Shown one piece after another: positions 1 through 35,536 of a stretch of 35,536 bases of DNA. The notes under the pieces are model-generated. The model did no database searches and was not told the origin of the DNA. It worked only from the letters and a program-made list of their open reading frames with translations. Origin of the DNA: a virus; the IMG/VR virus record IMGVR_UViG_3300032286_002176, positions 1-35,536 of that record, one strand, 5' to 3'. Both the position numbers and the translations under genes were made by a program. Within the stretch, counting starts at the first letter, position 1; the number at the start of each line of letters is the position of its first letter.

Positions 1-1689
1 TTACTCTGTGCCCACCACGCCCTCGCGCCGCCTGTCCGCCGCGCCGACCAGGCCGCGCCTTGAAAATTGCACGGCGTGCAGGCCGCTGTCCTCGCCCGTT
101 ACAGCCGTAACGGTGTGGCCGCGTGCACGCAACCCCTCGATCACCGTGGCGGGCAGGCGGTCCACCTCTGCCGATACGCTGTCCGGTTTGGCCACGATGT
201 TGGGCAGGTCGATCGCCTCTTGCAGCGGCAGTCCCCAATCCAGCACGCCGACCAAAACCTTGGCGACATAGCTGGGGATAGAGGCGCCACCAGGTGACCC
301 CAGTGCCAGCACCAGGTGGCCTTTCGCATCGAACACCAGGGTCGGTACCATGCTGGATCGCGGCCGTTTGCCGCCCTCAACCCGGTTTGCAACGGGCACG
401 CCATCCTTTTGCGGTACAAAACTGAAATCCGTCAATTGGTTGTTCAGGATCATACCGCCCGCGGTGCGGCCTGACCCAAACACATACTCGACACTTTGTG
501 TGACGCTGACGACATCGCCATCGCTATCCACCACAACAAAATGGCTGGTGCCGGTGTTTTGGAATGTGGGATCGCCCGCAAGCCCGACGCGGATTTCACC
601 CGGCGGCGGGGCGGTCAGTGCACGGGTCCCGATCAAGGTGGCACGGGTGCGCAGATAGGCGGGGTTCAACAGGTGCGCACTGACATCCTCGGCATAATCG
701 GGATCCGCGTAATAGACGGCACGATCCGCCAGCATCAACCGAGCGGCCTCGACAAATTGATGCCACGCGGTGGCGTCCTGTGGCCCGCGTTTGGCGATAT
801 CTGTGTGGGCGAGGGTGCCCATGATTTCGAGCAGTCCCACCCCGCCGCCCGGCAGGGGCGGCACACAGATGCGATAGGTGCGATAAGGGCGGCACAAGGC
901 TTCCTTGGGCAGGGCCTTGTACGCCTTCATGTCCTCCAGCGTCATCGTCCCTCCATCGGGCGCTGTGGCCGCTACGGCGGCGATGGTCTGTGCGATGGCA
1001 CCTTGGTAAAAACTGCTGGCGCCATAGGTTCCGAGGCGGCGCAATACATCGGCATAACCGGGGTTTTTCAACACAGCACCGGTCGGCAGCGGCTGGCCCT
1101 GCGCATCAAAATACAGCTTTTGCATCCACGGCTGGCGCACAAGCGCGGGGTCGGATGCGATCAAGCGCGCCATGCGCGGCGAAACCTCAAACCCGGCAGT
1201 GGCCAGATCGCGGGCAAAAGCCACATCCTCGGCCCAGGTTTTGCGGCCATATTTGGTGTGCGCCAGATCCAGCATGGCCACCAATCCCGGCACGCCGATG
1301 CTGTTACCCGACCGGGCGGCCTCCAGAAACGGTTTGGCGGTGCCGTCCGCATTCAGGAACACATCTGGTTTGATCGCCGCCGGTGCCACTTCGCGCCCGT
1401 CAAAGGCTGTGACCGCACCGGTGCGGGCGTTGTAGTGCATCATGAACCCGCCACCGCCGAGCCCTGAGCTTTGCGGCTCGACCAGTGTCAGCGTCGCGGC
1501 CACGGCAATGGCGGCATCTGTGGCATCACCGCCCGCGCGCAGAACCGCCATCCCGGCCTCGACCGCGTGGGGGTTGGCGGCCACGACCATGGCGTGCGGT
1601 GCTGTGGGCACCAGCCCCGGTACGGGCACGCTGGCACAGGCAGACACAAGGGCGGCGGTCAGGGCAAAAAGCGACAGGCGTTTGATCAT
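1..1689 (-). CDS. ggt: Gamma-glutamyltransferase, lipoprotein form (host)
   Basis: Periplasmic or outer-membrane-anchored gamma-glutamyltranspeptidase, which cleaves and transfers the gamma-glutamyl group of glutathione. It is made as a precursor that cuts itself in two. The N-terminus is a lipoprotein signal peptide with lipobox V-S-A-C (Cys18). The probable catalytic Thr, the first residue of the small subunit, is Thr381 in the context NTGTSHFVVVD, followed by the glycine-rich GSPGG motif typical of the family. The length, 562 residues, is normal. I start at ATG 1689; the same frame stays open to 1866, but that extension would run antisense through the tRNA and would bury the signal peptide. 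This is host DNA flanking the prophage and has no link to phage functions. Confidence 0.95.
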   Translation of the reverse strand: MIKRLSLFALTAALVSACASVPVPGLVPTAPHAMVVAANPHAVEAGMAVLRAGGDATDAAIAVAATLTLVEPQSSGLGGGGFMMHYNARTGAVTAFDGREVAPAAIKPDVFLNADGTAKPFLEAARSGNSIGVPGLVAMLDLAHTKYGRKTWAEDVAFARDLATAGFEVSPRMARLIASDPALVRQPWMQKLYFDAQGQPLPTGAVLKNPGYADVLRRLGTYGASSFYQGAIAQTIAAVAATAPDGGTMTLEDMKAYKALPKEALCRPYRTYRICVPPLPGGGVGLLEIMGTLAHTDIAKRGPQDATAWHQFVEAARLMLADRAVYYADPDYAEDVSAHLLNPAYLRTRATLIGTRALTAPPPGEIRVGLAGDPTFQNTGTSHFVVVDSDGDVVSVTQSVEYVFGSGRTAGGMILNNQLTDFSFVPQKDGVPVANRVEGGKRPRSSMVPTLVFDAKGHLVLALGSPGGASIPSYVAKVLVGVLDWGLPLQEAIDLPNIVAKPDSVSAEVDRLPATVIEGLRARGHTVTAVTGEDSGLHAVQFSRRGLVGAADRRREGVVGTE

Positions 1690-1726
1690 GCCCCTTTGTA
1701 TCAGCCTCAAGCTGAAAGATAAGGGC

Positions 1727-1755
1727 TTGCGCCCGGCAGCCCGACACGCTAAAAG
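1727..1755 (+). promoter_or_regulatory. Possible sigma70-like promoter of tRNA-Arg
   Basis: A TTGCGC hexamer (1727-1732) is separated by exactly 17 bases from TAAAAG (1750-1755), and the mature tRNA begins 13 bases after the -10. The arrangement fits a stable-RNA promoter, but both boxes are imperfect and this is an inference from spacing only. Confidence 0.35.
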
Positions 1756-1767
1756 CGCGGCCTTGAT

Positions 1768-1844
1768 GCACTCGTAGCTCAGCTGGATAGAGCACCAGAC
1801 TACGAATCTGGGGGTCGGGCGTTCGAATCGCTCCGAGTGCGCCA
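1768..1844 (+). tRNA. tRNA-Arg (anticodon ACG)
   Basis: The cloverleaf can be folded by eye. The acceptor arms are GCACTCG (1768-1774) and CGAGTGC (1834-1840). The D-arm is followed by an anticodon stem CCAGA/TCTGG with loop CTACGAA, giving anticodon ACG. The T-loop is TTCGAAT, and a genomically encoded CCA sits at 1842-1844 after discriminator G. ACG (read as ICG) decodes CGN arginine codons. The gene is intact and is the likely attachment target, because phage genes begin within about 100 bases of its 3' end. Confidence 0.95.
1800..1844 (+). other. Probable attL core in tRNA-Arg 3' half
   Basis: Tyrosine integrases commonly recombine in the anticodon-to-3' part of tRNA genes, and the phage restores the tRNA by carrying an identical 3' segment. 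Host ggt and the tRNA lie to the left and phage lysis genes start at 1946, so the junction must be here or just downstream. The matching attR would lie just past the integrase stop at 35536, outside the window, so the exact core cannot be fixed. Confidence 0.45.
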
Positions 1845-1893
1845 CTCTTTTCAATGACTTAGACAATTTAGACCGTGAACAAAATGAGATTTT

Positions 1894-1925
1894 CCGACTT
1901 TGTTTAAAGTCGGACGTCCGACTTT
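1894..1925. repeat. Alternating inverted repeats CCGACTTT / AAAGTCGG
   Basis: Three 8-bp arms alternate in orientation: CCGACTTT (1894-1901), AAAGTCGG (1906-1913) and CCGACTTT (1918-1925), with starts 12 bases apart. The last two form a perfect 20-bp palindrome (1906-1925) centred on ACGT. The middle arm can pair with either neighbour. No T-run follows on either strand, so this does not look like an intrinsic terminator. Its place between attL and the last lysis gene suggests a protein-binding site, such as an integrase or excisionase arm site. Confidence 0.6.
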
Positions 1926-1945
1926 AAGACGTCCGCACCAAACAC

Positions 1946-2209
1946 TCACTCACCAATCTCGCTCAAAAAAACCTTCACAGCCGCCACCGTCGCCCGGCAG
2001 TCTTGCCCCGCCACTTGCAGGCGCAGCATATACGTGGCCAGCGCGTTATCGGTCACAGGATCGGCCGGAACCTCGGGCTCAGGCAAACAGATCAGCAGCG
2101 CATCAGGGATGATCGGCCCCACCGGCGGGACCGGCGGCTTGCTCGCGCAACTCACCAAGGGCAATCCGCACAGCAGGGCTATCAGCACAATCACGGGTGA
2201 TGGGCGCAT
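1946..2209 (-). CDS. o-spanin (Rz1-like outer-membrane lipoprotein)
   Basis: Small 87-residue lipoprotein: a hydrophobic signal peptide (VIVLIALLCGLPLVSC, lipobox Cys about residue 21) followed by a short proline-rich stretch (PPVPPVGP). This is the usual make-up of Rz1, the outer-membrane half of the spanin pair that joins inner and outer membranes in the last step of lysis. The start at ATG 2209 lies inside the i-spanin gene in another frame, overlapping its last 107 bases, as is usual for Rz/Rz1. It is the last gene of the minus-strand operon. The frame can be extended upstream to 2308, but that would hide the signal peptide. Confidence 0.8.
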   Translation of the reverse strand: MRPSPVIVLIALLCGLPLVSCASKPPVPPVGPIIPDALLICLPEPEVPADPVTDNALATYMLRLQVAGQDCRATVAAVKVFLSEIGE

Positions 2210-2495
2210 GGGCCACCTCGCTTTCGATGGTTTGCAGGCGGGTAACAACCTCGACACGTTTGGATTGCAGCTCAGACACGGCCCTGAAACCGGCCTGATA
2301 GGCTTCAATCTGCTTTTGGTGTGATAGACGCTCTGTGGCGAGTTGCGCTTGTACGGCCTTCTCAGAGGCTTGCAGGCGCTTTATCTTTTCGCCACGCAGA
2401 TTGAACCACCAGATAAAACCAACAACGGCGATGACCAGTGCGGCCCATAGGGCGGCTTTGCGCAACAGGGCACGCCACAGAATGGTTTCAAGCAT
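2103..2495 (-). CDS. i-spanin (Rz-like inner-membrane protein)
   Basis: 130 residues with one transmembrane helix near the N-terminus (about residues 15-31, AALVIAVVGFIWWFNL), then a long charged helical region rich in K, E, Q and A (about 35-105), likely a periplasmic coiled coil. This is the topology of Rz-type i-spanins. The out-of-frame lipoprotein gene nested at its 3' end supports the assignment. The start at ATG 2495 overlaps the preceding membrane-protein gene by 8 bases. The extended frame up to 2585 has no better start. Confidence 0.8.
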   Translation of the reverse strand: MLETILWRALLRKAALWAALVIAVVGFIWWFNLRGEKIKRLQASEKAVQAQLATERLSHQKQIEAYQAGFRAVSELQSKRVEVVTRLQTIESEVAHAPITRDCADSPAVRIALGELREQAAGPAGGADHP

Positions 2496-2745
2496 TGTCG
2501 CCACCCTTTCCGAAGCGCACGCGCACGATCTGCGCCCAGTCGAACGAGGCCCCCGCGATATAGAGTGTATCGAGCAGAACGCCACGGACGATCAGGGCCA
2601 GTGCGATCCAGCGCAGGTCTAATGGTGTGTCGATCTTGAAGATTATAAGCGCCACTCCGGCAGCAATTAATACCGTCAGGACCCCGGCATAAATGCGGCG
2701 AAAGAACCATTTTGGCTCGGGCGGGGTATCGTCTGGGGCGGTCAT
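2488..2745 (-). CDS. Small two-helix membrane protein, candidate holin
   Basis: 85 residues: a short polar, acidic and proline-rich N-terminus, then two predicted membrane helices (about residues 19-38, VLTVLIAAGVALIIF, and 47-63, ALALIVRGVLLDTLYIAG), then a basic tail. Size, topology and position between endolysin and spanins fit a holin that lets the endolysin through the inner membrane, but no family motif is recognised. It starts at ATG 2745 and overlaps the endolysin stop by four bases (ATGA). The single-span protein at 3206-3478 is the rival candidate for holin. Confidence 0.6.
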   Translation of the reverse strand: MTAPDDTPPEPKWFFRRIYAGVLTVLIAAGVALIIFKIDTPLDLRWIALALIVRGVLLDTLYIAGASFDWAQIVRVRFGKGGDNA

Positions 2746-3209
2746 GCGGCACGCTCGAACAAATCAGCCTCGGCGGCGCGACGGCGCGTCAACCCTGCTG
2801 AAACCTCATAGGACCCATCATCGAGCCGGATTTTGTTCCAGCGTGCGAGTTGCGCGCGCACATCAGCAAACTTTCCGGCATTGATCCGCTTAAGCAGCGT
2901 GGACCCGCCAAACGCGAGCGCCCCCACATTGAACACAAAGCTCACCAGTGCGGCGAACTGGTTGTCATTCAACGCTACCGTGACACGGCGCTCGACACTG
3001 CGCGCCGCTTCCGTCAGATCCTCGCGCAACAGCCGCTCAGCTTCAGCTTCAGTGATGGTCTTGCCAGACTTAACATCACGCGCAGAGACAGTGCGGGTGT
3101 GCCCCCAGGCGATGGACGGCACCCCCGCCTGGCAGAGATATGCACGCAACCGCTTAGCTTCAAATTCCTTAATCAGAGAGACGCCAGCAGCGTTAACGGG
3201 ACGCGTCAT
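2742..3209 (-). CDS. Endolysin, GH24 lysozyme (muramidase)
   Basis: 155 residues, the typical length of T4-like GH24 lysozymes, which cut the MurNAc-GlcNAc bond of peptidoglycan. The N-terminal signature E17..Y24..C26..S32 followed by AWGHT lines up with the T4 triad Glu11-Asp20-Thr26 at the same spacing (9 and 15 residues). Here the Asp position is Cys and the Thr position is Ser. The C-terminal half (NQFAALVSFVFNVG, SAGLTRRRAAEADLF) is typical of phage lysozymes. There is no signal peptide or SAR helix, so export should need a holin. It overlaps its neighbours by four bases on each side. Confidence 0.92.
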   Translation of the reverse strand: MTRPVNAAGVSLIKEFEAKRLRAYLCQAGVPSIAWGHTRTVSARDVKSGKTITEAEAERLLREDLTEAARSVERRVTVALNDNQFAALVSFVFNVGALAFGGSTLLKRINAGKFADVRAQLARWNKIRLDDGSYEVSAGLTRRRAAEADLFERAA

Positions 3210-3478
3210 GGACCGCGCCCCTCAAACTGACCGTGCTCCAGGCGGTCAATCCGCCCCGCATAACCATCCCAAAGTTGCACGGCCATCCATCCAATAACGG
3301 CGACAAAAGTGGCGGTCACACCCCCCAAAGCCCAAAATCCAACCCTCTTCAGGCCCGCAACACCGTCCGCGAGTGTCTGATAGCGCTGAGCGCACAGCTG
3401 CTCATGGCCTTCAACCCAACTGTCAATTCCCGCCATGCGCTCACCCAGCGTACCCGCTGGCCCCTCTTTGCTGTACAT
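3206..3478 (-). CDS. Small single-span membrane protein of the lysis cassette
   Basis: 90 residues with a hydrophilic N-terminal half and one membrane helix in the C-terminal half (about residues 50-70, VGFWALGGVTATFVAVIGWMAVQ), ending in a charged tail. The layout recalls XhlA-like or accessory holin proteins, but no motif fixes the family. I choose ATG 3478, preceded by a GGGGG stretch; a TTG at 3493 is the alternative. It is coupled to the endolysin (ATGA overlap), so a role in lysis is likely. Confidence 0.6.
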   Translation of the reverse strand: MYSKEGPAGTLGERMAGIDSWVEGHEQLCAQRYQTLADGVAGLKRVGFWALGGVTATFVAVIGWMAVQLWDGYAGRIDRLEHGQFEGRGP

Positions 3479-3516
3479 CACGCACCCCCGCAACTACCGG
3501 CCACGTCACTCTGATA

Positions 3517-3903
3517 TTAAGCCCCGTCAGAGGGGACAGCTTTTTCCGCCGCTTCCAAATGGGCGATTACAGCAACCGCACTTGACGGGCCGATGGCAAA
3601 GACGATCTGAGCCTTAATGTAACTCACCTGGTCTACCCCCAGATCAATTACACCGCCCTCAGCCTTTGCGCAGGCATTGTAAATTTCCATGCGGCGCTGC
3701 AAATCCGAAGCCTTCAGCGGCAATGAACGCCCGTCTTCAGACTGAGGGTTAGAATTGAACATGGCGCTCAAGGCGTCATCCAGTGTGAAATCCTTTGTCG
3801 TGTACGAATCAATTTTTGATACATCGGCATCCGGGCTTTTCAACGCCTTAAATTTGACGGTTTCACCGCGCCACTTAATCACGTCAGTCAGGCTGTATTT
3901 CAT
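3517..3903 (-). CDS. Unknown protein between tail fibre and lysis genes
   Basis: 128 residues, soluble, with no signal peptide or membrane helix. I do not recognise the family. The start at ATG 3903 has a good ribosome-binding site, GGAGAG six bases upstream; an in-frame TTG at 3906 is less likely. It lies 24 bases after the tail-fibre stop. Proteins in this place are often fibre chaperones or cap proteins, but nothing in the sequence proves that. Confidence 0.65.
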   Translation of the reverse strand: MKYSLTDVIKWRGETVKFKALKSPDADVSKIDSYTTKDFTLDDALSAMFNSNPQSEDGRSLPLKASDLQRRMEIYNACAKAEGGVIDLGVDQVSYIKAQIVFAIGPSSAVAVIAHLEAAEKAVPSDGA

Positions 3904-3927
3904 CAAATCTCTCCATGTTTTTTAGGG

Positions 3928-6150
3928 TTAAGTCAGTATGCCCGCAGTAACGAGCGCAGATCTCAGAGTGTTCAAGTCATTGACCTTTGCGTATGTTGCG
4001 CCCGCCTGCGCATTGTCCTGGCCGGTAAATGCAGCAACGGCCTGGACCGCAAAGCTTGCCCGGTGCCAGGCACCGGCAGCGCGGACTTTGGCGTACCCAC
4101 CAGCGCTATTGTAATATATGTCACCATTGGCCACCGAGGTAGGATCAGCAGCCAGCACGGGCATGCGAATGCCGCCATTTGCAACAAACCGAGTGTGCTC
4201 CGTCCATGCCGCGTTGTTTGCCCGGTTATAAACGATCATTGGCGTGGAGCCGCCGCCCTCATCGGGCGTATCCATACGCCAGCCATAACCGCTGCCAAAT
4301 CGAGTACTCAGCCACTCAACGCCACCACTCGATCCGGCTGCACCGCCTGGGTTGCACAGACGGATCATACCTTTCGCGGTCGGATCGCCAGAAGTTGAGC
4401 CGCTGAAATACACCCAAAGCGGGTCACTGGTTTTGATGACGCCAGATCCGGCGGTCTCAAAGATCATATCGACGTTGGTTTCGCCGATGGTCAAGAACTT
4501 GACGCCCGCCCCCGTAGCGCCACCGATCACGTGCACGCCGTTCAGATCCGTTGTCAGGCCGGAAACGCGGAAGAAGTCCACCGTGCCGTTGGCATTTTGG
4601 AAGGATGCGCCATTGTTGCTGAAATTCAGGGCTTGCGCATAAGTCGTGACCGTCCCACCAGTCTTAATAGCAGCGCAGAGCGCGCCTGCAGGATTGAGCC
4701 ATTGTTGCGCATGACCAGTTATAAACTCAAGGGCGACGGCTGAACCCGTAGTGCCGTTACAACCATACAACGCATTGTATCCGAAGATGATGCCCTTTAA
4801 GAAGCTTTCCCCATTGGCGACAATGCCCAAAGCGCAAGATGCTGGAAAAATCGGGAAGGGCTTCGTGCTCTTCTGACCACCACTGGCGAGCCAAAGCGCT
4901 ATCGATGACCCATTCACATATGGAGTAGCAGCGCTGATGGGTGTTGCAGCCACACCGCCCTGGACGATATCGATCTCACGCCCAATGGCGCCACCCGCAT
5001 AAATAGTGATGGCCTCGTCCAGGCCAGCATAAACACGCTGCAGAGCGCTGTTAACATCGTTATAGGCCCAGTTCGACCCAGCAATTGCATCCTCAGTCGA
5101 TACCGCGTTGTCAGACGCGCGAACACCGGTGATCAACGCGCCAAGCCCCTCGCTCGACATGATGATGGCCTGATGATTCTTAACCGTGCACGCGCGCAAC
5201 TCTTCCAGCCAGTTGTTGACGCCGCTGATCAGAGACCAGTGCAGATCACCCGATGCCGATGCCGCAGCAGACCCAGAAATAGGATAGGTGAAGGTGTTCG
5301 GTCCGGTAACGGTAATGGTCTTCTTCCCCAGGAAGTCCGCTTCGTTGCCGCCAGTGATTTGCAGCACCTGCCCCGTGGTCCGCCCGTGCGCATTAGAGAT
5401 AGCAGTCGCGGTTGTGCCTGAGCGCACAATGGAAGTGATAGCCACATATCCGCGACCCGGCTTCAAATCATCGGTTGGGCCCCGCAGGATGCGGTCCCCG
5501 ATCACATGCACAACCCCATTCGGGCGGCCAGCATCAAGCTCATGATGATTTGGATAGAACCCGCCACGGCCAGCAAAACCCGAAGCGGCAAGAAACTCAT
5601 CAACGGTCTCAGCAAGCAGAAGATCGGTTGCGTATGTCGAGACCGGCAGGCTGATTTGGTTACCAGCCCTCAAATTTCCGTCGCCGTTGAAGTAAAGGAA
5701 TTTGCCCGCACGGTCATTGGCCGCAGGAAGATATTGGGCATCCGCCGTCGAGAAGATATCCCCGCGTACGCAGTAATCCATATCCCGGCGCAATTGCTGG
5801 ACAACAACTGTTAAATGGGCCATGTCCGCGTTCAAGTCGCTGGACCGGAGAGGACCGGTGACACCGATATTCGCCGGGCGGGCCTCTGGGAAATTGCTCT
5901 GAACCAGTACCAGGTCACCCTCAGCAGCGCCCGTGGTCAGAGTAACAGCGCCGCCATTCTGCTGGCCAACGCCCGACACACTGAAATCATCTGTTGTTAA
6001 AACCTCAGATTCACCGGTCGCCACCCGCTTGATTTGAACTTCAATATAGGCCGCGCTTGTTATCGGCCAATCATAGTCAAAATCCACCTGTCCAGCGGTT
6101 GCATCGTACAGGCGACGGCGATCAGAAAATGGAATTGTCAGGGCGGTCAT
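3928..6150 (-). CDS. Tail fibre / receptor-binding protein
   Basis: 740 residues. The N-terminal 130 residues (RRRLYDATAGQ, DFDYDWP, TTDDFSVSG, then SSDLNADMAHLTVVVQQLRRDMDY) resemble the virion-anchoring domain of T7-type fibres. Residues about 234-305 (ATAISNAHGRTTGQ, TFTYPISG) look like the beta-rich FCCH-type repeat found in phage fibres. The rest is rich in G, A, N, S and T and probably beta-structured. The C-terminus contains DIYYNSAGGYAKVRAAGAWH, a common fibre-tip pattern. No intramolecular chaperone or hydrolase motif is obvious. ATG 6150 has no strong Shine-Dalgarno sequence. The upstream gap carries copy A of the late element. Confidence 0.85.
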   Translation of the reverse strand: MTALTIPFSDRRRLYDATAGQVDFDYDWPITSAAYIEVQIKRVATGESEVLTTDDFSVSGVGQQNGGAVTLTTGAAEGDLVLVQSNFPEARPANIGVTGPLRSSDLNADMAHLTVVVQQLRRDMDYCVRGDIFSTADAQYLPAANDRAGKFLYFNGDGNLRAGNQISLPVSTYATDLLLAETVDEFLAASGFAGRGGFYPNHHELDAGRPNGVVHVIGDRILRGPTDDLKPGRGYVAITSIVRSGTTATAISNAHGRTTGQVLQITGGNEADFLGKKTITVTGPNTFTYPISGSAAASASGDLHWSLISGVNNWLEELRACTVKNHQAIIMSSEGLGALITGVRASDNAVSTEDAIAGSNWAYNDVNSALQRVYAGLDEAITIYAGGAIGREIDIVQGGVAATPISAATPYVNGSSIALWLASGGQKSTKPFPIFPASCALGIVANGESFLKGIIFGYNALYGCNGTTGSAVALEFITGHAQQWLNPAGALCAAIKTGGTVTTYAQALNFSNNGASFQNANGTVDFFRVSGLTTDLNGVHVIGGATGAGVKFLTIGETNVDMIFETAGSGVIKTSDPLWVYFSGSTSGDPTAKGMIRLCNPGGAAGSSGGVEWLSTRFGSGYGWRMDTPDEGGGSTPMIVYNRANNAAWTEHTRFVANGGIRMPVLAADPTSVANGDIYYNSAGGYAKVRAAGAWHRASFAVQAVAAFTGQDNAQAGATYAKVNDLNTLRSALVTAGILT

Positions 6151-6179
6151 GCGGCGGGGTCCACTTCACCCGCTCAGGG

Positions 6180-6207
6180 TATGCCGCCGCCACGTTCCGT
6201 AATTTCA
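6180..6207 (-). promoter_or_regulatory. Late element copy A, upstream of tail fibre
   Basis: On the minus strand this 28-bp block begins TGAAATTACGGAAC and ends GCGGCGGCATA. It matches the block at 18741-18768 at 25 of 28 positions. It occupies the only gap between the last ejection gene and the tail fibre, ending 29 bases before the fibre ATG. The leader that follows also shares GGTGAAGTGG (6161-6170) with the capsid leader. Proposed role: promoter or activator site; the function is inferred. Confidence 0.6.
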
Positions 6208-8754
6208 TCAGGGCAGGGCGGCACTCAAATCCGGCGCCCGCTCAGGCCCTTCCTCGCCTGGTGCCCACCAGAAATCCTGCCCGCGCTCTTCATATCGGCT
6301 TTCCAGATTATCAAAATGATCCGCTGCGTCAGGGTCTGCCCACTTTTGCAGCGTGTCGAACAGCAATCGATCCATGGCCAGACGCGTGTACCACAGCGAA
6401 GATCCAGGCGTGCTTTTGCGCAGAAAATCAACAAACGCGCGTCCGGTCTGGTGTTCACCACCACCGGCGGCTTCTTCAATTTCACCAAACGCCGACCCCA
6501 CAACCTTTCCAACCCCGCCAACAAAACTGGCGGGCGGTCCGGCGATATACGTGGCAATCCCTGTGCCATCCGGCTTTGACGCGGCATAAAGGAAATCGCC
6601 ATAAACGCTCAACCCCCCGCCAGCCATTGCAGCCGACAACCAGAAATCGGGATTATCCATGGGGCGCGGATCGCGGCCCTTGGCAATCTCGCGCATCTGC
6701 ACCGCCAACGCACCACCCAGCGTCAGGCCAATGAACAACTCAGTCGCATTCTGCAAACCTTTTGGGCTCTTCACGGCTTCACCCACATAACGGCGCATGT
6801 GCATCATCATCAGCGTAACCGGAAATTGCTTGTACATGGCAAACGATCGCGTCAACTCGCCAGCTATTGATCCAGGGCGGGTTTCAGCAACCAACATGCC
6901 CCGGGCACGCAGGGTTGAATCTGGCACGGCAAATGCCGTTTCAGACTGCACCATTTCCAAAAGCCGCGTGGCCAGCTCGTCGGCTTCACCGGCGGGCAGA
7001 TTGCGGCTGGTGGCCACATCCTCGGGCCGCAAAAACCGCGCGCCACCATGGGTGTATGGCTCTACACGTTGCAAGGATTTCCAGCTCAGCTCATCAAAGT
7101 CGTATCGTTCAAGCGCGGTCCTGAAATCAGGATCAAGTTTGCCCCAGCCGGTTTTTAAATTGCGCCCCAACGCACCCAGAAATTCCATGCCGAACGCCCA
7201 TTTACCAGCCTGGGTCCACGGTGACAGCCCCGACACATACAAGATACGGTCGGCCAGCAGCCGCGTGGCCCTGGTCCCGTCGATCTCCCCGATATAGCGC
7301 GCCTGGCCGCTCATCACCTGGGCGGCTTCCTCGCCGATCAACCCGGACTGGATCGCCAAGGTCTGATCGGCTTTACTGCCGGGTTTCAAGAACTTCAGAT
7401 AATCTGTCAGAGCCCCGGAAACCTTAAGGCCGTTCATCTTCCGCGCCGCCCGCGCGAAAAATGGATCAGATGCAACAGCCGCCAGCGTGGCCGACCCCAA
7501 CTGTGCTGCCACACTCAAATTCCGCACGGTACCAAATGCATATGCCACTCCGGCATTTTGCGGGGCTTGGTTGGTCCCCATATAATTGGCCCACATGCTA
7601 TCAACCGCCGCCGTCGCACCAGCGGTGCGCGCACTCCAATCACGATGATATTCTGGCAGAACATGCGAAAACGTCACCTTGCCCCTAGGCACATCTCCGC
7701 GCGCTGCGCGCTCAGCCGCGCGCTTCGCAGCCACCTGTTTTAACCAGGTCAACGTGGATGCCGGGTTTGGCCCCAAGATCTCCATAGCGGCGACCTCGCG
7801 CGACATCTGATCGACATGCCCCATCATCACATCAAACGGATCGCGGTTGCCAAAAACGCCCTGATATTCCAGCCAGGCGTCAGCATTTTTGAAAACCAGC
7901 CAACGGTGCTCAGCGCGGCCAGAAGCGACCGATTTACCACCACCTCGGCGCGACGGCGCAACCTTCGACCACCCCTCTGCGCTGATCGCGTCATAGGCAG
8001 CCCGCAGGCCATCCTCCAGGCCTTCGGGCGACGGGGCTTTACCTGTGATGGGGTCAATCATCCGCGCTGGGTCGATCCGGTCAATGATATAGCCGCGCCA
8101 TGCATCATACCCAGCACGGCGCACTGCCACAGTGTCATGCCCCGTGGGCATGCCAAAGTCTTTACGCGCCGGAATCGCGCCACCGGCAGCGTTGAAGCGG
8201 CGGCGCAGAAACTCATGCGCATCACGCCACCCCCCCGCCAACTGTTTCGCGGCCTCATCCCCTGTATGCTCACCAAAGGCCTCGCGCACCAGGTTGTCCA
8301 ATCGCGCGCGCTCTGGGGTTTGACCGATCGCCGTGCGCTTGAACGTCAGAATGGCTTCAGCCATACGGCTATGCGCCCGGCCACGCACAGCCTTAAAACG
8401 GCTCATCACAGACGGATACGTTGTTGTGCCTTGTGCCGTGGTGTTTTCCAGCACAGCCAGGATCGCCTCGCCAAAATCTTCCTCGCCCGCATTGTTGCGA
8501 AAAGCGTTCAGGTTCGCCTCAAGCCGCGTCGCCGCGCGCTCCGTCAACAGCAGCCGGCGTTTTTTCAAGCGGGCCTCGGCGGCCAATGCCTCATGCGCTG
8601 CCTTCGCGGCAGCGGCGCGCGCTTCATCATCACCCAGATCAAGGCTGAATTGCTTTTTGTACTCCTCGTAAAGCCCGCGTGCGCGCTCCGCGCGGTCAGG
8701 ATCAGCAACTCCCTCTTTTTGTGCATTCGCGATACACAGCAAGAAATTATCCAT
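6208..8754 (-). CDS. Large ejection (internal virion) protein
   Basis: 848 residues, mostly helical and charged, with no signal peptide. It is the last of four consecutive genes between nozzle and tail fibre, the slot of T7 gp14-gp16, whose products are injected into the host to form a conduit. The N-terminal 100 residues are a predicted coiled coil rich in A, R and E. The middle contains hydrophobic stretches near NATELFIGLTLGGALAVQM and AMAGGGLSVYGDFLYAA that could insert in membranes. I see no lysozyme or transglycosylase motif. ATG 8754 is preferred (AAGGGG 10 bases upstream); GTG 8763 is possible. It overlaps the preceding gene by 8 bases. Family not recognised with certainty. Confidence 0.75.
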   Translation of the reverse strand: MDNFLLCIANAQKEGVADPDRAERARGLYEEYKKQFSLDLGDDEARAAAAKAAHEALAAEARLKKRRLLLTERAATRLEANLNAFRNNAGEEDFGEAILAVLENTTAQGTTTYPSVMSRFKAVRGRAHSRMAEAILTFKRTAIGQTPERARLDNLVREAFGEHTGDEAAKQLAGGWRDAHEFLRRRFNAAGGAIPARKDFGMPTGHDTVAVRRAGYDAWRGYIIDRIDPARMIDPITGKAPSPEGLEDGLRAAYDAISAEGWSKVAPSRRGGGKSVASGRAEHRWLVFKNADAWLEYQGVFGNRDPFDVMMGHVDQMSREVAAMEILGPNPASTLTWLKQVAAKRAAERAARGDVPRGKVTFSHVLPEYHRDWSARTAGATAAVDSMWANYMGTNQAPQNAGVAYAFGTVRNLSVAAQLGSATLAAVASDPFFARAARKMNGLKVSGALTDYLKFLKPGSKADQTLAIQSGLIGEEAAQVMSGQARYIGEIDGTRATRLLADRILYVSGLSPWTQAGKWAFGMEFLGALGRNLKTGWGKLDPDFRTALERYDFDELSWKSLQRVEPYTHGGARFLRPEDVATSRNLPAGEADELATRLLEMVQSETAFAVPDSTLRARGMLVAETRPGSIAGELTRSFAMYKQFPVTLMMMHMRRYVGEAVKSPKGLQNATELFIGLTLGGALAVQMREIAKGRDPRPMDNPDFWLSAAMAGGGLSVYGDFLYAASKPDGTGIATYIAGPPASFVGGVGKVVGSAFGEIEEAAGGGEHQTGRAFVDFLRKSTPGSSLWYTRLAMDRLLFDTLQKWADPDAADHFDNLESRYEERGQDFWWAPGEEGPERAPDLSAALP

Positions 8755-11413
8755 GATCCGCACACCCCTTCAGGCGATCCAGCAGGGTTTGATCGCGCTC
8801 GATTTCCGTTTTGATTTCCGCACGCGTCATGGTGCGCGCAACCCCGGCATCATCACCGGCAGCAAAATCGACAGGCGCACCATCGCCGAACAGGTCACCA
8901 CCAGGCGTATCGCCGGTGATCCGGTTTTCCATCTGGGCCGCCAACCGGTCCGCCTGGGCATCGGCGCCAACCCCATTGGGATCATCCAATGCCACCAGCG
9001 CCCGTTCGGCGCTTTCGGTGTCAATTATGGGGCTGGTTGACCGTATGCCTGCGCTGTCAGCCGCGCGATCGACTGTTGATAGTCCGGGGTCTGTGCCGCC
9101 TCGTGGCGCTTCAGCAAGCCCGACAAGATCAACGCCTTCGGATCCGTTACTGGCAACTGCGCTGTCTTTTTGTCCGATGATGCGGCCAAGGATTTCGTCG
9201 GCATTGGGATCTTCTCCACCAAACAGATTAACACCCGGCTGCGTGGCACGGGCCGAACGCGCATAAGCCGCCAGATCAGCAGCGACCTTATCCGCCGCCC
9301 GTGCACGCTTCATGCTACCATCAACGAACAACAGGCGCAAAAACTCATGTGCCAGGCTCGATCGCCCAAACATGTCCGTTGTCTCATAAATGCGGGTCAG
9401 ATCAAGCCCTTTTTCACGCCATTGACGGAACAGACCCACAGCTTCCATCAGGTCACGGGTTGCATCTACGTTGGCAGCGATCCGCCCACCCTGGCTTTCC
9501 AGCCGCATGGCAGACCATTCACCCGCAACACCCTCCAGCGCCTGGCCAATCCCCTTGATTTCCGGCGATGGGTCTTCATATAGCCGCGCTATCAAATCCC
9601 CATCATCATACGCCCTTTGCATCAGAGCGGCTTTCAACCGGCGCACACCATCCGCCGACAGCGCTCCATTCGGGCGCACCAGCTCATTCAACTCGGTTGC
9701 ATCCGCCATGCGCGCCAGCGCGGCACGGGCAAAGGCCGCATTCTCAACCTTATCCAGAGCCCCGCCACGGTATAGTCCCATGACATCCGCATCCAAATGC
9801 ACGCTATCCGCCGCCGAAGTTTCAACCACAGACATAGCGGTTGTCGTTCTACCATTTGCCGCCATTGTCCAATCACGCATCCCCTCGGCATCCAGCGGCG
9901 TGGCACGTACACGCACCAGCACGGGGTTTTGCATATTTTCGACAGGATACCCCCGACTCACCAAATAATCGCGATATGCGCCCGCCTGAGGGCCGTTCTC
10001 AGCATAGGCACGGGCAAGGGCCATCACACGGCCATTACCGCTCTCAACCACGCCAGACGGCCCCACAATGGGCGCGCCGGTGGCGGCATCAAAGGTTTCC
10101 CCCAAACGCTCGGGCTGCAAATTTTCTGCAATCCGCCGCACAGCCAGCACATTGCGATTGTCCGCGCGGTCACGCGGTTGCAGTTCAGCAGGAAAAAGGG
10201 GGTTACTCTCGAAGCTGAATGGATCATGGCTGGCTTTCAGATCACCCAGGTCAACGACACCATACTCCACATCAACAACACGGCCATCGGGCGCAAATGC
10301 ACGATCGGGGCGCAATACCCGCAGCGACGGCATGGTTGCTTCCTGGGCTAAGGCATCATCATGGCTAAATGTGCGCATGACCGTCGGCGCGGGCGCACCA
10401 GCTTCCAAAGCCTCAAAAGTGCGTGTCAGCACTTCATCATGCTCACTGCGCGTCACGTCAACCGGTCGCGCCTCGGCCAGCTCACGTTCCCGCTCCAGCA
10501 CGTGCGCCGCAGCACGCGCGATTGGGGGTTTATCCCCCAATGTCGCCCCTAAAGCCTCAACCACATCTGTAGGCAGATCAGCAGCCACCCGCGCAGCGTC
10601 AGCGCCGCGATCGAATACTTTGGTAATGGCCTGCAGCCCCTTGCCAACCAGTTCGCCGCCAACGTGAAAAGCTGCGCCGCCTGCAGCCGCCGTTCCGATA
10701 TTCTTCAGCGCGACATCAAGCCCGGCATCCAGTCCCGCGCGCTTACGAAAATCCTGAACAGCGGGCTCCTGAATACCTTGAATGACAGCGTTCAATCCGG
10801 CCTCACGCGTAGCCCCAACAATCAGGGATTTGGCACCAGCGACAGCAGCACTGCCGCCACCAGATACCACCGATGTGCTCAGATTGGCCGGATCTTGAAA
10901 TGCACCAATCACCTGGCCCGCAAACAACCCCGCCGATCCGGCAAACCCGGCGCCGTCCGAGGCTACCGCCTCGCGGCCCTCAGCATCACGCGCATCGCTG
11001 TAAACCTCAGCCATCATCTCATCATGTGTTGGCAACCTCACTGCCGGGCGACCCTTGGCCGCTTCACCGTATCGGCGCTCGAAAGTGCGCATGGCAGACT
11101 GGCGATCTTCGGCGGATGTGCCAAAAGCTGATGGCAAGCGGGGCAGGGCGAAACTCGTGCCACCCAGATCAATCGTATCCGCCCGAAATGGATTGGCCAG
11201 CTTCGGCCCGCCCGATTTTACCAGCGCATCAATCCGCTTGTCATAGGCGCGCTCCAATGCACGCGCTTCTGAAACTCGGTTGCGGGCTTTCGTTTGCGCT
11301 TCATACCCCGCCGAAAAACCCTCAATAAAGCTGGGCTTTGGTTTTGGCTGTGCGGCGGGGCGCGCGTCCGCCGTATAGGGATCCCCGAAAAAGAAATCAC
11401 CCGCCTCACTCAT
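8747..11413 (-). CDS. Ejection protein with ddrB-like ParB domain (polyvalent type)
   Basis: 888 residues. About residues 380-730 match the ddrB-like ParB superfamily domain seen in phage and plasmid polyvalent proteins: SFESNPLFPAELQPRDR, then the ParB-like signature GPSGVVESGNGRVMALARAY (about 451-470), VLVRVRATPLDAEGM, and MFGRSSLAHEFLRLLF. The N-terminal part has an Ala/Gly-rich region (about 155-260) that could contact membranes. Its place among the internal virion genes suggests it is carried in the particle and delivered with the DNA, where the ParB-like part could act early on host or phage DNA. ATG 11413 overlaps the upstream stop (ATGA). Confidence 0.8.
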   Translation of the reverse strand: MSEAGDFFFGDPYTADARPAAQPKPKPSFIEGFSAGYEAQTKARNRVSEARALERAYDKRIDALVKSGGPKLANPFRADTIDLGGTSFALPRLPSAFGTSAEDRQSAMRTFERRYGEAAKGRPAVRLPTHDEMMAEVYSDARDAEGREAVASDGAGFAGSAGLFAGQVIGAFQDPANLSTSVVSGGGSAAVAGAKSLIVGATREAGLNAVIQGIQEPAVQDFRKRAGLDAGLDVALKNIGTAAAGGAAFHVGGELVGKGLQAITKVFDRGADAARVAADLPTDVVEALGATLGDKPPIARAAAHVLERERELAEARPVDVTRSEHDEVLTRTFEALEAGAPAPTVMRTFSHDDALAQEATMPSLRVLRPDRAFAPDGRVVDVEYGVVDLGDLKASHDPFSFESNPLFPAELQPRDRADNRNVLAVRRIAENLQPERLGETFDAATGAPIVGPSGVVESGNGRVMALARAYAENGPQAGAYRDYLVSRGYPVENMQNPVLVRVRATPLDAEGMRDWTMAANGRTTTAMSVVETSAADSVHLDADVMGLYRGGALDKVENAAFARAALARMADATELNELVRPNGALSADGVRRLKAALMQRAYDDGDLIARLYEDPSPEIKGIGQALEGVAGEWSAMRLESQGGRIAANVDATRDLMEAVGLFRQWREKGLDLTRIYETTDMFGRSSLAHEFLRLLFVDGSMKRARAADKVAADLAAYARSARATQPGVNLFGGEDPNADEILGRIIGQKDSAVASNGSEGVDLVGLAEAPRGGTDPGLSTVDRAADSAGIRSTSPIIDTESAERALVALDDPNGVGADAQADRLAAQMENRITGDTPGGDLFGDGAPVDFAAGDDAGVARTMTRAEIKTEIERDQTLLDRLKGCADHG

Positions 11414-13620
11414 GGCATCACCACGCCAGCATGGCGCTTGGCCAGATCAGGCCGGATTTTGTTCAAATCCAGGACGAAAAAACCACCAGGTCCTCCACCA
11501 GGTATGTATGTTGGCTTTCCCGCGCGGTTGGTCTGCAAATAGTACCGGCCAGATCCAATCGGCACCAGCCGCGCGGACCTCATTACTACCGGTGGCACCG
11601 GCGTCTTTCCATCAGCCCATTTTGCAATCTCACCACCAGCGCGGGTGAAATCGTATGGTGTCATATTGGCTACGACATACCCCAGTCGGTCAGTCTTTAT
11701 CCAGTTGGGCACAAGGGTTTTCACACCATTGACACCTGGGCCGACACCACCAAACGAAACGCCATTGCGGCTGACACCACCCACAGCCTCAGACAAGGCC
11801 GCCTTCACCGCCGCTTTCTTATCCAACCCTGGATCGCGCGCCAGTCTGGCATTCGCGGCATCGTACGCCAGCGCCCGCGCCGTGTTGCCAACCACTGGGT
11901 TGAGACGGAAAACATCCTCAAACATGGCATCTGCGGTATCATGCACGTCATCCCACTCAACGCGCGCCTTAAAACCGGGGGCATTGCGCAGCGCCTTGCC
12001 CGCTGCAGCATCCGGCACAAACCGCGCAGCCCCGCCCTGAACTTGCAGTGCGGCGACATGGGCAAATGTGGGATCCTTCGGCGCGATCTGTGCAATCGCG
12101 CGCTTACCCTCATTCGGCCCCAGCGCGCGCATGATATTCCCCGCAAGCGTGGCCGCGCGCTGCGGGTCGTCATGATGCAGACTGGCCAGCGCCTCGGCCT
12201 CTTCATCGGTGAAATATTTGACTGCCTGCCCGTAATACTCTCCAACGCCAACGGCTTGCGGCGCGCGGCGCTTCAGACTTGCCACGAACCCATTCGGCGT
12301 TGATGTATCAATAGGCTCGACGCGCACCAGGCCAGCCCGCGCCGCCCACGATATGGGGTCGCGGGCAAGACCGGCATTCATTTTGCCCAACAAGGTATCT
12401 CCGGCGCTGATGCGCTTATCTTCTTTTCCAGGGCCGCCCTTAATCCCTCGCAAGCGCGATAATTCTTGCTGCAGCTCAGCGGGCTTCAATTGCGCCCAGC
12501 CTCGGATCGTTGGCACCATCACCGCCAGTTGATCGCCATCCGCCGCAAGCGCGGGATCGCCACTGAACCTTGCATCTTTGATCAAACCATCCAACTCATC
12601 CGGGTCCATATCCTCGCCATCCAGCGCCTCTTTGGCCCGGCGGCGGGTATACCCCAAGCGCGCATGCTCTTCCACGCGTAAGCGCCCGATTTCGCCCCTC
12701 ATGGTGGACACCATGCTGTCGCGCTGATCCAGATCGAACAGCTGCGCCACGCCTTTGCCCGTATCATAATCCTTCAGAAACTGGTCCAGATAACGCTCTT
12801 TGGCAGCTACCCCAGGCAACCGCTCGAAAGCGCCACGCAGGCGCGCGGCAGCAACTGTTGTTTTTGCACCGGCTGACAGAGTGGCGATTTTATCCAGGCC
12901 CAACACACCAGCTCGCATGGCGTCTGGCGCGTATTCCTTGCCACCATAGGTAAACCCTTCTTTCGGGCCATAACTTAAAAGACGCCCCTCAAAATCCGTC
13001 AGCTCATTTTGCAATGTGGCATCGGCTGTTGCATCCAGGCCGAGGGTGAACCCCATGTGCTCAATCGCACGGCTGCGGTCTGCAATCATGCTCTGCAGCG
13101 CAGCCCCCGAGGCCTCTTGTGTCGCCTTAAACACGTTGCGCGCCGCATCGCGTTCATATCCAAGCCGGAGCCGAGCAAACCGCTGCTCAAACTCCGGCTT
13201 GGCTTCATCAAACAGGGTGGAGAGCACCCCATCGCGAAGCTTATCGAGACCCTCGCTCAATGCTTTTGGATCATGCCCTTTATCCAGCGCGATCGCATCG
13301 GCCTTCGCCGTTGTATCAACGTCCAGGTTCTCGGCAAAAATACGAATGGCTGTGGCGTTATATGCCCGCGCACGCAAGGTATTGTCAGCGCTTGGCCGAA
13401 ATTCCGGGTCTAGGCCATCTCGCGCGCCCTCTTTTTGAGCTTCGGCGACTGTTGCCTCATCCGCCCATTTACCAATTTCAGCAGCAGATCCCGCCAGTGT
13501 ATTGGCAATATGGGCCGCGCCTGCACCTGCAAAGGCTGTGTAATCAACCTGGGGCAGATCCTGAGACAACGCCCCCGTACGTTGAAATTTGGGGGCGGCA
13601 AGGGGGATTTTTTTATCCAC
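11410..13620 (-). CDS. Internal virion protein (T7 gp15 position)
   Basis: About 736 residues, soluble, largely helical, with no enzymatic motif that I can see. Position after the gp14-like gene and before the giant ddrB-ParB protein equals T7 gene 15, whose product forms part of the ejection channel. I prefer GTG 13620: GGAG lies 10 bases upstream, the overlap with the previous gene is the usual 8 bases, and the product begins VDKKIPLAAPKF. ATG codons at 13638 and 13644 extend it by six or eight residues but lack a Shine-Dalgarno sequence. The C-terminus (GRYYLQTNRAGKPTYIPGG) looks like a small beta unit. Confidence 0.75.
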   Translation of the reverse strand: MDKKIPLAAPKFQRTGALSQDLPQVDYTAFAGAGAAHIANTLAGSAAEIGKWADEATVAEAQKEGARDGLDPEFRPSADNTLRARAYNATAIRIFAENLDVDTTAKADAIALDKGHDPKALSEGLDKLRDGVLSTLFDEAKPEFEQRFARLRLGYERDAARNVFKATQEASGAALQSMIADRSRAIEHMGFTLGLDATADATLQNELTDFEGRLLSYGPKEGFTYGGKEYAPDAMRAGVLGLDKIATLSAGAKTTVAAARLRGAFERLPGVAAKERYLDQFLKDYDTGKGVAQLFDLDQRDSMVSTMRGEIGRLRVEEHARLGYTRRRAKEALDGEDMDPDELDGLIKDARFSGDPALAADGDQLAVMVPTIRGWAQLKPAELQQELSRLRGIKGGPGKEDKRISAGDTLLGKMNAGLARDPISWAARAGLVRVEPIDTSTPNGFVASLKRRAPQAVGVGEYYGQAVKYFTDEEAEALASLHHDDPQRAATLAGNIMRALGPNEGKRAIAQIAPKDPTFAHVAALQVQGGAARFVPDAAAGKALRNAPGFKARVEWDDVHDTADAMFEDVFRLNPVVGNTARALAYDAANARLARDPGLDKKAAVKAALSEAVGGVSRNGVSFGGVGPGVNGVKTLVPNWIKTDRLGYVVANMTPYDFTRAGGEIAKWADGKTPVPPVVMRSARLVPIGSGRYYLQTNRAGKPTYIPGGGPGGFFVLDLNKIRPDLAKRHAGVVMP

Positions 13621-14167
13621 GGCGTGCGTACTCCACATAAGCATTACCCAGGCCTGCGCTCAGCTCTGTGGTGGATGACACCCCCATTGCACGCGCCTCC
13701 CGTGCCAGCGCGCGGCCCTTGGCGCGACGAATGGATGCACGCACAACAGCGTCATCACGCGACACGCTCAACTCACGCTCTGCGTCCTGTATGGCGGCTG
13801 CACGGGCCGCCTGTGGCGTGCCAGATGCGGTGTCAATCCCGGCAGCGGCGAAAGCAACATTTTGGTTTGCCAGCGTTTCCAAAAGGCGGCGCTGCGTTTC
13901 GTTTTGTCTTTGCTCGCCCTGGATCACCTCCTGCGTAGCATTCAAACGCTCTTGATACCCCTCCTGCGCCAGGGCCTGCGCCTTTGCGCGCTGGCCTACA
14001 AAACCGGCAATGGTTGATGCCGCCGTTGTGCCCGCATGCAGCACTGATAAGAGTTTTGCGCTCGTCGTGGCAGCGGTCGCAGTGCTGCCCCCGACGCCTG
14101 CCGCCGCGGCGGCCACCTTTGCGCCGACAACGATTTTCGCAAAAACAGCCGCGATCATCTGCGCCAT
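13613..14167 (-). CDS. Internal virion protein (T7 gp14-like)
   Basis: 184 residues. The first about 60 are Ala/Gly/Val-rich and weakly hydrophobic (IVVGAKVAAAAAGVGGS and TTAASTIAGFVGQ), followed by a basic and Gln/Glu-rich helix. This is the composition of T7 gp14-type proteins, which enter the host outer membrane at infection. The gene follows the nozzle gene directly, as in T7 relatives: the stop TAA and the start ATG abut, and GGAGG sits six bases upstream. Assignment rests on composition and order rather than a fixed motif. Confidence 0.7.
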   Translation of the reverse strand: MAQMIAAVFAKIVVGAKVAAAAAGVGGSTATAATTSAKLLSVLHAGTTAASTIAGFVGQRAKAQALAQEGYQERLNATQEVIQGEQRQNETQRRLLETLANQNVAFAAAGIDTASGTPQAARAAAIQDAERELSVSRDDAVVRASIRRAKGRALAREARAMGVSSTTELSAGLGNAYVEYARRG

Positions 14168-16399
14168 TTAAACCTCCACAAACAATTTTAGAGCGCGCAG
14201 GGTAAAAGGGCCTGGCCGCGCTTGGCTGATCGCAAAGGCACCATCCGTGCTGTACCCTAAAAATCCGTCGAGTTGCTTTTCGCCCGTAAACAACCGATCC
14301 ATCATAGGTGTGTCCAAGGCGTCAATATCGTACTGGCGCAGGTCAACATCAAAAACAACATCGTCATTGGCCTGAACTGTTATTGATCCTGTATTGTATA
14401 ATGACAGAACAGCGCCCGATATACCCTTGATATCTCCCATAACGGACCCGTCAACATCCGCCTTGATCGGCAGCATTTTCACATAGGGCACAACCCGAAA
14501 GCCCACATCCACATTCCCGCTGACAGGATAGGGCAGGGTGATGGCCGCGCCCTCGACCTCAAAAGGTCCGAAAACATCACCCTCGGCGCTTACATAAACG
14601 CTTTCACCCTCAAGATGACCAAGACCGGAAATCGTGTCGCTGTCATCCAAAACACGGCGAACCGCAGCGTCGAACAAGAACCGCTCGTCAATCGCCTCGA
14701 CCCAATTTTCAGTGACCCCGGCCAATTCGCGGCGCACAACAACGATCATGTCACCATGGGGATCAGCACCAACAGCAACATAGCTTCCGACGGTTGACCA
14801 ATCCGAAAAGGCCGTGACGTTCTCGGATCTCAACGTGGTCAGCGCGGTTGCGGAGCCACCAGTGTTGGCCATCAAAAGCAAGTCTGCCTTCGCGGCGATA
14901 GATGACCGCACAATCGCCAGATCCAGCGGCGCGCGCATCAGGTGGGGGGCCAGAACAGAGATTGGGTTGGCTTTATACGATTGCTCCGCGTCGTCGTAAA
15001 TATATTCACGCAGGGCCTGCCCGCCACGCTCGACGAACAATACGGCCCCATCAACTTCAATCACTGGCAGCCAGTGTTGCCAACCGCGCCGCCCGGTATT
15101 TTGAATGGCATAACTTTCACCGCTGGCTATCACACGCCCATCAATGTAAAATTCAGAAGTTGAAGAAAAAAGCAGCATATGGCGCATGAAAAACACCTGC
15201 CGCATCTGTATGATTTCTTCCGTATTGGGGGTCAGCAACAGCGCAGCTTCAGAGGTGTTAAGCTCGATATTCAGATCAAAGGGCGAGTTGACAACAGACC
15301 CTATCAAAACGGATGGGCGGCTTTTAAGACCCGAGAGCCACAACCGGCCTTGCCCAAACGTGCCAGCGCCAGGCCAGCCCCGCGAAGCACTCATAATCGC
15401 TTCACCGCCAGTCTTGCCCTGCGTGATGGTGGAGGCCTCAACACGTCCGGTTGCAGCACCAAGCGTGCCACCGGTCATCTCACCCCAGTCGCGCTGGCCT
15501 GCATCAGCCACAAATGTCACGCGGTAAGCGCTACCAGTCCAGGATACAGTGACATTGCCCGCCCCAATACCATTCAGCGCTTCCAAAGCGGCTTGAATGT
15601 TGGCAGCAGTCGTTGCCGTGGTGCTGGAATAAGTGATCGAACTTGTGGTTTCACCGCCCGCAGTCAGGTTGAAGAGATCGAGATTATTGTAGCTGCGAAA
15701 GAAAATATCTTGCACCTCATCAACGCCGTTGACATAGGTCACGTTCGGATACTGGTACAACGGGACATTCTCAAAACTCACATCCCGCACGTCCCATTCG
15801 TGATGATCTCCTTGGCGCTGCAGCCGCGTTGGTGGAACATCCTCATGGAACAAAAGCATCGTATCCAACTCGGCGGCACGGTTGACGCGCGCAAGCTGCG
15901 TACCGAAGTGTGGCAATGGTGCCGATCCGACACGCACGCGATTGCGGTAAATCTCAGCGTTACGATCCGTCAGAATAAGGCGATAGCGTTGATCGAGTGA
16001 AAATGGCAACGCCGCTTCGCGCACCGCTGACAGCTCCGCCCCCTCACGCCAAAACCGCACACCCCCCAGCGCCAATGACCGCCCGGAAAGGCTGGCCAGC
16101 CCGACGAGCTTCACCCGCCACTTCTGAGCCGTAATTGACCGCCTAGGGCCAATGCCGGCACGGCGCGTGCGCGTGACCAGCCCGACACCAAAAGACGGGC
16201 CAAACGCCGTCCAGACACTCCCGGCAGCCTCATATTCCACACGGATCGCTGCGGCGACAGCTGCGCCACTTACCGCCAGATCAATTAAATCGACCAGGTA
16301 CACAGCGACCGGCGCGCCAAAATCCACCGTGACCAGCACAGGATCGAGCGCGGTGTTCAATGCCGCAACACTGATACCATCGATTTCGTAACCGCTCAC
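14168..16399 (-). CDS. Tail nozzle protein, main part (T7 gp12-like)
   Basis: 743 residues. The central region carries the pattern expected of T7 gp12-type nozzle proteins: WPGAGTFGQGRLWLSGLKSR, then SVVNSPFDLNIE, EIIQMRQVFFMRHMLLFSS and TSEFYIDG, a propeller-like core. The N-terminal about 110 residues resemble a discoidin-like beta domain ending GGVRFWREG. The usual nozzle N-terminus (an Arg-Glu-Asp-Leu-Lys-Tyr type motif and the GG..LRPG motif) is missing here; it is found on the separate upstream gene, to which this one is joined by an ATGA overlap at 16396-16399. Together the two make a complete nozzle, probably about 850 residues. The split appears natural rather than a frameshift. Confidence 0.82.
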   Translation of the reverse strand: MSGYEIDGISVAALNTALDPVLVTVDFGAPVAVYLVDLIDLAVSGAAVAAAIRVEYEAAGSVWTAFGPSFGVGLVTRTRRAGIGPRRSITAQKWRVKLVGLASLSGRSLALGGVRFWREGAELSAVREAALPFSLDQRYRLILTDRNAEIYRNRVRVGSAPLPHFGTQLARVNRAAELDTMLLFHEDVPPTRLQRQGDHHEWDVRDVSFENVPLYQYPNVTYVNGVDEVQDIFFRSYNNLDLFNLTAGGETTSSITYSSTTATTAANIQAALEALNGIGAGNVTVSWTGSAYRVTFVADAGQRDWGEMTGGTLGAATGRVEASTITQGKTGGEAIMSASRGWPGAGTFGQGRLWLSGLKSRPSVLIGSVVNSPFDLNIELNTSEAALLLTPNTEEIIQMRQVFFMRHMLLFSSTSEFYIDGRVIASGESYAIQNTGRRGWQHWLPVIEVDGAVLFVERGGQALREYIYDDAEQSYKANPISVLAPHLMRAPLDLAIVRSSIAAKADLLLMANTGGSATALTTLRSENVTAFSDWSTVGSYVAVGADPHGDMIVVVRRELAGVTENWVEAIDERFLFDAAVRRVLDDSDTISGLGHLEGESVYVSAEGDVFGPFEVEGAAITLPYPVSGNVDVGFRVVPYVKMLPIKADVDGSVMGDIKGISGAVLSLYNTGSITVQANDDVVFDVDLRQYDIDALDTPMMDRLFTGEKQLDGFLGYSTDGAFAISQARPGPFTLRALKLFVEV

Positions 16400-16728
16400 A
16401 GCGCGAACCCCCCCAGTATATCCTCATCGGGATAGGGATCGGGCTCATCCGGCGCGACACCAACCGTGCCGGATAGCGTCAATGGTCCCGGCACCTGCGC
16501 GCCCGCCGTCACAGTCGCCCCGCTCAGATCGATCTCTTCCAGGACGTGGCGCGCGCGATCAATTGTGGCTTGCCCTGGCCGCAGGGTCACACCGCCCTGA
16601 GGCATAAACACCACGTTGCGGCCCTCGGCGACACCGTTATAGGTGTACTTCAGATCCTCGCGCGGCACGATCCGCGCATCGACCACCCCGGCATTGAAAT
16701 TGAACTGTGCTGTCTTAACCCGGCGCAT
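16396..16728 (-). CDS. Nozzle N-terminal segment encoded as a separate gene
   Basis: 110 residues. MRRVKTAQFNFNAGVVDARI, then PREDLKYTYNGVAEGRN and MPQGGVTLRPGQATI match the first strand-rich segment of gp12-type nozzle proteins, which lock the tube to the adaptor. The C-terminus turns acidic and proline-rich (PDEPDPYPDEDILGGFAL). ATG 16728 is chosen because GGAGG is six bases away; ATG 16731 is only three bases away. It lies three bases after the adaptor stop and overlaps the main nozzle gene by four bases. Either the two products assemble together or the linker marks a natural fission. Confidence 0.75.
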   Translation of the reverse strand: MRRVKTAQFNFNAGVVDARIVPREDLKYTYNGVAEGRNVVFMPQGGVTLRPGQATIDRARHVLEEIDLSGATVTAGAQVPGPLTLSGTVGVAPDEPDPYPDEDILGGFAL

Positions 16729-16731
16729 CAT

Positions 16732-17352
16732 CTACCTCCGGGCATCCAGAAGAGGGCCATCACCCTGCAGGAATGGCCGGGACGGTGCCGCTTGCGCATC
16801 ACGCGCAACGGCCACCCCAAACAAGCCGCCTCGGCCATTCTCGTTGGCCGCGCCGAACGCTTCTCGCTTTAATTGCGCTGACAACCCTTCATCCGCCCGT
16901 ACAGCATGCGCCAACTTAGAGGACAGCGACACAACCACAAACTCTCTGAAATATGACGGCCAGCCCGCCGGGGGCACATCACGGAAATACTCAACCCACA
17001 CAGCATCTGCGCGCGCCAGCAATTCATCGCCCTGCACATCAAAATCGCGGGTGGATCTTTTCAAATCAGGTTGCGTATAAGCCGCCTGAATGACCCCCAG
17101 GCGGTCAGACGGTAATTTATAGGCATAGGGCCAGAATGCCACAGGCGCATCGACAACGCGCGCAAGCTGGCGCACATGCATCACAAATCGCCAGGGATGG
17201 GCAGAAATACACCATTCAACATGCGGCAGATACAGTGTCCTGCACTGCGCCACACCTGGTGCAACTGCGTTAAAATCTTGCAAAGGGGTAGCGCGGCACC
17301 TAACAAGGGCCTCGTTGCAAACCGCCACAGCTTCAGAATCAAGCAACGGCAT
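16732..17352 (-). CDS. Tail tubular adaptor protein (T7 gp11-like)
   Basis: 206 residues. The N-terminal pattern (AVAVCNEALVRCRATPLQDF, ..C..LYLPHVEWCISAHPWRF, VAFWPYAYKLPSDRLGV) is typical of T7 gp11-type gatekeeper proteins that join portal and nozzle. Length fits the family. The start ATG 17352 has GGGGG six bases upstream; the GTG at 17355 is less likely. It is the first gene after the terminator that follows the capsid genes, and it is followed by the nozzle genes, as in T7. Confidence 0.88.
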   Translation of the reverse strand: MPLLDSEAVAVCNEALVRCRATPLQDFNAVAPGVAQCRTLYLPHVEWCISAHPWRFVMHVRQLARVVDAPVAFWPYAYKLPSDRLGVIQAAYTQPDLKRSTRDFDVQGDELLARADAVWVEYFRDVPPAGWPSYFREFVVVSLSSKLAHAVRADEGLSAQLKREAFGAANENGRGGLFGVAVARDAQAAPSRPFLQGDGPLLDARR

Positions 17353-17365
17353 CACAGCCCCCTAT

Positions 17366-17419
17366 AAAAAAGGGCGGGCGACATCGCGGGCGCAAAACAC
17401 CCCACAAAACCACCCGCCC
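17366..17419 (-). terminator. Intrinsic terminator after capsid genes
   Basis: On the minus strand, GGGCGGGTG (17419-17411) pairs with CGCCCGCCC (17380-17372) as a 9-bp stem with one G-U pair, enclosing a 30-base loop, and is followed directly by six T (17371-17366). It lies after the capsid-linked 95-residue gene and before the adaptor, the same place as T-phi in T7. The large loop makes it probably leaky. Confidence 0.6.
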
Positions 17420-17425
17420 AGCCAA

Positions 17426-17713
17426 TCAGGTTGCATCGACCTCTGGGGTCAAAGCCACCGTGCCCGCGCTCTGGCTTGCCACGACCACATAGGTCTTAGT
17501 TGCCGGAGTACCGTCGCAATCCAACGATGCGATGATGATATCTCCAGCACCATCGCTGAACAGATTGACTGCACTGTTGAAATAATTCGACGCTTCAACC
17601 ACGTTCGCCGCGTCATTCGTTGCATAGTGAAAGACGTTTTTTACGGAACCGGCCCCACTGGAAATGGAACCGCCAGCACCCAATTTTTTAAGGCCCGCTG
17701 CAGAGTACGCCAT
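17426..17713 (-). CDS. Small capsid-linked protein, possibly decoration or head fibre
   Basis: 95 residues beginning MAYSAAGLKKLGAGGSI, then FHYATNDAANVVEASNYF, DGAGDIIIASLDCDGTPATK and ending in beta strands. Proteins of this size and pattern often follow phage capsid genes; several are described as decoration or fibre-like, but the function here is an inference. It has the best ribosome-binding site in the window, AAGGAG seven bases before ATG 17713, which suggests high expression. The terminator follows its stop. Confidence 0.7.
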   Translation of the reverse strand: MAYSAAGLKKLGAGGSISSGAGSVKNVFHYATNDAANVVEASNYFNSAVNLFSDGAGDIIIASLDCDGTPATKTYVVVASQSAGTVALTPEVDAT

Positions 17714-17740
17714 AGTTTTTCTCCTTCACAAAGTTGTAGA

Positions 17741-17784
17741 GCACCCTATCAGGTAGGGATCAGCACCCTATCAGGCAGGGATCA
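17741..17784. repeat. Tandem 22-bp duplication at the capsid gene 3' end
   Basis: Two direct repeats of 22 bp, 17741-17762 and 17763-17784, differ at a single base. The second copy contains the last codons and stop of the capsid gene; the first is an untranslated duplicate. Each copy has a small inverted repeat (CCCTA..TAGGG in the first, CCCT..AGGG in the second) that could form a weak hairpin between the capsid and the next gene. Confidence 0.8.
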
Positions 17785-18622
17785 TTGCGCTGTCATTGTC
17801 GATATGGATATTCAAGAGGCCGTCCGTTTCCAAAACCAGCGCGCCCATATCCATCCACGAGTTGACAAACCAACACGCCTTTTCTGCGATCCAGGAAATG
17901 TCGTTCTGCATCTCCTCGTTCACGGCAACGCCAACAGCATCGCGGTGCCACATATGCAACTTACGGTCATCCGAGCTGGCCAAGGGAAGGTAATTATCCG
18001 GCGCAACAAACCAGTTCACGCCGTTCCAGAATTTTGCCTGCGTCACCTTGGTGAAGGACAAATCTCCACCAACCCACTGCGAATTCGAAAACTGCTCATA
18101 AGCCAACAACTGATTGAAGGCGCGCGCAGTACAGGCGCAATAGACTTGCCCATCCCACGTATCGATTTTGGCCTGCAGCGTGGCGCAGGCGTCCAGCGCC
18201 AGGGCCAAGGTCATGCCGGTGCTATAGTCGCCAACCGTAGAACCAGGTGTGGCAGCAGCAATTGCAGCCGTGGTCAATTTATCAGCCTTACGACCAAGAC
18301 CCTTGGCTGCCGTAGCCTGAATGGTGTCCTTCTCGTTGTGGGTCATCCTATCGAGATCGGTCACAGCCGAATAATCACCCGCGAAATACGGTTTCAGCGT
18401 GACGGATTTTTTCTCCGTCGAACCGTTCATGGGGGTCACGTTATCAAAGCGGCCTTTTTCAGTCGCCTCACCGGTGCCGACCAGGGTGAAGTGCGCTTGA
18501 TCGCCTTTAATGCTCGATTCCCGGCGAGTCATCGGCTTCAGCAGCCAGCCCGTTGCCTGGAATTTGTGTTTCGCGCCGGAAATGAATTCCTCGCGGTAAG
18601 AGTTGCTCGCCTGTTGCGTCAT
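17771..18622 (-). CDS. Major capsid protein
   Basis: 283 residues, beginning MTQQASNSYREEFISGAKHK, with features of HK97-fold capsid proteins of podoviruses: SVTLKPYFAGDYSAVTDLDRM, then AFNQLLAYEQFSNSQWVG, and the C-terminal HMWHRDAVGVAVNEEMQNDISW. It is placed between scaffold and the small capsid-linked gene, as expected. I choose ATG 18622 because GGAG is seven bases upstream; the ATG at 18646 adds eight residues and has no Shine-Dalgarno sequence. The gene has its own leader of about 150 bases carrying late element copy B, consistent with high expression. Confidence 0.92.
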   Translation of the reverse strand: MTQQASNSYREEFISGAKHKFQATGWLLKPMTRRESSIKGDQAHFTLVGTGEATEKGRFDNVTPMNGSTEKKSVTLKPYFAGDYSAVTDLDRMTHNEKDTIQATAAKGLGRKADKLTTAAIAAATPGSTVGDYSTGMTLALALDACATLQAKIDTWDGQVYCACTARAFNQLLAYEQFSNSQWVGGDLSFTKVTQAKFWNGVNWFVAPDNYLPLASSDDRKLHMWHRDAVGVAVNEEMQNDISWIAEKACWFVNSWMDMGALVLETDGLLNIHIDNDSAMIPA

Positions 18623-18740
18623 GGTAATGCTCCATTGGTTGTTCATGATCGCTGGGGCTTAGGCCACTTCACCGGCGGGTCTCACCGGCTGGGCCGGGGT
18701 CTCCAAGGTGGCGTGGGTGATACCTTCGCTGCACCAACCC

Positions 18741-18768
18741 TACGCCGCCCCCTCGTTCCGTAATTTCA
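18741..18768 (-). promoter_or_regulatory. Late element copy B, upstream of major capsid gene
   Basis: Minus-strand block beginning TGAAATTACGGAAC and ending GGCGGCGTA, 25 of 28 identical to copy A at 6180-6207. It lies in the gap between scaffold and capsid genes, 118 bases before the capsid start; the rest of the gap (18623-18740) is GC-rich leader holding GGTGAAGTGG (18664-18673), also found before the tail fibre. No sigma70 -35/-10 pair is evident. The position equals that of T7 promoter phi10. Promoter function is inferred. Confidence 0.6.
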
Positions 18769-18775
18769 GATCAAA

Positions 18776-19618
18776 TCACTTTGCATAAAACCGCTTGAAT
18801 TTTTCCTCGACATCCGCCCGGAAGGCCTTGTCATATTTTGGGCTACTGGTGTCATAGCGCTCATCCGCCACCATCTCATCAAGCTGTTCCTTCGTGAAGC
18901 CGCCCGCCGGAGTGCCCGCCCCAGCCTGCAGGCCGTGTTCTTTCCCGCCCAGCAGAAATTCGACCAGCTTTACACCTGCAGCCGTACTGTTCAGGCTTTC
19001 AAGCTCTTCACGCATCGTTTTATCAATTTGCTTTTCCGCCAAAAGCTTGTCACCCATCTGCGAAATTTTATAGGTGCGCTTCAGCGCCGATTCCTTCCCC
19101 CCCAGCTTTTCAATCTCTTTTTTGTAATCAATGGGGTCCGAAAAAATCCCCTCCTTCGCAAACCGTTCAATCAGCTTGGGAACGAGAGTTTTAAACTGAT
19201 CACCACTCAGGCCAGCAGCGTGCGCCTCTTCACGCAAAACCTGAATGGCGGGATCATCAGCCGGAATATCGCCTGCCAATTCTTTCACATCATCGGCCAG
19301 CTCGTAACTGTACTCATCAGCAGATTTTGGTGCACCGGCATTGGTCGCAAGCTTATCGCGCAGTAACTTCCAGTTTTTGGCCAAGGCCTCGAACTGCTCC
19401 TGCGCACTTTTGCCCTCATAAATTTCGGGTGGCAGAAATTCCAGACGGGGTAAGTCCGCGCCGGACGGCGTGTCACTGGCTTCAGAACCATTTGCCGCCC
19501 CATCTGCCTGCGCGCCCGCATCCACCACAGCGGCCCCCTCAGCCGCGGCGCCAGTCACACCCTTGTCCGCAGCGGCACCAGCGTCCGCAGCACCTTCACT
19601 TGAACCTTGATCAGTCAT
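18776..19618 (-). CDS. Scaffolding protein
   Basis: 280 residues. The first about 55 are Ala/Gly/Asp-rich and disordered. The middle and C-terminal parts are charged and helical (FEALAKNWKLLRDKL, DDPAIQVLREEAHAAGLSGD, a pattern common in phage scaffolds), with a basic C-terminus EEKFKRFYAK that would bind the capsid shell. It sits directly upstream of the capsid gene. ATG 19618 has GAGGAG seven bases upstream and overlaps the preceding stop by four bases. Needed for procapsid assembly and expected to be absent from mature virions. Confidence 0.88.
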   Translation of the reverse strand: MTDQGSSEGAADAGAAADKGVTGAAAEGAAVVDAGAQADGAANGSEASDTPSGADLPRLEFLPPEIYEGKSAQEQFEALAKNWKLLRDKLATNAGAPKSADEYSYELADDVKELAGDIPADDPAIQVLREEAHAAGLSGDQFKTLVPKLIERFAKEGIFSDPIDYKKEIEKLGGKESALKRTYKISQMGDKLLAEKQIDKTMREELESLNSTAAGVKLVEFLLGGKEHGLQAGAGTPAGGFTKEQLDEMVADERYDTSSPKYDKAFRADVEEKFKRFYAK

Positions 19619-19974
19619 GACAGCTCTCCTCTGTCGGTTGGTGGATTGCGCCCCTCGTGAATAGCTTTCAGGATGGACGCGGCGATAGAATTCTGGCCCT
19701 CACGAAACAGGCCATAGGTCGAAATTTGATCCAGCGGGGTAAAGCCACCACCCACCCACGTGGCGCGATCAAGGGTTTGCTCAACCAGCCAATTGATCAG
19801 CTTAGCCCCATCTGGGGTGGCATAGACCCGCGCAGCGGCAGCGCTTAAATCAGAGCGCGCATGATCGCGGGCGACTTGCTGTTCAGGGGACAAGCCAAAT
19901 TTTTCAAGGCCTTCCCATCCATTTTCACCGAAACCCTGGCCGATAGCATCAATCAAACGTTCTGTGCTTGTCAC
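19615..19974 (-). CDS. Bbp19-like phage structural-module protein
   Basis: 119 residues. The core (VYATPDGAKLINWLVEQTL, GLFREGQNSIAASILKAI) fits small proteins related to Bbp19 of Bordetella phage BPP-1, found between portal and scaffold genes of temperate podoviruses. Their function is not established. It starts at GTG 19974, overlapping the portal stop (GTGA), and its stop overlaps the scaffold start, so it is translated within the coupled head operon. Confidence 0.75.
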   Translation of the reverse strand: MTSTERLIDAIGQGFGENGWEGLEKFGLSPEQQVARDHARSDLSAAAARVYATPDGAKLINWLVEQTLDRATWVGGGFTPLDQISTYGLFREGQNSIAASILKAIHEGRNPPTDRGELS

Positions 19975-21602
19975 GCAGCAGCCCCCCCGCCAGTCAATGT
20001 TTGTAAGGCGGCCTGCGCGCCCGCTTCAGGCGGCAAACCTTGTGCCTCCGCAGAGGAAGCCATTATCTGCGCGACCATTTTTTGCAAATCGCCACGCTCC
20101 TGCACGGTGCGCGACAATTCGGGATCGATACCGCCCAACTTGGCCAGCTTTGCGGGTATATCTTCGACCTTAGCCGACAGCATCGTGACTTCTTTGCCCA
20201 CCAAGGACAAACTCATGCTCAGCCAATCAACGATTTTACCCGCCTCTTCCGCAGCCTGGGCACCGGCCAGCGGCGAGGTGACTTGAACCCGCACAAGCAG
20301 TTCATCAATAGTGATTTTTACACCTTCCGGGATGGGCAGCAGCTTTTTTCCACCCATGATTTCGATCAAGCGGCGCGCCAACGGCACCACGATTTCACGC
20401 ACCAAGCGACCAAATACCCCTGCATAATCACGAGTATTCAGTTTTGCCTTCTCAATAATTTCAGTTGCCGATCGCACCGCACCCGTATTGGACGGCAGGG
20501 GGCGATCCATCAAAGGACCGCGAACTTGCTCACGCATATCCTGCAGCACCAAATTTGAAACATCAAATGACCGAGGGCTATCAAGGGTTTTAATGGATGG
20601 ACCAAACGGTCCGCCATTGCGCGCAACCTTCAGCATTTCGCCCGGCACCACGCGCGCCATATCAGGGTTAAACACCCCGTCATCAACTGCCGTCCATAGC
20701 CCGAGCATAGCAAAGGCTGCATTTTTCAAGGTCAACTCCACAACCTTGTTGGCGGTCTTACTCGCAGGCAGCGCCGTCAATACGGGGCCGCGCCCGCGTA
20801 CTTCACCCGGCGTTTTTGTGAACCGGGGGGTTAGCCATGGGCAGCTTTTGAACTCTTCTTCATGAATAAATTTTGCGGCGGTATTGTTTGAACACTCAAA
20901 AACAAACAACCGCCAAACTTTTTTATCTGGATCATAAATGGTTGATTGGCTCAAACAAATGGGCTTAGTGCTTTTCTTTTCGATAGCATCAAGGATTTTC
21001 TTTGACAGATCACCCTTTGGCCACAACCGTTGAATATCTTCTGGCCTCAGATCTCGTTTCCAATGAATGCCTTCAACGCGGCCCGTTGGGCCCTCTTCTA
21101 ACGCCACGTCCGGCGCAAAAACCGTTATGAATTCTATCAATTCATCATCATCGCCCGCGCCAACCCACATGGCGCCGGTACCAAAGGCCAAATCAAAATA
21201 CATCTCAGTGACGGCACTCTCAAAGTTCGAGGCACGCAAGGCTGCATGCAGAACGTCCGTGACCTCTGCGAGAAATATATCAATTCCCTCGCGCTGGTCC
21301 TTCGGCACCATAGGACCAGCTTCCAGCTTGAAAAACGGCTGAAAGGGCGGCGTCAAATCCGTCAATAACCGTCCGGCAAATCGGGTCAGGCTGGTTTCTG
21401 CAGTGTTGTCAAAAACGCGGTCCGTCCGAGATGCACCCTCAGCATGTGTACCGCGCGATGAAGAGCCCGATACAGGCTTGCGATACGGCAAGGCAAACTC
21501 ATAAGCCTGGTCCAAATCAGATCGGTATCGATCATTCCGTGTGTATGCGTCATCACAACGACGCTTCAGGTCCTTAAGGCTATAGGCGTGACCATCAGTC
21601 AT
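19971..21602 (-). CDS. Portal (head-tail connector) protein
   Basis: 543 residues, the expected size for T7 gp8-type connectors. Recognisable segments are the N-terminal RRCDDAYTRNDRYRSDLDQA..YRKP, FDNTAETSLTRFAGRLLTDLTPP, YFDLAFGTGAMWV, and later GRGPVLTALPASKTANKVVE and NTGAVRSATEIIEKAK. These are typical of the podovirus head-tail connector family, whose dodecamer forms the DNA channel and docks terminase and tail. ATG 21602 overlaps the previous gene (ATGA). Confidence 0.93.
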   Translation of the reverse strand: MTDGHAYSLKDLKRRCDDAYTRNDRYRSDLDQAYEFALPYRKPVSGSSSRGTHAEGASRTDRVFDNTAETSLTRFAGRLLTDLTPPFQPFFKLEAGPMVPKDQREGIDIFLAEVTDVLHAALRASNFESAVTEMYFDLAFGTGAMWVGAGDDDELIEFITVFAPDVALEEGPTGRVEGIHWKRDLRPEDIQRLWPKGDLSKKILDAIEKKSTKPICLSQSTIYDPDKKVWRLFVFECSNNTAAKFIHEEEFKSCPWLTPRFTKTPGEVRGRGPVLTALPASKTANKVVELTLKNAAFAMLGLWTAVDDGVFNPDMARVVPGEMLKVARNGGPFGPSIKTLDSPRSFDVSNLVLQDMREQVRGPLMDRPLPSNTGAVRSATEIIEKAKLNTRDYAGVFGRLVREIVVPLARRLIEIMGGKKLLPIPEGVKITIDELLVRVQVTSPLAGAQAAEEAGKIVDWLSMSLSLVGKEVTMLSAKVEDIPAKLAKLGGIDPELSRTVQERGDLQKMVAQIMASSAEAQGLPPEAGAQAALQTLTGGGAAA

Positions 21603-21811
21603 TGTGCGCCCATCACGTCTTTCACACCCAAATCGCCGGTTCCGGCATATGTCAAAATTGATTGCCGTCCGCCGATCATCGATCGGCGACGGCTTCCCTC
21701 AAGGGCTTGCTCATTTTGTGCGCGCTCACGTGCCGCGCGTTCCATCTCGCGATTCTGTGCCGCCTCCAATTCAGGATTGCGCTTCGCTTTCGGCTTAAAC
21801 AGGCTGCTCAT
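21599..21811 (-). CDS. Small basic protein upstream of portal
   Basis: 70 residues beginning MSSLFKPKAKRNPELEAAQN, strongly charged and helical, with no membrane segment. Small proteins with this SSLFKPK-type start occur between terminase and portal genes in podoviruses; no function is known to me. ATG 21811 is preferred over TTG 21829, with a GGGTGGG stretch upstream. It overlaps both the preceding gene (21808-22230) and the portal gene (ATGA each). Confidence 0.65.
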   Translation of the reverse strand: MSSLFKPKAKRNPELEAAQNREMERAARERAQNEQALEGSRRRSMIGGRQSILTYAGTGDLGVKDVMGAQ

Positions 21812-22230
21812 GTTCCCACCCACACGCAAAGACCATCAGGATCGTCAGGGATTGGCCTGAACCCCACGAGAGCCGCCAGTTTCTCATTGGCCGAGGTTCC
21901 GTAATTAAAACTCACAATGGGCTGCGGACGCGTCTGCGCCGCGACGTAAACCAGCAGGGCGCGCGCGACACGCACCACCAGACGAACGCAGGTGCGGCCC
22001 CGGGGCGTCAAAACAAACCAGACATGCAGCCAGCCCGTTTCAGGGTCTGGCCAAAAACCACCACCAGCCAACGGCTCTCCCGCCGCATTGACCAGGGCGT
22101 ATGTTTCACTGCCCGCTGCCTGAGTGATAAACCGCCCCCACGTTCGACGGCGAAGAACACGCGTCCCACCAGTGTCACTGAGCGCGGCACCGAACACATC
22201 AAGCGGGGCAGGGGTAACGAGCTGCATCAT
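21808..22230 (-). CDS. GNAT-like small protein between terminase and portal
   Basis: 140 residues with an acetyltransferase-like layout: LVNAAGEPLAGGGFWPD, then WLHVWFVLTPRG, an amphipathic helix (RLVVRVARALLVYV) and NEKLAALVGFRPIPDD, which recalls the end of GNAT folds (LGF motif). Residues for acetyl-CoA binding are not clear, so an enzymatic role is uncertain; similar folds occur among T7 gp13-like proteins. ATG 22230 overlaps the large terminase stop (ATGA). Late element copy C lies inside this gene. Confidence 0.6.
   Translation of the reverse strand: MMQLVTPAPLDVFGAALSDTGGTRVLRRRTWGRFITQAAGSETYALVNAAGEPLAGGGFWPDPETGWLHVWFVLTPRGRTCVRLVVRVARALLVYVAAQTRPQPIVSFNYGTSANEKLAALVGFRPIPDDPDGLCVWVGT
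21896..21909 (-). promoter_or_regulatory. Late element copy C, core only
   Basis: Minus-strand TTTAATTACGGAAC shares the 10-base core ATTACGGAAC with copies A, B and D, and 12 of 14 bases with A and B overall. It is inside a coding region, upstream of the small basic protein and portal genes, in the same direction as late transcription. The downstream half of the 28-bp block is not conserved, so this is the weakest copy. Confidence 0.35.
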
Positions 22231-23705
22231 GTGCTGAAGACGTCAAAATCGCCGCGGCGCGGTGCCGCTGGCCCCCTGCGAAGGTCAGCGCCAGGCCGCC
22301 CACGGATCAGTGCCGCACGGCCCACAGACGCTGAAAGCCAGTACTGCAAAGCGTCCGCGACGTGGCTGTATTCATTTTTGTCGGGCTGTGCCGAAAACAC
22401 GCCCTCTGTGCCGTGTTTTTTCTTGAACCGATAATGCGAAGCCATACCCTTGATCAAATGACCGCAATCACAGGAAATCAAAAGCGCCGCTGCATGACCA
22501 TCAATCAAACGCGTCAATTGGTCTTCGACCGACTGTAAGCGCAGATGCAACTCGTTCGTTGGGGCCGCCCGGATCACTGCCCCAAGGATATCCTGAACGG
22601 CCTCCACCCAACCAACCTCACCACCTTCCGCATCGACCCCGCCAAATGCTGCAGGATCGCACCACACAGCACCAAGGCGCGCGCCTGGAAATTTGGCCGT
22701 CAAAAGCTCAACCAGGCCATTCGCAAACCGCTTCGGTCCCGCCACACCCGGTGCATAAATTGCCAGCACGCGGGCCTGGCCACTAGGCGTGCGCTGCCCG
22801 ATCACGGCTGCAGGCTGCCCACCAGTGGCCGTGCCGGCATCAAGTCCCAATTCAAGCGGCAGCCCCGGCAATGCCTTCAGGGGGGCTGGTGAAACATGCA
22901 GCCGCTCGTTGAATAGGTGCCCAAAAACAGGGCGCCCCTCACGCGAATATCCCCACTTGTTGTGGACATTGATATCAATCCACCACGGCTGCGAGGCATT
23001 GAATTTCACCATATCGGAATAGTACGTGTCGGGCAGCTTATCGGCGTTTTCTGCCCCTGGATCCATGCCGCCAGGTAAATCGAACAGCTCAATTTCCCTG
23101 GTCTCAACACACCGCTTGTAAACCCAGTGATCGACATCGGTTTTGTTCGCGTCGATCAGAATTTGCGACGGTGTGCTATACCCATCCATCAGCAGCCGCC
23201 GTGCTGGAAAGCGGCCCTTGCGCCCGATGGCATAGATCAAAACTTCTTCCGACAGCGATCCGGCAGCATTCAAAAAAATATCGGTGGGCTCATATCCGTC
23301 AAGGATATCCTTCGCATTGGCGTCCCCAATCGCGACCATATCCAGGGTGAATTCAACCAGGCCATACTCGTCCTCAAATGTCAGCTCGTGCTTTACAGGC
23401 CGATTAGACGAGCCGGTCCAACTGCCATCCTTGGCCCGGAACCATTGCTGCCAGGTCGAGACTAGGTTGCTGTACAGCTGAGGATAGGTGTCCCGCACCG
23501 CCAGTGCCTTATATCGCCGAACACCATCCTTGCACATTGGCATGCGCCGAGCGTTCAAAATTGCCGCATGCAGACAGGTGGTGGTTTTGCCAGAACCGTA
23601 AGGTCCTATTAAGGCCTTGATGGGAGCGTCAGACGCCACGAACGCCGCCGATATCGGCCCCGGCGGGGCCCATTCACGCCAATTCAATCCGTTGGCATCG
23701 GTCAT
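22227..23705 (-). CDS. terL: Terminase large subunit
   Basis: 492 residues, the ATPase-nuclease that packages phage DNA. The N-terminal ATPase has Walker A GPYGSGKTT (residues 34-42). The C-terminal RNase H-like nuclease has the expected acidic residues: Asp289 (LELGLDAGTATGG), Asp350 (AVWCDPAAFGG) and Asp451 (EYSHVADALQYWL). Length is normal. ATG 23705 overlaps the preceding stop (ATGA) and its own stop overlaps the next start. The Arg-rich tail (GRPGADLRRGPAAPRRGD) may dock on the portal. Confidence 0.95.
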   Translation of the reverse strand: MTDANGLNWREWAPPGPISAAFVASDAPIKALIGPYGSGKTTTCLHAAILNARRMPMCKDGVRRYKALAVRDTYPQLYSNLVSTWQQWFRAKDGSWTGSSNRPVKHELTFEDEYGLVEFTLDMVAIGDANAKDILDGYEPTDIFLNAAGSLSEEVLIYAIGRKGRFPARRLLMDGYSTPSQILIDANKTDVDHWVYKRCVETREIELFDLPGGMDPGAENADKLPDTYYSDMVKFNASQPWWIDINVHNKWGYSREGRPVFGHLFNERLHVSPAPLKALPGLPLELGLDAGTATGGQPAAVIGQRTPSGQARVLAIYAPGVAGPKRFANGLVELLTAKFPGARLGAVWCDPAAFGGVDAEGGEVGWVEAVQDILGAVIRAAPTNELHLRLQSVEDQLTRLIDGHAAALLISCDCGHLIKGMASHYRFKKKHGTEGVFSAQPDKNEYSHVADALQYWLSASVGRAALIRGRPGADLRRGPAAPRRGDFDVFST

Positions 23706-23986
23706 TCCCCAAACCCTCCGTCCGCCTTTGTATCCCGCCCCCGCGCGTCCACAGCAGGCAGGATTGAAATCTGGAAAAAAGTGCTATGAATGGGGGGGCG
23801 GCCCCCCGCCGTCGCCGCTTGTCGAAGGGGGGTCCCCCGCGCAGCCGGGCGGGCGCGTGACACCCCCCCCCATGCTTTTTCTGAGCGCACCGATGCACCC
23901 CCCTCTTCGCGCACGATCCGCGCGGGGGACATGGCTAGCGCACCTGATGACGTATCTGATGCGGCAATGGTGAAAAGCTCAATCAT
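23702..23986 (-). CDS. Unknown small protein between terminase subunits
   Basis: 94 residues, not recognised. The N-terminus reads MIELFTIAASDTSSGALAMS; the middle is basic and rich in R, G, A and P. Evidence that it is translated: its ATG overlaps the small terminase stop (ATGA, 23983-23986) and its stop overlaps the large terminase ATG (ATGA, 23702-23705), keeping the coupled chain unbroken. Its DNA is unusual, with long runs of G or C (for example 23794-23807 and 23867-23874) unlike its neighbours, so it could be a coupling segment more than a conserved protein. Confidence 0.5.
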   Translation of the reverse strand: MIELFTIAASDTSSGALAMSPARIVREEGGASVRSEKAWGGVSRARPAARGTPLRQAATAGGRPPIHSTFFQISILPAVDARGRDTKADGGFGE

Positions 23987-24543
23987 TTCAACGCCTCCCC
24001 GTCCGTTTCCGACTTCTCATTTCCGACTTCACAATCTGAAACCTCATAAGTCGTTGTTTTTTCTGGGGTTGAGGCGCGCATATTCAGAGGGCGCGCATCC
24101 AGAATTTCACGGCCCGCTGCAGTGCCTGCGGACGGCCCTTGGCCCGCCCACACAGCCACGTTCTGCGCCAGCACGATGGGGGCAGCACCCACCCCCTCGA
24201 TCGCCAGGGGCAGTTTCTGGTGGCAGTAGGGAAGCAATTCCTTAGCCAGGTCGAGGATGATCCGCAGAGCCTCGACCGGCTTGCAGTTCAGATCCTTCGC
24301 CAGCACCTTGGCGCGCTCCAAAAGCTCTGTTTTCTCATCGACGAACACGAACCGGGCGATCTTCTCTGCAGGCGTGCCGCCATACGTGGTGGCAATCAGG
24401 CCCACCAACTCGCGCGTGCGCTTGTTCGTGGCCCCCGGCGGGCGACCAGCGCCCCGGCCACCGTCCGCCCCGGCGGGCGTCGTGAACATTTCCTGCTGCA
24501 GCGCCGTGTGCGCTGCATTCGCCCCGGTTTTAGGATCGCTCAT
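23983..24543 (-). CDS. terS: Terminase small subunit (putative)
   Basis: 186 residues. The region GGRGAGRPPGATNKRTREL, then YGGTPAEKIARFVFVD, LNCKPVEALRIILDLAKELL and PYCHQKLPLAIEG resembles a class of phage small terminase or DNA-packaging proteins with a basic AT-hook-like start and helical core. Position just before the large terminase agrees. The C-terminal about 60 residues look disordered. ATG 24543 has AGGGG about 11 bases upstream and overlaps the stop of the frame at 24540-24941. It would recognise the packaging start site. Confidence 0.75.
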   Translation of the reverse strand: MSDPKTGANAAHTALQQEMFTTPAGADGGRGAGRPPGATNKRTRELVGLIATTYGGTPAEKIARFVFVDEKTELLERAKVLAKDLNCKPVEALRIILDLAKELLPYCHQKLPLAIEGVGAAPIVLAQNVAVWAGQGPSAGTAAGREILDARPLNMRASTPEKTTTYEVSDCEVGNEKSETDGEALK

Positions 24544-24941
24544 AAGCCTAAACCCCTGATATTTAATTGGAAATCGGAAAATAAGACAGCACCACCCGAT
24601 CCTGTCTTGTTCGTGTCTTGTGCTAACCTATTGTTTTTTATAACTGAATAGTAATTTAAGACAAACAAGACAACAAGACAGCAACCCCCTATACACGCGC
24701 GCGCGTGCACATTACGCGTATCCTGCTGTCTTGTTGTCTTGTTTGTCTTATTTTCCGATTTCATCAGCTCTTTCAACCACTTAGTACAAGACACGAACAA
24801 GACAGCCCCCCAAACCCGTGTCTTGTAATCGGCCCCGCCCCGCTGAACCTTTTCAGCATAGGCCGGCTGTGGGTTCCGTAATATCAGACGCAAGGCCCCG
24901 TGATCGGGTGTGGGTATCTCTTGCAGGATAAGGGTTTGCAT
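24540..24941 (-). CDS. Doubtful coupled frame covering the repeat array
   Basis: An open frame of 133 residues fits exactly between helicase and small terminase: its ATG overlaps the helicase stop (TGATG at 24939-24943) and its stop overlaps the terminase start (ATGA). The first about 40 residues (MQTLILQEIPTPDHGALRLI) look like a plausible protein; the rest is read through the nested inverted repeats (24570-24826) and has odd composition with a hydrophobic stretch (CCLVVLFVLNYYSV). It may be a real short gene, a translational bridge, or an accident of an origin region. No family is recognised. If it is not coding, this 397-base gap holds only the repeat array and late element D. Confidence 0.35.
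   Translation of the reverse strand: MQTLILQEIPTPDHGALRLILRNPQPAYAEKVQRGGADYKTRVWGAVLFVSCTKWLKELMKSENKTNKTTRQQDTRNVHARACIGGCCLVVLFVLNYYSVIKNNRLAQDTNKTGSGGAVLFSDFQLNIRGLGL
24570..24826. repeat. Nested dyad-symmetric iteron-like array, candidate origin
   Basis: Exact inverted repeats share one centre at 24703.5. The inner arms are 27 bp (24657-24683 and 24724-24750). The outer arms are 24 bp with one mismatch (24602-24625 and 24782-24805). The spacers between inner and outer arms are 31 bases on both sides. All arms are built from ACAAGACA or TGTCTTGT: nine exact copies at 24603, 24614, 24665, 24673, 24727, 24735, 24786, 24797 and 24819, plus near copies at 24581, 24656 and 24744. A further 19-bp inverted repeat joins 24570-24588 and 24744-24762. 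The AT-rich spacers and the site next to replication genes suggest an origin or a large operator. Confidence 0.8.
24859..24886 (-). promoter_or_regulatory. Late element copy D, upstream of packaging genes
   Basis: Minus-strand TGATATTACGGAAC (24886-24873) matches copies A and B at 13 of 14 positions; the downstream half keeps CGGC and the final TA but is otherwise diverged. It lies in the region between helicase and small terminase, ahead of the packaging and head genes and next to the repeat array. It would be the most upstream late element. Confidence 0.45.
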
Positions 24942-26761
24942 CAGTCGTCACCCCCGCCGTTGCGCTGGTCATAGGGCGTGTCGTCCAGGAACGCATCGAA
25001 CAGCATGGCCGTGCCGCGCACCTGTGACCCGTCGATGTATTCCCGGCACTCTCGCCACCATTCCGGCGGACCTTGGCGCAGCGCGTGCGCCCATATGCCG
25101 GGCACACCGGGCGATCCCTGCCAGTCGGTGCCCTCAAACAGCTTGTACAGCTGCGGGTGCGAGTTGGGGACGAACAGCGCCCATCGCTCACCGGCCACCG
25201 TAGGTTTACTCAGCCCAAGACCAGCACGCGCCAGCAAATTGCGGCACACGGCCAGCTCGCGGCCCTCTATGCCATCGTTGAACCCCTGCAGCAGCTTGCC
25301 GACCGAGATTTTAGGGCTCTGCTCCCAACTTCGGGGTGTGGTGCTCATGACATGCTGAATGCACAGCTTCCAATTGGGCAGTGCGTCCTCATACTCGGCC
25401 ATGCCCTCGGCCCGCATCCCTGCTGCGATGGTACTGGCCCCGGCGATGGAATATTCATCCGCCAACAGCAGATCCGCGCAGGCGAGCAGCGTGCCAAATG
25501 TGTCCTGCCCACGCGCGTCATGGCCGACCTGCGCCAGCTCGTGGCGGTAACTCTCAAATGTCTCATCGAACCGCCACCACTGGTCCAGCAGGCGGCGCAG
25601 GAACAGTCTCCCGGTGGCCACCAGCCACTCGACCTCGATTTTCGGTGCTTGGCCAGAATGGGTGAGGGATCGCAAGGTTAGCATGGCCATCCGTGATCGA
25701 TCCTGTGCCCTCAGCGGTGCGGCATTGATTGAACTGAAGGCAAAGCAACTGCGCGCGTTGAACGATACCCCCTTGTGCTCAGACCCGCCGCGCAGCATCA
25801 AACCGCCCGACGCGGCCACCCTGAACAGCTCCACAACCGCCTGCGCGCGCCTGTTGTCAGCCTTGGCTTCGATTTCGTCCACCGCCACCGGCAGGCTGTC
25901 AAAACCGATGGATTGATAGATACCCGCCGCCGTCGTGTCGGTTGTGGACACGATCGCGCCCCCCATCACACCGGCGATCACGCTTTGCAGCGTCGATTTC
26001 CCCGTGGCCTTGTCGCCCGTGATCCAGATCGCGGGCCGCCAGCGCAGGGCACCGCCCAGCATCGCCGCCGCGATCCACCCCAACATCAGCCGGGCATCGA
26101 TGGCGCGCACCCAATTCCAGGTCTGCAACAGCGCCAGCATATCGTCAGCGGCCTTTGTATCAGCCTCTTGCTCCATAGGCCCCGGCACACCTGGTCGCGC
26201 GGGGTAGACAGACCCGGCATGCTCCCCCGGTAAAATCCAATGCCCACCAGCCCACACCTTGTCTCCACAGTGCAGGATCAAATCGCCATCGTCCCCGCGC
26301 CAGGCACCCCGCCCGCGCACACGCGCCATGTTGGTGAACAGCCCGCGCCTGGCGCAGGCGTCCTGCAAATCCTTTGTCACCAACTCCGCGCGGAAATTAT
26401 CCACCGTCCCGTCCTTGGTCATGCGCGGCCACGCCCAATACAGAAAATTCGAGCGGCCAGCGAACAGCCCCGTCAGGTGCTTTTGACCAAACTCAATGGG
26501 CTTGAGAGACCGCAACTGCCCTAGCGTATCGATGAAGAAAAACAGGTCATCGCACACCCCGACAGGCCGCACAGGGCAGCCCTTGGGCAACCCGAACTCA
26601 TCCACCAGGCCCGCCTCTTTCCAGGCACCCGGCTTGACGCCATGCAAATTGGCATACCCCGGCGCCGGATCGATCGGGTCCAGTGGATTTTCGACAATAC
26701 GTGTGGGCTTGGCGTGGGCCACGATCTCGCCCACGCCTTTTGCGCCCCCTCTTGGTGGCAT
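24941..26761 (-). CDS. Replicative helicase, SF3/P4-type ATPase
   Basis: 606 residues. Walker A GDKATGKST is at 249-257 (preceded by WRPAIWITG), Walker B PVAVDEIEAK at about 291-300, followed by a sensor-like FAFSSINAAPL. This arrangement is that of phage primase-helicases of the P4/D5 superfamily-3 type; the primase domain is separate here (27445-28539). The N-terminal about 200 residues likely bind DNA or the primase. It probably unwinds the phage origin, perhaps at the adjacent repeat array. ATG 26761 has TAGGG nine bases upstream. Confidence 0.85.
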   Translation of the reverse strand: MPPRGGAKGVGEIVAHAKPTRIVENPLDPIDPAPGYANLHGVKPGAWKEAGLVDEFGLPKGCPVRPVGVCDDLFFFIDTLGQLRSLKPIEFGQKHLTGLFAGRSNFLYWAWPRMTKDGTVDNFRAELVTKDLQDACARRGLFTNMARVRGRGAWRGDDGDLILHCGDKVWAGGHWILPGEHAGSVYPARPGVPGPMEQEADTKAADDMLALLQTWNWVRAIDARLMLGWIAAAMLGGALRWRPAIWITGDKATGKSTLQSVIAGVMGGAIVSTTDTTAAGIYQSIGFDSLPVAVDEIEAKADNRRAQAVVELFRVAASGGLMLRGGSEHKGVSFNARSCFAFSSINAAPLRAQDRSRMAMLTLRSLTHSGQAPKIEVEWLVATGRLFLRRLLDQWWRFDETFESYRHELAQVGHDARGQDTFGTLLACADLLLADEYSIAGASTIAAGMRAEGMAEYEDALPNWKLCIQHVMSTTPRSWEQSPKISVGKLLQGFNDGIEGRELAVCRNLLARAGLGLSKPTVAGERWALFVPNSHPQLYKLFEGTDWQGSPGVPGIWAHALRQGPPEWWRECREYIDGSQVRGTAMLFDAFLDDTPYDQRNGGGDD

Positions 26762-26770
26762 GATATAACC

Positions 26771-27430
26771 CTACTGGTTCTTGGATTTTTTACAGGCGCG
26801 CGGCGTCTTTTTTTCGCCCTTAACCGCCGCCAAGGGCTTCAACCCCCTCAGCAACCGCCCTGGCTTACCGAAGGTCTTAACCTCAGGCGGGCGGGACGGC
26901 ACATGGCGACCGGTTATGCTCTCTGGCGGCGTGACCAGGCGCTGCAATGCCTGCGCCACGGCGGTAAAGGTCATTACACCCACATGTTCGGCGGCGCTGA
27001 CAGCCTTCCAGCCATCACCCCGCAGCTTTCGGGGCGTAATTTGCAACCAAACGGCTTCGGCTGGTGGAAAGTCGTTCAGGCGCGCAAACTCATACGCACC
27101 AGTGAAATCGAGCGTGACACCAGCCGGAGCCGTATCGCCCGGACCTTCAGTGGCGGTCTCGCCATCCGATTCGGGCTCAGTCCCGGAAGGGGGCGAATCT
27201 TCGCCCTCCTTGACAGGCTCAACCGGCTGATCCGGTGCGCTCTCCCCCTCTTTGGCAGGATCACTGACAGGCTCAACAGGGGCGGGGTTCTCTCGCGCCA
27301 CTTCGGTGCCCGGCGTGGTCTCAACCGCCTCAGCGAACACCGTGACCTCAGCCTTCGGCCCGATCACCGCCGCCATCGCTTGGCCTGCAGCCGCGATGGC
27401 AATACTCTCAACTTGTTCGTGGGTTAACAT
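26771..27430 (-). CDS. Unknown protein with acidic linker, replication module
   Basis: 219 residues: an N-terminal helical part (MLTHEQVESIAIAAAGQAMA), an acidic Pro/Glu-rich linker (about 40-110), a small globular part (AYEFARLNDFPPAEAVWLQI) and a Lys/Arg-rich tail ending KKTPRACKKSKNQ. Family not recognised. The basic tail and position between primase and helicase suggest a DNA-binding or loader-like helper. ATG 27430 is chosen because GGGAGG lies six bases upstream; the ATG at 27448 would overlap the primase stop. Confidence 0.65.
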   Translation of the reverse strand: MLTHEQVESIAIAAAGQAMAAVIGPKAEVTVFAEAVETTPGTEVARENPAPVEPVSDPAKEGESAPDQPVEPVKEGEDSPPSGTEPESDGETATEGPGDTAPAGVTLDFTGAYEFARLNDFPPAEAVWLQITPRKLRGDGWKAVSAAEHVGVMTFTAVAQALQRLVTPPESITGRHVPSRPPEVKTFGKPGRLLRGLKPLAAVKGEKKTPRACKKSKNQ

Positions 27431-27444
27431 TTGTATCCTCCCGT

Positions 27445-28539
27445 TCATGATGAAGCCCTAAGACAGTCGTTCACATCCTTGCCGATCGGCGATCGGCCCA
27501 CAGAAACCGCCACCCCCTGGGCCTGCAGGGTGGCAATCGCTTTATCCAGCCCCGCTTGCGCGGCGGGGCTTTGCCAATCGTTGTCAGCGATCACAACCAC
27601 ATGGTCGGCGCAGGCGGGCAATTGCACAGACGCCAGCCCGGCCAGCGATCCTGCAGCCCAAATGCGCAAATCTGGGCGGGCCATAGCCACGGACAACGCG
27701 TCCTCAATGCCCTCGGTCAGCACCAGCATTTCGCGGATACCGCGCGCCCCGGCGACCTCAGGCCTCAACCCGGTTGCACCACGGGTAATCCGCACGGCAG
27801 CACCGCGCGCCACGCCCATCATCTTCTTGGCAGGACAACCAGGCGGCACCGGCGCTTTTCCCCGCCCATCAGGGGCCAGGTAGGTGCGATGCACCGCCTG
27901 TATGCCATCCAGCGGGCCGCTCATGGCCGCGATGATCGCCGGGAACTTGGTTTTGAAATCACCGTGGACATAGGGCAGCTCTGGGTGAAACCGCAGCGCG
28001 CGCAATGGCGGCAACACGCTCAAATCAATGCTGCGCATGGCCAGGTACCGTTCTGCCACCGTATCCTCAACGGTCGGTTGCGCGTGCAAAAACGCCGCAT
28101 TCGCACCCTTGATTTGCCGCGCCTGGCGCGCGCGTTCTTCGATCAACCCCTGCGCCGCTCGATCCGCCGCCGCCTGGTCCACGGCAGCCCGATCCATCTT
28201 CGGGCGTCGCCCGGCGGGGCCATCCATCCCAACATAGGATCGCGCCCACCGGAACGCGGCCTTCCGCGCCTCAGGCGATCGGTATTTTCCGGGGCCAGCC
28301 TGGCAATAGGCGATCAGGTCAAAGACGTCGCCCTTGTCCGTGTCGCCCGCGTCGTATTCCTTCCAGGCCCCATTCGCCCACACAACGAACGATTCCCCGC
28401 GCTTTTCCGCACGGGTGGGGTTGGCTGCGGTATAGGTCCGGCCCACCCACTTACCGCCGGGGGCCAGGTCGGCAACCAGGTCGCGGATCCGGCCCGTCAG
28501 CATGGCCTTAAGTGTGCCCGTATCATCATGCGGCGGCAT
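27445..28539 (-). CDS. Toprim-domain DNA primase
   Basis: 364 residues. The C-terminal Toprim domain has LVLTEGIEDALS (catalytic Glu276) and VVVIADND (Asp319/Asp321), followed by the KDVNDCL ending common in phage primases. The N-terminal region (ESFVVWANGAWKEYDAGDTDKGDVFDLIAY) has the outline of a primase zinc-ribbon fold but lacks the Cys/His metal ligands. It makes RNA primers with the SF3 helicase encoded two genes downstream. ATG 28539 overlaps the previous gene by 14 bases. Confidence 0.85.
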   Translation of the reverse strand: MPPHDDTGTLKAMLTGRIRDLVADLAPGGKWVGRTYTAANPTRAEKRGESFVVWANGAWKEYDAGDTDKGDVFDLIAYCQAGPGKYRSPEARKAAFRWARSYVGMDGPAGRRPKMDRAAVDQAAADRAAQGLIEERARQARQIKGANAAFLHAQPTVEDTVAERYLAMRSIDLSVLPPLRALRFHPELPYVHGDFKTKFPAIIAAMSGPLDGIQAVHRTYLAPDGRGKAPVPPGCPAKKMMGVARGAAVRITRGATGLRPEVAGARGIREMLVLTEGIEDALSVAMARPDLRIWAAGSLAGLASVQLPACADHVVVIADNDWQSPAAQAGLDKAIATLQAQGVAVSVGRSPIGKDVNDCLRASS

Positions 28540-28876
28540 GGATCACCCCCAGCTCAATCCGATGCAGGCAGGCATCAAATGCAGGATCATCACGCCGATC
28601 CTCGATCCGCCCCATCATCTGGCTGATCGCGGCATGGCTGACACCGGCGGCGCGCGCCATGCTCATGCGCCCCAGGTTCAGGCTGACCGTGGTCACGTAC
28701 AACGCCACCCCCCGCGCTTCGGTCACAGCACGCGGCCTGCGCGGCGCGCCCCGTGTGTGTGCCGCGCATGGGGCCAGGATCAAACCCGCATCCACCCCTG
28801 CGTCCATCGCATACAGCGTCGCCGCGACCTCGTACGCCGCGCGCGCCATCAGGGGGGACAGGCTCAATCGTGGCAT
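28526..28876 (-). CDS. DnaA domain IV-like HTH protein
   Basis: 116 residues. The C-terminal two thirds (TEARGVALYVTTVSLNLGRM, SMARAAGVSHAAISQMMGRIEDRRDDPAFDACLHRIE) resemble the DNA-binding domain IV of DnaA: a helix-turn-helix without the ATPase part. Such truncated DnaA-like proteins occur in alphaproteobacteria and their phages; the exact family needs a profile search. It may bind the phage origin or regulate host initiation. ATG 28876 is within a TGATG overlap with the upstream gene, and GGAGG is four bases before it. Confidence 0.6.
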   Translation of the reverse strand: MPRLSLSPLMARAAYEVAATLYAMDAGVDAGLILAPCAAHTRGAPRRPRAVTEARGVALYVTTVSLNLGRMSMARAAGVSHAAISQMMGRIEDRRDDPAFDACLHRIELGVIHAAA

Positions 28877-29184
28877 CACCCCTCCAGATCAGCGCGATAG
28901 GGTTGCAGGGGCCGCGCACAAACAATCTCCAGCGCTGCATCGGCCAGCGCTTCCAGCGCGGGCGCATATCGAACCCGCATGGGCGGGATCAGCGTCACCC
29001 ACCAGCGGGCATAGACATGCAGCGCCAAAAACACCTGCAGCCCATTCATATGGTCCGCAGCCGCTTCATTCGGGCCGATGCGATCCAGGGCGTCACGCAA
29101 ATGCGCCGCTGCCCCTGCATCACGGGGGGCCAAAACCGCCCGGTGCGCGCCCGCAATCAATATTTCGCCAGGTGTGCGCCCCAT
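28876..29184 (-). CDS. Unknown small protein, early minus-strand operon
   Basis: 102 residues, Ala-rich and helical (GAAAHLRDALDRIGPNEAAA, ALEALADAALEIVCARPL), soluble, with no recognised domain. It is translated in a coupled chain: its ATG (29184) sits in a TGATG overlap with the Cro-like gene stop, and its own stop overlaps the DnaA-like start. Its place suggests a role in early lytic control or replication start. Confidence 0.6.
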   Translation of the reverse strand: MGRTPGEILIAGAHRAVLAPRDAGAAAHLRDALDRIGPNEAAADHMNGLQVFLALHVYARWWVTLIPPMRVRYAPALEALADAALEIVCARPLQPYRADLEG

Positions 29185-29435
29185 CACAGATCAACCCCCG
29201 GCGGGGCAAAGTCAGCGAAGGTGAGAGCCTTCGAGTGGTGTTTGGCATAATTGAGCAGGTCTTCATGGTAGCGAGACGGCACAAGCCCGCCTTGGCCACC
29301 CCGCTCGCGCGGCAGGGGCCACTTACGAACCGCCTCAGTCGTAAGATCGCAGACGTAGGCAACAGTCTTAATATCACCCAGCGCGGCAATGACACGCGCA
29401 ACCGGAGTGTTACTTGCTATTAACTCATTTGACAT
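29184..29435 (-). CDS. Cro-like HTH regulator
   Basis: 83 residues. VARVIAALGDIKTVAYVCDL followed by TTEAVRKW is a helix-turn-helix of the YdaS/Cro kind, and RGGQGGLVPSRYHEDLL..ALTFADFAPP is a common ending of small phage Cro-like proteins. It is divergent from the CI-like gene and is the first gene of the minus-strand lytic operon, the classical cro position. ATG 29435 has GGAG 11 bases away, a rather long spacing; the frame is open upstream to 29486 but across operator sites. Confidence 0.75.
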   Translation of the reverse strand: MSNELIASNTPVARVIAALGDIKTVAYVCDLTTEAVRKWPLPRERGGQGGLVPSRYHEDLLNYAKHHSKALTFADFAPPGVDL

Positions 29436-29456
29436 TTTGTAAACAGCTCCGTATAT

Positions 29457-29482
29457 GGAAAATAAATCCGGAAACTTTCTCC
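29457..29482. promoter_or_regulatory. Tandem operators O1 and O2 (cro/CI intergenic)
   Basis: Two 13-bp sites abut: GGAAAATAAATCC (29457-29469) and GGAAACTTTCTCC (29470-29482). Both fit GGAWW-N3-WNTCC, a dyad with half-site GGAAA/GGATT. They lie just upstream of the Cro-like start. O1 is the exact reverse complement of O4 at 30639-30651. Binding by the CI-like and Cro-like proteins is inferred. Confidence 0.65.
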
Positions 29483-29526
29483 ACATAAGGGAACAGATTT
29501 GGGAAAATTCGTCAATAGCGCGATCC

Positions 29527-29539
29527 GGATAAATTTTCC
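29527..29539. promoter_or_regulatory. Operator O3, just upstream of the CI start
   Basis: GGATAAATTTTCC has the same half-sites and spacing as O1, O4 and O6. It lies 4 bases before ATG 29544, where bound repressor could block its own transcription or translation start. Confidence 0.55.
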
Positions 29540-29543
29540 GATT

Positions 29544-30173
29544 ATGCCCTCTATGGATCCCTTAGAGATCAAAAATCGCTTAGATGACTTGGGCCGGGGA
29601 GCACGCACACGCTTTGCCGAAGCCCTCAGCATTGACACGTCAACCGTCGCTAAAATTTTGAACGGCAGCCGCCGCGTGCTCGCCTCAGAACTTCCGAAGA
29701 TCCAAGTTTTCTTTGATCAAGCCGAGCGAATGCCGAAATTCGAATCACCGGCAAACGATCCATCCTACGTTGCCTTTGGCTACACCGGGCGACCGCAGCT
29801 TTGCCCTGTATACGGTACGGCAATGGGCAGTGACCCGTCCGGGCCGGTCTACATGGATGATGCAACGCCTGATGAATATGTGCCCATGCATCCGAATCAG
29901 GTGGGTAAGAAAGAACCCTTTGCGCTGCGCGTGATCAACGAAAGTATGTCCCCCCGGTTTGAGCCGGGTGAGATCGCCTATTGCATCCGCAACCAACACC
30001 CCAGGCGCGGGCAGGATTGCATCATCGAAATGAAAGATGGCGGGGCTTACATCAAGCAGTATGCCAAGGGCGACGGCAGCACGGTTTTTGTTCGACAGCT
30101 CAACCCTGAAAAAGAAATTCCCTTAGCTCTAAAAGAGATCAAGGCTATCCATGCGGTTGTGGGCCGGGGATGA
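29544..30173 (+). CDS. CI-like repressor, S24/LexA family
   Basis: 209 residues. The N-terminal helix-turn-helix (RTRFAEALSIDTSTVAKILN, residues 21-40) is followed by a linker and an S24 domain with Ser134 (INESMSPRFEPGE) and Lys171 (GGAYIKQYAKG), the usual Ser-Lys pair. It is expected to maintain lysogeny by binding the GGAAA-type operators around 29.46-29.54 and 30.64-30.69 kb. Where the family is normally cut (Ala-Gly or Cys-Gly), this protein has PVYGTAMG, so induction by self-cleavage is uncertain. Start ATG 29544 (or 29553) has no clear Shine-Dalgarno sequence, so the message may be leaderless. Its stop overlaps the next gene. Confidence 0.85.
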   Translation: MPSMDPLEIKNRLDDLGRGARTRFAEALSIDTSTVAKILNGSRRVLASELPKIQVFFDQAERMPKFESPANDPSYVAFGYTGRPQLCPVYGTAMGSDPSGPVYMDDATPDEYVPMHPNQVGKKEPFALRVINESMSPRFEPGEIAYCIRNQHPRRGQDCIIEMKDGGAYIKQYAKGDGSTVFVRQLNPEKEIPLALKEIKAIHAVVGRG

Positions 30174-30598
30174 TCCGCCGCGCACTTCTGATTGTCGCCT
30201 TGGCGACATCGGCTTGCCAACAACCCCCAGCAACTACGCCACAGCCACCATGCTGGCTCCACCCGTTCAATCCCGAGTTTGCCATGCCGCCACCACCGAA
30301 ATGGCCGCAGATGATCCTTCCCTGGGCAGCGCCGCTGCCGGATGTGATTTGGCCCGGCTGCCCCACCCGCGTCCATCACGTTGTCCTGCCGCGTGAAACC
30401 ATGATCGTTCAGGGGCCCATGCTCACTTTCGGCGATTACCCCTGCACGCGGGATTGCTCTGGCCATAGCGCGGGTTACGACTGGGCTGCCTATAACGAGA
30501 TCGGATCGGCGGACGACTGCCCAGTCGACACCAACAATTCATTTTACGAGGGCTGCCTAACGTGGATCGAGGAGCAATCTTCTGCAGCAGGACCCTAG
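30170..30598 (+). CDS. Secreted Cys-rich protein, probable lipoprotein, coupled to CI
   Basis: 142 residues. The signal peptide MIRRALLIVALATSAC has a possible lipobox at Cys16 (Thr at -3 is unusual). A Pro/Trp-rich region follows, then a compact domain with PCTRDCSGHSAGYDWA (Cys92, Cys96) and DDCPVDTNNSFYEGCLTWIEE (Cys117, Cys129), four Cys that could form two disulfides in the periplasm. I have seen this DCSGH.AGY.WA...SF.EGC pattern in small uncharacterised proteins. The ATG overlaps the repressor stop (ATGA), so it would be made in the lysogen: a candidate lysogenic-conversion or superinfection-exclusion factor (inference). Confidence 0.75.
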   Translation: MIRRALLIVALATSACQQPPATTPQPPCWLHPFNPEFAMPPPPKWPQMILPWAAPLPDVIWPGCPTRVHHVVLPRETMIVQGPMLTFGDYPCTRDCSGHSAGYDWAAYNEIGSADDCPVDTNNSFYEGCLTWIEEQSSAAGP

Positions 30599-30638
30599 GC
30601 CTCAACTCATTGATTTCAGAGCCTCTTCTAGAAGGGTT

Positions 30639-30651
30639 GGATTTATTTTCC
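30639..30651. promoter_or_regulatory. Operator O4 upstream of the early promoter
   Basis: GGATTTATTTTCC is the exact reverse complement of O1 (29457-29469). A degenerate site, GGAAATTTCTACT, follows directly (30652-30664), so the tandem arrangement of O1-O2 seems repeated. The region from 30599 to here holds no gene. Confidence 0.6.
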
Positions 30652-30670
30652 GGAAATTTCTACTTTTGAT

Positions 30671-30700
30671 TTGACAATGTGGAAATTATTTCCATATTCT
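30671..30700 (+). promoter_or_regulatory. Early rightward promoter with operator O6 in its spacer
   Basis: A perfect -35 TTGACA (30671-30676) and a -10-like TATTCT (30695-30700) are 18 bases apart. The spacer contains the perfect palindrome GGAAATTATTTCC (30681-30693), the best operator of the set. A repressor bound there would cover the promoter, as in lambda PR. It would drive the plus-strand early genes from 30791 to the integrase. Confidence 0.75.
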
Positions 30701-30707
30701 CTCCCAG

Positions 30708-30770
30708 TCACCCGCTTTCGTCCGTGCGCAATGGTGCGCGGGTCCCCAAGACAAGGACAAAAGCGGGTGA
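30708..30770 (+). promoter_or_regulatory. Structured 5' leader of early operon
   Basis: An exact 11-bp inverted repeat, TCACCCGCTTT (30708-30718) and AAAGCGGGTGA (30760-30770), encloses an inner hairpin GCGCA-ATGG-TGCGC (30726-30739). The start of the predicted transcript is about 30707, so the RNA would begin with this fold. It ends 20 bases before the first gene's ATG and includes the A of an upstream in-frame ATG (30770). No riboswitch class is recognised. Confidence 0.5.
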
Positions 30771-30790
30771 TGCATCAGAGGGAGCATCAC

Positions 30791-31102
30791 ATGCAATCAG
30801 CACCATCCATCCACCGTCCGGACATCAAAGCCACGGTCATCACCAATCCCGGCCCATACGATTTGATCCGCCTGGACCTTGCCCTGATCGCCAGCACCAG
30901 CAGCCTTGGCTATCTCATCAACCGCCTGCAGCGCATGGCACCCGACGGATCCACCTTACGGGCACGCGCCATCAACAACCTCACCGACGTGCGCTTTGCA
31001 CGCACCGCCATCGATGCCGTGGATCGGGCGGGCAACATCACAAAATTGGCTTATGTGCGCGGCATCACCGCCGCTGCGATTGCACCTCATCTGAACGGGT
31101 GA
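30791..31102 (+). CDS. Unknown first protein of the early operon
   Basis: 103 residues, soluble, with two likely helical regions (DLIRLDLALIASTSSLGYLI and TDVRFARTAIDAVDRAGN). Family not recognised; position in a CI-controlled operon suggests an early regulator or CII-like role, which I cannot prove. ATG 30791 is chosen because GGGAG lies six bases upstream; an ATG at 30770 adds seven residues and overlaps the leader stem. Start codons further left lie before the predicted transcript start. Confidence 0.65.
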   Translation: MQSAPSIHRPDIKATVITNPGPYDLIRLDLALIASTSSLGYLINRLQRMAPDGSTLRARAINNLTDVRFARTAIDAVDRAGNITKLAYVRGITAAAIAPHLNG

Positions 31103-31105
31103 CCC

Positions 31106-31354
31106 ATGCCGTCAATGGATATGCACGCCATCGCGGCAGAGCTGGACATGCACTACGACACGTTCCGCAAGCGCCGTCACGACCTCACCAAAAACGAGGG
31201 CTTCCCCGCGCCATTCACGGTGTTCGGCAGCCCCAAATGGGATCGTGACGCCGTTCTGGCCTGGAAGCTGCGCCGCACGCAACAGCCCCCCGTCACCGTA
31301 TCAACCACGCGCGACAAGGCCGACCTTTTGCGCCGCCTCGGAGATGCAGCATGA
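31106..31354 (+). CDS. Small HTH protein, AlpA/excisionase-like
   Basis: 82 residues. MDMHAIAAELDMHYDTFRKR followed by FPAPFTVFGSPKWDRDAVLAW fits the winged helix-turn-helix of AlpA and MerR-type excisionase proteins: a helix-turn-helix, then a beta wing with the W.R..V..W ending. It could direct excision with the integrase at the end of the same operon, or act as a regulator. It starts three bases after the previous stop and ends overlapping the next ATG (ATGA). Confidence 0.65.
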   Translation: MPSMDMHAIAAELDMHYDTFRKRRHDLTKNEGFPAPFTVFGSPKWDRDAVLAWKLRRTQQPPVTVSTTRDKADLLRRLGDAA

Positions 31355-31506
31355 CCCCGATCCTCTATCACATCACTCTGGCGGCGGGCGTATCCGCCGC
31401 CATGTGGGGCTTACTCGCCAACCCCGCGCATTTGTTTCTGGCCGCAGCCGCTTTCATCGCTGCGCACGTCATCACCAAATGCACGGGGTATCCGCAATGG
31501 CTATGA
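31351..31506 (+). CDS. Small membrane protein, 51 residues
   Basis: A 51-residue product beginning MTPILYHITLAAGVSAAMWG, with one or two hydrophobic helices (about 4-22 and 28-42, FLAAAAFIAAHVIT) and a short polar tail. Its ATG overlaps the stop of the HTH gene (ATGA), and its end overlaps the start of the winged-helix gene, so it is tightly embedded in the operon. No family is recognised; it could be an inhibitor or anchor at the inner membrane. Confidence 0.55.
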   Translation: MTPILYHITLAAGVSAAMWGLLANPAHLFLAAAAFIAAHVITKCTGYPQWL

Positions 31507-31958
31507 CCCCCGATCAAATCACCATCCGCGCCCTGCAGCGCGATATCGCCACCATGCAAGAGGTGATCGACACACAGGTGGCGCAGCTTCGATCGCTGCA
31601 AAATCTGATCACCCCACAAGATTATCCCGTCGCGGTCTATATGCTGCGCTTTAAATTCTCGCCGACCGAAGCCGGGCTCTTCAACATCATCCGTCTGAAA
31701 TCAGGACGTGCCGGCACGGGCGGTGTGTCGAAAAAAACCCTGTACGAACACCTGTATTGGCAGCGCGATCACTCGGCGCCATCGATCAAGGTCATCGACG
31801 TGCTGATGTGCAAAGTCCGGCACAAGCTGAAAGTGCAAAAGGCCCCCGTTTACGTCTTAACCCTGTGCGGGTTGGGCTACTGCCTCGACGGCAACGTGGA
31901 TTGGCTGCACGAAATCTCGACCCCGCCGACAGCAGAACCACAGGAGCGCGCAGCATGA
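31497..31958 (+). CDS. OmpR/PhoB-type winged-helix protein without receiver
   Basis: 153 residues. An N-terminal coiled coil (about 10-40, IRALQRDIATMQEVIDTQVAQLRS) replaces the response-regulator receiver domain. Residues about 55-135 match the OmpR-type effector domain: FSPTEAGLFNIIRLKSG, VSKKTLYEHLYW, SAPSIKVIDVLMCKVRHKL and VYVLTLCGLGYCLDGN, the typical wing. It probably acts as a constitutive transcription factor, a candidate activator of late genes. ATG 31497 (GGGG eight bases upstream) or ATG 31503 (ATGA overlap) are both possible starts. The stop overlaps gcrA. Confidence 0.8.
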   Translation: MAMTPDQITIRALQRDIATMQEVIDTQVAQLRSLQNLITPQDYPVAVYMLRFKFSPTEAGLFNIIRLKSGRAGTGGVSKKTLYEHLYWQRDHSAPSIKVIDVLMCKVRHKLKVQKAPVYVLTLCGLGYCLDGNVDWLHEISTPPTAEPQERAA

Positions 31959-32461
31959 GCGACACCTGGGCCGACGATCACACCAATCTTCTCAAAATTC
32001 TATGGGCTCAGGGGCTCAGCGCATCTCAAATTGCCCAACGCCTCGGCACCGGCTTCACCCGCAATGCCGTCATTGGCAAGGCGCACAGACTGGGCCTGCA
32101 ACGCCGATCCGCCAGCACACCTCGCAAACCGGCTTCAGCCTTGGCGCTGCCAAAACCGCAGCCAAAACCGCGACGGGTTGTTGTGCAACTACCCCCACGG
32201 CCAGCTCGAACAGCGCCACCACCACCCGCCCTTAAGCGTGATCCCGAAATCAGCCACGGCAACGTCACGCTGGCAACTGCCGCCCCCTGCAGCTGCAAAT
32301 GGCCCGTGGGCGAGCGCACCGGGGCCGACATGCTGATTTGCGGCGCACCCGCCGAAAAAGATCGCCCCTACTGCACAAACCACCGCGCCGCATCCCGCGA
32401 CGCCAAGCAACCACGAAACCCGGAGAAAATCGGATGGATCATCGCAGCCAGCCGCCGTTAA
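31955..32461 (+). CDS. gcrA: GcrA-family cell-cycle regulator (phage copy)
   Basis: 168 residues. The N-terminal domain (TWADDHTNLLKILWAQGLSA, SQIAQRLGTGFTRNAVIGKA, HRLGLQRR; residues 4-51) is the GcrA DNA-binding helix-turn-helix. A long Pro/Arg/Lys linker follows, then the C-terminal CKWPVGERTGADMLICGAPA..RPYCTNHRA, the conserved Cys/His-bearing region that contacts sigma70. In Caulobacter, GcrA activates promoters with methylated GANTC sites through sigma70. A phage copy could redirect host cell-cycle transcription or help phage promoters. ATG 31955 overlaps the previous stop (ATGA). Confidence 0.9.
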   Translation: MSDTWADDHTNLLKILWAQGLSASQIAQRLGTGFTRNAVIGKAHRLGLQRRSASTPRKPASALALPKPQPKPRRVVVQLPPRPARTAPPPPALKRDPEISHGNVTLATAAPCSCKWPVGERTGADMLICGAPAEKDRPYCTNHRAASRDAKQPRNPEKIGWIIAASRR

Positions 32462-32868
32462 CGGCGCAGCAGATTTCAGAAGGGTGGCTTGAAGCAGACA
32501 CCCCCCCCCATGGCCTAAGTCCGCCGCAAAAAGACGGCGGGCTAGCCCAATGGGCAACGGCAGGCGGGGCATCTGTTGCACTGCCCGATCACCTTACCAC
32601 CGGCATCGCATCGCCGGTGCGCGCGGTTGCCGCGACATTGACCCTACTCAAGCTGGATCCGAACAACACGATCATCACCGATCTGGTCCGGCTGGCCAGC
32701 GCAGACCTCGCCAATCAACCGAATATCTCCACCGAACTGCTGGCCCTGCATGCAGCGTTCAAATGGCCACACGTAGTCACGGAAAAGATCCTCAACGGTT
32801 TCGTTCACATCGATGGCGGCGGGTGCACACCTGGCCTTTGGGTTCAAATCGAAGAGGTGCAGGTATGA
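32434..32868 (+). CDS. Unknown early protein
   Basis: 144 residues. The N-terminal 50 are polar and Pro-rich; the rest (SPVRAVAATLTLLKLDPNNT, NISTELLALHAAFKWPHVV) looks globular and helical. Family not recognised. ATG 32434 has GGAG eight bases upstream and overlaps the gcrA end by 28 bases; start codons further upstream would overlap gcrA more deeply. Its stop overlaps the next ATG. Confidence 0.6.
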   Translation: MDHRSQPPLTAQQISEGWLEADTPPHGLSPPQKDGGLAQWATAGGASVALPDHLTTGIASPVRAVAATLTLLKLDPNNTIITDLVRLASADLANQPNISTELLALHAAFKWPHVVTEKILNGFVHIDGGGCTPGLWVQIEEVQV

Positions 32869-33176
32869 ACACCAATCGCACACCAGGTCCATGGATCGCT
32901 AAAAGGCTGGTGCACACAGGCAGGTTTGCAATCCTGCGCGAAACACCGGACGGGCACCGGCGCGTTGATGATAAGCGTGGGGAATATAACGAGGCCGATG
33001 CTAACCTGATTGCCACCGCGCCGGATTTGCTGGCTGAGCTGAAAAACTGCGCTGATTTTTTAGAAGTGCAGTTGCCTAAATCCGCGCAGCTCATAGGTGC
33101 CCGTAAGACCATCGCCAAGGCGACGGGCGCAGAAGCCCGCGCCGCCATCACCAGTGTGGAAGGGGGTGTGCTGTGA
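32865..33176 (+). CDS. Small phage accessory protein with ANLIATAPDLL motif
   Basis: 103 residues. TPGPWIAKR at the N-terminus and EADANLIATAPDLLAELKNC in the middle form a pattern common in small uncharacterised phage proteins (usual form NA.LIAAAPELL..L). No activity is known. It is coupled on both sides: ATGA with the preceding gene and GTGA with the next. Confidence 0.7.
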   Translation: MNTNRTPGPWIAKRLVHTGRFAILRETPDGHRRVDDKRGEYNEADANLIATAPDLLAELKNCADFLEVQLPKSAQLIGARKTIAKATGAEARAAITSVEGGVL

Positions 33177-33421
33177 CAGTCATTGGGCGATTCGAGATCG
33201 ATATCGACAACCAAGCCCCGGGATGGGTTTCCCTTACTCACACCCGAATAGGATCAACCAAGCCCACCCCCCCAATAATTTTTCAGACGGCAATAATTTT
33301 TCAGACGGATGAATTGTCTTTGTTAGAAGCTGCTGTAGCTGAAATCCGCCGACAATTGACCGTTAAATATTGCACTGGATATGGCCCCATTCCGCTCGCA
33401 AGATTAGGGCAAAAGCCATGA
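33173..33421 (+). CDS. Unknown small protein with internal hexapeptide repeat
   Basis: 82 residues starting at GTG 33173 (GTGA overlap). It contains the tandem hexapeptide IIFQTA-IIFQTD, produced by an 18-bp direct repeat in the DNA, followed by a helix (LSLLEAAVAEIRRQLTVKY). Family not recognised. The duplication keeps the frame, which supports a translated gene that tolerates change in this loop. Its stop overlaps the next ATG. Confidence 0.5.
   Translation: MTVIGRFEIDIDNQAPGWVSLTHTRIGSTKPTPPIIFQTAIIFQTDELSLLEAAVAEIRRQLTVKYCTGYGPIPLARLGQKP
33273..33308. repeat. Exact 18-bp tandem repeat in coding sequence
   Basis: CAATAATTTTTCAGACGG occurs twice without a gap (33273-33290, 33291-33308). 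Being a multiple of three, it duplicates six residues and keeps the frame. The AT-rich sequence differs from the GC-rich surroundings. Confidence 0.9.
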
Positions 33422-33615
33422 CCCCCGATGAAATTCACGCCCTGGCCAATGACGCCAGCGCCACGCTAGCTGCGATCGGGCAAGAAGATTTCCGCGAACA
33501 CTACACCGGCACCCGTGCCGTGTTTCACCTGGCGACAGCCATCACCCTACTGCGTGAATACGCCACCTGGCGCGCAGCTCAACCCAAAGCGAAGGAACCA
33601 GATCCATGTGGCTGA
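33418..33615 (+). CDS. Unknown small early protein
   Basis: 65 residues, helical (DEIHALANDASATLAAIGQE, AVFHLATAITLLREYATWRA), with no recognised domain. The ATG overlaps the previous stop (ATGA), and the next gene begins within its last codons. The frame can be extended left to 33370, but coupling supports ATG 33418. Confidence 0.55.
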   Translation: MTPDEIHALANDASATLAAIGQEDFREHYTGTRAVFHLATAITLLREYATWRAAQPKAKEPDPCG

Positions 33616-34037
33616 CCCACCCCCTGCTGAGCGATGCCGTGGTTGAGGCCGCTGTGGCTGCCACCGTAAAAGGCGTGCGATGGAATGATAGGGGGGTTAT
33701 GGAGGCAGCACTGACCGCCGCCCTCGAAGCCCTGACTAAGGCCGGTTACATTGTGGCGGCGGGGGAGCCGATCGATACGGCTCATATTGAGCTTTTACAT
33801 CAAGCGCTCCCCATGTACCGCGATGAAATCACCCGCCTTAATCACCGCGTGATAGAGCTGGAGAGTGCATTTGAGGTCCGGCTGACACCTGATGCCCTAA
33901 CAGCGGTCCAGGAGCATATTGAGGCGGCGCACTGCGTTGGTGATGAAGACGACACATTGCTCGTGGAGGCTTTAGACACGCTTCTCGACATGTACACCAA
34001 GGTTGCCCGCCAAGACCTGAAAGGTAAACCCCAATGA
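33606..34037 (+). CDS. Unknown early protein, acidic and helical
   Basis: 143 residues with an Ala-rich start (SDAVVEAAVAATVKG, MEAALTAALEALTKAG) and an acidic helical second half (LNHRVIELESAFEVR, DTLLVEALDTLLDM). No family recognised. ATG 33606 has AAGGA about nine bases upstream and overlaps the previous gene by ten bases; the stop overlaps the following ATG. Confidence 0.6.
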   Translation: MWLTHPLLSDAVVEAAVAATVKGVRWNDRGVMEAALTAALEALTKAGYIVAAGEPIDTAHIELLHQALPMYRDEITRLNHRVIELESAFEVRLTPDALTAVQEHIEAAHCVGDEDDTLLVEALDTLLDMYTKVARQDLKGKPQ

Positions 34038-34234
34038 CCACCCTATCTGAAACCTCAACCGCCACCCTGGTGGCCGAGGTCCTGCGCCGCGGCTCGACTG
34101 CCGCCACGCAGACTATGCGCCCGGATGACGTTATTCGCATGGCCAACACCATGCGCCCCGTGTTCGGCAATGACCTGGTGGATCGCGCCTGGACCATTGC
34201 ACGCGACGGCGAACCGGCACGCACCGCCGGTTGA
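34034..34234 (+). CDS. Unknown small protein before integrase
   Basis: 66 residues: MTTLSETSTATLVAEVLRRG and DDVIRMANTMRPVFGNDLVD suggest a small helical protein, perhaps DNA-binding, but no helix-turn-helix is clear. It is coupled to the previous gene (ATGA), and a 45-base gap separates it from the integrase. Its position next to the integrase makes an accessory recombination role possible, not shown. Confidence 0.5.
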   Translation: MTTLSETSTATLVAEVLRRGSTAATQTMRPDDVIRMANTMRPVFGNDLVDRAWTIARDGEPARTAG

Positions 34235-34279
34235 CGCCCATCGGCATTTCGATGCCTCATAACCCCACAGGGAAAGCCC

Positions 34280-35536
34280 ATGGCAAAACGCAAAATCAGA
34301 AAACAGGGAATCATGCCCGCCGGGTGGAAATGGCGCGACGGTCGCCCCCGTTGGGAGCCATCACCCGTATTGCGCAAGGCTGGCTGGAAAGGCCAGGACC
34401 TCAAAGATCCAATGGGCCGCTACCTGGGCCGCGCGGCCAGCATCGATCGCGCGGAAAAGATCAACAACCAGGTTGCAGCTTGGCGCACAGGTGACAGGGT
34501 GGTGGGCGTGTCAGACGCGCAACGCACCACCCGCCGCGAGGTGGCGCCCAAAACCATTCTCAGCCTGGTGGAACGCTATCAGAAATCGGAAGTCTTTCTG
34601 GACCTGCGCCCGAACACGCAGGCCGAATATAAATCAAAGCTCCGAGTGTTGATCGACTGGGCGGGCGATAAAATGCCAGAAACCCTTTTGCCAGCAGGCC
34701 CAAACGATCCCGACTATGGCGAAGACAGTCTGTTGCAAATGGCCTATCGCAAATGGCGCGAAACGCGCGGCCTCGCCACAGCAAACGGCGTGATTGCGGT
34801 TACAGGGGCCATGTTCACCTGGGCCGTCAAAAAAAACCTGATCGCTGTGAACCCCGTCAACTATGTGACCCGCCGGAAATCAGCACCGCGCCTGCGCGTT
34901 GCCAGTCCGGCAGAGCTGCAAAGCTGGATTACCACCTGCGACCTGGCCAACCGCCACAGCCTGGCGGATGCGATCGTGCTGGCAACCCACACGGGATTGC
35001 GCCAGGGCGATATCCTCAACCTCACCTGGCGAGACATTGAAAAAAACCGCATCACCATCCGCACGCAAAAGACAGACGCACGAGTGTCTATCCGCTTAAC
35101 CCGCGCCGCACGTGCACGGCTGATCGAGATCAAGCGCCGTAACCGCAAGGCAAAACGCATTGCCGAATATGTCATCCTGCGCGAGGGCACATGGATGCCC
35201 TATCAGAAATACACATTCCGGCACGAGGTGGCGGATCACCGCATGCTGGCCGTCAAGACCATCGAACAGGAAGCACATGCCCGTCAGCTGACCAAAGACG
35301 AAACAGCGCTCATCAAGGGCCTGCGATCGCTTGAATTCCGCGACCTGCGCGACACGGCGATCACGCGCCTGTACGAGGCCGGGTGCACCATCCCTGAAAT
35401 CCAGTCGATCACCCTGCACTCACTGCGTACAATCAACACGGTGCTGGAGCATTACGGCATGCCGACCGACCGAACAGCCGACAATGCCATTGCCAAATAT
35501 GACGCCTACCTGGTGAACACAAAAATCGAGTGGTAG
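34280..35536 (+). CDS. int: Tyrosine-recombinase integrase
   Basis: 418 residues. The N-terminal arm and core-binding parts are followed by a catalytic domain with Arg241 (THTGLRQGD), Lys264 (RTQKTD), Arg357 (FRDLRDTAITRL), His380 (ITLHSLRT) and the nucleophile Tyr392 (LEHYG). Box II has Arg354 where His is usual (R-D-L-R instead of H-x-L-R), a tolerated position in some integrases. It would catalyse site-specific recombination at tRNA-Arg. ATG 34280 has GGGAAAGCCC just upstream. The gene ends at the last base of the window, next to the expected attR. It is the last gene of the early operon. Confidence 0.93.
   Translation: MAKRKIRKQGIMPAGWKWRDGRPRWEPSPVLRKAGWKGQDLKDPMGRYLGRAASIDRAEKINNQVAAWRTGDRVVGVSDAQRTTRREVAPKTILSLVERYQKSEVFLDLRPNTQAEYKSKLRVLIDWAGDKMPETLLPAGPNDPDYGEDSLLQMAYRKWRETRGLATANGVIAVTGAMFTWAVKKNLIAVNPVNYVTRRKSAPRLRVASPAELQSWITTCDLANRHSLADAIVLATHTGLRQGDILNLTWRDIEKNRITIRTQKTDARVSIRLTRAARARLIEIKRRNRKAKRIAEYVILREGTWMPYQKYTFRHEVADHRMLAVKTIEQEAHARQLTKDETALIKGLRSLEFRDLRDTAITRLYEAGCTIPEIQSITLHSLRTINTVLEHYGMPTDRTADNAIAKYDAYLVNTKIEW

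Follow-up and report, generated by a model that had tools for sequence, protein, structure and literature searches.

A mirror-symmetric iteron array downstream of a phage helicase gene as a proposed replication origin

The 35,536-nucleotide stretch of viral DNA analyzed here (the window) contains a large nested palindrome built from copies of an 8-bp unit and located between a replication module and a terminase that are encoded on the same strand. This position raises the question of which protein reads the units, and for what purpose. A first-pass annotation, made from the sequence alone, took the palindrome for a candidate phage origin and allowed that it could also be a large operator or a partition-like site. 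Our analysis indicates that the array is very probably the phage's own replication origin, with the helicase encoded at 24941–26761 as its initiator, and that this origin would be of the SaPI/PICI-type kind but dyad-symmetric and not A+T-centered.

Architecture of the array and its surroundings

The array spans 246 bases and contains 12 ACAAGACA units (nine exact, two carrying a single mismatch and one carrying two), six on each side of position 24703.5. It is the only array of these units in the 35.5-kb window. Beginning ∼115 bp beyond the helicase stop codon, it occupies most of the gap between that stop (24941) and the start of the next gene (24543). The features of the array and of the genes around it are as follows.

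24581–24826, no strand: dyad-symmetric iteron array, proposed replication origin; 12 units forming six mirror pairs about 24703.5
24581–24588, plus strand: outermost-left unit ATAAGACA (one mismatch), mirror partner at 24819–24826
24603–24621, minus strand: outer-left cluster, two exact TGTCTTGT copies (24603–24610 and 24614–24621) at a pitch of 11 bp
24622–24655, no strand: left A+T-rich spacer (76% A+T), a possible unwinding region, at an A+T peak of the family metaprofile
24656–24680, plus strand: inner-left cluster, TTAAGACA (two mismatches), ACAAGACA and ACAAGACA at pitches of 9 and 8 bp
24692–24721, no strand: central alternating purine–pyrimidine tract TACACGCGCGCGCGTGCACATTACGCGTAT, alternation 0.97
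24727–24751, minus strand: inner-right cluster, TGTCTTGT, TGTCTTGT and TGTCTTAT at pitches of 8 and 9 bp
24752–24785, no strand: right A+T-rich spacer (62% A+T)
24786–24804, plus strand: outer-right cluster, two exact ACAAGACA copies (24786–24793 and 24797–24804)
24819–24826, minus strand: outermost-right unit TGTCTTGT, mirror partner at 24581–24588
24941–26761, minus strand: replicative AAA+ helicase, 606 aa, phrog_21086, proposed initiator; distant DNA-primase/helicase match
24992–25066, minus strand: helicase codons 566–590, last β-hairpin ('wing') of the C-terminal domain, proposed iteron-specificity element
27445–28539, minus strand: Toprim DNA primase (DUF7146 and Toprim_3), a gene of its own in the same operon as the helicase
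23983–24543, minus strand: small-terminase-like (TerS-like) gene downstream of the array, assigned from position and a GRPxG motif only
22227–23705, minus strand: terminase large subunit (TerL)
19971–21602: portal-like protein, recognized by eye

The inner arms of the palindrome (24657–24683 and 24724–24750) match exactly over 27 bp. The outer arms (24602–24626 and 24781–24805) contain the single mismatch described in the first pass, but extend over 25 bp rather than 24 bp. Both pairs share the center 24703.5, and it is because of this symmetry that the spacers between the arms (30–31 bases, by choice of arm ends) are of equal length. The outermost units (24581–24588 and 24819–24826) form a third mirror pair about the same center, which had been missed. 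An earlier count of at least nine copies in both orientations agrees with the nine exact copies read directly in 24570–24826 as ACAAGACA or TGTCTTGT, and the total rises to 12 when the mismatched units are included.

The symmetry is indeed unlikely to arise by chance. Mirrored positions are complementary at 81 of 140 places compared with a maximum of 66 over 100 whole-window shuffles, and 24703.5 ranks top in dyad score over the 35.5 kb. The nine exact copies of one 8-mer in 257 bp compare with at most four for any 8-mer in 50 window shuffles. The spacers are A+T-rich, as had been claimed, with 76% and 62% A+T versus 41% for the window overall. The array center is not A+T-rich and instead carries the alternating purine–pyrimidine tract, a feature absent from the first-pass annotation; alternation as high as 0.97 is found nowhere else in the window. 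A single strand of the array folds as a nested 25 + 27 bp stem (z −11.8), a hairpin potential that follows automatically from the inversion of the unit clusters. GC skew is monotone and uninformative, with no inflection at the array.

Two further features overlap the array. A perfect 19-bp inverted copy, GAAATCGGAAAATAAGACA (24570–24588 and 24744–24762), is centered at 24666, off the array center, as if the inner flank had been copied to the outer left end via recombination. On the minus strand, a 133-codon frame (24540–24941) crosses the entire array; its first 38 codons, ahead of the array, are a possible small gene, and the remainder is probably due to chance.

The neighboring genes agree in part with their earlier description. 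The primase placed in the helicase operon is the Toprim primase listed above. The protein encoded at 28526–28879 had been called DnaA-like, a label that finds no support: a Pfam search relaxed to E 10 gave no match for it, and no DnaA box (TT(A/T)TNCACA) was found in the window.

Conservation of layout with changing units

The first arrays of other 8-bp words past the helicase gene came from two GenBank records and one related virus contig. Of the 78 loci that a profile scan then returned, 56 non-redundant ones with both a helicase and a TerS-like gene were analyzed as close relatives. A significant array (p 0.05 or less versus shuffles) lies between these two genes in 53 of the 56. Relatives that carry the same genes without the array had been named as evidence that would count against an origin; the three loci below significance on exact 8-mers are L013, L045 and L053, and L013 keeps a strong dyad at the locus (z 5.5). 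In one contig, L043, the helicase frame (6881–8005 and beyond) is split into two adjacent frames by a frameshift or sequencing error, and the downstream array is present.

A scan with distant primase–helicase fusions gave a further 80 loci, 77 of them testable. A significant array is located within 370 bp after the helicase stop in 64 of these, and the same shuffle test found none in the other 13. Genome contigs gave no match to the single helicase sequence, and a profile scan later recovered eight loci, apparent prophages of Sphingomonas, Methylobacterium and a Rhodospirillales bacterium. The array is present in all eight of these alphaproteobacterial loci (p 0.017 or less). Because relatives of the helicase occur in these genome contigs, the host of the window phage is likely alphaproteobacterial.

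The arrays of the relatives consist of 8-bp units and are about 160–305 bp long. The unit word varies between loci (ACAAGACA, CGGTTCTA, ACAGAACC, CTGTAACC, CGGTAACG, CGTTGCAG, CAATTAGA and others), and what is conserved is the layout of inverted inner clusters, A+T-rich spacers and outer clusters. Many relatives have far weaker gapless dyads than the window, as a result of small indels, yet keep 8–12 units. Because the gapless dyad test and a strict mirror-pair test both fail in many relatives, we adopted an orientation metaprofile in which the 56 arrays were superposed on their cores. The inner clusters lie ∼38 bp to either side of the core, with forward/reverse counts of 70/0 on the left and 0/66 on the right, of which only the right side is informative since the left inner orientation served as the reference. 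In the close group, outer clusters follow at roughly 85–125 bp from the core, and A+T content peaks at 0.53 and 0.60 between the inner and outer clusters versus a background of 0.34. The central 30 bp of the close group are alternating purine–pyrimidine (0.71–0.78 versus about 0.48); the tract is exceptional for its own locus in 38 of the 56 arrays and central in 47. The metaprofile of the distant group shows a central A+T peak.

Close-family arrays contain a median of nine units with at most one mismatch, five per side. The tidiest, with twelve, are those of L029, L047 and the window, counting its two-mismatch unit. The family as a whole follows a looser rule, of which the window's exact symmetry is an especially regular case: the strict mirror-pair test (±1 bp) reaches p 0.05 in only 24 of the 56 loci.

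Repeats of other kinds are also present in some of these contigs. In three contigs that encode fusion helicases, palindromic AGTACATTTGTACT-type sites that look like repeated operators form a second array, about 2.7 kb past the helicase stop in L085 and L121 and about 3.2 kb past it in L086. Near-perfect tandem repeats in one orientation occur in others at 3.4 kb (L122), 4.0 kb (L126), 4.2 kb (L114) and 5.0 kb (L146) from the helicase stop. Dense direct repeats unrelated to the proposed origin array are found in L145 (23 × AGGCGCAC, 5741–5947 bp downstream of the helicase stop), L060 (16 × CGCAGCCC, 975–1237), L029 (15 × CCGCCGCC, 1–194) and L035 (12 × CCGTCGCC, 767–960).

Helicase, terminase and other candidate partners

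Throughout the close family, the array is upstream of the same TerS-like gene, and a packaging site was the explanation that we favored at first. In that case the array would be a cos or pac start at which the small terminase encoded downstream binds the units and marks the concatemer for cutting. The array may adjoin TerS and lie kilobases from the helicase, or the reverse: it is 1–4 kb from the helicase in some close relatives, including L025, L041, L065 and L044, where it adjoins TerS at 2–3 kb from the helicase, but it is 0.5–1.2 kb from TerS in about ten others. We dropped the packaging explanation after the scan with fusion helicases and a reciprocal test with terminases. In the primase–helicase fusion phages, the array begins about 0–100 bp past the helicase stop, no TerS-like relative is found near it in these loci, and the downstream genes in the four fusion loci examined are unrelated to those of the window (TerS phrog_57 with TerL phrog_15; TerL phrog_2; a methyltransferase). 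Reciprocally, no comparable array precedes the terminase genes of Rollin, Y3, Hodr, Pmp11 or Ss1, which have a related TerL and other replication genes. Weak three-copy clusters are located ahead of the terminase in Ss1 (p 0.04) and in BcepC6B (p 0.02), where a polymerase/primase gene precedes the terminase once the genome is circularized. Because the array is kept beside unrelated packaging families, and because related terminases lack it where the replication genes are of other kinds, it follows the helicase, to which it is genetically linked, and not the neighboring terminase. A packaging site would be expected to track the terminase rather than the replication genes, and this is not what we observed.

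The unit sequences also bear on this choice. L046 and L056 have 13 GTTCC cores and L047 has 13 GTTAC cores, all of its units having switched together. TerS identity runs opposite to the iteron, with only 25% between L046 and L056, where the iteron is common, and 88% between L046 and L047, where it differs. With these results, a packaging function appears improbable. Helicase positions that change with the switch are overrepresented in the hairpin at residues 566–590 (7 of 25 versus 44 of 612, p 0.002), in what is a single post hoc contrast of three loci with the hairpin delimited after the alignment was seen. The switch residues in L046, L056 and L047, in window numbering, are HHY at 571, RRG at 572, KKP at 573, SSL at 580, VVS at 581, QQK at 582 and KKR at 590. 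In a family-wide Mantel-type test of the iteron against the helicase C-terminal domain or TerS, the correlation with the C-terminal domain is weak and, with controls applied, not significant; several other helicase segments correlate with the iteron as well as this hairpin does. The TerS alignment was too diverse for use in a collection scan. L049 and L054, which have identical TerS, were considered as a second specificity switch and rejected; the L054 units are a mixed AGAACY set with no clean change.

Repeated inverted sites are typical of operators, and the array falls precisely at the junction of the replication module with the terminase, both on the same strand, as expected for a large operator or switch where a regulator separates early replication from late packaging genes. 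Such a site, without origin function, is very unlikely given that the array, with 12 units in 246 bp, A+T spacers and a conserved core, goes beyond ordinary operators, that the helicase is the sole constant partner across distant phages, and that a non-systematic look beside the array saw no conserved regulator gene. It is similarly hard to credit that the array is an origin whose inverted repeats are extruded as a cruciform or stem-loop and recognized by their shape, in the manner proposed for phage BIP-1 and pRN1 (PMC4234260). The nested 25 + 27 bp stem and the inversion of the inner clusters across the 56 analyzed arrays are consistent with that idea, but many relatives combine far weaker gapless dyads with a retained set of units, a hairpin does not need the outer clusters, and in L047 all 13 units have changed together, which points to reading of the sequence. 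Iteron-like clusters can also serve as partition sites. That the array would serve a plasmid-like prophage in partition or incompatibility is nonetheless extremely improbable, because the genes read around the array belong to replication and packaging and the relatives in bacterial genome contigs are apparent prophages. A phage origin is the best-supported reading, as arrays with this layout accompany the helicase gene from one family to another.

Helicase fold, known origins and a model for initiation

The predicted structure of the helicase (606 residues, pLDDT 90.7) matches the NrS-1, ASFV, SaPI5 and D5 helicases in Foldseek, with NrS-1, SaPI5 and D5 first. In VIA-align, the best match is SCCmec Cch (5dgk; Z 16.5, residues 52–595, 438 aligned, rmsd 7.0) and the second is SaPI5 Rep (7ola; Z 14.5, rmsd 5.3), with MCM proteins close behind; at 11–13% identity, the Cch and SaPI5 Rep matches indicate likeness of fold and make no statement on function. 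The motifs GDKATGKS, VAVDE and FSSIN followed by QDRSR are conserved, with the assignment to SF3 motifs made by eye. No Pfam model matched the window helicase, Cch and MCM folds score as high as SF3, and a profile search of PDB sequences returned only P-loop and marginal matches. The protein had been called an SF3 helicase; it is better described as an AAA+ initiator-type helicase with SF3 members (D5, NrS-1) among its close folds and its model nearest to SCCmec Cch and SaPI5 Rep. Modeled alone, the C-terminal 145 residues (pLDDT 88.8) have the helix–helix–hairpin order of winged helices. Their best match is weak (TcpK 5vfx, E 0.05); TcpK binds 9-nt repeats via a β-wing (PMC6137059).

The layout had been thought unlike the known lambda- or P4-type origins. 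Iteron origins that lie 3′ of a helicase gene and are read by its product are already a known kind, and the SaPI/PICI origins are the nearest example. The C-terminal domain of SaPI Rep binds iterons directly downstream of rep (PMC7581432), and PICI origins have two iteron sets around an A+T-rich region, with a cloned rep–ori able to support a plasmid (PMC6092414). As in SaPIbov1, SaPI1, SaPI5 and EcCICFT073 (PMC7581432, PMC6092414), the gene for a putative initiator helicase is followed by two sets of short iterons, here six units per side and in the family a median of five. The array lies immediately 3′ of that gene in the window (∼115 bp past the stop) and in the same interval in relatives. 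The modeled helicase also appears to share the Cch/SaPI Rep fold (5dgk, Z 16.5 over 438 residues; 7ola, Z 14.5). The arrangement around the center differs: the SaPI/PICI iteron sets flank one A+T-rich region, whereas the close group has a G+C-rich alternating center with A+T in the flanking spacers, and the window units form a strict mirror array. The module also differs in being carried by a phage with its own terminase large subunit and portal-like protein, rather than by a helper-dependent satellite without packaging or capsid genes.

Other systems share parts of this organization. Cch (DUF927), the best structural match of the whole window helicase, is encoded by SCCmec, as is Cch2, of another helicase family, which uses its C-terminal domain to bind repeats in the intergenic region that follows the gene (PMC7581432). 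SCCmec, however, is not a phage, and only three 5-nt iterons are described for Cch2. The satellite phage P4 uses the helicase activity of its alpha protein to replicate from short iterons (ori, crr), and its origin consists of two separate cis sites. By comparison, the window has one array only in the 35.5 kb of a possibly incomplete record; P4 replication is compared in PMC6092414. For pRN1 ORF904 and phage BIP-1, an origin with inverted symmetry is likewise proposed directly 3′ of the gene for an SF3 replication protein (PMC4234260). In those cases, the proposed origin is a 100-nt stem-loop without iterons and a polymerase-type primase domain is fused to the helicase, whereas the window has a separate Toprim primase. 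As far as we searched, the strict dyad, the alternating core and use as a phage group's own origin are not described in the openly accessible literature.

We infer that the helicase binds the array directly, with the C-terminal domain of each subunit recognizing one 8-bp unit and the last β-hairpin (residues about 566–590) as the main specificity element. Subunits would collect on the two mirror half-sites, six units each in the window, and assemble two ring helicases that face opposite ways. The DNA may then melt between or beside the rings, with the A+T-rich spacers and the alternating central tract, which is sensitive to supercoiling, as the two candidate sites, and the Toprim primase would prime two divergent forks, making replication bidirectional. 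A more specific version of this model is tentative and doubtful as a whole. Here, the array would be a two-fold symmetric helicase-loading origin in which each six-unit half seats one ring, so that the DNA itself would dictate a double hexamer in the head-to-head arrangement of MCM origins. Opening would occur in the alternating core, which is sensitive to supercoiling (Z-prone), and not in an A+T block, and specificity would be reset by a concerted change of the units together with one helicase β-hairpin.

Arrays of this kind, organized much like the known SaPI/PICI origins, probably serve as origins in a large group of alphaproteobacterial phages and prophages, and a related form with an A+T-rich center probably does so in further virus contigs encoding primase–helicase fusions. 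More than 100 natural helicase/iteron pairs, including one clean specificity switch, offer a resource for the study of self-loading initiator helicases and double-ring loading.

What the first reader, a model, noticed from the sequence alone, without database searches (positions are those of the whole stretch)
30170..30598. Cys-rich secreted protein translated together with the CI repressor
A gene overlapping the CI stop by ATGA would be expressed in the lysogen. The product has a signal peptide with possible lipid anchor and a four-Cys domain (CTRDCSGHSAGYDWA, SFYEGC) I cannot assign to a known function. Coupling of an envelope protein to immunity suggests superinfection exclusion or surface change by the prophage.
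Basis: partly seen in the sequence, partly recalled or inferred. Interest (0 to 1): 0.75.

Follow-up and report, generated by a model that had tools for sequence, protein, structure and literature searches.

The report
Envelope protein coupled to phage repressors
A dormant phage carries, overlapping the end of its master repressor gene, a gene for a small disulfide-rich protein predicted to be fixed in the cell envelope; genes with the same unnamed domain sit in the repressor operon of four other phage lineages, so it probably helps a lysogen keep other phages out, but that function is untested.

Summary
ORF 30170-30598 (142 aa) starts in the ATGA that ends the S24-type CI gene. It has a lipobox (C16), a Pro-rich linker and a four-Cys domain (residues ~86-136). 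No Pfam, PHROG, NCBIfam or PADLOC model matches.

The domain belongs to an undescribed family, here called CSGHxAGY: F-x-G-x2-C-x3-C-S-G-H-x-A-G-Y-x-W-A...C...S-F-x-E-G-C. AlphaFold gives a two-helix hairpin (pLDDT 85). The cysteines are gained and lost in pairs (C1/C2, C3/C4), which fits two disulfides. The domain is scattered in secreted proteins and lipoproteins of diverse bacteria.

The key new result: the same domain lies in the immunity-repressor operon of four more phage lineages. It overlaps the repressor stop in L027/L028 (S24), L011/L089 and L020, and is third in the operon in L173-L176. In L011 versus L089 the DNA-binding parts of the repressors are unrelated, while the lipoproteins stay 62% identical. 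So the link between immunity and an envelope protein recurs.

Best explanation: a lysogen-expressed superinfection-exclusion lipoprotein. It would work like Ltp of phage TP-J34 (lipid anchor, spacer, small helical domain, lysogeny module) but shares no detectable homology with it. Function is inferred only.

The parts
30170..30598 (+). Gene for the predicted lipoprotein with the CSGHxAGY domain (142 aa)
   Evidence: ORF and ATGA overlap; homologues
30170..30217 (+). Signal peptide and lipobox, MIRRALLIVALATSAC (C16 lipidated)
   Evidence: Lipobox pattern match; not a trained predictor
30218..30424 (+). Pro-rich spacer, residues 17-85, with C28 and C64; 18 Pro in residues 17-80
   Evidence: Sequence; no homologues found for this part
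30425..30577 (+). CSGHxAGY domain, residues 86-136: C92-x3-C96-SGH, helix 97-109, C117, helix 123-139 containing C129
   Evidence: Alignment A3; AlphaFold pLDDT 85.4, pTM 0.69; paired cysteine loss
29544..30173 (+). CI-like repressor, HTH plus Peptidase_S24 (ORF opens at TTG 29499)
   Evidence: PF00717 E 2.2e-10; PHROG 4 E 1.7e-18
30170..30173 (+). ATGA stop/start overlap between CI and the lipoprotein gene
29184..29486 (-). Divergent Cro-like gene
   Evidence: P22_Cro E 6.5e-4, below the curated cut-off
29457..29471 (+). Operator-like repeat GGAAAATAAATCCGG
   Evidence: 3 matches in the window against 0.34 expected, 0 of 100 shuffles
29525..29539 (-). Operator-like repeat GGAAAATTTATCCGG
   Evidence: inverted-repeat partner
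30637..30651 (-). Operator-like repeat GGAAAATAAATCCAA, after the lipoprotein gene
30671..30700 (+). Sigma-70-like promoter (TTGACA...) in front of the next operon (xis-like gene to integrase)
   Evidence: Consensus scan; not evidence of function by itself

Best explanation
The gene is a lysogeny-module gene, translated together with CI from the same message, so its product is made whenever the repressor is. The product is exported and lipid-anchored. A proline-rich spacer holds out a small two-helix hairpin locked by two disulfides. Most likely this hairpin acts as a superinfection-exclusion factor: in the envelope it meets an incoming phage's tail or ejected proteins, or a host entry factor, and blocks DNA entry, much as Ltp of phage TP-J34 does. 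Shown here: gene position, repressor identity, lipobox pattern, domain homology and recurrence in repressor operons. Predicted: fold and disulfides. Inferred: expression in the lysogen, location, and the exclusion function and its target.
For: ATGA coupling to an S24 repressor. The same arrangement in independent phage lineages: L027/L028 with an HTH+S24 repressor, divergent cro-like gene and GTGA overlap; L011 with an HTH_3 repressor and ATGA and L089 in Cupriavidus; L020 with an HTH_3 repressor, ATGA and a TM anchor; L173-L176 with repressor, 36-aa ORF, then the secreted domain protein, with a divergent cro-like gene. The window and L028 repressors are 21% identical, in the S24 part only; window and L020 repressors are unrelated. 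L011 and L089 repressors share only the last 30 residues while the lipoproteins are 62% identical over 154 aa, so the lipoprotein is kept while the immunity specificity changes. If a gene had a 1-in-50 chance of this position, 3 or more of 12 other lineages has probability about 0.0015 (rough). Literature parallels: Ltp has a lipid anchor, a spacer and a repeat domain, lies in the lysogeny module and blocks DNA injection (PMC3952083); lambda rexAB lies just downstream of CI (PMC12894663).
Against: No expression, localisation or plaque data. No PADLOC match. Most family members are ordinary secreted proteins of bacteria with no phage or defence neighbour. Several phage members (L009, L010, L012, L014, L018) lie away from the repressor. 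T4-like members look virion-internal. No homology to Ltp.
Confidence: 0.5

Rival explanations
1. A lysogenic-conversion gene that serves the host envelope rather than fighting phages. The prophage captured a bacterial secreted protein that improves host fitness (binding a ligand, surface change, stress tolerance) and runs it from the repressor promoter.
For: The domain is common in chromosomal secreted proteins and lipoproteins of Rhizobiales, Sphingomonadales, Caulobacterales, Xanthomonadales and CPR. In three alphaproteobacterial loci a YHYH-type secreted protein lies nearby, and L488 carries an Excalibur-like stretch before the domain (by eye), which suggests a general extracellular role.
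Against: It does not explain why the gene sits in the repressor operon in several lineages rather than anywhere in the prophage.
Confidence: 0.3
2. A membrane-side sensor or partner of the repressor: the coupled protein senses an envelope signal and modulates CI activity or induction.
For: Translational coupling at a fixed ratio to CI.
Against: The repressors differ widely (S24 against non-S24), and the domain is predicted to be outside the cytoplasmic membrane with no cytoplasmic part in the lipoprotein forms.
Confidence: 0.08
3. Relative of a virion-internal protein: the domain is an injected or packaged peptide, and the lipoprotein is a decoy or self-protection version of it.
For: In metagenomic T4-like phages the domain follows a capsid-targeting-like N-terminus and an L/I-x-E site; in L364 it is 55 bp after a major head gene.
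Against: No shared phage host and no co-occurrence of both forms was seen; the T4-like forms mostly lack C3/C4 and are basic.
Confidence: 0.07

Closest known systems
Ltp superinfection-exclusion lipoprotein of Streptococcus thermophilus phages TP-J34 and TP-778L
   Same: About 142 aa; lipobox, low-complexity spacer, small repeat domain responsible for exclusion; lies in the lysogeny module downstream of the CI-like genes
   Different: No sequence or profile similarity; Ltp has two Cys-free repeats, Gram-positive hosts, and is not ATGA-coupled to CI
Lambda cI-rexA-rexB and RexAB-type systems
   Same: Exclusion genes just downstream of CI, with a membrane component (PMC12894663)
   Different: Two-component abortive infection with a DNA-binding sensor and a membrane channel; here a single lipoprotein
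Ribosome modulation factor (PF04957)
   Same: Weak resemblance of a two-helix hairpin and a G-x2-A-G...C...G pattern; RMF is the top but non-significant Foldseek hit (E 1.0), Z 3.8
   Different: Profile comparison finds nothing; RMF is cytosolic and ribosome-bound
Excalibur and YHYH small secreted domains
   Same: Short Cys- and acidic-rich extracellular modules; a fusion or neighbour in a few loci
   Different: Different motifs; no family match to the domain

Membership tests
Ltp / host cell surface-exposed lipoprotein | Homology to the Ltp repeat domain | tested here: not met
   hhalign of A3 against Ltp repeats, probability 0.1% (only two Ltp repeats in the profile)
Ltp / host cell surface-exposed lipoprotein | Lipid anchor, spacer and helical domain encoded in the lysogeny module | tested here: met
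   Lipobox and Pro-rich spacer, helix hairpin, CI operon; all from sequence or prediction
Superinfection-exclusion proteins (functional class) | Made in the lysogen and blocks heterologous phage entry | not testable with these tools
   No expression or infection data
RexAB-type system | Two genes, DNA-binding sensor and multi-pass membrane effector | tested here: not met
   Single secreted protein; the next gene lies behind its own promoter-like and operator-like sites
Ribosome modulation factor | Profile match to PF04957 | tested here: not met
   Window protein has no Pfam hit; one of 55 members E 0.017; hhalign negative
Ribosome modulation factor | Shared fold | tested here: inconclusive
   Foldseek E 1.0, VIA-align Z 3.8, not above unrelated hits
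Known anti-phage defence families in PADLOC | HMM match | tested here: not met
   0 families for the window protein and 5 relatives
CSGHxAGY domain family (described here) | C-x3-C-S-G-H-x-A-G-Y-x-W-A and S-F-x-E-G-C with C3 | tested here: met
   Alignments A1-A3

The most novel reading that the evidence does not exclude
The CSGHxAGY hairpin is an undescribed entry-blocking module. Unrelated temperate phages have repeatedly placed it under their immunity repressor as a lipid-anchored or TM-anchored shield, while T4-like phages package the same fold in the virion, perhaps to counter such a shield or act on the same envelope target.
Probability: 0.15. Interest if true: 0.85.

Novelty: new variant of a known kind. 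Interest (0 to 1): 0.62.

Why it matters
Lysogeny-linked exclusion lipoproteins are known from Gram-positive phages (Ltp). Here a domain absent from Pfam, PHROGs, NCBIfam and PADLOC recurs in the repressor operons of several unrelated phages, with proteobacterial hosts where the host is known. If it excludes phages, it gives a sequence signature for finding such systems in genomes where they are now called hypothetical. The separate link to T4-like capsid-internal proteins would make the target testable.

Tried and rejected
Chance ORF: rejected by homology in frame. Known family: no match in Pfam, PHROGs, NCBIfam, PADLOC or PDB sequences (one search's best hit E 0.87 is noise). RMF relationship: suggested by one weak Pfam hit and the top Foldseek rank, dropped after hhalign. 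QslA (4ng2, Z 4.7): not above background. Relatives of the window's own CI and primase in IMG/VR: none found by exact-peptide scans. Named phages (INPHARED): no domain match. Pattern scans of IMG/VR were too loose: only seven true members among the loci fetched. Conserved chromosomal neighbour: LigD recurs, but among related Rhizobiales, so not used. The sequence-motif literature search found nothing.

Full report
What is there. The window is an IMG/VR virus record of 35,536 bases. Its structural genes are those of a podovirus-like phage: a head-tail connector matching PHROG 332 and resembling those of Pelagibacter and Vibrio phages. It also has an S24 repressor, a Cro-like gene, an xis-like gene and an integrase, so it is temperate. 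The ORF at 30170-30598 begins in the ATGA that ends CI. It encodes MIRRALLIVALATSAC (lipobox), a proline-rich linker and a C-terminal four-cysteine domain.

The CI control region. A 15-base repeat occurs three times against 0.34 expected: twice between cro and CI, and once just after the lipoprotein gene, in front of a TTGACA promoter-like site. The lipoprotein gene thus lies between CI and the next apparent control point. No plus-strand promoter-like site was found between the cro-CI region and the end of the lipoprotein gene, so co-transcription with CI is the simplest reading. This is inference from sequence.

The domain. It matches no curated model. tblastn finds it in plasmids. Alignment-based scans find it in 68 loci of GTDB genomes and 381 stretches of IMG/VR. 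It is patchy: 2 of 385 alphaproteobacterial, 8 of 398 Caulobacterales-order, 11 of 346 Sphingomonadales-order and 1 of 349 Burkholderiales-order genomes, the probe genome included in each count. The order names follow from the organisms of the probe loci. Outside T4-like phages it is mostly at the C-terminus of proteins with a signal peptide, lipobox or TM anchor (by eye). AlphaFold predicts a two-helix hairpin. C3 and C4 are present together or absent together in nearly all of 128 distinct domains (three exceptions carry a shifted second pair). L483 lacks C1 and C2 while keeping C3 and C4. This fits disulfides C1-C2 and C3-C4.

Recurrence in repressor operons. In L027/L028 an HTH+S24 repressor is followed by a lipoprotein with the domain, overlapping by GTGA, with a divergent small HTH-like gene. 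In L011 an HTH_3 repressor overlaps a lipoprotein gene by ATGA, with a divergent Cro/YdaS-like gene. L089, a Cupriavidus numazuensis prophage, has the same order (its repressor was recognised by eye and by the shared C-terminus, not by Pfam). In L020 an HTH_3 repressor overlaps a TM-anchored version. In L173-L176 a repressor-like gene (assigned by eye and by the divergent cro-like gene; Pfam only E 0.03) is followed by a 36-aa ORF and then a secreted version. The repressors are unrelated or only distantly related, so the association was made more than once or survived replacement of the repressor. L011 and L089 show the latter: unrelated DNA-binding parts, 57% identity in the last 30 residues, and 62% identity of the lipoproteins. 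The chance estimate of about 0.0015 rests on an assumed 1-in-50 position and a hand count of lineages, and should be read as rough.

How it most likely works. Superinfection-exclusion proteins are commonly held on the outer face of the cytoplasmic membrane by a TM helix or lipid anchor, and Ltp consists of an anchor, a spacer and an active repeat domain, made from the lysogeny module and blocking DNA injection (PMC3952083). The window protein has the same three-part anatomy and genetic setting. I therefore rate exclusion at the envelope as most likely (0.5). It works like Ltp but is not a member of that family. The main rival is a host-fitness conversion gene (0.3), since most relatives are plain bacterial secreted proteins.

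T4-like relatives. Of 89 distinct viral domain proteins, 60 have an N-terminus resembling a T4 capsid-targeting sequence, and 57 of these have an L/I/V/F-x-E site within 14 residues before the domain (loose patterns). T4 gp21 cleaves after L/I-x-E, and the IP propeptides target proteins into the head (PMC9026906). In L364 the gene follows a major head protein gene (phrog_138, E 6e-101). This suggests, but does not show, that these domains are packaged.

Noticed in passing
L025-L088, L171, L265, L364 and others (metagenomic T4-like phages): The domain is joined to capsid-targeting-like N-termini (MRAxEF..E, MKINDIL.E) with an L/I-x-E cleavage-like site directly before it; a candidate family of packaged internal proteins of T4-like phages.
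   Followed up: partly
L089:5063-5641 versus L011:9135-9647: Repressors with unrelated DNA-binding parts share the last 30 residues and keep a 62% identical lipoprotein gene downstream, a mosaic junction inside the repressor gene.
   Followed up: partly
L008, L016, L126: YHYH-type secreted protein genes lie within 0.7 kb upstream of the domain gene (same strand in L016 and L126, opposite strand in L008).
   Followed up: no
L488:1129-1659 (reverse strand of the locus): A stretch resembling an Excalibur calcium-binding motif (DLDADGDGIACE) precedes the domain in the same protein.
   Followed up: no
L009, L010, L012, L014, L018: In another set of phages the domain gene lies away from the repressor; in several of them it is followed by a small TM-protein gene and a convergent large phage gene.
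   Followed up: partly
window 30671-30700: TTGACA promoter-like site with a GGAAATTATTTCC palindrome between its hexamers, next to an operator-like repeat: likely control of the xis-integrase operon by CI.
   Followed up: partly
L103, L139, L142, L150 and other CPR MAG loci: The domain occurs in Patescibacteria; in L139 and L142 C3 and C4 are both missing.
   Followed up: no
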